Shown here in pieces: positions 1 through 64,000 of a stretch of DNA of 64,000 nucleotides. A program made the translations under genes and the position numbers. Source of the DNA: Polyangium spumosum (GTDB taxonomy: Bacteria; Myxococcota_A; Polyangia; Polyangiales; Polyangiaceae). The stretch covers positions 434,001 through 498,000 of the forward strand of contig NZ_WJIE01000006.1 of NCBI RefSeq assembly GCF_009649845.1, in the 5' to 3' direction. A model generated the notes under the pieces. That model was given only the letters and a program-made list of their open reading frames with translations, ran no database searches and had not been told where the DNA came from. Position 1 is the first letter of the stretch. Every line of letters starts with the position of its first letter.

Positions 1-856
1 AGCTGCACGTCTCACCCCGGTGGGTTTCACAGCTCCAGTTGCCGCACACCGGGCCGCAGGCGCCGCAATCCAGCGAGCAGGTCGAGCAGGTCTCGTCGTT
101 GTCGCAGGTGCCATTGCCGCACCAGGTGCACGCTCCACAGTCCTGGGAGCAGGTCGAGCAGGTCTCGTTGTTGTCGCAGGCGCCGTTGCCGCAGCAGCTC
201 CCGCAATCGCCGGGGCAGCTCGAGCAGGTCTCGCCGGTATCGCAGACCTTGTTCCAACAACCGATGTTTCCCGACGCGTAGAGGTGCCGCGCGTATTGCA
301 TCGCGGGGCCGACGCCATTCACGGTCTGCCAGGGGGAATAAGTCGTCACGGCTCCATAGGCATCCGTGAACGTGCCCCCGAAGTTGCCGGCCCGGTAGCT
401 CGCGACGAAGTGGTTCCACTTGCCAATGCAAGTCTTGCTATAGGGGAAATAGTTCGTCTGCCAGATCCGACAATACGCGTTGAGATCCACGGTCTGGCCG
501 CTGCTCGAATGGTGCGCGAAGCAGATCCGGTTGCCTTGCAGGTTCGGCTGATCATGGAGAATGAGGAGCAGCGGGCTGTCGTAACACGAGATGGTCCCGA
601 GCGCCTGCGCCGCCTCGCCCACGTTCTCCTCGTCGCCTTGCGCCTCGACGTCCGGAGCGGGCATCGCCGGGTACATGACCTCGGCCAAGGTGAGCTCGCG
701 GGTGTACACCTTCTCCGACCCGTCCTCCTGGAACACGACGACGGTCTCGGTGAAGACCTCGCCCTCCGCCGCGCCCTCGACCGGATCGGCGACCTCCGCC
801 GCGCAGCCGAAAAATCCCGCCGAGCACAGAACCAAAGCCGTCGCTTGCTTGAACAA
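1..856 (-). CDS. Cys-rich lipoprotein with crystallin-like domain (3' end outside window)
   Basis: The gene runs off the left edge, so its C-terminus is missing. I place the start at a TTG (856) because a GGAGG sits about 8 bases upstream; an in-frame GTG lies at 874. Residues 1-18 look like a lipoprotein signal ending in GFFGC. Residues 91-165 carry the aromatic/Gly pattern of beta/gamma-crystallin or inhibitor I36 domains (HDQPNLQGN, YRAGNFGGTF). From residue 204 onward there are repeats of the form CGNGxCDNxETCSTCSxDCG, a Cys-rich module common in secreted myxobacterial proteins. It is probably an envelope or extracellular protein; its target is unknown. The crystallin assignment is from pattern only. 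Confidence 0.7.
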   Translation of the reverse strand, partial: MFKQATALVLCSAGFFGCAAEVADPVEGAAEGEVFTETVVVFQEDGSEKVYTRELTLAEVMYPAMPAPDVEAQGDEENVGEAAQALGTISCYDSPLLLILHDQPNLQGNRICFAHHSSSGQTVDLNAYCRIWQTNYFPYSKTCIGKWNHFVASYRAGNFGGTFTDAYGAVTTYSPWQTVNGVGPAMQYARHLYASGNIGCWNKVCDTGETCSSCPGDCGSCCGNGACDNNETCSTCSQDCGACTWCGNGTCDNDETCSTCSLDCGACGPVCGNWSCETHRGETCS

Positions 857-1009
857 GGCACATCCCTCCGTCACGTTTGGCCCCTCCAAGAGCAGCGTTC
901 GTGCCCAGCTCGAAATGTGGAGATTCGCGGGCTCTCCCGCCTTCCGGCGGCGCACGCCCGCGGGCCGCACGCGGGCGGTCCCACCGACGTCACACGCGAG
1001 GGACACGCC

Positions 1010-4000
1010 TCAGGGACGCGCCGCGTGGGCCTGCTCGACGCGCCGCTGGCAGCTCTCCAGATCGGCCCGCGCCATGGCCTCGGAGACGTTCAGGATCTCG
1101 ATCCGGCGCTCGACCGGCATGCAATACGTGGTCGCCGACCAGAGCTTCGGATCCGACGTCCCGGCGAGCGGCTCGAGGTCGGTCCACAACCACGCGGTCC
1201 CGTCCTCCGCCGCGGCGACGACGCTCTTGCCATCCGCGCGGAACGACGCACGATTGTAGCCTTTTTCCGCCCCGCGCAAAACCACCGGCTCGCCCGTCCC
1301 GTCCACATTCCAGATGCGGACCGTCTTGTCTTGCGAGGCCGTGACGATGCGCCCGCCATCAGGACTGAACTCCGCCCAGTTTACCCAATGCCGGTGACCC
1401 CGAAGGGCGAAGAGCTCCACGCCGTCCTCGACACGAAAGACGCGCGCCGTATTGTCCCACGAGGCCGTGACGATGCGCTCGCCGTCGGGGCTCCACACCG
1501 CCGAGCCAACCGTGTCCTCGTGCCCGCGGAGCACGAGCGGCGGCGCGCGGCCCTCGACGCTCCAGATACGCGCGGTCCTGTCGGCCGACGCCGTCACGAG
1601 ACGCTCCCCGTCGGGGCTCCACGATACGCACCAGACCGTATCCTCGTGATCTCGGAACACGAAGGGCGCGGATTCGCCCTCGGCATTCCATATCCGCGCC
1701 GTCCTGTCCGCCGAAGCCGTGGCGATTCGCTTGCCGTCGGGGCTCCACACCACCGACCAGACCGTGTCCTCGTGCCCACGAAAGACACGCGAGGGCGCCC
1801 CGCCGTCGGCGCTCCAGAAACGCGCGGTCCTGTCGTCCGACGCGGTGGCGATGCGTTTGCCGTCGGGGCTCCACACCGCCGACCAGACCGCATCGTCGTG
1901 ACCCCGCAGGACGAAAAGCGCCTCCTCGCCGCGCTCGCTCCAGATGCGCGCGGTCCTGTCCGCCGACGCGGTAAGGATTCGCTGCCCGTCGGGCCGAAAC
2001 AAGGCGGATGACACGGTATCCTCGTGGCCACGAAGAACCACGGGTCGATGTGCCCCGCCATGGGCCCGGTACATCCGCGCCGTCTTGTCCTTCGACGCCG
2101 TGACCACACGCTGCCCGTCGGGGCTCCATTCCGCGGACCAGACCGAATCGCCGTGCCCGCGGAGCACCAGCGGCTCGCCCTTGCCGTCCGCCCTCCATAC
2201 CCGCGCCGTGAAATCCTGCGAGGTCGTGACGACGTATTCGCCGCCGGGATCGAAGCTCGCGGACCAGAGCCAGTTGTCGTGACCGCGGAGTACCAGCGGG
2301 TCGCCCTTTCCGTCCGCCCGCCATATTCGCGCGGTCTTGTCCCTCGAGGCCGAGACGATGCGCTGGCCGTCGGCGCTCCACGCCGCCGAGCTCACGACGT
2401 CCTCGTGTCCACGAAAAACGAGCGATTCGCGCGTCGCATCGAGCTCGTGCACACGAATCGTCCTGTCCCTCGACGCGGTCACGACGCGCCGGCCGTCGGG
2501 GCTCCACCCCGCCGAAAGGACCCCGGCCTCGTGGCCACGCAAGACGAGGATCTCTTTTCCACTCTCGGCGCTCCATACCCGCGCCGTCCCATCCTCCGAC
2601 GCCGTGACGATCCGCCCGCCTTCCGGGCTCCACGCCGCCGACCAGACCCGGTCCTCATGCCCTCGAAGGGCCATGGTTTGTCCGGTCCCATCCGCATTCC
2701 ATACCCGCGCCGTCCTGTCCTCCGACGCGGTGACGATGCGTCTCCCCTCGGGGCTCCACGCCGCCCACCAGACCCGGCCTTCGTGACCGCGGAGAGGGAT
2801 GGTTTGTCCAGTCCCATTTGCATTCCATACCCGGACGATCCGGTCGTCCGACGTCGTGACGATACGCGCGCCGTCGGGGCTCCACGCCGCGCGCGTCAGC
2901 GGCTCCGGATGCGTGAGCACCACCTCCGCCGCGCCGGCTTCGAGCGCCCAGCGCGATAGCTCCGCCCAGCCCCGCGGCGCGTCGGGCGGCTCGATTTCAC
3001 GAAGGAGCGCGAGCACCGTCGTCGGATCCCCCGAGAGCTCGCGCGCCGCGGCCATTCGTGTCGCATTGCGCGCCTGCCGAGCCTCCGCTTGCGCCCGAAC
3101 GGCCTCACGATCCGCGCGGATCGCCAGATACGACACGACGACCGCGATCGTCGCGAGCGCAGCGAACGCCCCCGCCCCGATACGAAGACGCAGCCGCCGC
3201 GCCCGATCCGCGTAATCGACGACGGCGCCGAGGTACCGCGCCTCGCCTCGCGCGAGCTCCCCCGAAAACCTCGCCTGAAATCGCTGCGCATCCGTCGCCG
3301 CCTGCCCGCGCCAGAGCAGATCGTCCGACGCGCCGCTCGCCTGCCATTCCCGCGCCGCGTGCCGCAACCGCGATAAAAATGCCGCGTCCTCCCCGTTTTC
3401 GTCGAGCCACCGCGCGAGCGAGGGCCAGCCGCCGATCAGCGACTCGTGCACGATCTCGACCCGCGCGTCCGCCTTCCCGCCGCCCTCGACCGAGAGCAGC
3501 CGCGCCTCGATCAAGCGCCCGAGCCCCCGCTCCATCTCCGCGGGCGCGCCGAGCTCGCCGAGCTCGCCGAGCGTCGCGAGCGCCCGCGTGCGCTCGGGCG
3601 TGACGAGCCGGAGCAGCGCCGCGCGCGCGAGCTTGCGCTCCTCGGGGGACATGGCCGCGAGCACCGCCTCCGCGTGGCCCGAGAGCGCCCCGGTCACGCC
3701 GCCCATGCGACGATGACTCTCCTCCGTCAAGATGCGCCGCTCCCGATCCCGCGTCTCCCACAGCCGCGCCGCGGTGAACGAGAGCAATGGCAGCGCCCCG
3801 GTCGTGTGCTCCAGCGTGTCGAGCATCTCCTCGACGAGCGCGGGGCTCTCGAATGCGTGGTCGACCGCCTCCAGCGGACGCACGAGCGCCTCCCGCAACC
3901 CCTCTCGGTCCATCGGCGCGAGCAGCATGATTCCACGGCTGAATGCGCCGAGCAGCCCGCGCGCCTCGGCCACCCGGTCGAGGAAATCGCTCCGGATCGC

Positions 4001-5512
4001 GACGATCACCCGCAAGGGCGACCCCGCGTCGTCGGCCACGCCCGCGAGGCACGAGAAAAACGCGAGGCGCTCCTCGGCGCTCGCCAGCGTGAAGAGCTCT
4101 TCGAGCTGGTCCACGAAGAGCACGATACGTTTTTGCTTCCGCCGAGCGCGCATCCGTAATCGTGTCCCGACGAGCCCGGGCTCCCGCGCGAGCCTCGTGA
4201 CGAGCCCCTCGCGATCCTCGGCGAGCGGCGCCTCCCGCGGGGCCACCGCTGCCTGCGCGTCGTGGCTCGACGTGTCCGGGGCCCGCGAAAGCAGGAGCTC
4301 GGCGAGCGCGCAAAGCGGCCTCGGACCCGGGCGGATCGTGAAGGCCTCCACGGCGTCGCCCGAGCGCCCGAGCGCGGGGATCACGCCCGCGCGCACGAAG
4401 GACGATTTCCCCGCTCCCGACGGCCCCACGACGGCGATGAGCGGCTCCTCGGCGAGCCTCCCGACGACCTCCGCGATCGCGCGGGAACGACCAAAAAACC
4501 GGGAGGCATCGCTCTGCTGAAATGCGGACAGGCCCGCGTACGGGTTCTGCGCTTCGCCCGCTCGCGCCCGCCCCGACGTGGGCAGGAGCGCTTCGAGCTC
4601 GTCGAGCAACACGCGGGCGCTCTCCAGCCGATCTTCCTTTTGCTCGATGAGGCAACGGTCGATGATCGAGCCGAGCTTGCCGAGGTCGGGCCGCAGCTCG
4701 CGCAGGCTGGGCATCGGCGGGCGGCGCTCGCCGGAAGGGGCGTTCGCCAGGGGGTTTTCCCCGAGCACGAGCTCGGCCAGGAGGACACCTACGGCCCAGA
4801 TATCGGTCCGGTGATCGACGGGCGAACCCTCCCATTGCTCGGGCGACATGTACGACGTGGTCCCGATCCGCGCGCCCTCCGCGGTCAGGGCCGGATCGTC
4901 GTCGTCCGGATCGTTCGCCCCGTGCGTCGTCGTCTCCGGCGCGCCCACGCGCTTCGCGATCCCGAAATCGAGCACCTTCACCACGCCCGCACGGGTGAGC
5001 AGAATGTTCGCCGGCTTCAAATCGCGGTGAACGATGCCTCGCTCGTGCGCGAAGACGAGCGCGCGCGCGACCGGGATCACGAGCTCGACGGCGCGGCTCG
5101 GGGAGAGCCCTCGGCGCCCGTGGTCCTCGGCGAGCAGGACGTCGAGCGTCTCGCCCTCCAGGTATTCGAGGACGAGGTACGGCTTTCCGAAATGCTCGCC
5201 GAGCTCGTGGATGACCACGATGTTCTCGTGCGAAAGTTCCGCCGTGGCGCGCGCCTCGACCAGGAATCGCTCGGCGCGCGCGCCCGTGTGCTCGGTGATC
5301 AGCTTCAGGGCGACCCGGCGGCCGAGCGACCGGTCCCGGGCGAGGAAAACCGTCCCCATGCCGCCCCGGCCGAGCGGCCGAATGATCTCGTAATGCCGGA
5401 GGATCGATCCCGGTCCGATCGACGCCTCACGCGTGGGGCGCGGGTGGGGCGCCGTACCGTCCACGGTGGCCACGGTCGCCGCGGGATCCCGGGGGCCGAA
5501 CTCCTTCGTCAC
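1010..5512 (-). CDS. Ser/Thr protein kinase with STAND-type ATPase and 14 WD40 repeats
   Basis: 1500 residues from a GTG start. The N-terminal kinase (about 40-300) has the Gly loop GRGGMG, catalytic [11 protein letters not shown] near 160 and DFG near 183, so it should be active. An ATPase of the STAND/nSTAND type follows (about 335-740) with Walker [10 protein letters not shown] near 362 and a VDQLEELF Walker B-like segment. A hydrophobic helix near 777-797 probably anchors it in the inner membrane. From about 855 to the end are 14 WD40 repeats of 42 residues, each with RGHED, WSPDG and TARIW signatures, enough for two seven-blade propellers. Such proteins are typical myxobacterial signal-sensing kinases; the propellers probably bind protein partners. 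The ligand is unknown. Confidence 0.92.
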
Positions 5513-5599
5513 GCGCTCGACTCTACACGGGATTGCGGGCCGCCCCCTCGCTTGTTAGCATCGGCTGCCCCGGGCCGCCGGCCCAGCGAGACGCCGCGC

Positions 5600-6919
5600 A
5601 TGAGCACCACCGAGGAGAAAGCCCCTGTCGTCCGGCGGGGTCCGGCGCGGGCCCCGCGGCTTCGCCTGGTGTATTCGGGCGACGTGCTCGTCCCGCCTTC
5701 GACGTTCGTGGTCTCGCACGGCGAGACGCCCATCGGGCGTGATGTCCCCGCGGGTGTTCGGCTCGCGCAGGACGGCCGCGCCTCGCGCCTGCACGCGACC
5801 TTGCACCGCGGCGCGCTCGGCATGCTGCGGATCGTCGACGAAAAAAGCCGCAATGGCACCTACGTCAATGGGCGGCGCGTCGAGGAGGCCTCCCTCGCGG
5901 ACGGCGATGTCCTCTCGGTCGGCGATTCTCATTTCGTCGTCCGACTCGAGCCGGAGGACCTCGGCGACGCGCCCGTGCCGGCCCTCGTCGGCACCGCGCC
6001 GTGCATGCGCGCGCTCCGCAGGGCCATCCACGAGGTCGCGCCCACGCGGGCGACGGTCTCGATCCTCGGCGAGAGCGGGTGCGGCAAGGAGGTCGTCGCG
6101 CGCGCGCTCCACGACCTCGGCCGCCCCCAGGGGCCGTTTGTCGCGGTCAATTGCAGCGCCATCCCGGAGACCCTGGCCGAGAGCCAGCTCTTCGGCCACG
6201 TCGCCGGCGCCTTCACCGGGGCCGTGGCCCGCCCCGGGCTCTTCCGCGCGGCGCACGGAGGCACGCTTTTCCTCGACGAGATCGGCGACCTGCCGCCCGC
6301 CCTTCAACCCAAGCTCCTCCGCGCGATCGAAGACCACGCCGTTCTCCCCGTCGGCGCCACGAGCCCGATTGCGTGTGACGTGCGAATCGTCGCCGCCACG
6401 AACCGAGACCTCCGGGCCGCGGTCGAAGGCGGGGCCTTCCGAGGCGACCTCTTCGCGCGGATCTCCACCTTCCTGCTGGAAATCCCCCCCTTGCGCGCGC
6501 GCCGCGAGGACATCCTCGAGCTCCTCCTCCACGCGCTCGGCGCGCCTCGCCGGCGCCTCTCGTCCGCGCTCGCGGAGGCCTTGCTCCTGCACCCGTGGCC
6601 CTTCAATGTCCGGGAGGTCCTCGCGCTCGCCGCGCAGCTCCGCATTCGCGGCGGCAGTGCGGACGTGCTCGACCTCGACCTCGTCGAAGGTCGTCTCACG
6701 CCCGCGCCGGCCGCGACGGGCGACACGGACGAGGACGACGAGCGCGAGGAAGCCGCCGCCGAGAAGGAGCCGCCGCCGGGCCGCGTGGAGCTCGAGGCGC
6801 TGCTTCAGAAGCACCGGGGCGTCGTCGCGGACGTGGCCCGCGTGATGCGCCGGTCGCGCAAGCAGGTGTATCGGTGGATCACGGAGCACGGGGTCGACGT
6901 GCGGCGCTTTCGGGGGTGA
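5600..6919 (+). CDS. FHA-domain sigma-54-dependent transcriptional activator
   Basis: 439 residues. The reading frame stays open far upstream, but that part is antisense to the kinase gene; the ATG at 5600 begins the recognisable protein. Residues about 20-115 form an FHA domain (IGRDV, SRLH, NGTYVNG), which binds phosphothreonine. An AAA+ domain follows with Walker A GESGCGKE at 157-164, the sigma-54 contact loop GAFTGA at 203-208 and LFLDEIGDL as Walker B. The C-terminus has a Fis-type helix-turn-helix (about 405-435). It is divergent from the 1500-residue kinase with only 87 bp between starts, so that kinase is a plausible source of the phospho-signal; this partner assignment is inference. 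Confidence 0.93.
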   Translation: MSTTEEKAPVVRRGPARAPRLRLVYSGDVLVPPSTFVVSHGETPIGRDVPAGVRLAQDGRASRLHATLHRGALGMLRIVDEKSRNGTYVNGRRVEEASLADGDVLSVGDSHFVVRLEPEDLGDAPVPALVGTAPCMRALRRAIHEVAPTRATVSILGESGCGKEVVARALHDLGRPQGPFVAVNCSAIPETLAESQLFGHVAGAFTGAVARPGLFRAAHGGTLFLDEIGDLPPALQPKLLRAIEDHAVLPVGATSPIACDVRIVAATNRDLRAAVEGGAFRGDLFARISTFLLEIPPLRARREDILELLLHALGAPRRRLSSALAEALLLHPWPFNVREVLALAAQLRIRGGSADVLDLDLVEGRLTPAPAATGDTDEDDEREEAAAEKEPPPGRVELEALLQKHRGVVADVARVMRRSRKQVYRWITEHGVDVRRFRG

Positions 6920-6946
6920 GTCGTCTCGGCGAAAATCGAGCCGACC

Positions 6947-7945
6947 TCAACGCGCCGCGGTGAGCGGCAAGCAATGGCGCAAGGCCTGTCGGACCGTCGC
7001 GAAGGTGCGGAGCCCGCCGAGGTCGATCGGGGAGGCCGACAAGGTCCGCGCCACCTCGCCGCGTATGCCGGAGAGGTGGCATTTCGCGCCGAGCAGCTCC
7101 ACCGCCGACACGATGCGCAAGAGCGCGTCCGCCGTCTCGGCGTCCACCGTATCGACGCCCGTCACGTCGAGGATCACGCTCCGCGTCGACGAACGGATGA
7201 CCTCCTCGAGCAGCGTCGCCGTGATCGTCTGCGTTCGCCGCGGGGAGAGCGCGCCGATGATCGGCATCGCAAGGACGCCGTCCCAGACGCGCAGGAGCGG
7301 CGTGGACAATCGCTCGAGGGATCGCTCGAGCTCCTTTTGAATCGTGCTGCCCGTCGCCGCGAGCGCGCGTCGGTAGGGATCTGCCCGCGTGTCCCACGCG
7401 TCTTCCGGCTGGATCTCCCAGCGGCACACCTCCGCGCCGGCCGCGGCGCATTGCGTCTCCACGCAGAGCATCGGCCGATCCATGAACGCCGACGCGTAAC
7501 CGGAGGCGTATCCCGCCAGCGTGAAGCATACCGGGGCGCCGCTCTCGCCGATGTGCTCCCGATGGATCTCCGCCTCGTAGGAGCTCTCCCACGCGCCGTA
7601 CATGTGGAACGACCCCTCGGCTCGATTGAAATGGAGGTGCTCCGGCTTCGCGAGGACGAGCCCCTCCCATGAATGGAGCACCGGGCCCGACCCGACACGA
7701 TCTTCGTCCGTGTCCCAATCGAACATGGCGTTGAGCGCGACGTAATCGCCTTGCCCACACCGATGACCGAACTGCGCGAGGACGCTGTTCGTCATCTCGA
7801 GGCCGAGCCGCTCGAACAGCAATGCGCGCAGCACGCCGAACGCAGCCTGCCGGAAGATCAACATCCGATCCGGGCCGAGGCGGATCTGGCCCTCGTGGGG
7901 GGAGAACTCCAGCATCTTACGAAGGTCGATCTCGCCAATTTTCAT
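6947..7945 (-). CDS. XylR N-terminal/V4R sensor domain fused to an RsbR-type STAS domain
   Basis: 332 residues from the ATG at 7945; an in-frame upstream extension has no typical start signal. Residues 1-195 match the sensory half of XylR/DmpR regulators: [12 protein letters not shown] at the front and a V4R module with [13 protein letters not shown]. The zinc ligands known from this family are in place: C140, E163, C166 and C174. Instead of the usual sigma-54 AAA+ domain, residues about 222-325 form a STAS domain like that of RsbR/RsbS ([10 protein letters not shown], with T262 as the likely phospho-site). It probably detects a small hydrophobic molecule and passes the signal into a partner-switching or stressosome-like pathway. 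No cognate RsbT-type kinase is adjacent. Confidence 0.82.
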
Positions 7946-8048
7946 ACAGGACGGAAAACTGACTGGGTTCCTGGGATTGTCAACCACGTTCCCGGAGGCG
8001 ACATCTCCCTCGCTCCCCCGCAGAAAAGGCGGTACATCCTCCCCCGGC

Positions 8049-9248
8049 ATGCGTCTCCGCGCCCCCGCTTTTGCCCTCGCCGCTCTGCTCCTCCTCTCGG
8101 CTGCGCCCGCCCTCGCCGATCGTGTCGTCGTCCTGCCTTCGCAGGGCGGCGCGGCGCCGGCGGCGCGCCTCGGGCTCGATCAGGACCTCATGCGTGGGGC
8201 GGCCTCGTTCAACCATCAAATCGCCTCCGAGGTCGAGACCCACGCGGCCCTCGTCCGCATCGCCGACGGCGTCGCCGATACCCCCGAGGAGTTCGCCTCC
8301 GTCGCCAATCTCCTCCGCGCGAGCTGGATCCTCGCCGCCAAAGTCGAGCCGGCACAGGCCACCACCCGCGTCGAGATCTCCGCCTACCTCGCCACCCTCG
8401 GCCGCGTCGAGTCCGTCGCCCGCGACGTCGACCCCCAGAAACAAGCCACCCAGGTCCAGGAGATGCTCGCCGTCCTCATGCGCCCCGAGGGCGTCGGCGT
8501 CGGCGCTTTGCCCTGGGAACAGGCCCTCCCGCCGCCTCCGCCCCCGCCTCCCATCCCGCCTCCGCCGCCGCCTCCTCCGCCGCCTCCTCCGCCCCCGGTC
8601 GGCGCCGCGCCGCCCTTCGACATGAGCCAGTTCATGCCTCCGCCGCCTCCTCCGCCGCCGCCGCAGCCGGCCAAAAACGAGGTCACCATGAACTACCTCG
8701 GCGGCTCCCAGAAGGCCGTCTGGCCTCCGTACACCGCGGGCAAGCCCGTCTTTTTGACCGCCCTCCTCGGCGTCTCCGGGGCCGCCTCGTCGCCGGGAGG
8801 CGCCGCCGGCAGCTCCGGGGCGTTCGCCTTTGGCGTGCGGGGCGGTTATGCGATCGGCGCGTCGGGGCTCGAGCTCTTCGCCGGCCTCGCGGGCAACGTC
8901 GCCGGCCCCCCCGCCTTGTGGGTCGACGTCGGCGGCCGCTGGCTCTTTTCTCCCATGATCCGGACCGCGCCCGACGGCCGCAAGGAGGGTTTTTCCTTTC
9001 ACGTCGGCCCCGAGCTCTTCCTCGGCCCCTTCGTCCGCCTCGGCAGCACCGTCACCGCGCCGAACGGCGTCACCTACGAGGGGCGCAGCACGGGGCATTT
9101 CTCCATCGGCGCCGCCCTCGACCTCGTCTTCGGCATCACGCCGTCGCTGCGCATCGACACCCAGCTCGGCAACCTCCGCTTCGTGCCCACGGACGACGGC
9201 ACCATCGTCCTCATGGGCGCGACCGCGGGCCTCACGTATCGCTTCTGA
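8049..9248 (+). CDS. Outer-membrane-type protein with polyproline linkers
   Basis: 399 residues from the ATG at 8049, chosen because it is followed at once by a cleavable signal peptide (MRLRAP then a hydrophobic core ending ALA at about 23). Residues about 30-150 form an alpha/beta N-terminal domain resembling those that assess envelope or OMP-assembly proteins (not assigned to a family). Two proline runs of 8 to 14 residues follow (about 160-215), then a C-terminal half with alternating hydrophobic/polar strands ending in TYRF, typical of an outer-membrane beta-barrel. It heads a run of four closely spaced genes (11, 15 and 3 bp gaps). Function is not recognised. Confidence 0.75.
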
Positions 9249-9259
9249 GCCCTCCCGCC

Positions 9260-9736
9260 GTGCCCACGATCGTCCCGCTCCCCACGCGTCGCGCCACGAT
9301 CCGGCTCGCCCGCGCCGTCGCCGCGGCGCTCGTCCCGGGTGACCTCGTGATCCTCGCGGGCGACCTCGGCGCCGGGAAGACCTTCTTCACCCGCGCCCTC
9401 TGCCGCGCCCTCGGCGTCCCCGCGAGCGAGCCCATCACGAGCCCCACCTTCACCCTCGTCCACGAGCACGAAGCGCGCCTGCCGATCGCCCACGCCGACC
9501 TCTACCGCGTCGGCGACGAGGACGAGCTCGCGCAGCTCGGCCTGCGGGATCGGCGCGGCGAGGGGGCCGTGCTCGTCGTCGAGTGGGGCGCGCCGTATGC
9601 GGCGGCGCTCGGCGGGGACGCGCTCTCCGTCACGTTCGAGGTCGCGGCGGATGGGACGAGGCGGGCGCGGCTCGAGGCGGGCGGCGCGCGCGCCTCGGCG
9701 CTGCTCGCGGCCGTGACGGGCGCCGGACGGCCGTGA
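9260..9736 (+). CDS. tsaE: tRNA threonylcarbamoyladenosine biosynthesis ATPase TsaE
   Basis: 158 residues from a GTG start 11 bp after the preceding gene, close to the usual size of about 150. TsaE is the ATPase that, with TsaB, TsaC and TsaD, makes the t6A37 modification of ANN-decoding tRNAs. The family landmarks are present: Walker A GDLGAGKT at 34-41, [10 protein letters not shown], the HADLYR motif and the VVEWG segment near the end. None of the other Tsa genes is nearby; instead the gene sits between an outer-membrane protein and an MlaE-type permease and is probably co-transcribed with them. Confidence 0.93.
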
Positions 9737-9751
9737 TACAGAGGTCCTCGC

Positions 9752-10543
9752 GTGGACGACTCCGAGCCGAAGCTCTTGCAGCGGATCCTGGATCCCGTGC
9801 TCGGCTTCTTCGAGAACATCGGGACCACGGTGAGCTTGACCTTCCAGACCGTGGCCTGGCTCTTCCGCCCCCCGTTCCGGGCGAGCCAGATGCTCGCCGC
9901 GATGGATTACATCGGCGTGCAGTCGACCTTCCTCGTGGGCCTCACGGGCCTCTTCAGCGGCATGGTCGTCGCGCTCCAGTCGGTCTACGCGCTCAAGCAG
10001 TTCAGCGCCGAGGCGAACGTGGGCGGGATCGTGGCCGTCTCGCTCATGCGTGAGGTCTCGCCCGTGTTCTCGGCGCTCATGATCACGGCGCGGGCGGGCA
10101 GCGGCATGGCGGCCGAGCTCGGCAACATGCGCGTGACCGAGCAGATCGACGCGATCACCACGATGGGCGTGAGCCCGGTGCAGTACCTCCTCTCGCCGCG
10201 CCTGCTCGCGGGCGTGATGATGGGCCCGCTCCTCTGCATGCTTTATTCGACCATCGGCATGATCGGCTGCTACCTCGTGGCCGTCGCCTGGCTCGGCGGC
10301 GACTGGGGGTTTTTCCTGCGCAGCATTCACGACTTCGCCCGCCCGCGTGACCTCTTCATGGGCCTCGTGAAGGGCGCGATTTTTGGTTTCCTGATCGCGT
10401 CGATCGCCTGCCGCCACGGGTATTTCGCGTCCGGCGGCGCGCGCGGCGTGGGTATGGCGACGACGCGGGCCGTCGTCGAGAGCTGCGTGGCCATCCTCGT
10501 GGCCAATTACGTCCTCACGCAGGTGATGCTGGGAGACATGTGA
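9752..10543 (+). CDS. MlaE/YrbE-family ABC transporter permease
   Basis: 263 residues from a GTG start. This is the integral membrane subunit family of MCE/Mla phospholipid transport systems, which move lipids between inner and outer membranes. The protein has the family pattern: an amphipathic N-terminus, about five hydrophobic segments, and the conserved middle region MREVSPVFSALMITARAGS followed by AELGNMRVTEQIDA. An ATPase (MlaF) and an MCE-domain protein (MlaD) normally lie next to it, but the next gene is a methyltransferase, so its partners must be encoded elsewhere. It starts 15 bp after tsaE. Confidence 0.9.
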   Translation: MDDSEPKLLQRILDPVLGFFENIGTTVSLTFQTVAWLFRPPFRASQMLAAMDYIGVQSTFLVGLTGLFSGMVVALQSVYALKQFSAEANVGGIVAVSLMREVSPVFSALMITARAGSGMAAELGNMRVTEQIDAITTMGVSPVQYLLSPRLLAGVMMGPLLCMLYSTIGMIGCYLVAVAWLGGDWGFFLRSIHDFARPRDLFMGLVKGAIFGFLIASIACRHGYFASGGARGVGMATTRAVVESCVAILVANYVLTQVMLGDM

Positions 10544-10546
10544 AGC

Positions 10547-11239
10547 ATGGCGAGTCCGGACAAACACGCGCCCGCGGGCCTCGACGTCGAGGCCTTGAAC
10601 GACGAGCTCGCCCGCGAGCACCCGATCGACGCCTATTACGAGCGCTCGTTCTTGCCGATCCGGCTCATCGAGAGGGGCCGCCTCGCCATCATTCGCCGCT
10701 TCATCGGCCCTGCGGACGGCCTCGACCTCGCCGAGATCGGCTCGGGCGGCGGGCACGTCCTGCGCATGTTCCCGCGGGCCCGCATCACGGCGATCGACGT
10801 CTCCGACGTCTTCCTCGACACGGCCCGGAAAAACCTGGCGGGGTACGACGCGCGTTTCTTGAAGGGTGAGGTCGACAAGATGGACCTGCCGGCCCGCTCG
10901 TTCGACCGGATCATCTGCACCGAGGTCCTCGAGCATTGCGAGGATCCGGGCGCGATCCTCGGGGCGATCACGCGGCTGCTCCGGCCCGAGGGCGCGGCGG
11001 TCATCACGGTCCCGAACGACCCGCTCATCCTCGGCTTGAAGGGCTTCGTCCGCAAGACGCCCATCGGCTGGGCCCTCGGGGATCGCATCGAATGGGGCGG
11101 CGACCGGTACCACCTGCACACGTGGACCCCGGCCGAATTCGAGCGCCTGCTCGAACGGTTCTTCCGGGTCACCCACCGCGCCGCGTCGCCGTCGGACCTA
11201 CTCCCGATCCGGGCGTGTTTCCGCTGCGTGCTCCGGTAG
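10547..11239 (+). CDS. Class I SAM-dependent methyltransferase
   Basis: 230 residues, starting 3 bp after the permease gene and probably in the same transcript. Motif I EIGSGGGH lies at 63-70, the acidic end of strand 2 at AIDVSD (82-87), and a later CTEVLEHCEDP segment matches motif IV of the UbiE/Methyltransf_11 type. The C-terminal part (HLHTWTPAEFERLLERFF) is typical of small-molecule methyltransferases. The substrate cannot be told from the sequence; location beside a lipid-transport permease makes a lipid or quinone possible, which is only inference. Confidence 0.85.
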   Translation: MASPDKHAPAGLDVEALNDELAREHPIDAYYERSFLPIRLIERGRLAIIRRFIGPADGLDLAEIGSGGGHVLRMFPRARITAIDVSDVFLDTARKNLAGYDARFLKGEVDKMDLPARSFDRIICTEVLEHCEDPGAILGAITRLLRPEGAAVITVPNDPLILGLKGFVRKTPIGWALGDRIEWGGDRYHLHTWTPAEFERLLERFFRVTHRAASPSDLLPIRACFRCVLR

Positions 11240-11261
11240 CGCCGCCCCCCCCGAGCGGGGC

Positions 11262-12200
11262 TCACTCGTGCGTGACGGTCAGCTCGTAGGGGTTGACCCA
11301 GTTCTTCGCGAGCTCGCCGCCCGTGTCGAAATCGTTGTAATAGAGCGACACGAACGGGGAGACGAGCACGTAATAGGTGCCGGGCTCCGTGATCTCGGCC
11401 TCGATCGTCTTGGGCTCGGTCTCCAGGGCCAGATCCCCGGCGAGCTTCGTCTCGCCGTCGGGCCCGTACATGTCCAGCGACAGCGCGATCGGCGTGTCCA
11501 GGGTGGCGCGCAGCATGCCCGGCCTGTCCACCTGGACCTCGTAATAATCGTAATGCGCCTCGTAGGTCGGCCAGGCATTCTCGACGTACCCCGCGAGCAT
11601 GTAGGCGCTGAGCGGCTTGCCGAGGGCGATGCTCCGCGCCTCGGCGGGCGTGTCGTTCGGCTCGAAGCAATCCACGGCCGCGTGGAACTTCCAGTCGTAG
11701 GTGACCTTCTGCGGAGGGTCACCCGTCGCGACGCCGGTCTCCTCGAGCCGCACCGAATACGTCATGCCGGGCGTGACCACGAAGCGCCGCGCGGCCACGC
11801 CGCCCTCGCCGCTCGCCGAGCCCGAGATGTCGCCGTCGGGGTCCGTGGCGGCCATGAGGCCCATGAAGAGCTGCTCGCCGTGCCCGCGGACCTCGACGTA
11901 CCCGCCGCCCGCGTCGTTCGGCACGGTGAACGTGAACGTGTGCGTGTTCGCCTCGGCCGTGGCCTCGAAGCCGTCCGTACCCTCGGCCGCGGTCGGCTCG
12001 TAGCAGGTGGCCTCGTGATCGCCGCCGCCGCCCTGTCCGCCGCTGCCGCCCTGTCCGCCCTGACCCCCGGCGCCGCCATTACCAGCCTCACCGCCGTCGC
12101 CGCCATTGCCGCCGCCGCCGGGGTTGTTCGTCGTGATGATGCAGCCGGACAGGAGGGCGAGGGACGTGAGCAGGGTGCAGAGGAACGTGGTCGTGCGCAT
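11262..12200 (-). CDS. Lipoprotein with pre-peptidase C-terminal (PPC)-like domains
   Basis: 312 residues. The ATG at 12200 is preceded at 7 bases by AGGAGG, so it is preferred to a start seven codons upstream. The signal peptide ends in LLSGC, a lipobox, and is followed by a Gly/Asn-rich linker of about 35 residues. Two beta-sandwich segments follow that resemble PPC domains: one around TFTFTVPNDAG and one beginning CFEPNDTPAEA and ending near YVLVSPF. PPC domains usually accompany secreted peptidases, but no catalytic domain is present, so this is a surface or binding protein of unknown role. It is convergent with the methyltransferase gene. Confidence 0.78.
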   Translation of the reverse strand: MRTTTFLCTLLTSLALLSGCIITTNNPGGGGNGGDGGEAGNGGAGGQGGQGGSGGQGGGGDHEATCYEPTAAEGTDGFEATAEANTHTFTFTVPNDAGGGYVEVRGHGEQLFMGLMAATDPDGDISGSASGEGGVAARRFVVTPGMTYSVRLEETGVATGDPPQKVTYDWKFHAAVDCFEPNDTPAEARSIALGKPLSAYMLAGYVENAWPTYEAHYDYYEVQVDRPGMLRATLDTPIALSLDMYGPDGETKLAGDLALETEPKTIEAEITEPGTYYVLVSPFVSLYYNDFDTGGELAKNWVNPYELTVTHE

Positions 12201-12311
12201 GTAAAAGCCTCCTCGAAGCAAAAGGCGCCCGGTGACCGGGGCGCGCCGCCTGATGTAGCCGCCTCGGGCGGGAGAAGCCTTCGACGAAGCTCGGTCGAAG
12301 CTTGGCCCCCC

Positions 12312-13106
12312 TCAGCCCGCGTCGATGATCCGCACGGCGTCGGGCGGCAAGCAGAGGACGTATCCATGCCCGCGGCGCGAGAGCACGAGCCGCCTGAGGA
12401 GCGCGTCCCGATCGAGTGATTCGAGGCTCGCCAGCCGCTCGCCGCTGCCGCTCCGCGCGATGAGGCCTCGCAAGAGCGCCTCGTCGAGCGCGCCGTCGTC
12501 GAGCAGGCGCCGGACCGCGTGGCGGATCGCCGTGACGAGCGGCGCCACCACGCCCGCGCTGCCCACCGCCTCCTGGATGTCCCACACGTGCACGACCTGC
12601 GAAGGGCTCGCCGCCAGCGCGGCGAAGGCGCGCGCCGCCGCGGCCTGGAGGTCGAGGTAACGGCCGGCGAACTGCACGACGCAGGCGTCGCCGTCCCGGG
12701 TGATGACGAACGCAGGCGAGGCCGCGGCCTCGCCGGGCGCGCCTTCGAGCGGGATCGGGCTGCAAAACGGCTCGGTCTCGGCGGGCCCGAGCACCTCGAG
12801 CAAGACGGCGCCGATCTGCAGGCGCGAGCCCTCGCCGAAGCCACGCGCGCCGCCCGGCTCGAGGGGCGCGCCGTCGAGGAAGAGGCCACTCGACGTGGAG
12901 AGGTTCTCGATGCGGAGCGGCGGCACGAGCGCCCCGCGCGGCCCGGCCGTGATGCGCGCGTGGCGCCGCGAGACCGAGGGGTGATCGAGCCGGATCTCCA
13001 CGCCCGGCTCGCGCCCGATCACGCCGCCCTCGGGCAGGTCGACGACCTCTCCCTCCCGGAGGCGGCCGGGGCCGACGACACGGAGTACGCGGGCCCTGAA
13101 ATGCAC
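12312..13106 (-). CDS. FHA-domain protein, divergent from a Ser/Thr kinase
   Basis: About 264 residues if translation begins at the GTG at 13106; AGGAGG directly abuts that codon, so the start is uncertain. Residues 5-108 form an FHA domain with IGREPG, SVSRRHARI and the ENLS segment that contact phosphothreonine. The C-terminal 150 residues are alpha/beta in character and include VHVWDIQEAVGSAGVV and YVLCLPPDAVRI; I do not recognise this part. The gene faces away from the kinase gene at 13183 across only 76 bp, so the two are probably co-regulated and the FHA domain may read that kinase's output. That partnership is inference. Confidence 0.8.
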   Translation of the reverse strand: MHFRARVLRVVGPGRLREGEVVDLPEGGVIGREPGVEIRLDHPSVSRRHARITAGPRGALVPPLRIENLSTSSGLFLDGAPLEPGGARGFGEGSRLQIGAVLLEVLGPAETEPFCSPIPLEGAPGEAAASPAFVITRDGDACVVQFAGRYLDLQAAAARAFAALAASPSQVVHVWDIQEAVGSAGVVAPLVTAIRHAVRRLLDDGALDEALLRGLIARSGSGERLASLESLDRDALLRRLVLSRRGHGYVLCLPPDAVRIIDAG

Positions 13107-13182
13107 CTCCTGGGGATTAGCGCGGAGGCAGGGCCGCCGGCAAGGTGGCTCGCCCGCCCCGTCGCGGCCAGAAACGCGGACG

Positions 13183-16100
13183 ATGGTGACCGACGTTCCC
13201 CTGTCGCTGGGTGTCTTCACGGCCGCGCGCCGGATCGGGCGGGGCGGCAGCGGCGAAGCGTGGCTCGGGCAGCACAGGCCCTCGGGCGCGGACGTGGTGC
13301 TCAAGATCCCGCACGCGCCCGCCGGGGGCGAAGCCGCGGCCTTCCGGCGCATCCAGGCCGAGGCGGCCATCGCCTCCGAGGTCACGGGCCCCCACGTGCT
13401 CGGCGTGCTCGACTTCGGGCGCGTCACGCCCGCCGAGTCCGCGGCCTCGCGCACGCGCCTGCTCGCGGGACAACCCTACCTGGTCCTGCCCTACGCCTCG
13501 CTCGGCTCGCTCGCGGGGTACGTCGGGCGCTTGCCGTTCGAGGCCACGCGCGTGGTGCTGCTCGACGTCCTGCGTGGGCTCTCGACCCTGCACGCGCGCG
13601 AGGTCGTCCACCGCGACATCAAGCCCGCCAACGTGCTGCTGTTCCTCCCCGAGGGCCCGCTCTCCATCCGCGCCGTCGTCGCGGATCTCGGGTTCGCCCT
13701 CGTCCCGCGGAGGACCGAGCCGCTCGGCGCGCGGGGCGGCACGCCCGGCTACATGGCTCCGGAGCAACACACGGGCCGCCTGCGCGACCTCGGTCCGTGG
13801 ACGGACCTGTACGCCGTGGGGTTGCTCGCCGCGGAGCTCGTCGCGGCGCCCGAGAGGCCACCCGCGTTCGACGCGTGGATCGCGGCGCTCACGGCGGAGG
13901 AGCCCCGCGAGAGGCCCCGGTCGGCCGCGGAGGCGGCGCACTGGCTCGGGGTGATGGGCGGCGCGCCTTCGCTCGTCGCGTCTCCGGCGGAGCGGCGCGC
14001 GCTCGCCGAGGGGATCGCCGCCGCGCGCGCGGCCGCGGCGCCACGCGAGGTGGACGCGGGCGCGCTCGCGACGACCGCCCCCTTCGCCGAGGTGCTCGAC
14101 GTGGCTCCGGCGGGCGAGGCGCCGGGCGGCGCGGGGCGGGCAGCGCGGGGCGCGCGGCCCGTGTTCGTCCCGTCGCTCGTGTTCCTGGACGAACCCCTCC
14201 CGCCGCCGCTGCCGCCGGGCCTCGGCGCGGGCGTGTGTGCGCTCCGCCGTCCGCCGCTCGTGGGGCAACAGGACCTGCGCGCGGCCCTCTGGGAGGCGCT
14301 CACCGAGGCGTGCCGCGCCCGCGCGCCCCGCGGGGTGATCGTGACCGGGCCCGTGGGCGCCGGCAGGAGCCGGCTCGCCGGCTGGCTCGCCGAGTCCGCG
14401 CACGAGCGGCTCGGTGCCCGGACGATCCACGTCGAGGGCCGCGACGGGGACGGGCTCGGCGCGCTCTGGGAGCGTGCCTTCGCCGGCCTCTCGCCCCGTG
14501 GTGGTGCGCGGGTCGCGCCCACCACCGAGGAGCGGCGCGCGGCGCTGCTCGCGTGGCTCGCCGCGCTCGCCGCGGACGCGCTCGCCGTGGTGGTCGTGAT
14601 CGACGACGCCGAGGCCGACCCCGAAGCCGTGGCGCTCGCCGCGGACGCCCTCGACACCCCGGACGGTCGCCTCGGCCCCGTGATGTTCGTCCTCGCCCAG
14701 CGGCCCGAGGCGCGCGCGCCGGCCGCCGCGGCGCTCGCCGCGCTCGGCGCGCGGCCTCGGGTTCGTGCCTGCCCCGTGCCGCCTCTGACGGACGCCGAGA
14801 CCGAGCGCCTGCTCGCCAGCTTCATCGGCTCGGACGAGCGCACGCGCCAGCGTATCGCCGCGCGCGCCGAGGGCAGCCCCCTCTTCGCCTGCCAGCTCGT
14901 GCGGGACTGGGTGCAACGAGGTTTGCTCGTCCCGGCCGCGCGTGGCCTCGCGCTCGCCGGCCCGGAGCCGCCGATCCCCGACTCGCTCGTCGCCCTCTTC
15001 CAGGACGAGCTCTCCGCCGTGCTCGCCGCGCGTGACGAGACCTTCGGCCGCGCCGTCGCCCTCGCCGTCCTGCTCGGCGGCGACGATGGCCGCGGCTGCT
15101 TCTCCCGGGCTTGCGCGCTCGCCGGCGTCTCGCCCCCGCCCGACCTCGCCGAGGTGCTGCTCGACGCCGGCCTCGCCGTCCGCGCCCCGGGGGGCTTCCT
15201 GCTCTCGCACGCCATCGTCTGCGAGGTCGTCGAGCGGCGGCTCGAGGGCGACCCGCAGCTCGCGGCGCTCCACCTCGCGTGCGCCGAGGCGCGGTTCGGC
15301 GCGCGGGGAGCCTGCCGGATGCGGCCTCGCGCGGCGCTCGCGGCGGCGCGCCACTTCGAGCGCGCGGGGGAGCCCGAGCGCGCGATCGAGGCGCTGCAGG
15401 CGACCTCGTTCGTGGACCAGGGCGCCGCCGACGCGGCCGCGATGCTCGACCTCCTCGACGGGCTCGTGTCGCGGCTCGCCGCGCGGCCTCGGGCCCTGCC
15501 TGCCTTGTGGGCGCTCGCGGCCCGCGCGCATTACCAGCGCGGCGACAGCGCGCAGGCGGAGGCCGCGGCGCGCCGCGCCCTCGCGGCGGACCTCCCGAGC
15601 GACGATCCGCGCGCCCGCTTCGACGCCCTGCTCGCCCTCGGCGCGGCGGCCACGAGCCGCGGCGCCATCGACGAGGCGCTCGCGCTCGCCGACGAGCTCG
15701 AGGCGCTCGCCGCGCGCCTCGGGGATCCCACGGACGCGCTGCTCGCCGCGATGCAACGCGGGCGGGCCGAGTTCGTCGGCTGCCGCCCGGCCGCGTGCCT
15801 CGCCACGGTCGACGCCACCCTCGCGCGGAGCGAGGGCGCCGATCCACGCGTCATCGCCCGCGCGCGCACCGTGGCTGCGGACGCGGCCTTGCTCGCGGGC
15901 CTGCTCGACGATGCGGCGCGGCGCTGCGAGCAGGTCCTCGTGGACCTCGGCGAAGGCGCGGCCGGCCACCTCGCGGCGCACGTGCTGGTCACGCTCGCCG
16001 ACGTCGAGGTGCGCCGGGGCCGCTTCGACGCGGCCATCCAGTGGAGCCGCAAGGCTGCGGCGGCGGCCCATCACCGCGCGCCCGTCGTGGGGTATGCGCG

Positions 16101-16470
16101 GGGCAACGCGGCGTATGCGATGCTGCGCGCCGGGCGCGTCGGGGAGGCGCGGGCCGAGGCCGAAGCGGCCCTCGCCGACTTGCCCGAAGGGCAGCGGCAC
16201 CGGCTCTGGTTTTTCCTCACGGGCCTCTTGCTCCCGTCGCTCGCCGCGGAGGACGACCTCGCCCTCTTCGACGCGCGCTTCGAGGCGTTCGAGGCTTTCT
16301 CCCGGACCACGCAGGTCTCGCTCGTCGAGTGCGCGGAGGCCTTGCGGATGGCCTTGTGGACGCTCGAAGCGCGGGGTGAGGCCTCGCGCGCCGCCGCGGC
16401 CCGCGCGCTCGCCGACGAGCTCTTTCGTCGTCTCGGCCGCGCGGGAGAGGCTAGACTGCCTTCATGCTGA
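13183..16470 (+). CDS. Ser/Thr kinase fused to an AAA-type ATPase and TPR-like region
   Basis: 1095 residues. The kinase (about 12-260) has GRGGSG at 19-24 and HRDIKPANVLL from 143; the magnesium-binding motif reads DLG rather than DFG, which many bacterial kinases tolerate. After a Pro/Ala-rich linker comes an ATPase of the type found in LuxR-MalT/PknK-like proteins, with Walker A GPVGAGRS at 389-396 and Walker B VVVVIDDAEAD. The last 450 residues are Ala/Arg/Leu-rich helices spaced like TPRs (HYQRGDSAQAEAAARRAL, VRRGRFDAAIQWSRKA). This architecture is common in myxobacterial regulators that integrate signals and bind other proteins. The stop codon overlaps the next gene by 7 bases. Confidence 0.9.
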   Translation: MVTDVPLSLGVFTAARRIGRGGSGEAWLGQHRPSGADVVLKIPHAPAGGEAAAFRRIQAEAAIASEVTGPHVLGVLDFGRVTPAESAASRTRLLAGQPYLVLPYASLGSLAGYVGRLPFEATRVVLLDVLRGLSTLHAREVVHRDIKPANVLLFLPEGPLSIRAVVADLGFALVPRRTEPLGARGGTPGYMAPEQHTGRLRDLGPWTDLYAVGLLAAELVAAPERPPAFDAWIAALTAEEPRERPRSAAEAAHWLGVMGGAPSLVASPAERRALAEGIAAARAAAAPREVDAGALATTAPFAEVLDVAPAGEAPGGAGRAARGARPVFVPSLVFLDEPLPPPLPPGLGAGVCALRRPPLVGQQDLRAALWEALTEACRARAPRGVIVTGPVGAGRSRLAGWLAESAHERLGARTIHVEGRDGDGLGALWERAFAGLSPRGGARVAPTTEERRAALLAWLAALAADALAVVVVIDDAEADPEAVALAADALDTPDGRLGPVMFVLAQRPEARAPAAAALAALGARPRVRACPVPPLTDAETERLLASFIGSDERTRQRIAARAEGSPLFACQLVRDWVQRGLLVPAARGLALAGPEPPIPDSLVALFQDELSAVLAARDETFGRAVALAVLLGGDDGRGCFSRACALAGVSPPPDLAEVLLDAGLAVRAPGGFLLSHAIVCEVVERRLEGDPQLAALHLACAEARFGARGACRMRPRAALAAARHFERAGEPERAIEALQATSFVDQGAADAAAMLDLLDGLVSRLAARPRALPALWALAARAHYQRGDSAQAEAAARRALAADLPSDDPRARFDALLALGAAATSRGAIDEALALADELEALAARLGDPTDALLAAMQRGRAEFVGCRPAACLATVDATLARSEGADPRVIARARTVAADAALLAGLLDDAARRCEQVLVDLGEGAAGHLAAHVLVTLADVEVRRGRFDAAIQWSRKAAAAAHHRAPVVGYARGNAAYAMLRAGRVGEARAEAEAALADLPEGQRHRLWFFLTGLLLPSLAAEDDLALFDARFEAFEAFSRTTQVSLVECAEALRMALWTLEARGEASRAAAARALADELFRRLGRAGEARLPSC

Positions 16471-17504
16471 AACGCGCGATTTCCTTGGGCTTGATCACCA
16501 CGACCTTCCTCCTCGCCGCCTGCGGCGACGGCGGTTCGAACACGACCGGCGCGGGCGCCAGCGGCGGCGGCGCTGCGGGCGGCACCGGCGGCATGGGCGG
16601 CGCCGGCGGCGCGGGCGGCGCCGGGGGGATGGGCGGCGGCGCCGGCGGCACGGGCGGCGAGGGGGGCATGATGGAGGTCGATCCCCTCGTCGGCATCGGG
16701 ACCGTCGAGGAGATCCAGGCTGGGTTCATGTTCACCGAGGGCCCGCAATGGATCCCCTCCACGAACACGCTGCTCTTCACGGACATCCCTGCGAACCGCA
16801 TCTACGCGCACTCCCCCGGCGGCGGCGTCATCACCGTCTTCCGCGAGCCCAGCGCCAACACGAATGGCCTCGGCCTCGACCCGAGCGGCCTGCTCGTCGC
16901 CTGCGAGCACAGCGGCCGGCGCGTCTCGCGTACGCTCGCGGACGGCACGATCGAGACCATCGCCGACCTGTACGAGAACAAGAAGCTGAACAGCCCGAAC
17001 GACGTCATCGTGCATTCGAATGGCACGGTCTATTTCACCGATCCCCCCTACGGCCTGCCCGACCCCGGCCAGAGCGAGCTCGGCTTCTTCGGCGTCTTCC
17101 GCGTCACGCCCGGCGGCGAGGTCACGCTCGTCGCCGACGACATGCAGCGCCCGAACGGCATTGCCCTCTCGCCCGACGAGAAATCCCTCTACGTCGCCGA
17201 TACCCAGACCGGCGAGCTCCGGACCTGGCCGGTGAACGACGACGGCTCGCTCGGCGCCGGGAGCACGCTCGTCACGACGGGCCCCGGCCCCGACGGAATG
17301 GCCGTCGACGAGAAGGGCAACCTCTTCGTCACCACGAAGAACGGCGTCGAGGTGTACAGCGCCGCCGGCAAGCTCTACGGCGCCATCGCCGTCCCGCAGC
17401 AGCCCTCGAACTGCGCGTTCGGCGGCGAGGACAAGAAGACGCTCTACATCACGGCCCGCACCGGCCTCTATCGCGTCACGCTCGCGAACCCCGGCCTCTA
17501 CTGA
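16464..17504 (+). CDS. SMP-30/gluconolactonase-family lipoprotein
   Basis: 346 residues. A signal peptide with lipobox LAAC (C20) is followed by a Gly/Met-rich linker to about residue 70. The rest is a six-bladed propeller of the SMP-30/gluconolactonase/LRE family: FTEGPQW, SPNDVIVHSNGTVYFTDPP and RPNGIALSPDEKSLYVADT are the diagnostic metal-site and active-site segments. The family hydrolyses lactones or related esters using a divalent metal. As a lipoprotein it would act in the periplasm or at the cell surface. The gene begins inside the last codons of the upstream kinase gene, suggesting translational coupling. Confidence 0.88.
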   Translation: MLKRAISLGLITTTFLLAACGDGGSNTTGAGASGGGAAGGTGGMGGAGGAGGAGGMGGGAGGTGGEGGMMEVDPLVGIGTVEEIQAGFMFTEGPQWIPSTNTLLFTDIPANRIYAHSPGGGVITVFREPSANTNGLGLDPSGLLVACEHSGRRVSRTLADGTIETIADLYENKKLNSPNDVIVHSNGTVYFTDPPYGLPDPGQSELGFFGVFRVTPGGEVTLVADDMQRPNGIALSPDEKSLYVADTQTGELRTWPVNDDGSLGAGSTLVTTGPGPDGMAVDEKGNLFVTTKNGVEVYSAAGKLYGAIAVPQQPSNCAFGGEDKKTLYITARTGLYRVTLANPGLY

Positions 17505-17510
17505 CGCCGT

Positions 17511-19358
17511 TCAGATTCGCCCCGCCGCCCAGATCGCCACGGCAACGCCCATCACGCTCTCCCCGGCGACGAGCCCCGAGGCCGTCGCCGTCGTGTAAAG
17601 CGCGTCCTTCCTGGGGAAAAAGCGGGCCACGATCGCCCCGATCGCGGCGCCGAGGAAGAGCGTATAACTCGTCGACGCCGGCAGGATGAACGAGAGCCCG
17701 AGCCCCATCGAGGAGGGCACCCAGGCGGCGAGGCGCTTCGGCCCGAGCTCGCTCGCGAGCGTGCAGACCGCGGCGAGCGCGGCCGCGATCGCCATGGCGA
17801 GGGCCGCGTGCGGGGGCAGGCCGGCGAAGCCTCGCGCGAGCAGCTCCGCCGTCCCTTTGAACATCTGCACCCCGGGCGCGGGGTATTTCGTGCCGAGCAG
17901 CTCGAGCGGGAACGCCGTCAGGAAGACGAGCGCCGTCACGAGCCCGCCCACCGTGATCCCGAAGAGCTGCGCGAAGAGCTGCTTTTGCGGAGAAGCGCCG
18001 AGGATCCGGCCCGTCTTCAGGTCCTGCATCATGTCGCCGCAGCTATTGGCCCCCGCGTTCGTCAGGCCGGCGGCCATCAGGCTCACGTGTGTTTGTCCCG
18101 GCGCGAGCACCGCGAAGAGGAGCTGCGAGACCATCGCCATGGGGCCGAGCGGGTTCACGTCCGTCTCGCCGAGCGTCCTCGTGCCCACGAGCGCGAGCGC
18201 GCCCGCGAGCACGATCGCGAAGAGCGTCGTCGCCGGGTGCATCCCGAGCACGAACCATTGCGTCGTGATGGCCAGGATCGCCGCCGCGGCGAGGCCCCAG
18301 CCGAGCCAGCGCGAGGGCACCTCCACGTCCCTCGGGTCGGCCTCGCCGGGCGCCTTCGCCCCGATCGAGCCGATCGATCGCATCGCCGTCACGATCGAGC
18401 CGCCCTTCAGCGCGAACGACACGAGCCCCCCCACCACGAGCATCGCTACGCCCGGCCAAACGCAATATCCCACCGCGTCGCCGTAGAGGTTCGGCGCGGC
18501 GGGCGTGGGCGTCACGAAGCCTCGCCCGACGGCCCAGGGGACGACGCCGGCCCAGCAGAGCGTCGCGCCGACGGCCATCCACGCCGCCGTCCGCAGCCCG
18601 ACGAGCGCGCCCGAGCCGAGCGTCATGAGCGACATGTCGAGCCCCAGCGTGAGCCGCGCCAAACCCAAGGCCCCGAGGCTCGCGAAGGCGAACGGCACGG
18701 TATCCGGCACGAAGCCGAGCACCCCGCGCGTGAACACGAGCGTCGCCCCGATCCCGGCCGCCACCATCAAGGCCACGGCTTTTTTCGTCCCGCCTTCGCC
18801 TTCGCCGTGCAGCGCGAGGGTCATCTGCGCTGCGGCGACACCCGACGGAAACTTCAGGTTTTCACGGTTGATCATCTGCCGCTTCAGCGGGATCGCGAAG
18901 AGCAACCCGAGCAGGGCGGCGGAGACGAGCCACGCGGTGATCTGGAGGAGCGACAGGCGCTGCCCCGTGACGATCATGAGCGCGGGCATGGCCGACACCA
19001 TGCCCGCGCCCGCCATGGCCGCCGCGGCGGAGGCGGCGGTCTGCATGGTGTTGTTCTCGAGCACCGTGAACGCGGGCCCCCGCGCGACACCGCGCCAGAG
19101 CCGGAAGAGGAGCCACGCCGAGATCGCCGCCGTGATCGAGGCGCTGTACGTGATGCCGATCGTCAGCCCCGTGTAGAGGTTCGCCGCGGAGAGGACCGAG
19201 CCGATCACGCACCCGAACACCACGGCGCGCAGCGTGAACTGCCGCTCCAGGGGCCGAAAGACCCGGTCGTACCAGACCTCGTCCGTCACGCCTGCGGCAT
19301 CGGCCACGGGCGCCTCGCCGCGAGGCTCGTTCGTGACGGAGGCGGGCACGCTCGACAT
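17511..19358 (-). CDS. OPT-family oligopeptide transporter
   Basis: 615 residues from the ATG at 19358; an upstream in-frame extension is Arg/Gly-rich and not like the family. OPT proteins are proton-coupled transporters of peptides or metal chelates. The sequence shows about 14-16 hydrophobic segments, the early ANLYTGLTIGITYSASI segment, the NREN LKFPSG region and the late GPKRLAAWVPSSMGLGLS segment typical of the prokaryotic OPT branch. Cargo is unknown. It ends 7 bp from the SMP-30 gene (convergent). Confidence 0.9.
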   Translation of the reverse strand: MSSVPASVTNEPRGEAPVADAAGVTDEVWYDRVFRPLERQFTLRAVVFGCVIGSVLSAANLYTGLTIGITYSASITAAISAWLLFRLWRGVARGPAFTVLENNTMQTAASAAAAMAGAGMVSAMPALMIVTGQRLSLLQITAWLVSAALLGLLFAIPLKRQMINRENLKFPSGVAAAQMTLALHGEGEGGTKKAVALMVAAGIGATLVFTRGVLGFVPDTVPFAFASLGALGLARLTLGLDMSLMTLGSGALVGLRTAAWMAVGATLCWAGVVPWAVGRGFVTPTPAAPNLYGDAVGYCVWPGVAMLVVGGLVSFALKGGSIVTAMRSIGSIGAKAPGEADPRDVEVPSRWLGWGLAAAAILAITTQWFVLGMHPATTLFAIVLAGALALVGTRTLGETDVNPLGPMAMVSQLLFAVLAPGQTHVSLMAAGLTNAGANSCGDMMQDLKTGRILGASPQKQLFAQLFGITVGGLVTALVFLTAFPLELLGTKYPAPGVQMFKGTAELLARGFAGLPPHAALAMAIAAALAAVCTLASELGPKRLAAWVPSSMGLGLSFILPASTSYTLFLGAAIGAIVARFFPRKDALYTTATASGLVAGESVMGVAVAIWAAGRI

Positions 19359-19489
19359 GGGGGCATCGTCCAGCGTGCGCGGGTCGAGGTCAAGCCGAGC
19401 GGGCATCCGTCCGGCGTGCCCCGCTGCGTGCTGGGACAAACCGGCGGCCTTCGCGGGAACTTCCGGCCGCGCCCGCGCTCGGATCGGCC

Positions 19490-21082
19490 ATGTCGACCCG
19501 CCGCCTCGCCCCCGCCCTCCTCTTCGTCCTCGCCTCCTGCACGAAATCACCTCCCGGCCCCGAAGCCGCCGCGCCCCTCGCGCCCGCGCAAAAGGCCGTC
19601 GCCAGGGCGACGAAGCCGCTCGTCGACGAGCCCCTCGCGCCTCCCGTCACCCAGAGCGACGCGCCCGCGCCCGTCGAGAGCGCGCCCGCCTCCGAGGAGC
19701 CCCTCGTGGAGCCCGTCGATACGCGTCACGGCGCCGCGCCCGGCGCCGCGGGTGGCCTGGGTTTGACCGGGGTGGGCGAGGGCGGCGGCGGGCGCGGGGA
19801 GGGCATCGGCCTCGGCACGATCGGCACGCTGGGCCGCGGCGCGGGCGTGGGCACGGGCGCCGGGTTCGGCTCGGGCCATGGCAGGCTCGGCGGCTCGCAC
19901 CGCGCCGTGGGCGGCGTGCGCGTGGGTTCGGGGGGGCTCGGCGCGTCGGCCGCGCCCTCGCAATGGCAAGGCGGCGTGCGCACGGGGGAATGGGACGACA
20001 ACGCGAACTTCCGCGATTACACGGGCTGGCTCGGCAAGGAGCGCGCCCCGGGCGCCGCGACGCTCGACCTCTCCTCGCGCCGCTTCCTCGTCGTGCGGGA
20101 CAGCGCGGGCAAGCCCGTCCCGAGCTGCTCCATCGAGGTGCGTGACCCCTCGGGGACGACGCTCTCGTTGCGCACGACGGCGAGCGGCCGGGCGCTCCTT
20201 TTCCCGCGCGCCGAGGGCCTGAAGGGCCCGAACCTCGAGGCCACGGCGCGCTGCGAGGGCCGCGTGGTGACGAAGACGACCACGGTCACGCCGGGCGACG
20301 ACGTCGTCGACCTCGCCCTCTCCGGCCCGCGTGGATTGCCCGAGGCGCAGACGATCGACGTCGCCTTCGTCCTCGACACGACCGGATCGATGTCGGAGGA
20401 GATCCACGCATTACGCGACACGCTGGAGAAGGTGGCGAGCGCGCTCGCCACGCTGAACGTCCGGCCGCGCGTGGGCCTCGTCGAGTACCGCGACCGCGGC
20501 GACGTCTACGTGACCCGGATGCACCAGATGACGACCGACGTCAAAGGCCTGCAGGCGCGGATCGCGTCGCTCGGCGCAGGCGGCGGCGGCGACACGCCCG
20601 AGCACGTCAACGAGGCGTTACGCGTGGCGGTGCGGAACCTGCGATACCGCCCCGAATCCGTGGCCCGCCTGGTCTTCTTGATCGGCGACGCGCCCCCGCA
20701 CCTCGATTACGCGCAGGACGAGGGGTATGCGGCCGCGATGAAGGAGGCGAGCCACGCGGGCGTGCAGATCTACTCGATCGCGGCCTCGGGGATGGACACG
20801 CTCGGGCAGGTCGTCTTCCGTCAGATCGCGCAATACACGGGCGGCACGCACATGTTCGTCCTGCGCGGCGGCGCGGGGCCTGCGTCGGTGGGCGGCGGCG
20901 ACCCGAAGGCGAGCTGCGGCGGGACACACACGGATTACACGAGCGGAAACCTGGACGCGCTCATCCTGAGCAAGGTGCGAGGCGCGATCGCAGCGCGGGA
21001 CGCGGATCCGATGCGGATCGCAGGGCTGCATCGCGACGAGAAGGACAGGCCGTGCGAGCAGAGGGTGGTGATGGTGAGGTGA
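19490..21082 (+). CDS. von Willebrand factor A-domain lipoprotein
   Basis: 530 residues. The signal peptide ends in LASC (C17), so this is a lipoprotein. A long Pro/Ala then Gly-rich low-complexity stretch (about 20-160) links to a small beta domain (about 190-275) resembling carboxypeptidase-regulatory or Ig-like folds, then a vWA domain. The metal-ion-dependent adhesion site starts DTTGS at 296-300 and continues with GGGGDTPEHVNEAL and LIGDAPPH. vWA domains mediate protein binding through a bound divalent cation. It probably acts at the surface; partner unknown. Confidence 0.88.
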   Translation: MSTRRLAPALLFVLASCTKSPPGPEAAAPLAPAQKAVARATKPLVDEPLAPPVTQSDAPAPVESAPASEEPLVEPVDTRHGAAPGAAGGLGLTGVGEGGGGRGEGIGLGTIGTLGRGAGVGTGAGFGSGHGRLGGSHRAVGGVRVGSGGLGASAAPSQWQGGVRTGEWDDNANFRDYTGWLGKERAPGAATLDLSSRRFLVVRDSAGKPVPSCSIEVRDPSGTTLSLRTTASGRALLFPRAEGLKGPNLEATARCEGRVVTKTTTVTPGDDVVDLALSGPRGLPEAQTIDVAFVLDTTGSMSEEIHALRDTLEKVASALATLNVRPRVGLVEYRDRGDVYVTRMHQMTTDVKGLQARIASLGAGGGGDTPEHVNEALRVAVRNLRYRPESVARLVFLIGDAPPHLDYAQDEGYAAAMKEASHAGVQIYSIAASGMDTLGQVVFRQIAQYTGGTHMFVLRGGAGPASVGGGDPKASCGGTHTDYTSGNLDALILSKVRGAIAARDADPMRIAGLHRDEKDRPCEQRVVMVR

Positions 21083-21157
21083 GGGGGGCGGCCGCTGGTG
21101 GTTTCCTCGTCAACCACCTTGTCCGGCCGAACTGCCCTCGCCTAGAATGCCCCGCCC

Positions 21158-22561
21158 ATGGGCCACCTCCTGGCCAACACCGAAGATCCGATCGAGGAAG
21201 CAGGCTCCTCCCAGACCGCCGGCGTCCTCGTCTTCGTCCTGCGTTACGAGGACCTCCGCGCGGCCGACTCCGGCGTTTTGCCTCCCCTCACGCAGGACGG
21301 CGACGGCTTCGAGATCGGGCGCGCGCCCGAGGTCCGGCCGCCCGCGTTCGAGGAGACGAGGTTTCTCCTGCCCGATCGATTCGTCTCGCGCCTCCACGCC
21401 CGCGTGGTTCGTCGCGGCGGACGGGATCTCCTCGAGGACGCCGGCAGCAGGCTCGGCACGTTCGTGCGCGGGGAGCGCATCCACGCGCCCGTCCCCCTCG
21501 CCGACGGCGACCTCGTGGAAATCGGGCAATCACTCTTCGTCTATCGGATCGTCGACGCGACGTCCGCGGTCCGGATGATCCGCGGGGGGCTCACGTTTGG
21601 CCCGACACGCTCGTTATGCCCCGAGATCATGCGCCTCGCGCTCGATCTCGGACAGCTCGCGCGTACCGTCGAGCCCATCCTCCTGCTCGCGGAGACCGGC
21701 GCCGGCAAGGAGATCGCCGCGCGATACGTGCACGAAAAGAGCGGACGCGCGGGGCCCTTCGTCGCCATCGATTGTGGCGCCATCCCCGAGCACCTCGTGG
21801 AAGGGGAGCTCTTCGGCCACCGCCGCGGGGCGTTCAGCGGCGCGCACGAGGAGCGCAAGGGCCGCATTCGCAGCGCGGAGGGCGGCACGGTTTTCCTCGA
21901 CGAGATCGGCAATCTGCCCGGGAGCGCGCAGGCGAGCTTGCTCCGCGCGATTCAGGAGCGCGAGGTGACGCCCGTGGGCGCCGATCAGGGGCAGAAGGTG
22001 GACGTGCGATGGATCGCCGCGACGAACGCCGACGTGTTCTCCGAAACGAGCGGCTTTCGCGCGGATCTTCGCGCTCGGCTCGCGGGGTACGTCGCCGAGC
22101 TGCCGCCGCTCCGGGAGCGCCGCGAGGATCTGGGGTTCCTCGTCGCGCACCTGCTCGGCCGGGCGGGCGCCGAGCGAGCCTCGATCACGCCGACGGCGGC
22201 GCGCGCGCTCTTCGGGGGCGACCTGCCGGGCAACGTGCGCGAGCTCGAGCGAGCCCTCGGGACCGCCGTCGTGCTCATGGGCGACGGGCCGATCGACCTG
22301 CCACACCTGAGCGCCCTTCGAGCACGCACGGCGCGGGAGAAGAAGGCGCCGAGCGTCGAGCCGCCCGTCCCCGAGGCGAGCGACGAGGAGCGGCGGAACA
22401 AAAAACGGCCACCCAAGGAGACGATCGAGGCGGCCCTCTTCCGGTCGAAGGGATCCCAAGGGGAGGCGGCGCGTCAGCTCGGGGTGCACGAGCGGCAGCT
22501 CGCGCGGTGGATGGATGCCCTCGGCATCCCCCGGCTGCGGAAGGGCTCTGCGGGCGGGTGA
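21158..22561 (+). CDS. FHA-domain sigma-54-dependent activator with GAFSGA loop
   Basis: 467 residues. An N-terminal FHA domain (about 25-130; IGRAPE, SRLHARVV, GSRLGTFVRGE) is followed by an AAA+ domain with Walker A AETGAGKE at 178-185 and Walker B TVFLDEIGNL. The sigma-54 contact loop reads GAFSGA (224-229) instead of GAFTGA, a conservative Thr-to-Ser change. The LPGNVRELERAL segment follows. The C-terminus holds a Fis-like helix-turn-helix (GSQGEAARQLGVHERQLARW). Immediately downstream are paired perfect palindromes and a sigma-54-like promoter before the gene at 23046, an obvious candidate target. Confidence 0.92.
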   Translation: MGHLLANTEDPIEEAGSSQTAGVLVFVLRYEDLRAADSGVLPPLTQDGDGFEIGRAPEVRPPAFEETRFLLPDRFVSRLHARVVRRGGRDLLEDAGSRLGTFVRGERIHAPVPLADGDLVEIGQSLFVYRIVDATSAVRMIRGGLTFGPTRSLCPEIMRLALDLGQLARTVEPILLLAETGAGKEIAARYVHEKSGRAGPFVAIDCGAIPEHLVEGELFGHRRGAFSGAHEERKGRIRSAEGGTVFLDEIGNLPGSAQASLLRAIQEREVTPVGADQGQKVDVRWIAATNADVFSETSGFRADLRARLAGYVAELPPLRERREDLGFLVAHLLGRAGAERASITPTAARALFGGDLPGNVRELERALGTAVVLMGDGPIDLPHLSALRARTAREKKAPSVEPPVPEASDEERRNKKRPPKETIEAALFRSKGSQGEAARQLGVHERQLARWMDALGIPRLRKGSAGG

Positions 22562-22565
22562 GACG

Positions 22566-22850
22566 AGGTCCCGCGAGGGCGGGGTAGCTCGCGCGAAGGG
22601 CGGGGTGGCTCGCGCCGAGGGCGGGGTGGCTCGCGCCGAGCGCGGGATGGTTCGCGCCGAGGGCGGGATGGCTCGCGCGAAGGGCGGGGTGGCTCGCGCC
22701 GAGGGCGGAGTGGCTCGCGCCGAGGGCGGGATGGCTCGCGCGAAGGGCGGGATGGCTCGCGCCGAGGGCGGGATGGCTCGCACCGAGAGCGGAGGGGCTC
22801 GCGCCGAGGGCGGCGGGGCTCGCGCCGAGGGCGGCGGGGCTCGCTCTCTG
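22566..22850 (+). repeat. 21-bp tandem repeat (minisatellite), about 13 units
   Basis: Units of 21 bp begin with GCTCGC at 22587 and recur every 21 bp through 22839 without a single length change; units at both ends are degenerate. The typical unit is GCTCGCGCCGAGGGCGGGGT plus G. Variation is confined to a few positions (GCC GAG versus GCG AAG, GTG versus ATG), which in one frame would read ARAEGGV/ARAKGGM heptads. There are no spacers, so it is not a CRISPR array. Confidence 0.95.
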
Positions 22851-22858
22851 GGGCCAGA

Positions 22859-22889
22859 TGTCCGGACAAATGGGGGAGATGTCCGGACA
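22859..22889. promoter_or_regulatory. Two identical palindromes TGTCCGGACA, 21 bp apart: likely activator-binding sites
   Basis: TGTCCGGACA is a perfect 10-bp palindrome and occurs at 22859-22868 and 22880-22889, each within the longer match AGATGTCCGGACAA. The 21-bp spacing places both on the same face of the helix. They lie about 116 and 137 bp upstream of the start site predicted from the sigma-54-like promoter at 22975, the usual distance for enhancer sites of sigma-54 activators, one of which is encoded just upstream. Binding by that protein is inference. Confidence 0.6.
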
Positions 22890-22974
22890 AGTTTCCTCCA
22901 TCCGACCGGACCTGCGGGCATCGCGCTCTGTGGCTCACGCTTGATTTCCCACGTTTGCCCTCGCTGTCCCCTCC

Positions 22975-22990
22975 TGGCATTCCTCGTGCA
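22975..22990 (+). promoter_or_regulatory. Sigma-54-like promoter upstream of the gene at 23046
   Basis: TGGCATTCCTCGTGCA matches the -24/-12 consensus in its essential parts: TGGCA, then TGCA, with GG and GC at the required spacing. It predicts transcription from about 23001 and a 45-base leader before the ATG at 23046. The match outside the invariant bases is partial (T at the sixth position, G before TGC). Confidence 0.45.
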
Positions 22991-23045
22991 TTGCCTCGCG
23001 CCCGACGCGCCACGCACCCCCAGGCGCGTCGAGAGAGGAATCGTC

Positions 23046-23774
23046 ATGACTGCGACCCTGATCGTGAAGGACACGTTGCCCCGGAAGAACTTCATCGCCA
23101 TCACGCAGCTCGGCCTCAAGGCCTTGAACCTCGCGTTCACGTACGCCGTGGCGCTCGGCCCGCGGCTGCCGCAGGGGATGGTCGAGGACCTTTCGCTCGA
23201 CATCGAGATCCTCGGCGAGGTCGTTCCCAGCGCGATCCAGGCGCGGAGCGAGTCGGTGGCCGCCACGAGCACGCAAGATACCGCGCTCGCCCAGGGGCAC
23301 ACGCGCGTGCGGCAGATCCGCGCCGCCATCCGCCGCACCATGGCGCCCGAGGACGTGAAACGCGGTTATGGCGTGGGGCGAAGGGCGCGAAAGGAGAGCG
23401 TGGCCCACGTGAAAGCCGCCATTCAGCAGATCCTCGACCGTGCCAAGAACAACCCGGCCGAGGCCGCGTCGCTCGGGATCGTGCAGAAGGACCTCGACAA
23501 CCTCGCGCTCTCGCTCGCCGCCATCACGGACGCCGATACCGTGCAGGAGAAAAAACGCGCGAGCGCGCCGCTCACGACGCAGGAGAGGAACCGGGTCGGA
23601 AACCGGATCCTGGCGGCCGTCGCGCGCATCGAGGCCGCCGGACGGCTCGAGTTCGCGAACGACGACACGAAACGCGCGAGCTTCGAGGCGCTCGGCGCAG
23701 GGCCGAGGATGCGGCGAAAGGCCGTCGCGGAGGAGCCGGCAGGGGACGAGGAGCAGGCGGTGATGGCCGGATAA
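23046..23774 (+). CDS. Unrecognised all-helical protein
   Basis: 242 residues from the ATG at 23046, preceded by GAGAGGAA; the open frame continues upstream only through the minisatellite. I do not recognise a family. The protein has no signal peptide or membrane segment and looks like a series of amphipathic helices (LPRKNFIAITQLGLKALNL, VAHVKAAIQQILDRAKNN, RVGNRILAAVARIEAAG) with a basic patch (RGYGVGRRARKE) and an acidic, disordered tail (AEEPAGDEEQAV). It is cytoplasmic and may bind nucleic acid or protein. Its promoter region suggests control by sigma-54 and the neighbouring FHA activator. Confidence 0.75.
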   Translation: MTATLIVKDTLPRKNFIAITQLGLKALNLAFTYAVALGPRLPQGMVEDLSLDIEILGEVVPSAIQARSESVAATSTQDTALAQGHTRVRQIRAAIRRTMAPEDVKRGYGVGRRARKESVAHVKAAIQQILDRAKNNPAEAASLGIVQKDLDNLALSLAAITDADTVQEKKRASAPLTTQERNRVGNRILAAVARIEAAGRLEFANDDTKRASFEALGAGPRMRRKAVAEEPAGDEEQAVMAG

Positions 23775-23853
23775 GTCCTCCCTTCAGGGCTCGGCCGCCC
23801 TGGCGCTCGCATGGCGCTTTACACCAGGCTCTGTCGGTGCTCATCCTCCCCCC

Positions 23854-25176
23854 ATGAGCCCGCCGGCGAGCAAACCCGGCCCCGCCTCCCTGCGGTTCGT
23901 CGCGGGCTTGCTGGTCGTCTCCCTGGTCTCCGCGGCCTTCGCCGTCCTCTTCCGGGCGTCGCTCTCGTTCGTGCTCGGGCACGCGCTCGGCGAGGGCGAC
24001 GTCGTCAGCGCCATGCGACGCTCGCCGCCGTGGATGCGTCTCCTGCTCCCGCCGGCGGGCGCCCTGCTCGCCGGCGTGCTCGTGGCCCTCGCCGCGCGCA
24101 AGCCGAGCGGCCACGGCGTGGGCTCCGTGATGGAGGCCGTCGTCCTCGGGCGCGTCCGCCTCTCGATGCGCGTGACGCTGCTCAAATCCCTCGGCTCCTT
24201 CTGCGCCATCTCCTCGGGCGGCTCCATCGGGCGCGAGGGGCCGCTCATCCAGTTCGGCGGCGCCATCGGCAACCTCGTGAGCTGCAAGCTCGGCCTGCCC
24301 CTCGAACACGCGCGTATCCTCATCGCCGCGGGCACCGCCGCCGGCTTCGCGGCGGCGTACAACACCCCCTTCGCGGCCATCCTGTTCGTGCTCGAGGTCG
24401 TCACGGGCATCGTGGTGCTCGACACGATCGTCCCCGCGTTCGTCGCGACGGTGCTCGCGACCGCCGTCACACGATCCATCGTCGGAGAGGGGCCGATCTT
24501 CGGCGCGCGGACCTTCACGGCATACTCTTCCTGGGAGCTCGTCGCCCACGCGGGCGTCGGCGTGCTCGGCGCCCTGGCCGCGCAAGGATTCATGCGGCTG
24601 CTCGCGCAGGGCGAGGCCCTCTTCGAGCGTTCGAGGATCCCGCTCCCCTGGCGCACGGCGCTCGGGGGCCTGCTCACGGGCGCCATCGTGGCCGCGTTGC
24701 CCGAGGTGGCGGGTAATGGGTACGAGCCGCTCAACGAGCTGCTCGACGCGCGCCTCTCCGCGGGGTTCGTGGCCGTGCTCCTGGTCGCGAAGTGTGTGGC
24801 GACGACGGCCTCGGTCTCCTCGGGCAGCCCCGGCGGGGTGTTCACGCCGACCCTGCTCCTCGGCGGCGGCGTGGGTTTTCTTTACGGGACCGCGCTCGTG
24901 TACCTCTTCGGGCCCGCGGCGGGCTCCGTGGGGAGCTACGCGCTCGTCGGGATGGCCGCGACGACGGCGGCGACGACACACGCGCCGCTGATGGCGGCCG
25001 TCATGGCCTTCGAGCTGTCGGGTGATTACGGGGTCGTGCTCCCGCTGATGCTCGCGACCGCGCTCGCCACGGCGATCTCGCGCGCCCTGCGAAAGGACTC
25101 CATTTACACGGCGGAGCTGCGCGGCCGCGGGGTCTGCTGGGAGCTCACGCTGGAAGGGCGGAAGATGATCGAGTGA
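23854..25176 (+). CDS. CLC-family chloride channel/transporter
   Basis: 440 residues with about ten hydrophobic segments. The selectivity-filter signatures of CLC proteins are present: GGSIGREGP, including the gating glutamate, and GSPGGVFTP. The segment AAAYNTPFAAILFVLE is also typical. Prokaryotic members are usually Cl-/H+ antiporters or fluoride/chloride channels. There are no C-terminal CBS domains. Neighbours give no clue to its role; acid or osmotic stress would fit the family. Confidence 0.93.
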   Translation: MSPPASKPGPASLRFVAGLLVVSLVSAAFAVLFRASLSFVLGHALGEGDVVSAMRRSPPWMRLLLPPAGALLAGVLVALAARKPSGHGVGSVMEAVVLGRVRLSMRVTLLKSLGSFCAISSGGSIGREGPLIQFGGAIGNLVSCKLGLPLEHARILIAAGTAAGFAAAYNTPFAAILFVLEVVTGIVVLDTIVPAFVATVLATAVTRSIVGEGPIFGARTFTAYSSWELVAHAGVGVLGALAAQGFMRLLAQGEALFERSRIPLPWRTALGGLLTGAIVAALPEVAGNGYEPLNELLDARLSAGFVAVLLVAKCVATTASVSSGSPGGVFTPTLLLGGGVGFLYGTALVYLFGPAAGSVGSYALVGMAATTAATTHAPLMAAVMAFELSGDYGVVLPLMLATALATAISRALRKDSIYTAELRGRGVCWELTLEGRKMIE

Positions 25177-25194
25177 TCCTGCTCGACCCCCCAC

Positions 25195-25214
25195 GTATTC
25201 AATGCATTGCATAC
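25195..25214. promoter_or_regulatory. 20-bp near-perfect palindrome, probable operator
   Basis: GTATTCAATGCATTGCATAC is an inverted repeat with 9 of 10 base pairs matching across the centre, in an AT-rich island in otherwise GC-rich DNA. It lies about 110 bp upstream of the flavin reductase gene and 18 bp after the CLC stop codon. Size and symmetry fit a dimeric repressor such as a GntR- or TetR-type regulator; none is encoded next to it. Confidence 0.6.
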
Positions 25215-25321
25215 GGTATTCGCGTCGCCGCGCTGACCTCCACGATTGGCGCCCGATCGAGCCGGAGCGCCCGCGCGAACCGCCTTGCCGACCGCCGAGA
25301 ACCGACCTACCGTCCCGCCCG

Positions 25322-25813
25322 ATGTCCCTCTCCGCGGCGGAGCTTCGCAGGGTCCTCGGGCAGTTCGCGACCGGCGTCACGGTCGTCACGACCCGCCACG
25401 AGGGCGTGCCCCAGGGCATGACCGCGAACTCCTTCACCTCCGTGTCCCTCGAGCCGCCGCTCGTCCTCTTCTGCGCCGACAAACGCGCTCGCTCCGGCAC
25501 GATCGTCGGCGCGGCCAGGTGTTTCGCCGTCAACGTGCTCGCCGAGGACCAGCGCCACCTCTCCGACCTCTTCGCCGGAAAGGGCACCGACGCCGAGCGC
25601 TCGGCCCTGCTCGCCGAGATCGGCCAGACCGCCGTCACCGGCGCCCCCGTCCTGCCCGGATCCCTCGGCTGGCTCGACTGCCGCCTCGAACGCGCGATCG
25701 ACGCAGGTGATCACGTCGTGTTCCTCGGCGAAGTCGTGGCCGCTTCGACCGGCGATCCGTCCGCGCCCTTGCTCTACTTCCGCGGCGCCTATCGGCACCT
25801 CGAACCCGCCTGA
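25322..25813 (+). CDS. Flavin reductase-like FMN-binding protein
   Basis: 163 residues from the ATG at 25322; an in-frame upstream start would extend it by 40 residues that do not resemble the family and would cover the palindrome at 25195. Family landmarks are FATGVTVVTT at the front, GMTANSFTSVSLEPPLVLFC (the FMN-binding segment), AVNVLAEDQ and the terminal YFRGAYRHL. Such proteins reduce FMN/FAD with NAD(P)H and supply it to two-component monooxygenases. No monooxygenase is adjacent. Confidence 0.9.
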   Translation: MSLSAAELRRVLGQFATGVTVVTTRHEGVPQGMTANSFTSVSLEPPLVLFCADKRARSGTIVGAARCFAVNVLAEDQRHLSDLFAGKGTDAERSALLAEIGQTAVTGAPVLPGSLGWLDCRLERAIDAGDHVVFLGEVVAASTGDPSAPLLYFRGAYRHLEPA

Positions 25814-25883
25814 GTCCGCATCCGGCGTTGAACAGCGCCGGGAGAGCGCCTAAGGTGTGCCACGAATCCGGCAAGGAGAGCGC

Positions 25884-26780
25884 ATGGCCCTGGGTGATGT
25901 GGTCTTGGTGGCGACGGACCTGAGCGAGTCCGCCGACGTGGCGATCAAGCTCGGACACGAGTACGCAGAGCGGGCGGGCGGCAAGCTCGTCGTCTGTCAC
26001 GTCGTGCACGAGGTGCTGCGCTCCGCGCCCCTCTTCCCGCAGGCGGTCCAGGCCGACATGGAGGCCGTGATCCACGCCGAGAGCCGCGCCGCGGCCGCCG
26101 TCGAGGATCGAGTCAAGGAGATCACGGGCCGCCCGAGCAACGGCTTCGAGGTGCGCATCGAGAGCGGCGGCGCCGACGCCGCGATCCTCCGCGTCGCCGA
26201 GGAGGTCGCAGCCACGCTCGTCGTCACGGGCAGCCGCGGCCTCACGGGCATCGCGCGGCTCCTGCTCGGCAACGTCGCCGAGCGGATCGTGCGCTACGCG
26301 CATTGCCCCGTGCTCGTCGCGCGCTCGCACGCCCGGACGAACAAGGTCCTCGCCTCGACCGACCTCTCCGAGCTCTCGCAGCCCGGCATCGCGCTCGCCG
26401 GTCAGGTCGCCGCCATGCAGGGCGCCACGCTCACCGTGCTGCACAGCCTCGACATCCTGCCGGCGCCGGCGTTTGGCTTCACCGTGCCCTTCGGCGGCGC
26501 GCCCGTCGTGCCGCCGCCCGAGCTCATCGAGCAGATGCGCACCGGGGCCGACGGCGTGCTCGCAGGCATCATCGAGCGGATGGGGATGAAGGCCGAGCGC
26601 CGCGTGACCGACGGCGACGCCGCCACGGCCGTGCTCCGGACCGCGGAGGAGCTCGACGCCGAGCTCGTCGTCGTCTCCACCCACGGCCGCACCGGCCTCG
26701 CGCGCGTGGCCCTCGGCAGCGTGGCCGAGAAGATCGTGCGAGGAGCGCACTGCTCCGTCCTCGTGGCGCGCTCCCACTGA
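25884..26780 (+). CDS. Tandem universal stress protein (two USP domains)
   Basis: 298 residues from the ATG at 25884, which has AAGGAG 6 bases upstream. It contains two USP domains (about 1-145 and 152-298). Each carries the ATP-binding signature: GSRGLTGIARLLLG and THGRTGLARVALG, followed by the PVLVARS / SVLVARS strand. Tandem USPs bind ATP and accompany stress or dormancy responses. It is followed by a small membrane peptide gene 78 bp downstream, perhaps co-transcribed. Confidence 0.93.
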   Translation: MALGDVVLVATDLSESADVAIKLGHEYAERAGGKLVVCHVVHEVLRSAPLFPQAVQADMEAVIHAESRAAAAVEDRVKEITGRPSNGFEVRIESGGADAAILRVAEEVAATLVVTGSRGLTGIARLLLGNVAERIVRYAHCPVLVARSHARTNKVLASTDLSELSQPGIALAGQVAAMQGATLTVLHSLDILPAPAFGFTVPFGGAPVVPPPELIEQMRTGADGVLAGIIERMGMKAERRVTDGDAATAVLRTAEELDAELVVVSTHGRTGLARVALGSVAEKIVRGAHCSVLVARSH

Positions 26781-26858
26781 CGTCCACGGTTGACGCGGCG
26801 CCGCGCCAGTGTCACGGAGAGCGGCGCCGGCACGGCCGGCCGCGTCTCTGGAGGCATC

Positions 26859-26981
26859 ATGGCGACCGATACATCAAACGAGAAGGCTCCGACCGACGAC
26901 TGGACCGTGCCCAAGCTCCTCGGGCTCGCAGTGATCGTGCTCGGCGGCTTCTTCGTGTTCATCAGCACGATCTCGCCCTGA
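26859..26981 (+). CDS. Small single-pass membrane protein, 40 residues
   Basis: The ATG at 26859 is preceded by GGAGG at 4 bases, a strong ribosome-binding site. The product has a hydrophilic N-terminus (DTSNEKAPTDDW), one hydrophobic helix of about 18 residues (LLGLAVIVLGGFFVFIST) and a two-residue tail. No family is recognised. Small single-helix proteins often regulate membrane partners; which one is unknown. It lies between the USP gene and the ATPase/TOPRIM pair. Confidence 0.65.
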   Translation: MATDTSNEKAPTDDWTVPKLLGLAVIVLGGFFVFISTISP

Positions 26982-27051
26982 GCGTTCGTCGAGGGGAGCG
27001 CGACCGCCGCGCTCCCTGACTCGTCCCCTCCTCCTGCTGAGCCTGCTTGAC

Positions 27052-28110
27052 GTGGCCGATCCTCTGCGGCCAGATGCAGCTCGGCACGTGATCACCTCCA
27101 TCGACATTCACGGCTTGCGGGGAATTCGGGAAGGCAAGCTCGAAGGCCTGACGCCGCTCGTCGTGCTCGTTGGGCCCAACGGCAGCGGGAAGAGCACGAT
27201 CCTGGATGCCATGCTGATCGGTGCCAGCCGGCGACCCGCCTCGAGCGCCGGTTACGCCGTGAAGCGCCGGAGCGGAATGCGACATGGCGCGCGGTGGCTC
27301 TTGTATCGGGGCGGCGATGCGCCGGGACGTATCAGGCTGGGCTTCGCGGACGGCGCGTATCGGGAACGAGAGCTGACCTGGTCGGACTCAAACTTCCTTC
27401 TACCCGACAAGCGCGCGCTCCTGGCCCAGCGAGGCTTCGAGGGGCCTTACAGCGCGATCCACGTGCGCACGGAGCCGGTCGCGGCGATGTTCCCGCATGT
27501 CTGTGTCTTCGCGGCCGACAACGAGCACGAAGCCAACGACGCCCACGAGGCGCAGACGGATGGCCCCACGGCGTGGCTCGCGGATCCGCGCCACGGCCGC
27601 CCGTTGCACGACCTGTATTCGCGGCTCACGGAGCATGGTCGTCGCGCAGCGCTCTTCGAGCTCGTGCAGCCGCTCATCCCGGGCTTGCGCGTGATCGAAA
27701 TCCTCACCGAGCATGGCGACGCCCGTCTGAACCTCACCTTCGACGACCGGAGCGTGCCGGTCGTGCTCGCGGGAGACGGCATTCAAGCGCTCATCCGCCT
27801 GGGCCTGGAGCTCTCGACGCGGCAGGAGGGCGTGGTCTTGCTCGAGGAGCCCGAGGCGCATCAACACCCGGCGGGTATCTGGTCCAGCGCCAGCGCAATC
27901 GCCGCCGGTGTGCGCAGCGGCCTTCAGATCGTCCTCACGACGCACAGCATGGAGCTCGTCGACGCGCTGCTCGACGTGCTCCTCGAGGACGAACTGGACC
28001 TCCTGACCGTGTACAGGTTGAAGCTCGACGCCGGGAGGCTCGCGAGCAGCCGGTTCCCCGGTCCGGACGTGCTGCACGCCCGGGGTGAAATCGAGACCGA
28101 TCTGCGATGA
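27052..28110 (+). CDS. OLD/AAA_21-type ATPase, first gene of an ATPase/TOPRIM pair
   Basis: 352 residues from a GTG start. Walker A GPNGSGKST is at 41-49, an ABC-signature-like segment lies around LAGDGIQALIRLGLEL, Walker B VVLLEEPEAHQHP begins at 261 and the switch histidine is H298 in TTHS. This is the OLD/AAA_21 branch of SMC/ABC-type ATPases, the kind paired with TOPRIM nucleases in OLD, Gabija and PARIS defence systems. It lacks a fused TOPRIM domain; that domain is encoded by the next gene, whose ATG overlaps this stop codon by 4 bases. No toxin, methylase or phage gene is adjacent. Confidence 0.9.
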   Translation: MADPLRPDAARHVITSIDIHGLRGIREGKLEGLTPLVVLVGPNGSGKSTILDAMLIGASRRPASSAGYAVKRRSGMRHGARWLLYRGGDAPGRIRLGFADGAYRERELTWSDSNFLLPDKRALLAQRGFEGPYSAIHVRTEPVAAMFPHVCVFAADNEHEANDAHEAQTDGPTAWLADPRHGRPLHDLYSRLTEHGRRAALFELVQPLIPGLRVIEILTEHGDARLNLTFDDRSVPVVLAGDGIQALIRLGLELSTRQEGVVLLEEPEAHQHPAGIWSSASAIAAGVRSGLQIVLTTHSMELVDALLDVLLEDELDLLTVYRLKLDAGRLASSRFPGPDVLHARGEIETDLR

Positions 28111-28889
28111 CGAGCCCTTCCGAATCGGTCGTCCTCTGCGAAGGCTTTCACGACAGGGCCTTCTGGAAAGGGTGGCTCGAGCACCTCCGCTGCGAGGACG
28201 CTCGGCCCGTGCGGCCCGACGGGAGCTACGGCACGGCCAAGGATCCCTTCGGGAAGCCCGTTCAGGGCGGGCAGTGGGCGTTCCGAACGCCTGGCGGTGG
28301 GTTCTTGCGCGTCTCTCCTTGCGGAGGGGACAACGGGGTGCTGAAGGAGCTCCGCACTCGGCTCGAAGGACGAAAGACAAACGCCCTCCGCCGGGTGATC
28401 ACGAGCCTCGACAACGACGCGATCACGAGTGACGTCGCGCTGTCGCAGCGCGCCGAGAGCCTACGTCAGAGCTTCACGAGCGCCATCGCCGCGGCGGATC
28501 CCAGATACGAGCGCCTCGCCAACGGCGACCTCATCCTCGACGACGGCAGGACGGTCGCCTCGCTCGTCCTCTGGCAATCTGCCGCGGAGCGCGTCCCTGC
28601 ACATGTCCCCGCCAAGCAAACCCTGGAGAGGCTCGTCTGCTCGGCCCTGTGCGCCGCCTACCCGGATCGGGGCGCTGCTGTCGCGGCGTGGCTCGTGGCC
28701 CGCCCGGACGCCCCGCCCCCCGGGCCGAAGGAGTTTGCCTGGTCCCACATGGCGGGCTGGTACGCCAGCAAGGGCTGCGACGAGTTCTACCAGGCCTTGT
28801 GGAAGGACGCCGCCGTGGCCGAGGCGCTTCGCCAGCGGCTCGATGCCGCGGGCGCATGGGACATCGTCGAGGCTTTGATCGCCGGCTGA
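28107..28889 (+). CDS. TOPRIM-like protein paired with the OLD-type ATPase
   Basis: 260 residues, translationally coupled (ATGA overlap) to the ATPase gene. TOPRIM hallmarks are visible: E12 in VVLCEGFHD after the first strand and the DxD motif D102-N-D104 in VITSLDND. These residues bind the catalytic metal in topoisomerase-primase and OLD nuclease folds. The length and the EGxxDxxF pattern resemble DUF3226/DUF4435-type proteins that act with AAA ATPases in antiphage systems. The C-terminal half (about 140-260) is helical and Trp-rich and not recognised. A nuclease acting on nucleic acid is the likely role; not proven. Confidence 0.75.
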   Translation: MTSPSESVVLCEGFHDRAFWKGWLEHLRCEDARPVRPDGSYGTAKDPFGKPVQGGQWAFRTPGGGFLRVSPCGGDNGVLKELRTRLEGRKTNALRRVITSLDNDAITSDVALSQRAESLRQSFTSAIAAADPRYERLANGDLILDDGRTVASLVLWQSAAERVPAHVPAKQTLERLVCSALCAAYPDRGAAVAAWLVARPDAPPPGPKEFAWSHMAGWYASKGCDEFYQALWKDAAVAEALRQRLDAAGAWDIVEALIAG

Positions 28890-28916
28890 GCCCGTGGTCG
28901 CGGTCCTCGTCCTCGT

Positions 28917-29780
28917 CTACTTCAGCGAAAACCCGACCGACATCTCCGCGTTCCAGCGGACGTCGCCGATGATCCCCACCTCGCCGGCGAGCTGCGCGAA
29001 GAACCACTTGCGCACGTGCGCCCGCGCGCCCGCGCGGCCCGAGAAGGCGAACGTCACCGCGCCGTAGTCGGCCTTGTAGCCGTCGATCGAGAGCTCGGTG
29101 TCGACCCAGTGCACGCCGCCGAGCAGGTCCGCGAAGAGCGCGACCTTCGTCCACGCATACTCGCCGCCGATCCCGAACCGGAGCTCCTTCGCCGAGAGCG
29201 ACTGCACCGTCACCGTGCGCGGGGTGCCGTTCACGTCGTAGACCGCCGTCGAGTCGCTCGCCTTGTAGGTCGGGAACGGCAGGTCGAAGCCCACCGTCAT
29301 GCGGATGTGGCTCATCACGACGCGCATGTCGTAGCGGAGCCCGAGCACGGTCGCGTTGTCGAAGGGCGGCATGACGAAGGGCGCGACGAGCCCGCCGCCG
29401 CCGATCCCCTCGGCCGTGCCCTCCTCGAACTTGAACGAGGTCTTCGAGTACGAGCGCTGTCCCGCGAGGAAGCCCATCGTGAACTCGAAATGGTCACCCG
29501 CGGCCCAGCGACGGTCGTCGTCGTCGTCGTCCTCGTCGTACGACGAGCGCGGCGGCGGCTCCGGCGTGCGGATGGTCTCGGGCACCTGCATCGTACGTTG
29601 CGGAGGCGGCGGCGGAGGCGGCGGCGGAGGCGCGGCGATCTCCATCGGGTCGGCCTTCTTCTCGCCCGGCGGCAGCGGCTCCGGCTCCGCCTGGGGCGCA
29701 GCAAACGCGAGGGCCGGCGCGGCGAGGCCGACGAGGATGAACGTGGCGAAGGGCAAGGCGAACGTAGAAGAGCGGCGCAT
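28917..29780 (-). CDS. Outer-membrane beta-barrel protein with proline-rich linker
   Basis: 287 residues from the ATG at 29780 (GGAAGGAAC 8 bases upstream). A signal peptide ends near residue 26 (LAFAA). A PPP run of ten prolines and an acidic stretch (SSYDEDDDDDD) follow, then about 200 residues of alternating strands ending in MSVGFSLK, which fits an outer-membrane barrel. The family is not recognised. It resembles in layout the protein at 8049. Confidence 0.7.
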   Translation of the reverse strand: MRRSSTFALPFATFILVGLAAPALAFAAPQAEPEPLPPGEKKADPMEIAAPPPPPPPPPPQRTMQVPETIRTPEPPPRSSYDEDDDDDDRRWAAGDHFEFTMGFLAGQRSYSKTSFKFEEGTAEGIGGGGLVAPFVMPPFDNATVLGLRYDMRVVMSHIRMTVGFDLPFPTYKASDSTAVYDVNGTPRTVTVQSLSAKELRFGIGGEYAWTKVALFADLLGGVHWVDTELSIDGYKADYGAVTFAFSGRAGARAHVRKWFFAQLAGEVGIIGDVRWNAEMSVGFSLK

Positions 29781-29804
29781 GCGGAGCAGTTCCTTCCGGG
29801 GCGC

Positions 29805-30851
29805 ATGGTAACCGAAGAACGGCGTCTTGGTGTGGTTCGAACGACCCAACGTCACGAGCCACCCCGCGCCGCTGTCAGCGATGCCCAAGGAATATCCATT
29901 GCAGCCGAGCGCGCCGCCGATCTCGCCCGGCAAATGCTGGCATACTCCAGCCGAGGCACCCTCGTGACCGAACACATGCGGCTCGACACCGTCGTCCGGG
30001 AAATGGCCGTCCTCCTGCGGACGATCGTCTCCAAGGGGGCCACGCTGGAGCTCGATCTGTCGCCCACCTGCGTCGACGGCGACGTCACCCATTTGCGGCA
30101 GGTCGTGATGAACCTCATCACGAATGCCTCGGACGCGCTCGCAGGGCGGCCCGGCAAGATCCAGATCCGCACCGGCGCAGAGGCGCTCGCGGCGCCGCGA
30201 CGATCGGCCTGCATGGCCGAGCCCATTCCGCCCGGCGACTATGCCGTGCTCGAGGTCACGGACTCCGGGCAGGGGATGAGCGAGGCCGTGCTCGCCCGGA
30301 TCTTCGACCCGTTTTTCACGACGAAGGTGGGCGGCCGAGGCCTCGGCCTCGCCGCCGTGCTCGGGATCGTCCGCGCACACCGAGGCCTCGTCGACGTGAA
30401 GAGCCACCCCGGCGAGGGCACGACGTTCACGCTGCTCTTGCCGAGCGCCGAGGCGGCGCCCGTCTGCTCGCGCGGCACGATCCTCGTGGTCGACGACGAG
30501 GACGCCGTCCGACGCGTCGCGCTCCGGGTGCTCGAACGCGCGGGATACCGCGTGCTCGTCGCCTCCGACGGCCGCGAAGCTGAGCGGCTCTTCCGCGAAC
30601 ACGGCCGCGAGGTCAACGCGATCGTCGCCGATCTGACCATGGGCGAGGTGGGCGGAATCGAGCTCATCCGCTCGGTGCGCGCCGTCGATCCCACGCTGCC
30701 CGCGCTGCTCATGAGCGGCTACTCGAGCGAGGACTCGACCGCGATCTCGGCGCTCGGCGTGCCGTTCCTGCCGAAGCCGTTCACCGCGAGCATGCTGGAG
30801 GCCGCGGTGCGCGCGCTGCTCGGGGCACGCGCCGGAAGCTCGGCGGCCTGA
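29805..30851 (+). pseudogene. N-terminally truncated hybrid histidine kinase/response regulator
   Basis: The open frame from 29805 encodes 348 residues, but recognisable kinase sequence begins only near 29890 with ISIAAERAADLARQMLAYS, the second helix of the HisKA dimerisation domain. The first helix with the phospho-accepting histidine (usually HDFNNLL) and any sensor are absent. The ATPase domain is complete (NLITNASDAL, VTDSGQGMS, FDPFFTTKVGGRGLGLAAV), as is a receiver (LVVDDEDAV, ADLTMGEVGG, PKPF). Only 24 bp separate its first possible start from the divergent barrel gene. I read it as the remains of a hybrid kinase; it might still work as a receiver or ATPase fragment. Confidence 0.65.
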
Positions 30852-32108
30852 TCAGCCCGCCCGGAAGGGCAACTTCGCGCGCGCCCGCGCCGCGGCCTCG
30901 CGTTGCGAGAGGACCGCGGCCGACTCCTCCACGCGGTACGTCGCCGGCGCGCGGAGGTACGTCACGACCTCGGGCAAGGTCGCGCGCGCCGCGATCGACC
31001 GATCCCGCCCCGCGCTCGGCGCCTCCGGCAGCTCGAGCGCGCGGCCCTGCCTGACGCGCGGGCGCGACAAGGGCGCGAGCGTCGAAGCCCCGAAATCCTG
31101 CGGCGAGCGCATACGCTCGGCCATCAGGTGCACGACGTCGGCGACGAGCCTGCCGGCCGCGTCGGTGTAACGAACGACCATCTTCCGGCCCGGTCGCGGC
31201 GCAGGTTCGTCGCCGAGGTCGGCGGGCGGCACGGCCCACGCGCCGCCTTGCTCGAGCGCGACGAGCTCGCAACGCATCGGCAGCGCCCGCGCCTCGGCGT
31301 CGTCGAGCCCACGCGCGATCCACCCGCCCGCGCGTCGCCCGCGCCGCTTCGCCTCGATCAGCATCGCCTCCTCGTCGTCACCCGCGCCGAGGTCGGCGAG
31401 GTCGTCGGTGTCGAGCGCGCCCCAGCCATCGACGACCGTCGTCTCGATCGAGGGCCCGGCCGGCCCGAGCACGAGGGCCGGGCTCGCGCGGAAGGGCACG
31501 CCGAGCGCCATCGCCGCGATCACGTTCGTCGTCGCGGCCGCGCCGCCCACGTACGCCGCGCGCGCGACCAGCATCGAGGCCTCGGCCCCGGCCGCGTGCG
31601 CGCTCGACCCGTCGATCACCGGATCCCCCGCGGCCGCGAGGTGCAGCCGCGCCGTGCGGGTGGCGATCGCCGTGGCGCGCCGCGTGGCCGCGCGCAGGAG
31701 CGAGGCGAGCAGCGAGGCCTCGAGGAAGGGCCCTTCCACCGTGGCGATGGGCGCGCCGGGGAAGACGATCGTGCCGTCGGGGACGGCGTCGAGGTCGATC
31801 GCGGGCACGAGGTGGGCGAGCCTCTGCGCGAGGGCGTCGGAGAAGCCGACGAGGCTCTGCGCGGCGGCGACGGCGGCGGGATCGATGAGCGGCCGACCGA
31901 AGAGCTCGAGCGAGCCCTCGAGCCCGGAGACGACGAGGAAACCCGTGTGGGGCGGCGCGGCGCGGAACGAGAGCTCGAAGCTCGCGCGGCGATCGGCGAG
32001 CCTGGCGTCGAGCAGGCGATCGGCGTCGAGAAGCGCGCGGCCATCGAGGAGCAGGGGGCTGTGGTGCGGCGGCATGTCCCTCACGAGCAGGCCGCGGCGG
32101 CCGGGCAT
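30852..32108 (-). CDS. Nicotinate phosphoribosyltransferase-like protein
   Basis: 418 residues from the ATG at 32108; an ATG at 32075 with GAGG nearby is an alternative. The protein follows the NAPRTase layout: an N-terminal domain with FELSFRAAPPHTGFLVVSGLE, a barrel with HAAGAEASMLVARAAYVGG then TTNVIAAMALGVP, and a C-terminal segment. NAPRTase converts nicotinate and PRPP to NaMN in NAD salvage. Several normally strict segments are weakened (the DFG-T-RR stretch reads DGSSAH), so activity or substrate may differ. The stop codon touches that of the truncated kinase with no gap. Confidence 0.75.
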   Translation of the reverse strand: MPGRRGLLVRDMPPHHSPLLLDGRALLDADRLLDARLADRRASFELSFRAAPPHTGFLVVSGLEGSLELFGRPLIDPAAVAAAQSLVGFSDALAQRLAHLVPAIDLDAVPDGTIVFPGAPIATVEGPFLEASLLASLLRAATRRATAIATRTARLHLAAAGDPVIDGSSAHAAGAEASMLVARAAYVGGAAATTNVIAAMALGVPFRASPALVLGPAGPSIETTVVDGWGALDTDDLADLGAGDDEEAMLIEAKRRGRRAGGWIARGLDDAEARALPMRCELVALEQGGAWAVPPADLGDEPAPRPGRKMVVRYTDAAGRLVADVVHLMAERMRSPQDFGASTLAPLSRPRVRQGRALELPEAPSAGRDRSIAARATLPEVVTYLRAPATYRVEESAAVLSQREAAARARAKLPFRAG

Positions 32109-32216
32109 TGTCAACAGCTTCGGCTGATCACCACCCGATCCAACTGGATCATCCAGGTACCACCCCCCGGGCCTCACGGGCGCGCGAATTCGCGCGGAAA
32201 CGGCCACTGCTTTGCG

Positions 32217-32232
32217 TGGCACCGGCCTTGCT
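32217..32232 (+). promoter_or_regulatory. Sigma-54-like promoter motif
   Basis: TGGCACCGGCCTTGCT fits the sigma-54 consensus at nearly every position, with GG and GC correctly spaced. It would start transcription about 5 bases before the ATG at 32248, leaving almost no leader and no ribosome-binding site, so it may be chance. Confidence 0.35.
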
Positions 32233-32247
32233 ATTGCCGCGCGGACC

Positions 32248-33570
32248 ATGAACGACCTCCCGACGACGTCCTCCTTCCTTCGGCCTCGACTCGTTGTTTT
32301 TGCGACGTTTGCCCTGCTCGCGGCGTGTTCTTCCGGCGATCCGGCCGGGCCGGGGGAGGACGCCTCCGGCGCGACCGACGATCACGGCGAGGGGACGGGG
32401 CAAATCGCGGAGGGTTTCTCCGGAGGGACCGTCGCCGACGCGGCGGCGAGCACGTGCGGCACGGCGAGCGTCAAGGGGCTCTCGTTCCAGATCATCGAGG
32501 AGGGCAACTGCATCGAGCCCGGCGCCTTTTCACCCCTCACGCTGCCCGCGAACGCGACGGCCGGGTCGGGCGTCTTTCTGTTCATCCAGAAGCCGGCCCG
32601 CGACAAACTCCAGTCGATCGTCAAGGCGAACCCGGGCAAGAGCCTCACCATCAACTCGATGCTGCGCACGGCGGCGCAGCAATACCTGCTCTACAACTGG
32701 TACCAGACGGGCCGGTGCGGGATCTCGCTCGCCGCGAAGCCCGGCAACTCGAACCACGAGTCCGGCCTCGCGATCGACGTGCAGGAGTATTCGTCCTGGC
32801 GCAGCATCTTCGAGGGGAACGGCTTCCGGTGGCTCGGCGCCTCGGATCCGTGGCATTACGACTGGGTCGGCGCCGGCGCCAAGGATCACCGCGGCCTCGA
32901 CGTGCTCGCCTTCCAGAGGCTCTGGAACCGCAACAACCCGAACGACAAGATCGCCGAGGACGGGAGCTGGGGCCCCGCGACCGAGTCGCGGATGCGCAAA
33001 TCACCGGCCGGCGGTTTCGCCGTGGGCGCTGTATGTAATGCCGCGCCGCCCGAGCCCACCTGCCAGGCCGTGTTCTCCGATATCTGCGGATCGGCGCACC
33101 AGCCGGCGATCGAATGGATGGCCAAGGAGGGCCTGTCCTCGGGCTGCGGCGGGGGCAAGTTCTGCCCGGACGAGACGGTCTCGCGGGCGCAGATGGCCGC
33201 GTTCCTCACGGCGGCGCTCGATCTGCCGCCCGGCCCGGACGCATTCACCGACGACGAGGGCTCGATCCACGAGGACGCCATCAACGCCGTCGCCGCCGCG
33301 GGCATCACGACCGGCTGCGGCGGGACGAACTATTGCCCCGACGCGCAGGTCACGCGCGAGCAGATGGCCACGTTCCTCGTCCGCGCCTTCAAGCTCGACG
33401 CCTCGGGCGAGGACCTCTTCACCGACGACGAAACCTCGATCCACGAGGCCGACATCAACGCGCTCGGCGCCGCCGGGGTCACGAGCGGCTGCGGCGGGAC
33501 GAACTACTGCCCGGTGAGCCCCGTCACCCGCGGCCAGATGGCGACCTTCCTCCACCGCGCCATGCAGTGA
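32248..33570 (+). CDS. Peptidase M15 (VanY-like) lipoprotein with PG-binding and SLH domains
   Basis: 440 residues from the ATG at 32248. The signal peptide ends in the lipobox LAAC. Residues about 70-210 form a D-Ala-D-Ala carboxypeptidase/M15 domain with the zinc and active-site residues in SMLRTAAQQ, NHESGLAIDV and WHYDW. A short peptidoglycan-binding repeat (AFQRLWNR, DGSWGPATESRM) follows. The C-terminus holds three SLH-type repeats, each with TGCGG, YCPD and REQMATFL elements, which would attach the protein to the cell wall or surface polysaccharide. Likely role: trimming of peptidoglycan stem peptides. No ribosome-binding site is obvious. Confidence 0.9.
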   Translation: MNDLPTTSSFLRPRLVVFATFALLAACSSGDPAGPGEDASGATDDHGEGTGQIAEGFSGGTVADAAASTCGTASVKGLSFQIIEEGNCIEPGAFSPLTLPANATAGSGVFLFIQKPARDKLQSIVKANPGKSLTINSMLRTAAQQYLLYNWYQTGRCGISLAAKPGNSNHESGLAIDVQEYSSWRSIFEGNGFRWLGASDPWHYDWVGAGAKDHRGLDVLAFQRLWNRNNPNDKIAEDGSWGPATESRMRKSPAGGFAVGAVCNAAPPEPTCQAVFSDICGSAHQPAIEWMAKEGLSSGCGGGKFCPDETVSRAQMAAFLTAALDLPPGPDAFTDDEGSIHEDAINAVAAAGITTGCGGTNYCPDAQVTREQMATFLVRAFKLDASGEDLFTDDETSIHEADINALGAAGVTSGCGGTNYCPVSPVTRGQMATFLHRAMQ

Positions 33571-33634
33571 CGCATCCCACGAAGCGAGGGGAATGCCATC
33601 GTGTGTTCCCCTACCTCGCTCCACGGCGGACCTG

Positions 33635-33802
33635 AAAGGCTGCAATCCGTGTGCCTTGCAGAAGTGCAACAAGCCCCCAAGCGAGCCCCTGCAAGTTGAC
33701 GAGTTTTCGTCACTTCGGGGTTGGCCCGCTGGTTGCTCTATCTGCCAACCGAGCGCCTGCTCCGGTCCCCCCCCCCGCCGTCGAGTAGGCGCTCTTTTTT
33801 TT
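33635..33802 (+). ncRNA. Candidate small RNA with several hairpins and an intrinsic terminator
   Basis: Consecutive inverted repeats can be drawn without gaps: CTTGCAG (33655) with CTGCAAG (33689), or alternatively CTGCAA (33640) with TTGCAG (33656); TGACGA/TCGTCA around a 4-base loop (33697-33712); GGTTGGC (33719) with GCCAACC (33744); then the terminator stem. The first two pairings exclude each other, as in a switch. It matches no RNA family I know. A promoter was not identified, so it may be a processed 3' UTR of the M15 gene rather than an independent sRNA. Confidence 0.5.
33751..33802 (+). terminator. Rho-independent terminator
   Basis: GAGCGCCTGCT (33751-33761) pairs over 11 positions, one of them a G-U pair, with AGTAGGCGCTC (33784-33794) and is followed by eight T residues. 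The loop is C-rich. It ends transcription coming from the left, 180 bp after the M15 gene's stop codon. Confidence 0.88.
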
Positions 33803-33880
33803 GTCTCGCGGCATCTCTGCTCCGCGAGGTCGTCGGCCTGCCGCGCTGCGGTATGTTCGTCTCCGGAGACGGAGGAGCGG

Positions 33881-34390
33881 ATGCGCGAGGCGTGGAGCTG
33901 GACGGCAGGCGTGCTGGTAGGCGTGCTCGGGATGGCCGGGTCGCCCGGGTGTCTGTCGCTCTCGACGAGCGAGGGAGGGCAAGGCGGCGCGGGCGGCGTG
34001 GGCGGAGGCCCGGTCCCCGTCACGGGCCAGGCGGCGACCGGGCAAGGCGGGAGCAGCAGCAGCGGCGCCGGAGGGGAGGGAGGCGGCGGCAGCAACCTCG
34101 GCGACATGTGCATCACGGGCGCCGATTGCACGAGCGGCTTCTGCGCCGACGGCGTGTGTTGCGATTCGGACTGCGGCGGCGACTGCCAGTCGTGCGCTCG
34201 ACCGGGCTACATCGGAACCTGCTCGAACCTGCCCGCCGGGGAGGAAGATCAGCCGACCTGCACGCTCACGAGCGCCTGCGACGGCAATGGCGCGTGCAAG
34301 TCCAAGAATGGGCAGCCGTGCACCAGCAACGCCGAATGCCTGAGCGGCAAGTGCGAAGGCGCTCCCGGTAACAAGACCTGCGCGCCCTGA
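33881..34390 (+). CDS. Cys-rich lipoprotein
   Basis: 169 residues; the ATG at 33881 follows GGAGGAG. A hydrophobic signal ends in SPGC, a plausible lipobox, and is followed by a Gly/Ser-rich linker. The rest is a Cys-rich module seen in many myxobacterial secreted proteins (DCTSGFCADGVCCDSDCGGD, then CQSCARPGYIGTC and SNAECLSGKCEG). The cysteines probably form disulfides outside the cytoplasm. Function unknown. Confidence 0.8.
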   Translation: MREAWSWTAGVLVGVLGMAGSPGCLSLSTSEGGQGGAGGVGGGPVPVTGQAATGQGGSSSSGAGGEGGGGSNLGDMCITGADCTSGFCADGVCCDSDCGGDCQSCARPGYIGTCSNLPAGEEDQPTCTLTSACDGNGACKSKNGQPCTSNAECLSGKCEGAPGNKTCAP

Positions 34391-34409
34391 GCGGGTTGCC
34401 CCGTAAAAC

Positions 34410-35393
34410 CTAGAGCAACTTCGAGAGGACCCTCGTCCCCTCCACCGTCGAGGCCTCGTCGAAGAGGTGCGGCAGCAGGATCCGCGGCAGGTCGATCTCT
34501 TTTTCGATCCGCTCGAGGCTCTCGGCCTGCACCTTCTCCCGCACCGCCCGCCGCGCCCCCGCCACGAGCGCGCTCTCGGGCGTCCCGTTCGTCCGCTCGG
34601 GCGCGTCGATCGAGAGCAGCCCCGACTCGCGCGAGAGCCGCTCGCGCTCCTCCGGCGAGAAGAGCTGCGGCAGGACCGCGTTCACCACGAGGCGAAGCAC
34701 GGGCAAGGTGAGGTCCTTCTTGATCGCCTCGACGAGCTCGATCGTCTCCTGCGTCGGCATCTCCTCCGGCAACGTGACGACCACGATCCCGCTGCGCGCC
34801 GGGTCCCGGAACATCGCCCACGCCTCCTCCGCGTCGCGGCGGAGCACGCCCGGGGGCACGACGTCGAGGATCACCTTCGGCACGCGCATCATGTCGAGGC
34901 CATGCCCCGTCGCCGGCGCGTCGAGCAGGACCACGTCGAAGCGCGGACGTCCGTCAGGGCCGAGCTCCGTCGTGTGAAACCAGGCCTTGCCGAGCATCGC
35001 CCACTCGTAGAGCCCCGGCACCGCGCGGAAGAAGGTCTTCGTGTAGCGGTTGTCGAAGACGGCGTGCGCCACGCTGCGCACCTTGAGGACCATCTCGCCG
35101 TACTCGGTGAGCGCCTTCTCGGGCGAGATGTTCACCGCCCACACGCCCTCGGCGACGGGGACGATCTCATCGCCGATCGGCTTCGACCCGAGGATCGCCG
35201 AGAGCCGCTCCTTCGTGTTCGGGAGCGCGACCAGGACCCGCTTGCCCTCCCGCGCCAGCGCCGCCGCCAGGGCCGCAGAGAAGGTCGTCTTGCCCACGCC
35301 GCCCTTGCCCGTGACGAAGAGGAAGCGGCGCCGCCCGAGGTCATCGACGAGCCGCCCCGACGAGCGGCCTTCGGAGGGAGAAGAAGGGGGCAT
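34410..35393 (-). CDS. ArsA/GET3-family ATPase
   Basis: 327 residues. The deviant Walker A GKGGVGKTT is at 29-37, and the family's switch motif DAPATGHGLDMMRVP is present near the middle. ArsA-type ATPases power arsenite efflux, while relatives deliver tail-anchored proteins or have unknown roles in myxobacteria and actinobacteria. It has a single ATPase domain and no neighbouring arsB or arsR gene, so arsenic transport is not supported by context. Confidence 0.88.
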   Translation of the reverse strand: MPPSSPSEGRSSGRLVDDLGRRRFLFVTGKGGVGKTTFSAALAAALAREGKRVLVALPNTKERLSAILGSKPIGDEIVPVAEGVWAVNISPEKALTEYGEMVLKVRSVAHAVFDNRYTKTFFRAVPGLYEWAMLGKAWFHTTELGPDGRPRFDVVLLDAPATGHGLDMMRVPKVILDVVPPGVLRRDAEEAWAMFRDPARSGIVVVTLPEEMPTQETIELVEAIKKDLTLPVLRLVVNAVLPQLFSPEERERLSRESGLLSIDAPERTNGTPESALVAGARRAVREKVQAESLERIEKEIDLPRILLPHLFDEASTVEGTRVLSKLL

Positions 35394-35461
35394 GAGCGAA
35401 CCGGCGATCCTCTAGGCGACGAGGCCCCGAAAGGCAACCGGGTTCTGCTACGAAGAGGGGA

Positions 35462-36268
35462 ATGCGCGTCACCGAAGCGAGCCTCGAGGCCCTCTCCGAG
35501 CGCCTCGCGCGCGAGACCCCCGTCGACGTCCTGCGTTTCGTGCACCGGACCTTCGGCCGGAGGGCCGCGATCCTGACCAGCATGCAGCGCGCCGGGACGT
35601 GGCTCTGCCGCCTCGCCGACCGCGCCGGGCTCGACTTCGACGTGCTCTTCGTGGACACGGGTGTCCTGCACGAGGAGACCCGAAGGACGCGGGACGAGCT
35701 CGCGCGGGCGCACACGAACCTGCGGGTGATCACGCTCTCGCCGGCCCGCACGTTCGCCGCGCAGACGGCCGAGGAGGGGCTGCTCTACCTGTCGGTGGAG
35801 GGGCAAGAGCGCTGCTGCGAGCTGCGCAAGGCGGCGCCGCTGCACGCGCAGAGGGGCCGCTACGACGCGCTCGTCTCGGCGCTCCGGCAGGGCGAAGGGG
35901 GCGCGCGCAGCAAGGTTCGTCCGGTCGGGCTCGACCTCGTGATGGGGGCGCTGCGCGTCCACCCGCTCGCGCACGTGACGAACGCGGAGCTCAACCGGGC
36001 CCTCGCGGAGGACCCGGGGGTCGTCGTGAACCCGCTGCACGCCATGGGGTTCCGGACGATCGGGTGTTTCCCCTGCACGACGCCGGTCCTGCCCGACGAA
36101 CCCGAGCGCGCCGGCCGCTGGCGGCATTTGGCGAGCGTGCAGTATTGCGGGATCAATCCCGTGGATCGCGGGGCCGCCGAGGGGGCGATCGAATTGGATG
36201 ATCGTTATGCGGAGGCGCTCGGCGCGAGCCCCTCACCCCCGACCCCTCTCCCTGCGGGGGAGGGGTGA
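35462..36268 (+). CDS. cysH: Assimilatory adenylyl-sulfate (APS) reductase type protein
   Basis: 268 residues. The PAPS/APS reductase fold is indicated by VDVLRFVHRTFG, the LFVDTGVLHEET segment and NPLHAMGFRTIGCFPCT. The cysteine pairs C118-C119 and C202/C205, which ligate the [4Fe-4S] cluster of APS-type enzymes, are all present, so APS rather than PAPS is the likely substrate. It would reduce APS to sulfite with thioredoxin. The final dozen residues (SPPTPLPAGEG) are encoded by a copy of a repetitive palindromic element, so the original C-terminus has been altered. No other sulfate-assimilation gene is adjacent. Confidence 0.85.
   Translation: MRVTEASLEALSERLARETPVDVLRFVHRTFGRRAAILTSMQRAGTWLCRLADRAGLDFDVLFVDTGVLHEETRRTRDELARAHTNLRVITLSPARTFAAQTAEEGLLYLSVEGQERCCELRKAAPLHAQRGRYDALVSALRQGEGGARSKVRPVGLDLVMGALRVHPLAHVTNAELNRALAEDPGVVVNPLHAMGFRTIGCFPCTTPVLPDEPERAGRWRHLASVQYCGINPVDRGAAEGAIELDDRYAEALGASPSPPTPLPAGEG
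36228..36268. repeat. Dispersed palindromic repeat (REP-like), copy 1
   Basis: CCCCTCACCCCCGACCCCTC, then a TCCCTGC loop region and GGGGGAGGGGT, forms a strong G/C hairpin. It resembles the copy at 38764 and lies across the 3' end of the APS reductase gene. Confidence 0.7.
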
Positions 36269-36445
36269 CAGCCCCCGCCAACTCCGCCCGCCTGTCAAGC
36301 CCGTTCTTCCTGTGGGATTACGCTCCTTTCTGGGGCGCGAAAGCCGGCGGGAGGGCCGAGCGGACCGAGAAGTTCCGGCGCGAAGGCGAGTTCGCGTCAG
36401 CTTGTGCTTGACGAATCGCCCCGCAGAGGTGATTCCGGGACGCAA

Positions 36446-37105
36446 ATGGCAGCGAGCTACTTCGACGTGGACGGCACGCTGATCCGCACGAACCTCGTCC
36501 ACCCCACGCTCTATTACGTCCTGAACCAGAACACGCCGCTGCACAGCCTCGCGAAGCTCGGCGGGGCGCTGGTGAAGGCGCCGTGGCTGGCGTGGGCCGA
36601 GACGCGCGACCGGCGTATCTTCAACGAGCTGCTCTTCACGTCCTACGGCGGGATGAGCGAGGACCGGCTCGTGGGGCTCGCGGTCGAGACGTTCGAGCGC
36701 GTGATCAAGCCCAACATCTACCCCGGCGCGCGGGACCTCGTGCAGACGAGCCTCGACAAAGGGCACGACGTGGTGCTCGTCTCGGGCGCGCTCGACTTCC
36801 TGATGCGCCTGCTCGCCGAGCACCTCGGCGCGACGGACGTCATTGCGAACCGGCTCGAGATCAAGGACCGCTTCGCCACGGGCAAGCTGCTCAGGCCCGT
36901 CGTCGCGGGGCCCGAGAAGTCACGGCTCATTCGCGAGCACGCACGCTCGCGCGGCCACGACCTCGACGAGTGCTTCGCTTACTCCGACAGCTACTCCGAC
37001 GTCCCCATGCTGAGCATCGTCGGACACCCGGCCGCCGTGAACCCGGACAGGAAGCTGTCCCTGCTCGCGAACGCCTACCACTGGCCCATCATCCACGTCG
37101 ACTGA
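36446..37105 (+). CDS. HAD-superfamily subfamily IB phosphatase
   Basis: 219 residues from the ATG at 36446. The nucleophile motif is D7 in FDVDGTL, motif II is LVSGA and motif IV DSYSDVPML. This fits the SerB/CicA-like IB branch that hydrolyses phosphomonoesters such as phosphoserine or phospholipid head groups. It lies 34 bp upstream of the LarA-like gene and may be co-transcribed; the substrate is not predictable. Confidence 0.88.
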   Translation: MAASYFDVDGTLIRTNLVHPTLYYVLNQNTPLHSLAKLGGALVKAPWLAWAETRDRRIFNELLFTSYGGMSEDRLVGLAVETFERVIKPNIYPGARDLVQTSLDKGHDVVLVSGALDFLMRLLAEHLGATDVIANRLEIKDRFATGKLLRPVVAGPEKSRLIREHARSRGHDLDECFAYSDSYSDVPMLSIVGHPAAVNPDRKLSLLANAYHWPIIHVD

Positions 37106-37139
37106 AGCGGGCGGGATTGCCGCCGAATACGAGAATGCC

Positions 37140-38759
<1,620 letters not shown>

Positions 38760-38763
38760 ACGA

Positions 38764-38821
38764 CTCCCTCACCCCGCCTCACCCCCAAGCCCCCTCTCCC
38801 TCGCGGGAGAGGGGGTTTTTT
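38764..38821 (+). terminator. Intrinsic terminator within REP-like repeat copy 2
   Basis: CCCCCTCTCCC (38790-38800) pairs perfectly with GGGAGAGGGGG (38805-38815) around TCGC and is followed by six T residues. The preceding CCCTCACCCCGCCTCACCCC matches the repeat seen at 36228. It terminates the LarA-like gene. Confidence 0.9.
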
Positions 38822-38844
38822 GTTTCGGGATTCGGGAGTTTTTT

Positions 38845-39894
38845 TCAGCGCGGGCGGGTCGCGGCGGGCAGGTCGATCTGGTCCACGCGGTCACCATAAA
38901 CGACGCCGCGAATGTACGGCTTGCCGAGGAATTCGTGCGGGAAGCCGAGCTCGATCCGGCTCACCTCGTCGAGGCGGCGGAGGTGCTCCTCGGTGAGCGT
39001 GAAATCGAGGCTGCCGAGCACGTCCTTGATCTGCGAGGCCTTGCGCGCGCCGACGATCGGCACGACGTTCGCCCCGCGCTGACGGACCCAGTTCGTCGCG
39101 ACCTGCGCCGAGCTCTTCCCGAGCTCGTCCGCGATCGCGTCCACCGTCTTCGCGATGGCGAGGTTCCGCTCCGAGAGGCGCTGCGCATTGCCGCCCGCGC
39201 GCTTCGTATCCTCGGGCGCGCCGTCGCCACGTGAATACTTGCCCGTGAGCACGCCGCCGCCGAGCGGGGCCCAGGGCGTGAGCGTGAGCCCGAACGCCTC
39301 GGCCATCGGGACGAGATCACGCTCCACCGTCCGCTCGATCAAGCTGTACTCGATCTGGAGCGCCGAGAAGGGCACATAGCCGCGGAAGCCCGCCAGCGTA
39401 TTGGCCTGCGAGACGACCCACGCGGGCGCGTCCGAGATGCCGATCGAGAGCACCTTGCCCGTGCGCACGAGGTCGTCGAGGCCGCGCATGACCTCCTCCA
39501 CGCCCGTCGTGAAATCCCACGCGTGCACCCAGAGCAGGTCGATGTAATCGGTCCCGAGCCGCCCGAGGCTCTTGTGGACCGCCTGGACCATGTTCTTGCG
39601 CGAATTGCCCGAGGCGTTCGGATCGCCGCTCGCCGTCGAGAGGGTGAACTTCGTCGCGAGCACCCAGCGGTCGCGGTTGTTCGAGATGATCTTGCCGCAG
39701 ATCTCCTCGGTATGGCCCTCGTGATACTTGTTGGCCGTGTCGAGGAAATTCCCCCCGGCCTCCGCGAACGCCGCCGCGACCTCGATGCTCGTCGCCTCGT
39801 CCGCCCCGAAACCCCACCTGTCGCCGAAGCTCATCGTGCCCAGGCACAGCTCCGACACCTTGATCCCCGTCCGACCCAAGAGCTTGTATCGCAT
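38845..39894 (-). CDS. Aldo/keto reductase
   Basis: 349 residues; the ATG at 39894 has GGAGGAATC just upstream and is preferred to one four codons earlier. The AKR catalytic tetrad is D52, Y57, K82 and H124 (LDTANKY, LATKF, LLWVHAWD). The NADP-binding C-terminal part (VPIVGARKASQIKDVL) is complete. Members reduce aldehydes and ketones, often of broad specificity. It is convergent with the LarA-like gene. Confidence 0.93.
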   Translation of the reverse strand: MRYKLLGRTGIKVSELCLGTMSFGDRWGFGADEATSIEVAAAFAEAGGNFLDTANKYHEGHTEEICGKIISNNRDRWVLATKFTLSTASGDPNASGNSRKNMVQAVHKSLGRLGTDYIDLLWVHAWDFTTGVEEVMRGLDDLVRTGKVLSIGISDAPAWVVSQANTLAGFRGYVPFSALQIEYSLIERTVERDLVPMAEAFGLTLTPWAPLGGGVLTGKYSRGDGAPEDTKRAGGNAQRLSERNLAIAKTVDAIADELGKSSAQVATNWVRQRGANVVPIVGARKASQIKDVLGSLDFTLTEEHLRRLDEVSRIELGFPHEFLGKPYIRGVVYGDRVDQIDLPAATRPR

Positions 39895-40027
39895 GATTCC
39901 TCCCACGGAGAGGGCCCTGCGTAAGCCCGATCGGGCGAGGAATCAAGGGGAAGGCCGGTTTTTGGCCTCGCAAACCGCCCGCCCCTTCCTGCTTGTCGAC
40001 ACGCGCGCTTCTGCTCACAATGCCGCC

Positions 40028-41290
40028 GTGCCTCCCGCCCTCGCCACGCGCCCGATCGAGCCGCCGAACGACCTCACGATCCCCGCGCCGGGCTCGGAGA
40101 CCGCCAAAGGCGTGCTCTCCCGCGCGCTCGGCCGCCTCTTGCCGGAGCTTTTGGGCGTGGGTCAGGGCCTCGCGCTCACGCCCGAGGCGCGCGCGGATCT
40201 CGCGGTCTTTCAAGCGCTCTGCCGGGAGGTCGCCCGGACGAACCCGGGCGCGCTCCCGAGCCTGCTCCGGCGCACGGCCATGGGCACGCTCGTTCGCTGC
40301 CTCCGCGCCCCGCGCGCCGATGCGGAGGCGCTCGCGCGCGAGCTCGTGGGGGTGTTTCTGCTGCACCTCTCGCGCGCATCGGCCCTGCCGCGGGCCATCC
40401 GTCAAAAAGCGCCGCCCGCTCGGCTCGTCTCCACGACGGCAGGCCTCTCGATCGATCTGCCCGGGGATACACGCGCCATTTCATTCGAGAATGGCGGAAA
40501 GATCGTCGTGGAGCGCGCCCTCGGGCCGAAGGCGCTCTCGCTCGAGAAGCTCGCGGCCGCGCCGCCCGGGTTTTCCCAGACGAGCGACGGCGTGACCGTC
40601 TCCCGGCCATTTTTCCCGATCGACGGGAGCACGGCGCTCGCGCTCGTCGACACGAATCCGCTCGCGATGGTCGAGGCGCACCCCGACAAGGAGGGCAATA
40701 CGATCGACCTCGGCGGCAAGGACGCGTCGGAATGGACGGGGGCGCTCTCCGCGGCGCTCGACCTCGTGCGGGATCACCTGCCGGACCTGCGGGGTGAGAT
40801 CGAGCTCTTCGTGCAGCAGATCGTGCCCGTCGGATACCACGACGAGAAGCACCTCTCCGCGTCGTACCAGGAGGCCATCGGGACGATCTACATGTCCCTG
40901 CACCCGAGCCTCATGACCATGACGGAGGCGGTGATTCACGAGTTTTCGCACAACAAGATCAACGCGCTCTTCGAGGTCGACGCCGTCCTCGAGAACGCGT
41001 TCTCGCCGCTCTACACCTCGCCCGTGCGCCCCGACCCGCGGCCATTACACGGCGTGCTCCTCGCGGTCCACGCATTCTTGCCCGTGGCGCGGCTCTACGA
41101 GCGGATGATCGAGGCGGGCCACCCGCTCGCGAAGGCGCCGGGCTTCTCCGACCGATTCGCGCGCGTGCGGCAGATCAACGCGGAGGGCGCAGAGGTCTTG
41201 CTCGAGCACGGGAAACCGACGCGGGTGGGCAAGGCGGTGCTCGACGAGATCCAGCGCTGGCATGATCATTTCGCGCGATTGAACGGCTGA
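40028..41290 (+). CDS. HExxH-motif putative metalloprotease/peptide-modification protein
   Basis: 420 residues from a GTG at 40028; there is no clear ribosome-binding site and the frame is open further upstream, so the start is uncertain. The zinc-type motif HEFSH lies at 304-308 in AVIHEFSHNKINAL, with acidic residues about 20-30 residues later. Overall the pattern resembles proteins annotated as HEXXH-motif putative peptide modification enzymes. No precursor peptide or RiPP transporter gene is adjacent. There is no signal peptide, so it should act in the cytoplasm. Confidence 0.7.
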   Translation: MPPALATRPIEPPNDLTIPAPGSETAKGVLSRALGRLLPELLGVGQGLALTPEARADLAVFQALCREVARTNPGALPSLLRRTAMGTLVRCLRAPRADAEALARELVGVFLLHLSRASALPRAIRQKAPPARLVSTTAGLSIDLPGDTRAISFENGGKIVVERALGPKALSLEKLAAAPPGFSQTSDGVTVSRPFFPIDGSTALALVDTNPLAMVEAHPDKEGNTIDLGGKDASEWTGALSAALDLVRDHLPDLRGEIELFVQQIVPVGYHDEKHLSASYQEAIGTIYMSLHPSLMTMTEAVIHEFSHNKINALFEVDAVLENAFSPLYTSPVRPDPRPLHGVLLAVHAFLPVARLYERMIEAGHPLAKAPGFSDRFARVRQINAEGAEVLLEHGKPTRVGKAVLDEIQRWHDHFARLNG

Positions 41291-41333
41291 ATCGGGTCTT
41301 CCCGGGGCGACGCGTCCCGGGGTATCGTGAGGC

Positions 41334-42842
41334 ATGCGGAACATCTTTGCTTGGCTGGGTATGGGGATCCTCGCGGGCGTCGTCGCATGCGGGGGCGGGA
41401 GCGGGACCACGGGCGGTAGCGGAGGCGGCGGCGCAGGCGGGAGCGGCGGCGCAGGCGGGAGCGGCGGCGCAGGCGGGAGCGGCGGCGCAGGCGGGAGCGG
41501 CGGCGCAGGCGGCGGCGAAGGCGGGAGCGGCGGCGGCGGCGGGAGCGGCGGCGGCGCGAGCGCGTGCGGCGACGTGGCGACGTTCGCCGATGGCCTTGCC
41601 CCGACGAAGGAGGTGCACGTCGCGACGAATGGTAACGACGGCTCGGGCGACGGCAGCGCAGGAAACCCGTTCGCCACGATCGAGCGCGCCGTCGACGAGG
41701 CGACGCCGGGGACGGCGATCCGCGTGCACGCAGGGACGTACGCGGGCGGCACGTACATCGGCAATCTCTCGGGCCAGAGCGGCGCGCCGATATGGATCGG
41801 CGGCGCGCCGGGCGAGGCGCGACCGGTGATCGAGGGGGGCAGCCAGGCGATCCACCTCTCGCGCGTGCGATATCTCGTGCTGCACGACCTCGAGGTCCGC
41901 AACACCACGGCAAACGGTATCAACGCCGACGACGGCGGCGAGTACGCGAACGCCGAGGCGAGCCGGTTTGTCGTGTTCAGGAACCTCAACATCCACGACA
42001 TCGGGCTCGGCGGGAACCAGGACTGCCTCAAGTTGTCCGGGCTCAACGACCATTTCGTGCTCGACAGCGAGTTCTCGCATTGCGGCGACGGCGGCAGCGC
42101 GGTCGATCACGTGGGCTGCCACGACGGCGTCATCGCGCGGAACCATTTTCACGACCTCGGCGCGACGGCGGTGCAGAACAAGGGCGGCGCCGAGGACATC
42201 GACATCCGCTGGAACCATTTCGAGCGGGCGGGCATGCGGCCCGTCAACATGGGCGGCTCGACGGGCTTCGAATTCTTCCGGCCGCCGCTCTCCATGTCGA
42301 GCCCGAACGCCGAGGCCCGGAGGATCCGCGTCGTCGCGAACCTCTTCGAGGGCGGTGATTGCGCGGCCGCGTTCGTGGGCTGCGTCGATTGCGTGTTCGC
42401 GCAGAACACCGTGATCGACCCGGGGAACTGGTTCTTCCGGATCCTGCAGGAGACCGTGACGGGCAGCGGATACACGTTCGAGCCGGCCCAGAATGGCAAG
42501 GTCGAGAACAACGTCTTCTATTTCCGGAGGAGCGAGCTCTCGTCGTCCAACGTCAACGTCGGGGCGAATACGGCGCCGGAGACGTTCGTCTTCGCGAACA
42601 ACCTGTGGTTCGCGCACGACGACCCGGGCAACTCGGCGCCGACCGCGCTGCCGGTGCCCGAGACGAACGGAATCGTGGGGCAGGACCCGGCGTTCGCGGA
42701 CGCGGGGAACGGTGATTACCACATCGATACGTCGAGCCCGGCGGCAGGCAAAGGCAAGGTGATCGAGGGCGCGCCGCCCGGGGACCACGACGGAAATTGC
42801 TGGAAGTCGCCGCCGAGCCTCGGCGCCTACGAGACGAAATAG
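41334..42842 (+). CDS. Right-handed beta-helix (pectate-lyase-like) lipoprotein
   Basis: 502 residues. Lipobox VVAC at about 19 is followed by a pure Gly/Ser/Ala linker (to about 75) encoded by an 18-bp tandem repeat. From about 85 the sequence shows the parallel beta-helix pattern of DUF1565/pectate-lyase-fold proteins (GNPFATIERAVDEATPGTAI, RYLVLHDLEVRNT, FVLDSEFSHCG, IRWNHFERAG). Such proteins bind or cleave surface polysaccharides. Catalytic residues cannot be assigned. Confidence 0.85.
   Translation: MRNIFAWLGMGILAGVVACGGGSGTTGGSGGGGAGGSGGAGGSGGAGGSGGAGGSGGAGGGEGGSGGGGGSGGGASACGDVATFADGLAPTKEVHVATNGNDGSGDGSAGNPFATIERAVDEATPGTAIRVHAGTYAGGTYIGNLSGQSGAPIWIGGAPGEARPVIEGGSQAIHLSRVRYLVLHDLEVRNTTANGINADDGGEYANAEASRFVVFRNLNIHDIGLGGNQDCLKLSGLNDHFVLDSEFSHCGDGGSAVDHVGCHDGVIARNHFHDLGATAVQNKGGAEDIDIRWNHFERAGMRPVNMGGSTGFEFFRPPLSMSSPNAEARRIRVVANLFEGGDCAAAFVGCVDCVFAQNTVIDPGNWFFRILQETVTGSGYTFEPAQNGKVENNVFYFRRSELSSSNVNVGANTAPETFVFANNLWFAHDDPGNSAPTALPVPETNGIVGQDPAFADAGNGDYHIDTSSPAAGKGKVIEGAPPGDHDGNCWKSPPSLGAYETK
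41431..41520 (+). repeat. 18-bp tandem repeat coding for a GAGGSG linker
   Basis: Five units of GCGCAGGCGGGAGCGGCG begin at 41431, 41449, 41467, 41485 and 41503; the first four are identical and the last differs. Each encodes GAGGSG-type hexads in the linker after the lipobox. Confidence 0.9.
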
Positions 42843-42850
42843 GGAAAGGT

Positions 42851-44602
42851 TCAGCCGCGGCGCGCGCGGCGGCGGCGGAGGGCGAAGGCGAGGCCGAGCG
42901 CGGCGGAGACGACGAGGTCCGTCGCGCCGCCCTTCGAGCGATCACCCGAGACCGTGCAGAAGCCGCTGCCCGTGATGAGGGTGCCGTCGTCCTCGGGCTC
43001 GGGCGCCACGTCGTCCGAGCCCAGGTTCGGGTCGGTCTCGCCCTCGTCGATGACGCCGTCGTGATCCGCGTCCTCGTCGCCGTCCTCGACCGAGCCGTCG
43101 TCGGTGTCGGCGTCGAGCGGGTCCGTCGTCGTGGCGCCGGCGTCGCCGTCCGGAATGCAGGTCTCGGCGGCAGGGTCCGTCGCCGGATCCGAGCAATCAT
43201 TGCCGACCTCGGTGCCGTCGAAGAGCCCGTCGTCGTCGCTGTCGGGGTCGAGCGCGTTGATGAGGCCGTCGCCGTCGGTGTCCTCGTCGTCGTCGGGCTC
43301 GTCGCCGTCGAGGATGCCGTCGTCGTCGCTGTCGGCGTCGTTCGGATCGGTCCCGAGGTCCGTCTCCTCGGAGTCGAGCAGGCCGTCGCCGTCGGTGTCG
43401 ACGGGGCAGCCCTCGTCGACCTCGCCGTCGCAATCGTTGTCGAGCCCGTCGTCGCAGACCTCCGCGGAGGGCATCCCGGGCACGGCATTACACGAGGCGC
43501 CGCCGCTGCCGTCGCAGATGAACACGCCGGCCGAGAGGCAAGCGCCGACGCCCGCGGAGCAGGCGCCGCCGAGGTCGAAGCCCTCGTCGGTCTCGCCGTC
43601 GCAATCGTTGTCGACGTCGTCGCAGACCTCCATCCCGGGCTCGCCGGGAAGGGCATTACATTGCGGCTGGTTCGGCCCGACGCAGACGACGGTGCCCGAC
43701 GCGGCGCAGGCGCCGACGCCCGCCGAGCAGGGCGTGCCATGGTCAGGACAATCGAGCACGCACGTCGAGGCGGGCGTGTTGCTCGTGTCGTTCGTGCAAT
43801 TCCAGCCCGGATCGACCGCGCAGGCCGCGGAGCAGCCGTCGCCGCTCGTCATGTTGCCGTCGTCGCACGCCTCCTGGCCGTCGAGGACGCCGTCGCCGCA
43901 GATCGGCTGCGGGATCGGGGTGCAGCTCTGCAGGAAGTGCTGGACGTTTTCGATCCACTGGTTCACCTGGGGCGCGTCGAAGAGCTGTTCGATGTCGCCG
44001 GAGAGCACGATGCAGCCTTCGCCGCTGACGAACTGCGGGTCGACGTACGCGCCCACGACCGGGATGCCGTTCAGCCGGTAGACGACGTTCTCGTCCGGGA
44101 TCGTGGAGATGTTGGCGGAGGCGTTGGTCCAGAGCAGCGGGAGCGCGTTCGGCGTGGTCGTCAAGCCGAAGACCTCGTTCGGCTCCGCGATCGCATTCGC
44201 GCTGATGCCCTGGACGCCCGAGATCTCGAACGGGTTGGTCAAGAGGGGCGCGAGGGTCGCCATCCAGTTGACCTGGGACGGGGTGCAGCAACTCCACTCG
44301 AACTGGGCGTACACGCCGCGGTCCGAGTCGAGGAACGTGGTCACCATGTCGCGCTCGGGTTGCGCGTCGGGGCCATTCATGTAGTCGAGGGCCCACAGGG
44401 TATCGAACGCGGAGAGGTCCGCCGGGACCGTCGCGCTCAGGGTCACCGTGTGTCCGAGCGCCTGGAGCCGCGTGACCGCGTTGTTGATGCCCGCATGGAA
44501 CTGACCGCCGGTCCAGACGAGGATGTCGTCCGCGCGGGCCGGCGAAGAGAGGAGGAGCGTCGCCAGAAGCGGCGCGCCCAGAATGAATGAAACGCGCTTC
44601 AT
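42851..44602 (-). CDS. Multidomain surface protein with MopE repeats and MYXO-CTERM tail
   Basis: 583 residues from the ATG at 44602. A signal peptide ends near SPARA. A domain of about 220 residues (DILVWTGGQFHAG, QVNQWIENVQHFLQS) is followed by a DUF4215-type repeat (CGDGVLDGQEACDDGN), two MopE-type repeats (EVCDDVDNDCDGETDEG and a close copy) and an Asp-rich stretch of type-3 thrombospondin calcium-binding repeats (DSDDDGILDGDE). The end has GFCTVSG, a hydrophobic helix and RRRRARRG, the layout of MYXO-CTERM sorting signals. It is probably processed by myxosortase and anchored on the outer surface. Confidence 0.88.
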   Translation of the reverse strand: MKRVSFILGAPLLATLLLSSPARADDILVWTGGQFHAGINNAVTRLQALGHTVTLSATVPADLSAFDTLWALDYMNGPDAQPERDMVTTFLDSDRGVYAQFEWSCCTPSQVNWMATLAPLLTNPFEISGVQGISANAIAEPNEVFGLTTTPNALPLLWTNASANISTIPDENVVYRLNGIPVVGAYVDPQFVSGEGCIVLSGDIEQLFDAPQVNQWIENVQHFLQSCTPIPQPICGDGVLDGQEACDDGNMTSGDGCSAACAVDPGWNCTNDTSNTPASTCVLDCPDHGTPCSAGVGACAASGTVVCVGPNQPQCNALPGEPGMEVCDDVDNDCDGETDEGFDLGGACSAGVGACLSAGVFICDGSGGASCNAVPGMPSAEVCDDGLDNDCDGEVDEGCPVDTDGDGLLDSEETDLGTDPNDADSDDDGILDGDEPDDDEDTDGDGLINALDPDSDDDGLFDGTEVGNDCSDPATDPAAETCIPDGDAGATTTDPLDADTDDGSVEDGDEDADHDGVIDEGETDPNLGSDDVAPEPEDDGTLITGSGFCTVSGDRSKGGATDLVVSAALGLAFALRRRRARRG

Positions 44603-44708
44603 TCCAGCATGCGACGATAACCCGCCGCAAATCGTCGCGTCAAGCCGAAGCGAGGAGCCGCGAGCGCGTCCTCGATCGCCATTCTCATCAGGTCGGAATG
44701 GGGGTCGA

Positions 44709-46010
<1,302 letters not shown>

Positions 46011-46143
46011 TCGCGGCGAAAGCTGGGAGAAGTCGCGCGCGCCGTCAAGCGGGCCGGGCCCGGAGGGCGCACCAGGAAAGGCGACGGGCTCGGCCGGAGC
46101 GTGCTAGGCTCGGGCCTGTACTTTTCACGGGGGCCATCGCTCC

Positions 46144-47668
<1,525 letters not shown>

Positions 47669-47697
<29 letters not shown>

Positions 47698-48625
47698 ACC
47701 TTCGCGGCGGCGCCCCTTGCGCTTCATCGCCCCCGTCCTGCTCGGCGCGGCGATCTCCATCGCTCAGGCCCCGGCGCTCGCCAGTGATCCGGCCGCGGCC
47801 GAGGCCCTGTTCCAGGTGGCCAAGGGCCTGATGGAGAAGAAAAACTACGCCGAAGCCTGCCCCAAATTCGAGGCGAGTTACAAGCTCGACCCGGCCATCG
47901 GCACGAAGCTGAACCTGGCCGATTGCCTGGAGAAACAGGGGCAGCTCGCGAAGGCCTGGGTCGCGTGGGGCGAGGCGCGGGATCAGGCCAAGCGCGAGGG
48001 CGACAAACCGCGCGAGGACCTCGCCACGCGCCGGCAAAAAGAGGTCGATCCGCGGGTGCCGCGGCTCTCGGTGCAGGTGAAGGGCAGCGTCGAGGGGCTC
48101 GTGGTCTACCGCGACGAGGTGAAGCTCGAGCCCGTCACGTTCGGCGTGCCCCTGCCGGTCGACCCGGGCAAACACGTGGTGACGCTCCGGCGCGGCAAGG
48201 ACGTGCTCAAGGAAGAGAGCGTCGAATCGAAGGAGAAAGGCAAGGACGAGGTCACGCTCGACGCGACCGACGTCCCGCCGCCGACGCCCGAGCAGATCGC
48301 GGAGGCGAACGCGCAGGCGCAAATGGGCCGGCCGGACAAACCCAAACCTCGGCCCACGACGGTCCGCCGCAGCACGGGCATGCTCGTCGGCGGGATCATC
48401 CTCGGCGTCGTCGGCGGGTTCGTCACGATCGGAGGGCTCGTCGGGGCCGGCGCCGGCGGCGACGGCGTCGCGTGGGGGGTCACGGGCTTCGGCGCCTTGA
48501 TGCTCGGCGGCGGCATCACGATGGGCGTCATCGGCAACCAGAGGGTCAAGCGCCAGCCCGAGGTGACGTACACGCCGCAGGTCTTCCTCGGGCCGGGCTC
48601 GGTCATGGTGCGGGGGCAATTCTGA
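47669..48625 (+). CDS. TPR-like/PEGA-like exported protein coupled to a kinase gene
   Basis: 318 residues. After an Arg-rich N-terminus and hydrophobic segment (signal or anchor, to about 38) comes a TPR-type pair (AAEALFQVAKGLMEKKNYAEA and KLDPAIGTKLNLADCLEKQG). A beta-strand region typical of PEGA domains follows (about 130-200), then a membrane-spanning region (GMLVGGIILGVVGGFVTIGG, GFGALMLGGGITMGVIG). Proteins of this layout often follow Ser/Thr kinase genes in myxobacteria. Probably a membrane partner of the overlapping kinase; this is inference. Confidence 0.8.
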
Positions 48626-48869
48626 CGATTGGAGGGGGCGCAATACGACGCTGGGGCTCGGCCTGACCGGCCGCATTCCTGCCTCCGTCGGCCTCGCGAT
48701 TGCATTCCTCCGCTGAAACTTCCGCGGCGTCTCCGTCGAGGCCGCCTGCGCCCGTTCCCGGCGGCCAGCCCCGTCCGCGGCCTCGTGTGCTCGTTTTGAG
48801 AGGCTCTCGCTCGAAGGATGAGCGAAAAGGACTTGCGACCACGCGACGCGATCCAAACATTCGCTGGCA

Positions 48870-49511
48870 ATGGTCGCCCTAGCTCCGTCCACGGTAGAGC
48901 CCGGCCCCGATTCCTCCGCCCAAGACGACGAAGAAGCCACGCAGCCGAGGCTGCGCGCCGTCTCGACGCCGCCGCCCGAATCGGCCGTCCGCAAGGTCGC
49001 GCCGCCGGCGGAGCGCAAGAAGGACCCGTACATCGTGCTCGTGGGGCTCGACCTCTCGGAGCCGGGCGGCCGGGCCTGGCGATTCGCGTTTGATCTGGCG
49101 GAGCTGCGGGGCGAGGAGACCGAGATTCACGCCGTGGTGATCGGGGCGCGCGGCATGGCGCCGCAAATCAAGGACGTGGCGACGCCGCGCGTGTCGACCT
49201 CCCACGCGAGCGAGGCGAAGCTGCCGCCTTTGAAGGTGCTCGAACATCGCTCCGCGGGCGGGCAGGCGCGGCTCATGGCCATGCATTACCGGGACGGACG
49301 GCCGGACAAGGCGATCGTGAATCTGGCGCACGAGATCGGGGCGGATCTCATCGTCGTGGCGAGCCATCCGCCGAGCCGGCTCGAGCGCCTCTTCGGCGGC
49401 CCGCTCGCCGATCGTATCGCGCGCAATGCCCCGTGCCCCGTGGTGATCGTCCGCCCGAAGCGCGACGAGGACGACCCGGGCGTCGATCAATACGACCCGC
49501 GCCTGCGTTAA
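48870..49511 (+). CDS. Single-domain universal stress protein with N-terminal extension
   Basis: 213 residues. About 50 polar N-terminal residues precede a USP domain (YIVLVGLDLSEPGGRAW, IVNLAHEIGADLIVVASHPP, ERLFGGPLADRIARNAPCPV). The ATP-binding GxxGxxxxG signature is imperfect (SHPPSRLERLFGG), so nucleotide binding is uncertain. The 4-base end of the gene overlaps the stop codon of the convergent gamma-glutamyltransferase gene. Confidence 0.85.
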   Translation: MVALAPSTVEPGPDSSAQDDEEATQPRLRAVSTPPPESAVRKVAPPAERKKDPYIVLVGLDLSEPGGRAWRFAFDLAELRGEETEIHAVVIGARGMAPQIKDVATPRVSTSHASEAKLPPLKVLEHRSAGGQARLMAMHYRDGRPDKAIVNLAHEIGADLIVVASHPPSRLERLFGGPLADRIARNAPCPVVIVRPKRDEDDPGVDQYDPRLR

Positions 49512-51391
49512 GGACGCTTCTTCTCGAGCTCGGCGCGCGAGACCCCTTCGGCGACGCCTCCCTCGCGCGGATCGGCGAAGCCGTAGACGGCGCCCGTCTG
49601 CGGGTCGACGAGGATGTCGTTCGCGTCGCCTTGCGTGAGGTTGCTCTGCTCGATCGTGTGTCCGCGGCGCGCGAGCTCGGCGAGCACCACGCGCGGCGGC
49701 GGGCGCTGTCGCTCGACGCGCAGTTTGTCCGGCTGGAACTGGTGGTGCAGCCGGCCGGTCGTGACGGCCTCGTCGATCGTCATGCCCCAGTCGACGAGGT
49801 TCCTGAAGACCTGGGCCACGGTGTTCGGGATCGTGTCGCCGCCCGGCGAGCCGAGCACCAGCGCGAGTTTTCCGCCCTGCGTGACGATGGTGGGCGACAT
49901 CGAGGTCGCCATCCGCTTGCCCGGCGCGATGACGTTGGGGCCGTCCTTGGAGAAGCCGCCGAGGGCGTTGCCGAGCAGGACACCCGTCCCGGGCACGACG
50001 ACCTTCGCGCCGAACCCCGCGGAGAGCGTGTACGTGCAAGCGACGGCGTTGCCCTCGGCGTCGACGATCGAGAAGTGCGTGGTCTCGGGCGACTCCTTTG
50101 CGCCTTCGGGCGCCGCGACGGCGAGCTGGGACGAGGGCGTGGCGCGCAGCGGATCGATCGGCGGCTTGCGGGTCGCGAGGTGCACGCCGGAGAGCAGCGA
50201 GGTGATCTTCGCGTCGAGGTCCTCGGGGCCGAAGTCCGGATCGGCCGCGACGAGCCTGCGCTCGGCGTACGCGCGCCGCGCGGCCTCGATGAAGAGGTGG
50301 TGCGCTTCGGCCGAGCTCGGCTCGTGCTCGTACGCCCGCGCGCGCTCGAGCGAGAGCATGATCTGCGCGAACGCGACGCCGCCCATCGACGGCGGCGGCG
50401 CCGTCTCGACGGAGAAACCTCGGTACGAGAAGCGCAGCGGCGCGCGCAGCTTCGCGCGGTAGCCGGCCATGTCCTTGGCCGTGACGTACCCGCCGCCCTT
50501 CTTCATCCACTCGTCGATCGCCCGCGCGAAAAACCCTTCGTAGAAGGCGCGCGGGCCCTCCTTCGAGATCGACTCGAGCGTGCGCGCGAGGTCGGGCTGG
50601 CGCACGCGTTCGCCCTCGCCGAGCGGCTTCTTGCCCTTGCCCCAGATCGCGCGGGCCGCAGGGTCGTGCTTCAGCTTGTTCCAGGCCCACGCGAGCGTGA
50701 GCGCTTGCCGCGGGCCGAGCGCGTGTCCCTTCTTCGCGAGCTCGATGGCGGGCGCGACGAGCTCGGCGAGCGGGCGCGTGCCGAACCTCTCGAGCGCGAG
50801 GGACAAACCCGCCACGGTGCCCGGCACGCCCGCCGAGCGCAGCCCGATGCCGCCGTCGTGATCGAGCATCGCGAGGACCTTCTCGGTCGTCGCGCCGGCG
50901 GCGGGCGCGGTCTCGCGGAAGTCGATGAAGTGCGCCTCGCCGTTCTTCAGGCGGACGAGCATCACGCCGCCGCCGCCGATGTTGCCCGCGGACGGGTGCG
51001 TGACGGCGAGCGCATAAGCGACGGCGACCGCGGCGTCGACGGCGTTGCCGCCGCGGCGCAGCACGCTCGTGCCGATCCGCGTGGCGTTTTTCTCGACGGA
51101 CGTGACGAGCCCCGCCTCGCCCTTGACGGCGCGTTTTCCCCCCGCGCGGAGGACGACGGGTGGATCGGGCGGCGGCGGGGCCGGGTACGGATCGGGGGCG
51201 GGCGCGCTCGGGGCGGCGGAGGTCGCGGCGACGACGGCCGAGGGCGCCTGCGCAGAGGCGCTCGGGGCGGCGGCGGCTGCCGTAGCTTGGGGGGGAGGGG
51301 GCGCGGCGTCGTCGCGCGGCGCGGGCGTCTGGGCGACGCAGGCCGAGACGAGCGCCGCCGCGAGGAGGAGGGTTCTCGAACGCGCGGGCAT
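49508..51391 (-). CDS. ggt: Gamma-glutamyltransferase, lipidated
   Basis: 627 residues from the ATG at 51391. The signal ends in VSAC, a lipobox, and is followed by a Pro/Ala-rich linker to about 75. The catalytic core is complete: the autoprocessing Thr lies in SPETTHFSIVD, which marks the new N-terminus of the small subunit, and the oxyanion GSPGGDTIPNTVAQ segment follows. The enzyme cleaves or transfers gamma-glutamyl groups from glutathione and related compounds, outside the cytoplasm. The C-terminal segment GAVYGFADPREGG is also typical. Confidence 0.93.
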   Translation of the reverse strand: MPARSRTLLLAAALVSACVAQTPAPRDDAAPPPPQATAAAAAPSASAQAPSAVVAATSAAPSAPAPDPYPAPPPPDPPVVLRAGGKRAVKGEAGLVTSVEKNATRIGTSVLRRGGNAVDAAVAVAYALAVTHPSAGNIGGGGVMLVRLKNGEAHFIDFRETAPAAGATTEKVLAMLDHDGGIGLRSAGVPGTVAGLSLALERFGTRPLAELVAPAIELAKKGHALGPRQALTLAWAWNKLKHDPAARAIWGKGKKPLGEGERVRQPDLARTLESISKEGPRAFYEGFFARAIDEWMKKGGGYVTAKDMAGYRAKLRAPLRFSYRGFSVETAPPPSMGGVAFAQIMLSLERARAYEHEPSSAEAHHLFIEAARRAYAERRLVAADPDFGPEDLDAKITSLLSGVHLATRKPPIDPLRATPSSQLAVAAPEGAKESPETTHFSIVDAEGNAVACTYTLSAGFGAKVVVPGTGVLLGNALGGFSKDGPNVIAPGKRMATSMSPTIVTQGGKLALVLGSPGGDTIPNTVAQVFRNLVDWGMTIDEAVTTGRLHHQFQPDKLRVERQRPPPRVVLAELARRGHTIEQSNLTQGDANDILVDPQTGAVYGFADPREGGVAEGVSRAELEKKRP

Positions 51392-51432
51392 CGACGGGGG
51401 GACTCTAGCCCAAGGTCCCCCGCGGCCGGCGA

Positions 51433-52314
51433 TTACTTCTTCTGGCTCTTGCGGCGGCCGAGCGCGAGGCCGAAGGCCGCGATGGCGCCGAGGATGCCGG
51501 CCGCGCTGCTCGACGTGTTGCCCGGGCTCTGCGCGCACGAGACGCCCGCCTCGCCCTCGGCCGTGCAGCGGCCGCCGCTGCACTGCGCGTCGCCGCGCGC
51601 GTAACCCTCGACCTTGACCTGGAGGAGGCTCTCGAGCTGTGCGACGCACGAGTCGATCTGCTCACCGACGTCGACGTACTGGCCGTCGCAGAAGAGCGCG
51701 CCCTCGGGCCGCTGGCAGGCGACCTCGCAGCCGCCCTTGAGATCGGCCTCGCACTGCACGAACGCGTCGGCCTGGCAGTCGATCTGGCAGTCGATGTTGG
51801 CCTTGGCGTCGCAGGAGCCCGTGCAACACGCCTCGCACTGCGCCTTGCAGTTCGCGTCGGGCGGCGTGACGTCGCAACGCGCGTCGCACTCGCCGCCACA
51901 CGTGGCCTCGCACGAGGCCTTGCACCGGGCGCTGTTCGGGTCGGCGGCGCAGGCGGCGTCGCAGTTCGCGCCGCAATCGGCGCGGCAGGAGGCGGAGCAG
52001 TCGAAGCTGCCGGGGTTGACCTCGCACTCCGCTTCACAACCACCCGTGCAGCCCGCCGTGCACTGCGCGTCGACCATCGCGGTGCACTGGCCGTTGCAGC
52101 CGATGTAGAGGTCGGCGGCGCACTGGACCTGGAAGCTCACGGGTTCGCAGGCGGCCGTGCAGCCGCCCGATACACGCATCTCACAGTTGGCGTTGGCGGA
52201 GAGCTCGATGCCGTTGCAGGCGTCGAGCCTGGCGGCGTCGGCCGAGGAAGCGAAGCCGAAGGTGGCGCCGGCGAGCGCGAAGGCGGCGAAGATCGGGGCA
52301 AGGGAAGTACGCAT
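51433..52314 (-). CDS. Cys-rich secreted protein with MYXO-CTERM tail
   Basis: 293 residues from the ATG at 52314. A signal peptide (to about 27, SADAA) precedes roughly 40 cysteines in short repeats such as CTAGCTGGCEAECEV, CRADCGANCDAACAA and CEATCGGECDARCD. The tail has a Cys (GVSCAQSPG), a hydrophobic helix (AAGILGAIAAFGLAL) and GRRKSQKK, the MYXO-CTERM layout. It is likely a disulfide-rich surface protein anchored after myxosortase cleavage. Confidence 0.85.
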   Translation of the reverse strand: MRTSLAPIFAAFALAGATFGFASSADAARLDACNGIELSANANCEMRVSGGCTAACEPVSFQVQCAADLYIGCNGQCTAMVDAQCTAGCTGGCEAECEVNPGSFDCSASCRADCGANCDAACAADPNSARCKASCEATCGGECDARCDVTPPDANCKAQCEACCTGSCDAKANIDCQIDCQADAFVQCEADLKGGCEVACQRPEGALFCDGQYVDVGEQIDSCVAQLESLLQVKVEGYARGDAQCSGGRCTAEGEAGVSCAQSPGNTSSSAAGILGAIAAFGLALGRRKSQKK

Positions 52315-52502
52315 GGTTTCTGTCTCCTGGGTGGACGAGGGATCCCTCGATCGGCCGCCCCCTGTGCAAGGAGGCGACCACCCGCGAGGGTACGTCCTGC
52401 GTTCGACGATCCGCCGAGGATTTCGAAACCCACGAGCGACACCGTTCACGTCGCCTCGGGCGGTATTGTCATACCGGTGACCTCTCGGGCGACCAGATGC
52501 GT

Positions 52503-53549
52503 CTAGGGTGTAACTTCGCTCGCAACCCTGCCGAGGCCGTACCGCGCCACGACGCCCTCCCGCGCCGCCCCGGGCATGCTGCCCGTCACGAAGTTCCCGC
52601 CGCCGGCCCAGTACGTGCCCGTGCCGTCGGCCCAGGCGGCGTGGAGATCGGCGTACGGGGGCAGGTCGAACTCGTCGACCCACCTGCCCGCGTCGAGGCG
52701 CTGCTTCGAGCCGCCGAAGCCCACGACCACGACCTGCCCGGGCCCGCCGCAGGACACGCCGTTGGCGCCGTTCGTGAGCGCGACGTCGAGCTTCTGCCAG
52801 GAGGCGCCGTCCGAGCGCAGGACGTCGAACCCGCCGACGGCGTAGACCTCGTCCGGGCCGCAGCCGGCCACCGTGAAGAGCGTGCCGCTCGCCAGCGGTG
52901 GGTCCGATTCGAGGGCCCAGTCCGCGCCTTTCTTGTGCCAGATCGTACCAAACTCGCCGACCACGTAGAGGTCGTCGGAGCTCGTGCCCCAGACCTTGTA
53001 GAGCGCGCGTCCGAGGGGGGCGCCGGGCAAGGTCACGGGGGTCCAGGTCTCTCCGTCCCAGCGGAGCACGACGTCGTTCGGGGCGCCCGTGCCGCCCTCG
53101 GGGGTGCCGCCGACGGCCCAGGCGTCGGCCTCGCCGGCCGCCCAGACGCCCCAGAGCGTCGCCGTGGTGCCGGAGACATGCTCGGTGAAGGTCGCGCCGT
53201 CCCAGTGGGTGATGCGGCCCTGCTCGCCGACCATCCAGACGTCGTCGGGGCCGGAGCCGGAGACCCACCAGTAGGTCTCGTCGCCGCCGGGGTGGAGCTC
53301 CCTCCAGGTCTCGCCGTCGAAGTGGACCACGAGCGTCTCGAGGCCGTTGCCGAGCGGGCCGCCGACCGCGAAGACGTCCTTCGGGCCGCTGCCCCAGACG
53401 CTGAGCACCGCGCGGTCGAGGTCGCCCCCGTCGAGCACGACCTGCCAGCCGGCCTGCTCCGGGGGCGGCGGAGGCGGCTCGGGCGGATCGGAGCAGCCGA
53501 AGAGCAGCGCCACGAGCGGGAGCACGAGCGCGAGGCGAAGGCACGTCAT
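52503..53549 (-). CDS. Beta-propeller lipoprotein, third gene of copper monooxygenase operon
   Basis: 348 residues. Lipobox LFGC follows a signal of 18 residues, then a proline run. The body has about six repeats of the type VWGSGPKDVFAVG ... HFDGETWRE, each with DVW/DVFAVG strands and a WDG turn, forming a propeller often seen in myxobacterial surface proteins. It overlaps the preceding gene by 4 bases (53546-53549) and is probably translated together with it. No enzymatic residues can be named. Confidence 0.82.
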   Translation of the reverse strand: MTCLRLALVLPLVALLFGCSDPPEPPPPPPEQAGWQVVLDGGDLDRAVLSVWGSGPKDVFAVGGPLGNGLETLVVHFDGETWRELHPGGDETYWWVSGSGPDDVWMVGEQGRITHWDGATFTEHVSGTTATLWGVWAAGEADAWAVGGTPEGGTGAPNDVVLRWDGETWTPVTLPGAPLGRALYKVWGTSSDDLYVVGEFGTIWHKKGADWALESDPPLASGTLFTVAGCGPDEVYAVGGFDVLRSDGASWQKLDVALTNGANGVSCGGPGQVVVVGFGGSKQRLDAGRWVDEFDLPPYADLHAAWADGTGTYWAGGGNFVTGSMPGAAREGVVARYGLGRVASEVTP

Positions 53550-54211
53550 GGCATCTCTCCCGAGGCGTCCGGATCGGCGTCCGCGCCGGCGTCGAGCGTC
53601 GGATCACACTGCATGCCGAGCACGTAGTCGCCGGCGCACATGCAGAGGCACTCGGCCTCGCGCCCCGGCTCGTCGCAGCGCGGGTGCACGGTCATGACCT
53701 TCGTGACCTTCTTGCCGTCACGATCGGTGAGCGAGACCGTGAGCTCGTAGGGTTTGTCGAAGATGTCGTCGCTCGCCCACTGGTTCGGGCAGGCGGGGAT
53801 GTTCGAGAACGTGGAGATGTCCGTCGGCGCGCTCCGCCCGTGGTCGTCCTCGGTGGGCTCGAGGTTGATGATGCGGTTGTCCAAACGAACTTGCTTCGTC
53901 ACCGGGTCGCGCAGGGCGCCGGCGATACGCACGGCGCAGGGGTCGACGTTCGTGGCGCGTACGCCGGCGAAGACGACGCGGCCGCCCTGCGGCGGGAAGA
54001 TCAGCGAGACGCTGCCGCCGTCGCTGACGGCGTGGAGCTCGCCCTCGGGGCCGAGCGCGATCACCTCGAGGATCGGCTCGGCCGAAGGATCCCCGAGATA
54101 AGCGAGCTTGCAGCCCCCGATCGGGCCGGCGTCGATCTCCGGCGGCGGGGAAGGGGAGCTGCAAGCCGCGCTCGAGAGCGCGAGCGCGAGGGCGAGCCAG
54201 CGTTTGTCCAC
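53546..54211 (-). CDS. Lipoprotein with Cys/Met-rich tail, second gene of the operon
   Basis: 221 residues from a GTG at 54211, two bases after the upstream stop codon. Lipobox SAAC. The body looks like beta-sandwich (VIALGPEGELHAVSDGGS, RVVFAGVRATNVDP) and the C-terminal part has CDEPGREAECLCMCAGDY, a cluster of Cys and Met that could bind metal. I do not recognise the family. Translational coupling on both sides ties it to the copper monooxygenase-like protein. Confidence 0.75.
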   Translation of the reverse strand: MDKRWLALALALSSAACSSPSPPPEIDAGPIGGCKLAYLGDPSAEPILEVIALGPEGELHAVSDGGSVSLIFPPQGGRVVFAGVRATNVDPCAVRIAGALRDPVTKQVRLDNRIINLEPTEDDHGRSAPTDISTFSNIPACPNQWASDDIFDKPYELTVSLTDRDGKKVTKVMTVHPRCDEPGREAECLCMCAGDYVLGMQCDPTLDAGADADPDASGEMP

Positions 54212-54213
54212 GG

Positions 54214-55290
54214 CTAGAAGCAGTTGATGTCGTCGGCTTTGGGGTAGTAGTAGACGAAGATGTTGCAGTGCTCGTTGGCCTCGACGATCGGGCCGAACGT
54301 GTAGCAACAGTCGTCCGCGCCCTCCTTGTCGAGCGAGTTCAAGCCGTCGCAGCCGAGCGACTGCTCGGGCATGTTCCACTGGTACGAGCAGGTGTAGAAC
54401 ACGCCGCCGCCCGTCGGGATCTCGCGGTCGAGCTCGGGCGACGTGAGCATCGGCGGCTCGTCCCAGGTCTGCGACGAGTAGAAGCGCTGGTCGATCGGCG
54501 GCTCCTCGATGCTCGTGCCGTCCCACGCGAACATGTCGAACTGCTTGCCGCGGCTGTGGAAGTGGCCGTTCGCGCCGATGATGCGGACGGGCTTCTGGCT
54601 GTTGAACTGGCAGGTGCCGCTGTACGAGGGCGTCGGGTTCGAGGCGCAGACGCGCACCGATTGTTTGGTCGCGAAGAGCGTGCCGAGCTGCGCGGTGACC
54701 TTCTCCTTCGGGATCGTCCAGAAGTTCACGTTCACCTTGCCCTCGCCCGAGGGCGTGCCCTGGGTCTGCGCGTTGACGTAGTGCGTCTGGAGCATGAGCC
54801 ACTCGTCCGGCATGAACTCGTTGGCCACGCCTTCGGGGAAGCTCCAGTCGAGCTGGCCGTCGACCTGCGAGTTCGCGACGAGCGGCCAGTCGGCCCAGTT
54901 CGAGCTCTTGAAGCACTCGCCGACGTTGTCCGTGCCCTCCTGGACGGCGCCGTTCGCGGGGTCGAGGCCGGTGATCGTGCGGACGCGGAAGACGTTCATG
55001 TGGTGCGAGCCGTCGCGCTGGGCGATCTGCACGCGGTTGACATAGACGGGGCTGTTCGGGTCGAGGCCGTTCGCAGCCGCGAGGTCACGGACCTTGAAGA
55101 AGTAACAGTCCTGCTTCTCGACGCCCGCCGGGACCTCGAAGAGGTCGGTCTCGATCTGGAAGCCCTGACCCGTCGGCGGTGGGTCGAGTTGTGCCTGGTC
55201 GGGTCCGGGTGTCACGGGGTTCGGGTCCCCGGAGCAAGCGAAGAGGGGGGCGGCGAGCGAAAGGACGATGAGAGATCGAAGCGCAGACAT
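54214..55290 (-). CDS. PHM/DBM-like copper type II ascorbate-dependent monooxygenase, lipidated
   Basis: 358 residues from the ATG at 55290. Lipobox LFAC (C19). The sequence follows peptidylglycine alpha-hydroxylating monooxygenase order: H96-H97 in DGSHHMNV and H170 in LQTHYVN match the three CuH-site histidines; H243 and H245 in GHFHSRG match the two CuM-site histidines. The family's DEMCN motif, whose Met is the third CuM ligand, reads NEHCN here (H341). Cysteines CYTFG and CSYQW are in the expected places. It would hydroxylate a substrate outside the cytoplasm using O2 and a reductant. First gene of a three-lipoprotein operon. Confidence 0.82.
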   Translation of the reverse strand: MSALRSLIVLSLAAPLFACSGDPNPVTPGPDQAQLDPPPTGQGFQIETDLFEVPAGVEKQDCYFFKVRDLAAANGLDPNSPVYVNRVQIAQRDGSHHMNVFRVRTITGLDPANGAVQEGTDNVGECFKSSNWADWPLVANSQVDGQLDWSFPEGVANEFMPDEWLMLQTHYVNAQTQGTPSGEGKVNVNFWTIPKEKVTAQLGTLFATKQSVRVCASNPTPSYSGTCQFNSQKPVRIIGANGHFHSRGKQFDMFAWDGTSIEEPPIDQRFYSSQTWDEPPMLTSPELDREIPTGGGVFYTCSYQWNMPEQSLGCDGLNSLDKEGADDCCYTFGPIVEANEHCNIFVYYYPKADDINCF

Positions 55291-55467
55291 GGCGATTCCT
55301 CCCCGGGGGTTCGAGAAAAGGGGCCTCTGACGACGGTACACGAAAGCAAGTCGTCGGCCATCCAGGCGCGGCTGCCCGGGCGCGACTTCCTTTCCGGGGA
55401 GGGGGCGCGCGAGGAGGCGCGCGAGGGGCGCCTTGCTGCTATGGTCGCGGCACGGGAGGTTTCGTCG

Positions 55468-55692
55468 ATGGCTGGCAACAAGCAGTGCGGAGAGCACACC
55501 GAGCTCGCGTCGAACAGCGCCGTGCGCGTCACGCGATGCACGTGCGGCACGGTCCACGTCACCATGTTTCAGAACGGGGTGACGGTGCGCATGTCGCCCG
55601 ACGCCCTCCGCAACGCATGGGCGGGGTTCAAGGCCGCGATCGATCGGATGGACGAGCCCGTGCCGAGCTTCGGCAGCTCGATCATCAACTGA
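55468..55692 (+). CDS. Small conserved-looking Cys protein, 74 residues
   Basis: The ATG at 55468 has GGGAGG at about 9 bases; another ATG at 55441 would add nine residues. Cysteines at CGEH and RCTCGTVH suggest a metal site, followed by FQNGVTVRMSPDALRNAW and a helical end. No signal peptide. It is divergent from the copper monooxygenase operon across 177 bp. The family is not recognised. Confidence 0.7.
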   Translation: MAGNKQCGEHTELASNSAVRVTRCTCGTVHVTMFQNGVTVRMSPDALRNAWAGFKAAIDRMDEPVPSFGSSIIN

Positions 55693-55764
55693 GCATCAAC
55701 TGAGGCTGGAGGGAGGCGCGGGGGGAGGGGGGAGCGAGCCCTCCCCCCCGCAGGCGCGCGTGTT

Positions 55765-57066
55765 CTAGCTGCGCTCTTCGAGCGAGATGTAGTTGGTCTC
55801 GGTCGCGCCGGTGTAGATCTGACGAGGGCGGCCGATCTTCGTCGACGCGTTCTCGTTTTGCTCTTTCCAGTGCGCGATCCAGCCGGGCAGGCGGCCGAGC
55901 GCGAACATGACGGTGAACATGTTCGTGGGGAAGCCGAGGGCCCGGTAGATGATGCCGCTGTAGAAGTCGACGTTCGGATAGAGCCTGCGCTCCACGAAGT
56001 ACGGGTCGCTGAGCGCGGCCTCTTCGAGCTTGCGCGCGATGTCGAGCAGCGGGTCCTTGATGCCGAGCTTGGAGAGGACCTTGTCCGCCGCGACCTTGAT
56101 GAGCTTCGCGCGCGGGTCGTAGTTCTTGTACACGCGGTGACCGAAGCCCATGAGCTTGAAGCCCGAGCTCTTGTCCTTCGCGAGCTTGACGAACTTCGAG
56201 ACGTCGCCGCCGTCCTTGCGGATCTCGTCGAGCATCTCGACGACCTCCTGGTTGGCGCCGCCGTGGAGCGGGCCCCAGAGGGCGCAGATGCCCGCCGCGA
56301 TCGAGGCGAAGAGGTTCGCCTTCGCGCTGCCCACGAGCCGCACGGTCGACGTCGAGCAGTTCTGCTCGTGATCGGCGTGCAGGATGAGCAGGAGGTTCAG
56401 CACCTTCACGATGTCCTCGTCGATCTCGTACGGCTCCGCCGGGACCGAGAACATCATGTTGAGGAAGTTGGCGCAGTACGAGAGCGAGTTCTGCGGGTAG
56501 ACGAAGGGCTGGCCGATCGACTTCTTGTACGAGAAGGCCGCGATCGTGCGGACCTTCGAGAGAAGGCGCGCGATGGTGATGTCGACCATCTCGCGGTTGT
56601 CGGCGTCCATCGCCTCGGGATAGAAGCTCGAGAGCGAACACACCATCGACGACAGGATCGCCATCGGGTGCGCCGTCGAGGGGTACCCCTCGTAGAAGTG
56701 CTTCATGTCCTCGTGGATCAACGAGTGCCGCGTGAGCAGCGTCGAGAACCGCGCGAGCTCCGTGCGGCTCGGGAGGTGGCCGTAGATCAAGAGGTAGGCG
56801 ACCTCCACGAACGTGGACTTCTCACCGAGCTGCTCGATCGGGATGCCCCGATACCGCAGGATGCCCTGCTCCCCGTCGATGAAGCAGATCGAGCTCGACG
56901 TGGACGCCGTGTTCACGAACGCCGGGTCGAGCACCACGTGGCCGGTCTTTGCGCGGAGCGTCGAGATGTCGATGCCCTTCTCGTTCTCCGTCCCGGTCAC
57001 GATCGGAAGCTCGATCGTCTGCTCCTGTCCATCTTTCTTCAGCGTGAGCTTGGCCGATTCCTGCAC
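55765..57066 (-). CDS. gltA: Citrate synthase
   Basis: 433 residues. I prefer the GTG at 57066, which has GGAGG at 4 bases, over one six codons upstream. Type II citrate synthase landmarks are present: LHGGANQEV with a catalytic histidine near 267 and MGFGHRVYK near 307, plus the conserved final Arg region. The enzyme joins acetyl-CoA and oxaloacetate in the TCA cycle. A 15-base palindrome (CCGCCGCAGCGGCGG at 57087) in the leader may affect translation. Confidence 0.96.
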   Translation of the reverse strand: MQESAKLTLKKDGQEQTIELPIVTGTENEKGIDISTLRAKTGHVVLDPAFVNTASTSSSICFIDGEQGILRYRGIPIEQLGEKSTFVEVAYLLIYGHLPSRTELARFSTLLTRHSLIHEDMKHFYEGYPSTAHPMAILSSMVCSLSSFYPEAMDADNREMVDITIARLLSKVRTIAAFSYKKSIGQPFVYPQNSLSYCANFLNMMFSVPAEPYEIDEDIVKVLNLLLILHADHEQNCSTSTVRLVGSAKANLFASIAAGICALWGPLHGGANQEVVEMLDEIRKDGGDVSKFVKLAKDKSSGFKLMGFGHRVYKNYDPRAKLIKVAADKVLSKLGIKDPLLDIARKLEEAALSDPYFVERRLYPNVDFYSGIIYRALGFPTNMFTVMFALGRLPGWIAHWKEQNENASTKIGRPRQIYTGATETNYISLEERS

Positions 57067-57302
57067 GCGTCCTCCTTTCACCACACCCGCCGCAGCGGCG
57101 GCATAAGTACCACGGCTCCCCTACACAAGCCGAGCGGAACCACACGGCACCCCTTCACTTCTGCACAAACCTCGCCGGGATGCCGGAAATCACAGGGTTT
57201 TGTTCATGGTCGTGTTGGTCCGGCCACGATCGAGGGACGATCACGAGGGTCGCTCGGGGCAAACCACGCGGCAACACGGAGAAACTTTGGTAGGAGACGA
57301 GG

Positions 57303-57941
57303 ATGGCCGCGCTCGAGCCGATGATCCGGGGCAAGCTCGCCTCGCACCCCGATGCGCCCGCGTTCGCCGCCGAGGTCCTGCGGGTCCATCGGCGTTACGC
57401 GACGGAGATCGTACAAGCGCACGCGCTCTGCCCGTTCGTCCGTGATGTGGACGTGGCGTTCGGGAAGTTCTGCGTGATGCTCGACCACGAGCCCGACCTC
57501 GACGCGACGCGTGAAGCCGTGATCGACGCGAAGAGCAACGTGTTGCACGTGGTCTTCCCGCTCGCGCTGCCGCCGTCGAACGTGTTCGAACGTTTCGCCT
57601 CGACGCTGCTCGCGCGACTGCAAGGCGCCTTCGCAGAGGCGCCGGTGATGGCCGCGTTCCACCCCGAGCTCGTCGGGGATCGCGACGCAGCGCATCGTCT
57701 CGTGGGGCTGCTTCGACGCGCGCCCGATCCGTTCGTGCAGTTCATCCCGGCCGGCGTGCACGAGGGCGGCACGGTGTTCGCGAGCTCGGTCGAGGAGTTC
57801 GAGGCGAGCGCCGTCGACAGGTCGGAGCTGAACTTCCAGAAGCTGCGCGGCGAGCCGATCGAGGCGCTGCTCACGCGAGCGCAGGAGATCCGCGCCGACA
57901 GGGATCGGGCGTATGCGCGGTTCGCTGATTTGCGGGGTTGA
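57303..57941 (+). CDS. DUF1415-like protein
   Basis: 212 residues from an ATG with AGGAG 7 bases upstream. The order of motifs CPFVRDVDVAFG, LHVVFPLALPPSNVF and AAFHPELVGDRDAAHRL is like that of DUF1415 proteins (CPF, FHP and a following Asp-rich loop), whose role is not known. There is no signal peptide or membrane helix. It is divergent from gltA and convergent with the HU-type gene. Confidence 0.6.
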   Translation: MAALEPMIRGKLASHPDAPAFAAEVLRVHRRYATEIVQAHALCPFVRDVDVAFGKFCVMLDHEPDLDATREAVIDAKSNVLHVVFPLALPPSNVFERFASTLLARLQGAFAEAPVMAAFHPELVGDRDAAHRLVGLLRRAPDPFVQFIPAGVHEGGTVFASSVEEFEASAVDRSELNFQKLRGEPIEALLTRAQEIRADRDRAYARFADLRG

Positions 57942-57974
57942 GCGATTCCCTCACCCCCCAGCACAAAAGAAGAA

Positions 57975-58026
57975 ACGGGTCGCGCGCCGGCTTCGTGTTG
58001 CGAAGACCGGCGTTCCGCGACCCGTT
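57975..58026 (-). terminator. Long hairpin between convergent genes, terminator for the HU-type gene
   Basis: The outer stem ACGGGTCGCG (57975) pairs with CGCGACCCGT (58016), and an inner stem CGCCGGCTTCG pairs with CGAAG-A-CCGGCG. On the minus strand it is followed by the T-rich run TTTCTTCTTTT, so it should terminate the HU-type gene. Confidence 0.8.
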
Positions 58027-58059
58027 GCCCCGCCCTGCTACGAGGGGCGGGAAGAAGGC

Positions 58060-58395
58060 TCAGCCCATCGCGTCCTTGACCGCCTTGATCGGGCGGGCAC
58101 GCACGGTCTTGCTCGCCGGCTTGGCCGCGAACGTCATCGGCTGCTTCGTGAAGGGGTTGATGCCCTCACGCGCCTTCGTGGCCGGCTTCTTCACGACGCG
58201 GAACTTGGCGAAGCCGGGCACGGTGAAGATGCCAGCCTTCTTGAGCTCGCGGTGGCCGATCTGCGCGAGGTTGTCGAGGACGAGCTTGACCTGCTTGCGC
58301 GTGATCTCGCCCCCAGCCTCCTCCGCAATCGCGTTGAGAAGCGCGCTCTTGCTGATCGAGGCCGCCTTCTTCGTCTCCGTCTTCTTGCCAGCCAT
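58060..58395 (-). CDS. HU/IHF-family DNA-binding protein
   Basis: 111 residues; the ATG at 58395 follows GGAGGAAAC. The HU fold is clear: SKSALLNAIAEEAGGEITR, then GIFTVPGFAKFRVVKKPA and the DNA-binding arm GINPFTKQP, whose proline inserts between bases. A Lys-rich N-terminal extension and a basic tail (SKTVRARPIKAVKDA) make it longer than Escherichia coli HU. It should compact DNA and assist looping, which would support sigma-54 activation. Confidence 0.92.
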   Translation of the reverse strand: MAGKKTETKKAASISKSALLNAIAEEAGGEITRKQVKLVLDNLAQIGHRELKKAGIFTVPGFAKFRVVKKPATKAREGINPFTKQPMTFAAKPASKTVRARPIKAVKDAMG

Positions 58396-58811
58396 GATGT
58401 GTTTCCTCCGAGGTAAATGCCCCTCTCGCGGCCCAAACAACCACAAGGGACGCGCTAGGTCGAGCGGGAAATCGTCGTTCGGAGCGACAAAAACAGGCCA
58501 TTCGGCGCCGCCTCCGCCCGAGGTCGCGGCAGAGCGGCCCCTCCGAGCCGCGCCCGAGGTGGCCCAAAGAGCCGTGATTTTCAGGCAAAACGCGCGATCT
58601 TCCGGGAGAACCACGGCGACGCGGGGCGGAGGATCGCGGCGCGGTGGGAGGTCCGCGCACCGCGGATCCCTCGGATCCCGAAGGGTCCGCGCAGATCCGG
58701 GTTCGGAGAGGTGAGCGCGCGGGGCGCGCCGGTCCGAGGCGAATTTTTCACGGGACAGCCGAGAGACAGGCCCTCCGAGAGGAGAGAGCGCGCGGACGAA
58801 CCCCCGCGAGG
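58396..58811. other. 416-bp intergenic region without a gene
   Basis: No gene was found. It should hold the HU promoter in its left part. A hairpin with one bulge (CGCGGATCCCT at 58661 with AGGGTCCGCG at 58682) lies between the NAD kinase stop and the HU gene but has no T tract. Confidence 0.7.
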
Positions 58812-59822
58812 TCAGCGCGACGCGCGGCTCGACGCGGCCGCCTGAGGCTCGTCGTGCTCGACGCCCCAGCGCCGCGTGGGCGCGATGCCGAGCACGGTGA
58901 GGGCCTCGCTCGCCTGCGTGAACTCGAGCAGATCACCGACGCTGATGTCGATCGTGCGGTTCGGCCCGTCGATGAAGAGCTTCGCGTCCGTCATCTTGCT
59001 GCGCACGACGAGCGGCGTGCCCGGGGAGATCAGCGCGTGGCGCAGCCGATACCGCTCGCCGTGCGGCGTGTAGGGCTCGCGGACGACGAGCTGCAATTGT
59101 TTTGACTTCAAAGGAATCACGCGGCCGCCGGCGGAGCGCTGCGCGGCGGTGGAGCCGGCGGCGGGGCCGATCCAGAAGCCGCTCGACTTCTGCTCCTCCT
59201 CGACGTCGCCGAGCCGCATGATGTAACGCGAGGTGGCGGCCGGCGAGACGTGGCAGAAGAGCGCGTCGTTGAGCACGCGGGCCGCGACGACGCGGCCGTT
59301 CACCGAGACCTGCATGCGCGTGAGCACGGCGCGGCGCAGCTCGCCGCGGAGCGCGCGGCCGATGGCGAGCGCGGCCTCGCCGCGGCGCGCGCCGCAGAAG
59401 AAGCCGACCGAGTACTCGGGCGCGCTGTTGATGCCGAGGATGGGGACCTCGGCGACGGAGTGCGAGGCGCTGAGGAGCGTGCCGTCGCCGCCGACGGTGA
59501 TGACGAGGTCGAGGCCGCGCGCGTCGAAGGCCTCACCGACGCTGCCCTCGAACGCGACGTCGACGCCGAGCACGGCGAGCGCGGCCTTGACCTCGCGCAC
59601 GGTGGCCTCGTGCTCCTCGTGCGCGGCGCGCAGGTGCGCGACGGTGGGGTCGTCGGCGGCGAGCAGGCGCTGGATGCGGCCGTTCTTGCGCTCCTCGACC
59701 TGCACGCGGTAGGCCGAGCGCTTGACGACGAGCGCGACCTTGAGCTTCGGCGCGCCCGGGGCCGCGAGGCCGTTCGTGGTCCCGGGCGCCTTCGCGCGTC
59801 GCGCGTTCGAGGCGCGCTTCAT
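58812..59822 (-). CDS. nadK: NAD kinase
   Basis: 336 residues. The NAD kinase signature VGGDGTLL and the following LGINSAPEYSVGFF segment are present, along with the later INDALF-like VLNDALFC. A 30-residue N-terminal Ala/Arg-rich extension is not typical. The enzyme phosphorylates NAD to NADP. Its ATG overlaps the stop codon of the upstream Nudix gene by 4 bases, so both are made from one transcript. Confidence 0.92.
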   Translation of the reverse strand: MKRASNARRAKAPGTTNGLAAPGAPKLKVALVVKRSAYRVQVEERKNGRIQRLLAADDPTVAHLRAAHEEHEATVREVKAALAVLGVDVAFEGSVGEAFDARGLDLVITVGGDGTLLSASHSVAEVPILGINSAPEYSVGFFCGARRGEAALAIGRALRGELRRAVLTRMQVSVNGRVVAARVLNDALFCHVSPAATSRYIMRLGDVEEEQKSSGFWIGPAAGSTAAQRSAGGRVIPLKSKQLQLVVREPYTPHGERYRLRHALISPGTPLVVRSKMTDAKLFIDGPNRTIDISVGDLLEFTQASEALTVLGIAPTRRWGVEHDEPQAAASSRASR

Positions 59823-60484
59823 GTCGAGAGCTCCGCGAGGCGGCGGAGCGCGAGCTCGGTCTTCTCGTCCTCGAGCAGGCCTTGCCGCGCGAGCGCGAGC
59901 GCCTCGTCGAGGGGGAGCGCGGCGATGGTCGCCTTGCGCTCGAGCACCGAGCCGTCCTCGGTCGGCGTGACGCGCCGCGAAGGATCGACGACCACGTGGA
60001 AGAAGAAGTGCCGCTCGCCGACCATGCCGGGGGCCGGGAACGACGAGGGGCCGAGCGGCAGGAGCGAGCGCGGATCGACCTCGAAGCCGAGCTCTTCGTG
60101 GAGCTCGCGCGTGGCGCAAAGCAGGAGGCCCTCGGGGCTCTGCTCGTCGACCTCGACGAGGCCCGCGGGCAGCTCCCAGAGGTTGCCGAGGTCGTCCCGC
60201 TCGGGGATCGGCGAGGTGTTGCGATTGCGGAGCGCGACGGGGGGACGCACGCAGGAGCGGAGGTAGACGTTGCGGACGCCTCTCTCGTCGCGGAAGTGCG
60301 CGGCGATGACCACGGCGTCGAGGCGATCCCGCAGGACGATATCGTAGGAGAAGGGCTCGCTCCGCTCGCCGTCGGGGAACGAGGCGCGGAGCATGACGCG
60401 CTGGACGCGCAGGAAGGCGGGCGAGCTCGGCTCTGCGTCCTGTTCCTGCGCGAGCAGGATGCGGGGCTTCTGGGGCAGCGGCAT
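59819..60484 (-). CDS. Nudix hydrolase (ADP-ribose pyrophosphatase-like)
   Basis: 221 residues from the ATG at 60484; one six codons upstream is possible. The Nudix box is recognisable as GLVEVDE ... ATRELHEELGF with the REL-EE glutamates that bind metal, and the preceding NLWELPAG is typical of ADP-ribose-type members. The coupling to NAD kinase points to nicotinamide nucleotide turnover. Confidence 0.88.
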   Translation of the reverse strand: MPLPQKPRILLAQEQDAEPSSPAFLRVQRVMLRASFPDGERSEPFSYDIVLRDRLDAVVIAAHFRDERGVRNVYLRSCVRPPVALRNRNTSPIPERDDLGNLWELPAGLVEVDEQSPEGLLLCATRELHEELGFEVDPRSLLPLGPSSFPAPGMVGERHFFFHVVVDPSRRVTPTEDGSVLERKATIAALPLDEALALARQGLLEDEKTELALRRLAELST

Positions 60485-60558
60485 CGCCGAGGCCCCGAGC
60501 ATACGCCGAAACGGCCGGGGCGTTACAGGACTTTTCCGGCCCAGAGCGTGGCGTCGGA

Positions 60559-61362
60559 TCAGTCTTGCAGGCAGGCGTTGAGCTCTTGCCCGCAGCCCTG
60601 CTGCACGCAGCCGAAGCAGGCCTGCGAGGGTTGTCCGCCCTGGCAGAGCCCGGAGCACTCGTTCACGCAGCTCTGCTGGCAAGTGCAGTTGAAGAGCGCG
60701 CCGAGCAGCGCGGCCGAGCCGTCGCACGGCGTGTTCATGCCGCCCTGGAGGATCTCCGAGCACGTGCTGCACGCGCCGCCGCCGCCGCCCGTGCCGCTCG
60801 CGCTCGAGCTCGTCGTGGACGAAGACGAGCTCGACCCGCCGCCCGCGCCGTCGCAGAAGCTGCCGCACTGCGCGCTGCACGAGGCGCAGGTGCAATCGTA
60901 GACGGGCTCGGCCTGCGGGTACTGGGTCAGGCAATCGTCGACGCAGAGCGAATCGGCGCAGTTCTGCGCGCAGCCGAGGAAGCCCTGACACGCCTGGCCG
61001 CAGGCGAAGATCTCGGCCTGGCAGTTGCCGAACGAGCATTGCCCGCAGGCCTCGGGATCGAAGCCGCCGCCTTGTCCGCCCTGTCCTCCCGTCCCCGCGC
61101 TGCTCGAGCTCGGTCCCGTGCCCGTGACGGCGCTGCTCGAGCTCGCGGCGCCGCCTTGTCCTCCTTGCGCGCCGACGCCGCCTTGTCCTCCCGCGCCGCC
61201 GACGCCGCCGACGCCGCCCTGCCCGCCGGCGCCGCCCACGCTGCTGCCGGTCGTCCCGCCGCTCGCGAAGAGCGAGTCCACCTGCACGTCGGCGCCACAC
61301 GCGGCGACCGAGCCGAGCCCGAGCAAGAGCGACAAAAGTCCAAGAGGAAGAGATTTCCGCAT
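60559..61362 (-). CDS. Cys-rich lipoprotein with Gly-rich linker
   Basis: 267 residues from the ATG at 61362. Lipobox VAAC, then a GGAGGQGG-type linker of about 35 residues. The remainder has many cysteines in helical hairpin-like spacing (CGQACQGFLGCAQNCADSLC, CTCASCSAQCGSFC, CFGCVQQGCGQELNAC), and two Ser-rich stretches separate the halves. A disulfide-rich surface protein; function unknown. Confidence 0.8.
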   Translation of the reverse strand: MRKSLPLGLLSLLLGLGSVAACGADVQVDSLFASGGTTGSSVGGAGGQGGVGGVGGAGGQGGVGAQGGQGGAASSSSAVTGTGPSSSSAGTGGQGGQGGGFDPEACGQCSFGNCQAEIFACGQACQGFLGCAQNCADSLCVDDCLTQYPQAEPVYDCTCASCSAQCGSFCDGAGGGSSSSSSTTSSSASGTGGGGGACSTCSEILQGGMNTPCDGSAALLGALFNCTCQQSCVNECSGLCQGGQPSQACFGCVQQGCGQELNACLQD

Positions 61363-61403
61363 GAAAGCACCTCGCGCGCGCATGGTACCTCTCCCTGCGC
61401 CGC

Positions 61404-63578
61404 ATGTCGCCGTCCACGCTGCTCTACCCGCCCCAGCCCGTCCCGCCCGCGAGCATCGACAAACTGATCGCCACGAGCTCCGTCTGCGCGTCGATCGGCC
61501 CGAGGCTCGCGCCGTACCTCGAGCACGTCGTGCTCCCCGCGAAGACGGTCGTGGTGCGCGAGGGTGAGGTCGGTCGGGAGATGTATTTCCTCGTGGAAGG
61601 CGAGGCGCACCTCCGGCGCGCGAACGTGGACCTCGGCCGCATCGGGCCGGGCGCGCACTTCGGCGAGCTCGCGCTCATCGCGGGGCGGCTGCGGACGTCG
61701 AGCGTGGTCGCGACGGAGGCGCTCACGCTCGCGCGGCTCTCGCGCGAGCAGTACGAGCGCATGTCGAAAGAAGACCCGGAGCTCGCGCTCTGCCTGACGC
61801 ACGCGCTCGTGGTGTCGCTCGGCGAGGAGCTCACCGAGATGACGGAGAACGTCGGAGCGCTCCTGCACGAGCGCTCCTTGCCGCGGCGCGTGTTCCTCGA
61901 CGTCACGGTGAACCGCGCGTGGATGCGGGTGCGGACGGGGACCGCGCTCGGCGAGCTCTTGCCGCGTGACGTCGACGGCGATCCGGTCGTGGCGGCGCTC
62001 GTGAACAACAAGGCCGTCTCGCTCGCGATGCCGATCACCTCGGACGCGCACGTCGAGCCGCTCTGCGCGTCGCACTGGGAGGGCAAGCGGGTCTATCGAG
62101 CGAGCCTCGGGCTGCTCTTGCTCGCGGCGTCGCGTCGCGTCGATCCGGATGTGTTCGTGCGGCTCGGGCCCGGGGCGGGTTTTGGTCAGCCGATCGAGCT
62201 GCTCCGGCCCGGCGCGCTCTCGCTCGTGTCGTGGGCCGAGCGCGTGACGGGGATGATGCGCGAGCTCATCGCGGAGGACGCGCCGTTCCAGCAGGAGCTC
62301 TGGACGGTGGACGAGGCGCGGAGCCACTTCGCGGAGGGAGGCGCGCGGGACCTGCTCGCGCTTCTCCGGACGTGGCGGACGGGGCACGTGCAGCTCGTGT
62401 GCGCGGGAGGCGAGGCGGTGCTGTCGATGACGCCGATGCTGCCGAGCGCCGGGCACCTCCCGCCCTTCCCGTTCCGGATCGAGGTGGACGGCGCGGCGGT
62501 GATGTTGCGGTACGGAGACGAGTCACGCGTGGCGCCGGAGGGCGGCGCGGCGCCGTCGTCGTCGCGGCTGCCCGAGGACATCCAGCCGTCGTCGGCGCGG
62601 CTCGGGGTGCGGCAGGACGAGCCCTGGTTGACGACGCTGGGCATCACGAGCGTGGGCGCGTTCAACGAGGCGTGCGTGCGGGGCAAGACGCCGGAGATCA
62701 TCCGGGTGAGCGAGGGTCAACACGAGAAGCGGATCAGCCGCATCGCCGACGCGATCGCCGGACGCGGTACGGTGCGCGTGATCTGCGTGGCGGGGCCGTC
62801 GTCGTCGGGCAAGACGACGTTCCTGTCGCGGCTGACGGTGCAGCTCCTCGTGAACGGGATCCACCCGGTGGGTTTGTCGCTGGACGACTACTACGTGGAC
62901 CGCGAGAAGACGGTGCGCGACGCGCGGGGCGAGTACGACTACGAGGCGCTGGAGGCGATCGACCTCGGCGCTTTGCGGGGCCACCTCGCGCGCATCTTCG
63001 CGGGCGAGGCGGTGAAGACGGCGCGTTACGACTTCTTGACGGGCAAGAGCCACCCCGAGGGTGGGCGCGAGGTGACGCTGCGGAGCTCGGACGTGCTCCT
63101 GATCGAGGGCATCCACGGGTTGAACCCGAGGCTCCTCGACGGGATCCTCCCGCGGGACAAGGTCTTCCGCATCTTCATCCAGCCGATGACGGCGCTGCCG
63201 TTCGACCGGGTGAACCGCATCAACGTGTCCGACGTGCGTCTGCTCCGGCGCATCGTGCGTGACCGGCACGGGCGCGGGACGAACGCGGCGGCGAACATCC
63301 AGCGCTGGCCGTCGGTGCGCGCGGGCGAGCGGAGCAACATCTTCCCGTTCCTCGCGCAGGCGGACGCGATCTTCGACTCGTCGCTGGTCTACGAGCTCGG
63401 GGTGATCAAGGTGTTCGCGGACCGTTACCTGCTCGAGGTGCCGCAAGAGCACCCGGCGTTCGTGACGGCGTACCGCTTGCGGCAGCTCATCGACAAGGTG
63501 GTGACGATCTATCCGGACCACGTCCCGCCGACGTCGATCCTGCGGGAGTTCATCGGGGGCAGCGGGTTCGAGTACTAG
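61404..63578 (+). CDS. cNMP-binding, TGS and uridine kinase-like fusion protein
   Basis: 724 residues. Residues about 20-135 form a cyclic nucleotide-binding domain (VREGEVGREMYFLVEGEA, GAHFGELALIAGRLRTSS). About 160-225 is TGS-like (VFLDVTVNRAWMRVRTG), followed by a region like the second additional domain of ThrRS. The C-terminal part is a uridine kinase/phosphoribulokinase-type domain with Walker A GPSSSGKTT at 464-472, LDDYY and YDFLTGKSHPEGG. TGS-linked uridine kinases are known; the added cNMP domain suggests allosteric control by cAMP or cGMP. The substrate is unproven. Confidence 0.85.
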   Translation: MSPSTLLYPPQPVPPASIDKLIATSSVCASIGPRLAPYLEHVVLPAKTVVVREGEVGREMYFLVEGEAHLRRANVDLGRIGPGAHFGELALIAGRLRTSSVVATEALTLARLSREQYERMSKEDPELALCLTHALVVSLGEELTEMTENVGALLHERSLPRRVFLDVTVNRAWMRVRTGTALGELLPRDVDGDPVVAALVNNKAVSLAMPITSDAHVEPLCASHWEGKRVYRASLGLLLLAASRRVDPDVFVRLGPGAGFGQPIELLRPGALSLVSWAERVTGMMRELIAEDAPFQQELWTVDEARSHFAEGGARDLLALLRTWRTGHVQLVCAGGEAVLSMTPMLPSAGHLPPFPFRIEVDGAAVMLRYGDESRVAPEGGAAPSSSRLPEDIQPSSARLGVRQDEPWLTTLGITSVGAFNEACVRGKTPEIIRVSEGQHEKRISRIADAIAGRGTVRVICVAGPSSSGKTTFLSRLTVQLLVNGIHPVGLSLDDYYVDREKTVRDARGEYDYEALEAIDLGALRGHLARIFAGEAVKTARYDFLTGKSHPEGGREVTLRSSDVLLIEGIHGLNPRLLDGILPRDKVFRIFIQPMTALPFDRVNRINVSDVRLLRRIVRDRHGRGTNAAANIQRWPSVRAGERSNIFPFLAQADAIFDSSLVYELGVIKVFADRYLLEVPQEHPAFVTAYRLRQLIDKVVTIYPDHVPPTSILREFIGGSGFEY

Positions 63579-64000
63579 AGCGCGTCGGGATCGACGCCGA
63601 GGGCGCGGAGTTTGTCGGCGAGGCGCGCTGCGAGCTCTCGACCCGTCGGGACGAGGGCGCCTTCCTTGGTGAAGAATCGAAGCTTGCCCTGGTGCACGCC
63701 GAGGAAGAGGCCGAGCTGCGCGCTCCACAGGCGTCCGGAGGCGTCGGGCGCGAGTGGTGTGTACCGGCCGTCGACGAGGTGGAAGCCCGAGAACTCCTTC
63801 GTCTCCGGGTCGAACCAGAAGTACTCGGGCGTGCGGAAGACGTCCTGGTAAATGCGCTTCTTCGTTCCTCGATCGAACGCGGCCGTGCTCGGCGCGAGGA
63901 CCTCGACGATCACGTTCGGGTACTTCCCGCCCTCGCGCGAGATGTTCCAGGACTTGCGTGGTCCACGTTGGGCGCCGAGGACGACGAAGAAGTCGGGAGC
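63575..64000 (-). CDS. Uma2-family (DUF820) restriction-endonuclease-fold protein, partial
   Basis: The 5' end lies beyond the window. The visible part starts PDFFVVLGAQRG and has YPNVIVEVLAPS and DRGTKKRIYQDVFRTPEYFW, the PD-(D/E)xK-like pattern and YxxxG(V)xEYW segment of Uma2 proteins. These are abundant in cyanobacteria and myxobacteria with little known function. Its stop codon overlaps that of the convergent kinase gene by 4 bases. Confidence 0.85.
   Translation of the reverse strand, partial: APDFFVVLGAQRGPRKSWNISREGGKYPNVIVEVLAPSTAAFDRGTKKRIYQDVFRTPEYFWFDPETKEFSGFHLVDGRYTPLAPDASGRLWSAQLGLFLGVHQGKLRFFTKEGALVPTGRELAARLADKLRALGVDPDAL

Follow-up and report, generated by a model that had tools for sequence, protein, structure and literature searches.

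Many bacterial enhancer-binding proteins (EBPs) of the FHA type are encoded by myxobacteria, and for most of them we know of neither a DNA site nor a set of targets. Those of Myxococcus xanthus, reportedly treated by Jelsbak, Givskov and Kaiser in 2005, are said to combine sigma-54 dependence with an FHA - AAA+ - Fis-type HTH layout, as appears to be the case for the EBP considered here. For another EBP of M. xanthus, Nla28, the available part of PMC7910581 gives the half-site CT(C/G)CG(C/G)AG and natural-product loci as the gene set, and in the available part of PMC12316311 Polyangia are named only for enriched gene categories. A sigma-54 regulon of Polyangium or the 21-bp arrays described here were not found in the titles and abstract openings of the literature matches listed, which cover few subscription journals; of those listed for the string TGTCCGGACA, most deal by title with proteins of the p53 family and none with a bacterium.

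The DNA analyzed here (the window) is a stretch of 64,000 nucleotides from the soil bacterium Polyangium spumosum in which an FHA-type EBP gene is followed by a tandem array, two dyads, a -24/-12 promoter and a gene for a helical protein (Table 1). Comparison of these elements across genomes makes it very probable that they belong to an FHA-EBP/sigma-54 regulon with GGACA sites, comprising the gene in the window and targets in trans.

Table 1. Positions of the features discussed, numbered from the first letter of the window
Feature	Position	Strand	Basis
Candidate EBP gene promoter of sigma-70 type, TTGTCC - 18 bp - TAGAAT	21119..21148	+	inferred from sequence
FHA-type EBP, 467 aa	21158..22561	+	Pfam domains and orthologues
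Codons of the GAFSGA loop (canonical GAFTGA)	21827..21844	+	translation
Fis-type HTH of the EBP, GVHERQLARWMDALGIPR	22415..22513	+	Pfam HTH_8
Tandem array, 21-bp unit CGAGGGCGGGGTGGCTCGCGC, 12.9 copies	22574..22844	+	repeat found between EBP gene and dyads
Dyad 1, TGTCCGGACA, inferred EBP site	22859..22868	.	sequence and conservation
Dyad 2, TGTCCGGACA, inferred EBP site, 21 bp from dyad 1	22880..22889	.	sequence and conservation
Sigma-54 -24/-12 promoter TGGCATTCCTCGTGCA, GG 22976-22977, GC 22988-22989	22975..22990	+	sequence and conservation
Ribosome-binding site GAGAGAGGA	23031..23039	+	sequence; conserved in upstream alignment
Target, 242-aa all-helical protein	23046..23774	+	ATG 23046; AlphaFold2 model

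The activator and its paralogues

The FHA/AAA+ activator gene proposed in the first-pass annotation is confirmed by profile matches to an FHA domain (PF00498, 7.3e-13, residues 53-123; 49.2 bits against a cut-off of 20.7), a sigma-54 interaction AAA+ domain (PF00158, Sigma54_activat, 2.5e-49, residues 159-309; 167.6 bits against 20.2), a lid domain (PF25601, AAA_lid_14) and a C-terminal Fis-type HTH (PF02954, HTH_8, 7.6e-06, residues 420-452; 26.0 bits against 22). Orthologues with 78-79% identity are encoded in all five other genomes of the genus, the EBP and target genes are found together in all six, and each of the six has one Sigma54_DBD gene. The TAGAAT part of the candidate promoter of the EBP gene sits within a conserved CGCCTAGRATGC, which is present in four of the five orthologue upstream regions (all except L037).

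The FHA domain contains the motifs IGRA and SRLHA, to which we presume the phosphate-binding Arg and Ser belong, and in window-type EBPs the usual N of NGT is replaced by L or F (e.g. SRLGT). This domain would presumably respond to phospho-threonine produced by a Ser/Thr kinase. A kinase-AAA-TPR gene is located at 13183-16470 of the window, with no match in the orthologue neighbourhoods, which span only part of that distance. GAFSGA in place of GAFTGA, to which attention had been drawn, is indeed present in the activator but is not peculiar to it: among 33 EBP loci, a set made up of the best matches and short of the genomes' full complement of EBPs, GAFSGA occurs in 16, GAFTGA in 10 and GSFTGA in 2, with 5 giving no pattern match, and GAFSGA is found in 11 of 11 window-type and C24-type EBPs. 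Ser in this position of the loop should be functionally tolerated.

The HTH is almost identical in two paralogues of the same genome, C24 and C34, while the other EBPs compared mostly have GK.R.Q(V/I).RW at that place. The C24 paralogue, 66-68% identical to the window EBP overall, is accompanied by a 21-bp dyad pair and TGGCACGAGCGTTGCG ahead of a GDSL-lipase-like gene; its orthologues in G056, G061 and G062 also have pair and promoter, the one in G014 has both with one-mismatch sites, and no orthologue was found in G060. Directly after the C34 gene there are ten GGAC(A/G) units in 11-bp steps, where the -24/-12 match is weak and the promoter and ORF test described below failed.

Dyads and GGACA sites

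Two identical 10-bp palindromes with starts 21 bp apart had been noted in the initial reading, and TGTCCGGACA does begin at 22859 and 22880. Within the window, occurrences with up to one mismatch do not exceed chance (3 found, 1.74 expected). The 10.76-Mb genome contains 11 exact dyads, among them two pairs with a spacing of exactly 21 bp, so that the genome search for further pairs suggested at that stage yielded a second one. The exact pair TGTCCGGACA-N11-TGTCCGGACA is beyond chance: a search of 108 genomes from the family gave five places, against none for the reversed control, and all five directly adjoin an EBP of the window subfamily and have a -24/-12 promoter. Window-type orthologues have no second exact dyad; in its place a copy that matches by half stands at +20 or +21.

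Triplets of GGACA gave 22 matches at 16 distinct places of the six genomes (reversed control, 0), with a step of 10-11 bp, and each of these places precedes a sigma-54 promoter and a gene from one of three families. A strict promoter and ORF test, its pattern composed after several promoters had already been seen, was passed at 14 of the 16 places and at 18 of 4000 random positions (a loose pattern is passed by 206 of 4000); of the remaining places, L037 has a promoter one base off the pattern and L228 a promoter on the opposite strand. The first site lies 92 to 425 bp from the promoter across loci. Since the GGACA-centred sites recur at 10-11 or 20-21 bp, they would lie on approximately the same side of the helix; of the distances and helical phasing originally invoked, the phasing receives weak support, from sequences that are related.

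In P. spumosum two such places are unlinked to the window, C5:200108 and C3:393376, before genes for 165-166-aa proteins and with no EBP in the 19-kb stretches around them, and in P. fumosum a second copy of the target has the same sites with no EBP gene in the surrounding 19 kb. The circuit had been called self-contained, a description that fails because the same sites precede sigma-54 promoters of unlinked genes. At these two promoters at least, the window EBP or either of the two EBPs closely paralogous to it would act in trans.

It could be argued that the TGTCCGGACA/GGACA sites serve another, unlinked regulator and that the neighbouring EBP reads a different sequence, given that no EBP is encoded in the stretches examined around the R1 and R2 sites, that for five of the 11 exact dyads in the genome neither strand has a strict sigma-54 promoter up to 600 bp away and that binding of TGTCCGGACA by the EBP is deduced from sequence comparison. 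This is unlikely in view of the confinement of the exact pair to the neighbourhood of the window EBP subfamily, the presence of local dyads or GGAC repeats at all three EBPs of the genome that have the GVHERQLARWMDALGIPR-type HTH, and the co-occurrence of triplets with sigma-54 promoters at all 16 places. EBPs with a different HTH also argue against it, as L074 and L081, the only such loci scanned, lack TGTCCGGACA at up to one mismatch. We therefore favour direct recognition by the EBP, in which its Fis-like HTH would bind GGACA-centred 10-bp sites, the full dyad being TGTCCGGACA, and its AAA+ ring would use the GAFSGA loop to remodel sigma-54 RNA polymerase at the -24/-12 promoter and so switch on the gene for the helical protein.

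Promoter, target gene and tandem array

The promoter begins 116 bp after the start of dyad 1 and is separated by 85 bases from the end of dyad 2. It fits GG-N10-GC in a TGGCAy..TTGC context, with G replacing the first T of TTGC, and is kept with single-base differences in all seven aligned loci of six genomes, a count whose members are not independent because the six genomes belong to one genus. Conserved islands in this upstream alignment coincide mainly with the sites, the promoter and the ribosome-binding site. The predicted TGGCA/TGCA promoter and helical protein gene are thus both present, and enhancer-dependent activation through the dyads, proposed from the window, is probably correct, with good support from the pair and promoter at the paralogue, from the GGAC repeats at the third EBP with the same HTH and from the conserved islands. 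Transcription of the target from a sigma-70-type promoter, or as read-through of the EBP gene, with a fortuitous -24/-12 match, is highly improbable. Near-promoter patterns (up to 2 mismatches) are indeed no more frequent in the window than chance predicts (13 found, 13.6 expected), and of 11 distant homologues from other families, 8 have TTGACA upstream, as judged by eye; however, TGGCATTC(C/T)(T/G)C(G/A)TGCA forms an island in the alignment, and the same promoter type stands 68-105 bp ahead of the ATG in the paralogues and trans genes.

The AlphaFold2 model of the target has nine helices and no strand (mean pLDDT 79.3); no match was found in Pfam, nor in Foldseek at E <= 0.001. The target resembles the PQLLE family (NCBIfam NF052641) weakly, at E 8.3e-4 and 19.1 bits, and its C3 paralogue matches profile positions 58-208 of 211 at E 2.7e-7 (own genome) and 32.7 bits, the best score yet far under the curated cut-off of 80 bits, in a lax search that also gave below-cut-off matches in 4 of 14 control genomes; no publication on PQLLE was found in the literature search. 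Homology with the R1/R2 proteins is not supported (hhalign probability 0.3%, shallow alignments), nor is a phage origin: PHROGs gave no match for three of four homologues and three matches at E > 0.1 for the fourth, and the best E in the Foldseek viral library was 0.096.

While every element named in the first-pass annotation was borne out, the array at 22574-22844 was not mentioned there. Of 18 target loci in the bacterial family, 17, nearly every copy, have an upstream array of period 21, which corresponds to two helical turns, and R2 genes have a 21-bp array between site and promoter. The unit varies between lineages. Comparison of the profiles of 17 arrays in all rotations and on both strands revealed clear likeness mainly within lineages and no common motif (115 cross-group pairs, averaging z 0.22 in sense and 0.42 in antisense orientation). 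A z of 3 to 7 is attained by some individual antisense pairs between groups, values that are not trusted because the null was uncorrected for strand composition. The arrays are not exclusive to the target family, since seven other related arrays occur in the same genome (E < 1e-20). The idea that the arrays encode heptad peptides continuing the reading frame of the target was also rejected: promoter and ribosome-binding site stand between array and gene, and an open frame passes through the array in the window, while the in-frame extension stops short of it in L011, L013, L017 and L022.

The spacing of the dyads equals the array period, and at second-type target copies (L010, L043, L044, L169) the array stops 4-12 bp before the promoter with no GGACA repeat, as would be expected if the array were the enhancer and the dyads incidental units in its 21-bp register. 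This is very unlikely, as the units share no motif across lineages whereas the GGACA sites are conserved, and at the C24 loci L001 and L206 the dyad pair is the only period-21 repeat that TRF reports near the promoter. The arrays might be a working part of the promoters, a possible if doubtful role in which they would serve as a boundary or as a spacer that tunes looping; in that reading, because period and position are kept while the sequence drifts, they would act through length and phase and not through a motif.

Comparison with known systems

By sequence comparison alone, one FHA-EBP subfamily gains a candidate DNA word, TGTCCGGACA/GGACA repeated every 10-11 bp, together with a defined regulon of small size, whose genes have uncharacterised or secreted-looking products; with word and regulon assigned, the binding-site code of FHA-EBPs becomes directly testable. 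The tandem arrays, with their constant period and changing sequence, constitute a question separate from the regulon. The general type of switch is known, and the DNA word and gene set appear to be new. In comparison with the FHA EBPs of M. xanthus, Polyangium has the TGTCCGGACA/GGACA word, the GAFSGA loop and uncharacterised targets, and a kinase match is absent from the orthologue stretches searched, some ORFs having been inspected by eye. The Nla28 regulon, as far as the available part of PMC7910581 describes it, shares with the Polyangium system a single EBP and repeated half-sites before several -24/-12 promoters at several loci, whereas the half-site and the gene set both differ.

Layout and conservation of the window locus

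A sigma-54 circuit governed by an FHA-type enhancer-binding protein (EBP) was correctly recognised in the first-pass annotation: the EBP gene, the dyads, the promoter and the target gene are in place, co-occur and are conserved across the genus. The EBP carries the GAFSGA version of the loop. The case for the circuit lies in comparison between loci and genomes and not in window statistics, as near-matches to the promoter (13 vs 13.6 expected) and single near-dyads (3 vs 1.74 expected) are within chance in the window alone.

Coordinates of the features (window positions unless a contig or locus is named; the window is G000:C6:434001-498000)
Feature	Position	Strand	Remarks
EBP ORF	21158-22561	+	FHA, sigma-54 interaction AAA+, lid and Fis-type HTH domains
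21-bp tandem array	22574-22844		3' of EBP ORF
Two exact TGTCCGGACA dyads	starts 22859 and 22880		after the array
Promoter match TGGCATTCCTCGTGCA	22975-22990		downstream of dyads
Ribosome site	between 22975-22990 and 23046-23774		between promoter and target ORF
Target ORF	23046-23774		downstream of ribosome site
Third EBP (L204)	G000:C34:20923-22293		56% identity to window EBP
R1/R2 examples	L004:3009-3936, L002:2977-3989, relatives among L208-L228		GGACA sites and sigma-54 promoters
Own-genome R1	C5:200108
Own-genome R2	C3:393376
Arrays at target loci	22574-22844; L010, L011, L013-L017, L020-L022, L037-L048, L169		upstream of target homologues

The genus set comprises six genomes; in each of the five besides that of P. 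spumosum, an EBP orthologue (78-79% identity) adjoins the target. Alignment of the 260 bp 5' of the target at seven loci from the six genomes revealed as main conserved islands TGTC(C/T)GGACA, another GGACAA roughly 20-21 bp further along, TGGCATTC..TGCA and the ribosome-binding site, with shorter matches scattered outside them. The orthologous loci lack the second dyad and have there two or three copies that match it by half, spaced 10-11 bp apart. Flavin-reductase and Usp genes follow the target at all aligned loci except L040, the second target copy of P. fumosum. Shortly 5' of the EBP start codon, TAGAAT (21143-21148) lies inside the conserved CGCCTAGRATGC, which suggests an almost leaderless, sigma-70-type EBP transcript. 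By analogy with the respective protein families, the FHA domain would provide a phospho-dependent input, the EBP would assemble on GGACA sites aligned to one face, the DNA would loop to bring it to the sigma-54 polymerase, and ATP-driven opening would follow at the promoter.

The target protein and the 21-bp arrays

The target belongs to a rare family, with homologues (E <= 1e-5) in 15 of the 289 genomes of the class; the named hosts of its relatives are Polyangium species, Minicystis rosea, a Byssovorax MAG and one groundwater MAG. Other genomes of the class hold up to five copies (G128), and TTGACA was seen by eye upstream of the homologues at L156-L158, L167, L168 and L172-L174. Pfam assigns no family to the window protein and yields only scattered matches with E above 0.02 for other members. 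The NCBIfam model PQLLE_fam matches weakly, hitting in the own genome only the three paralogues, none above the cut-off; with this permissive threshold, 4 of 14 control genomes gave matches too. The AlphaFold2 model is all-helical (mean pLDDT 79.3, pTM 0.52, low-confidence ends), and a Foldseek search of PDB and viral structures returned nothing at E <= 0.001.

Genomes of the family contain 18 counted target loci of full length, of which 17 have a period-21 array of at least four copies upstream (TRF; the weakest, L021, has 4.0), and the 18th, L011, has 2.3 copies; the weak or partial matches L018, L019 and L023, omitted from this count, lack such an array close upstream. Outside the family, none of 11 homologues has an array adjoining the gene (the G128:C113 fragment not included), and L155 has three copies 0.9 kb upstream. 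Because arrays with this period and a length of 80 bp or more are scarce (five in 464 kb of the own genome, including that of the window, and two in 400 kb of G014, another Polyangium), the link between array and target locus greatly exceeds background. The repeat period does not vary; the units are similar within a lineage and mostly dissimilar across lineages. Related arrays occur elsewhere in the own genome, and Polyangium genomes carry period-21 arrays away from target homologues (L133-L139, L141, L095:18683-18947, L202:1657-2042). At four second-type target copies (L010, L043, L044, L169), a sigma-54 promoter directly follows the array, with no GGACA repeat; no EBP was matched near such copies in the stretches checked (L024, L043, L044).

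Dyad pairs, paralogous EBPs and unlinked sites

In the own 10.76-Mb genome, TGTCCGGACA occurs at 11 places, four of which form two pairs of 21-bp spacing. The genome search for further pairs proposed in the first-pass annotation yielded one besides that of the window, G000:C24:74246/74267. It has a divergent gene for an EBP paralogue on one side and a GDSL-lipase-like gene on the other, and its first dyad is 92 bp away from TGGCACGAGCGTTGCG. Window and C24 EBPs share the HTH sequence GVHERQLxRWMDAxGIPR, where the remaining fetched EBPs diverge. Orthologues of the C24 EBP retain pair and promoter in three genus genomes (G056, G061, G062) and the promoter with one-mismatch sites in G014; the genus search revealed none in G060. 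The arrangement TGTCCGGACA-N11-TGTCCGGACA was found at five places among 108 genomes of the family (reversed control, 0), all adjoining EBPs of this subfamily, of which the 21-bp pair is a hallmark. The C34 EBP, the sole genus-search match above 50% beyond the window and C24 groups, has the same HTH and a GAFTGA loop; ten GGAC(A/G) units in 11-bp steps immediately follow its stop codon, and then, by eye, CGGCCCGGCTCTTGCA, which fits the -24/-12 pattern less well, and a lipoprotein-like gene; the locus did not pass the automatic promoter and ORF test. The three paralogous EBPs would share one DNA word, and therefore crosstalk among them is expected.

Searching the six genomes for three GGACA at 10-11-bp steps gave 22 matches, which fall on 16 separate places (none for the reversed control): six target loci, seven loci of R1, a 165-aa gene family present in all six genus genomes, and three of R2, a related 166-aa family (38-39% identity). 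A strict promoter pattern, composed after several promoters had already been seen, is followed by an ORF downstream of the triplet at 14 of the 16 places, while random positions in 800 kb pass the strict test in 18 of 4000 cases and a loose one in 206 of 4000; the only triplet in this control DNA is the G014 R1 locus. The exceptions are L037, with TGGCATTCCTCATGCA one base off the pattern, and the R1 locus L228, with the gene on the strand opposite to the sites and TGGCATCCCCCTTGCA on the other strand, 153 bp off. The five of the 11 exact dyads outside pairs, R1 and R2 lack a strict promoter within 600 bp.

The circuit had been described as self-contained, which does not hold: L040 has the sites and promoter of other target loci with no EBP match within 19 kb (L205), and sites with sigma-54 promoters stand at the unlinked R1 and R2 genes. 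No EBP was matched in 19-kb stretches around the own-genome R1 and R2 or within 3-kb stretches at those of other genomes, and profile comparison did not link R1/R2 to the target. Comparative evidence points to the window locus as a genuine sigma-54/FHA-EBP circuit within a putative regulon.

Distances and helical phase

The first dyad lies 116-147 bp from the promoter at target loci and 92-93 bp at C24 loci, and the first GGACA of the triplet 317-329 bp at R1 and 414-425 bp at R2, where an array intervenes between site and promoter. The proposed helical phasing agrees with Rayleigh tests at a 10.5-bp period (six target values, R 0.74, p 0.03; R1, p 0.02; R2, p 0.04), which lend it weak support because all the sequences are related. 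The R1 and R2 distances far exceed the 80-150 bp given as usual in PMC7910581.
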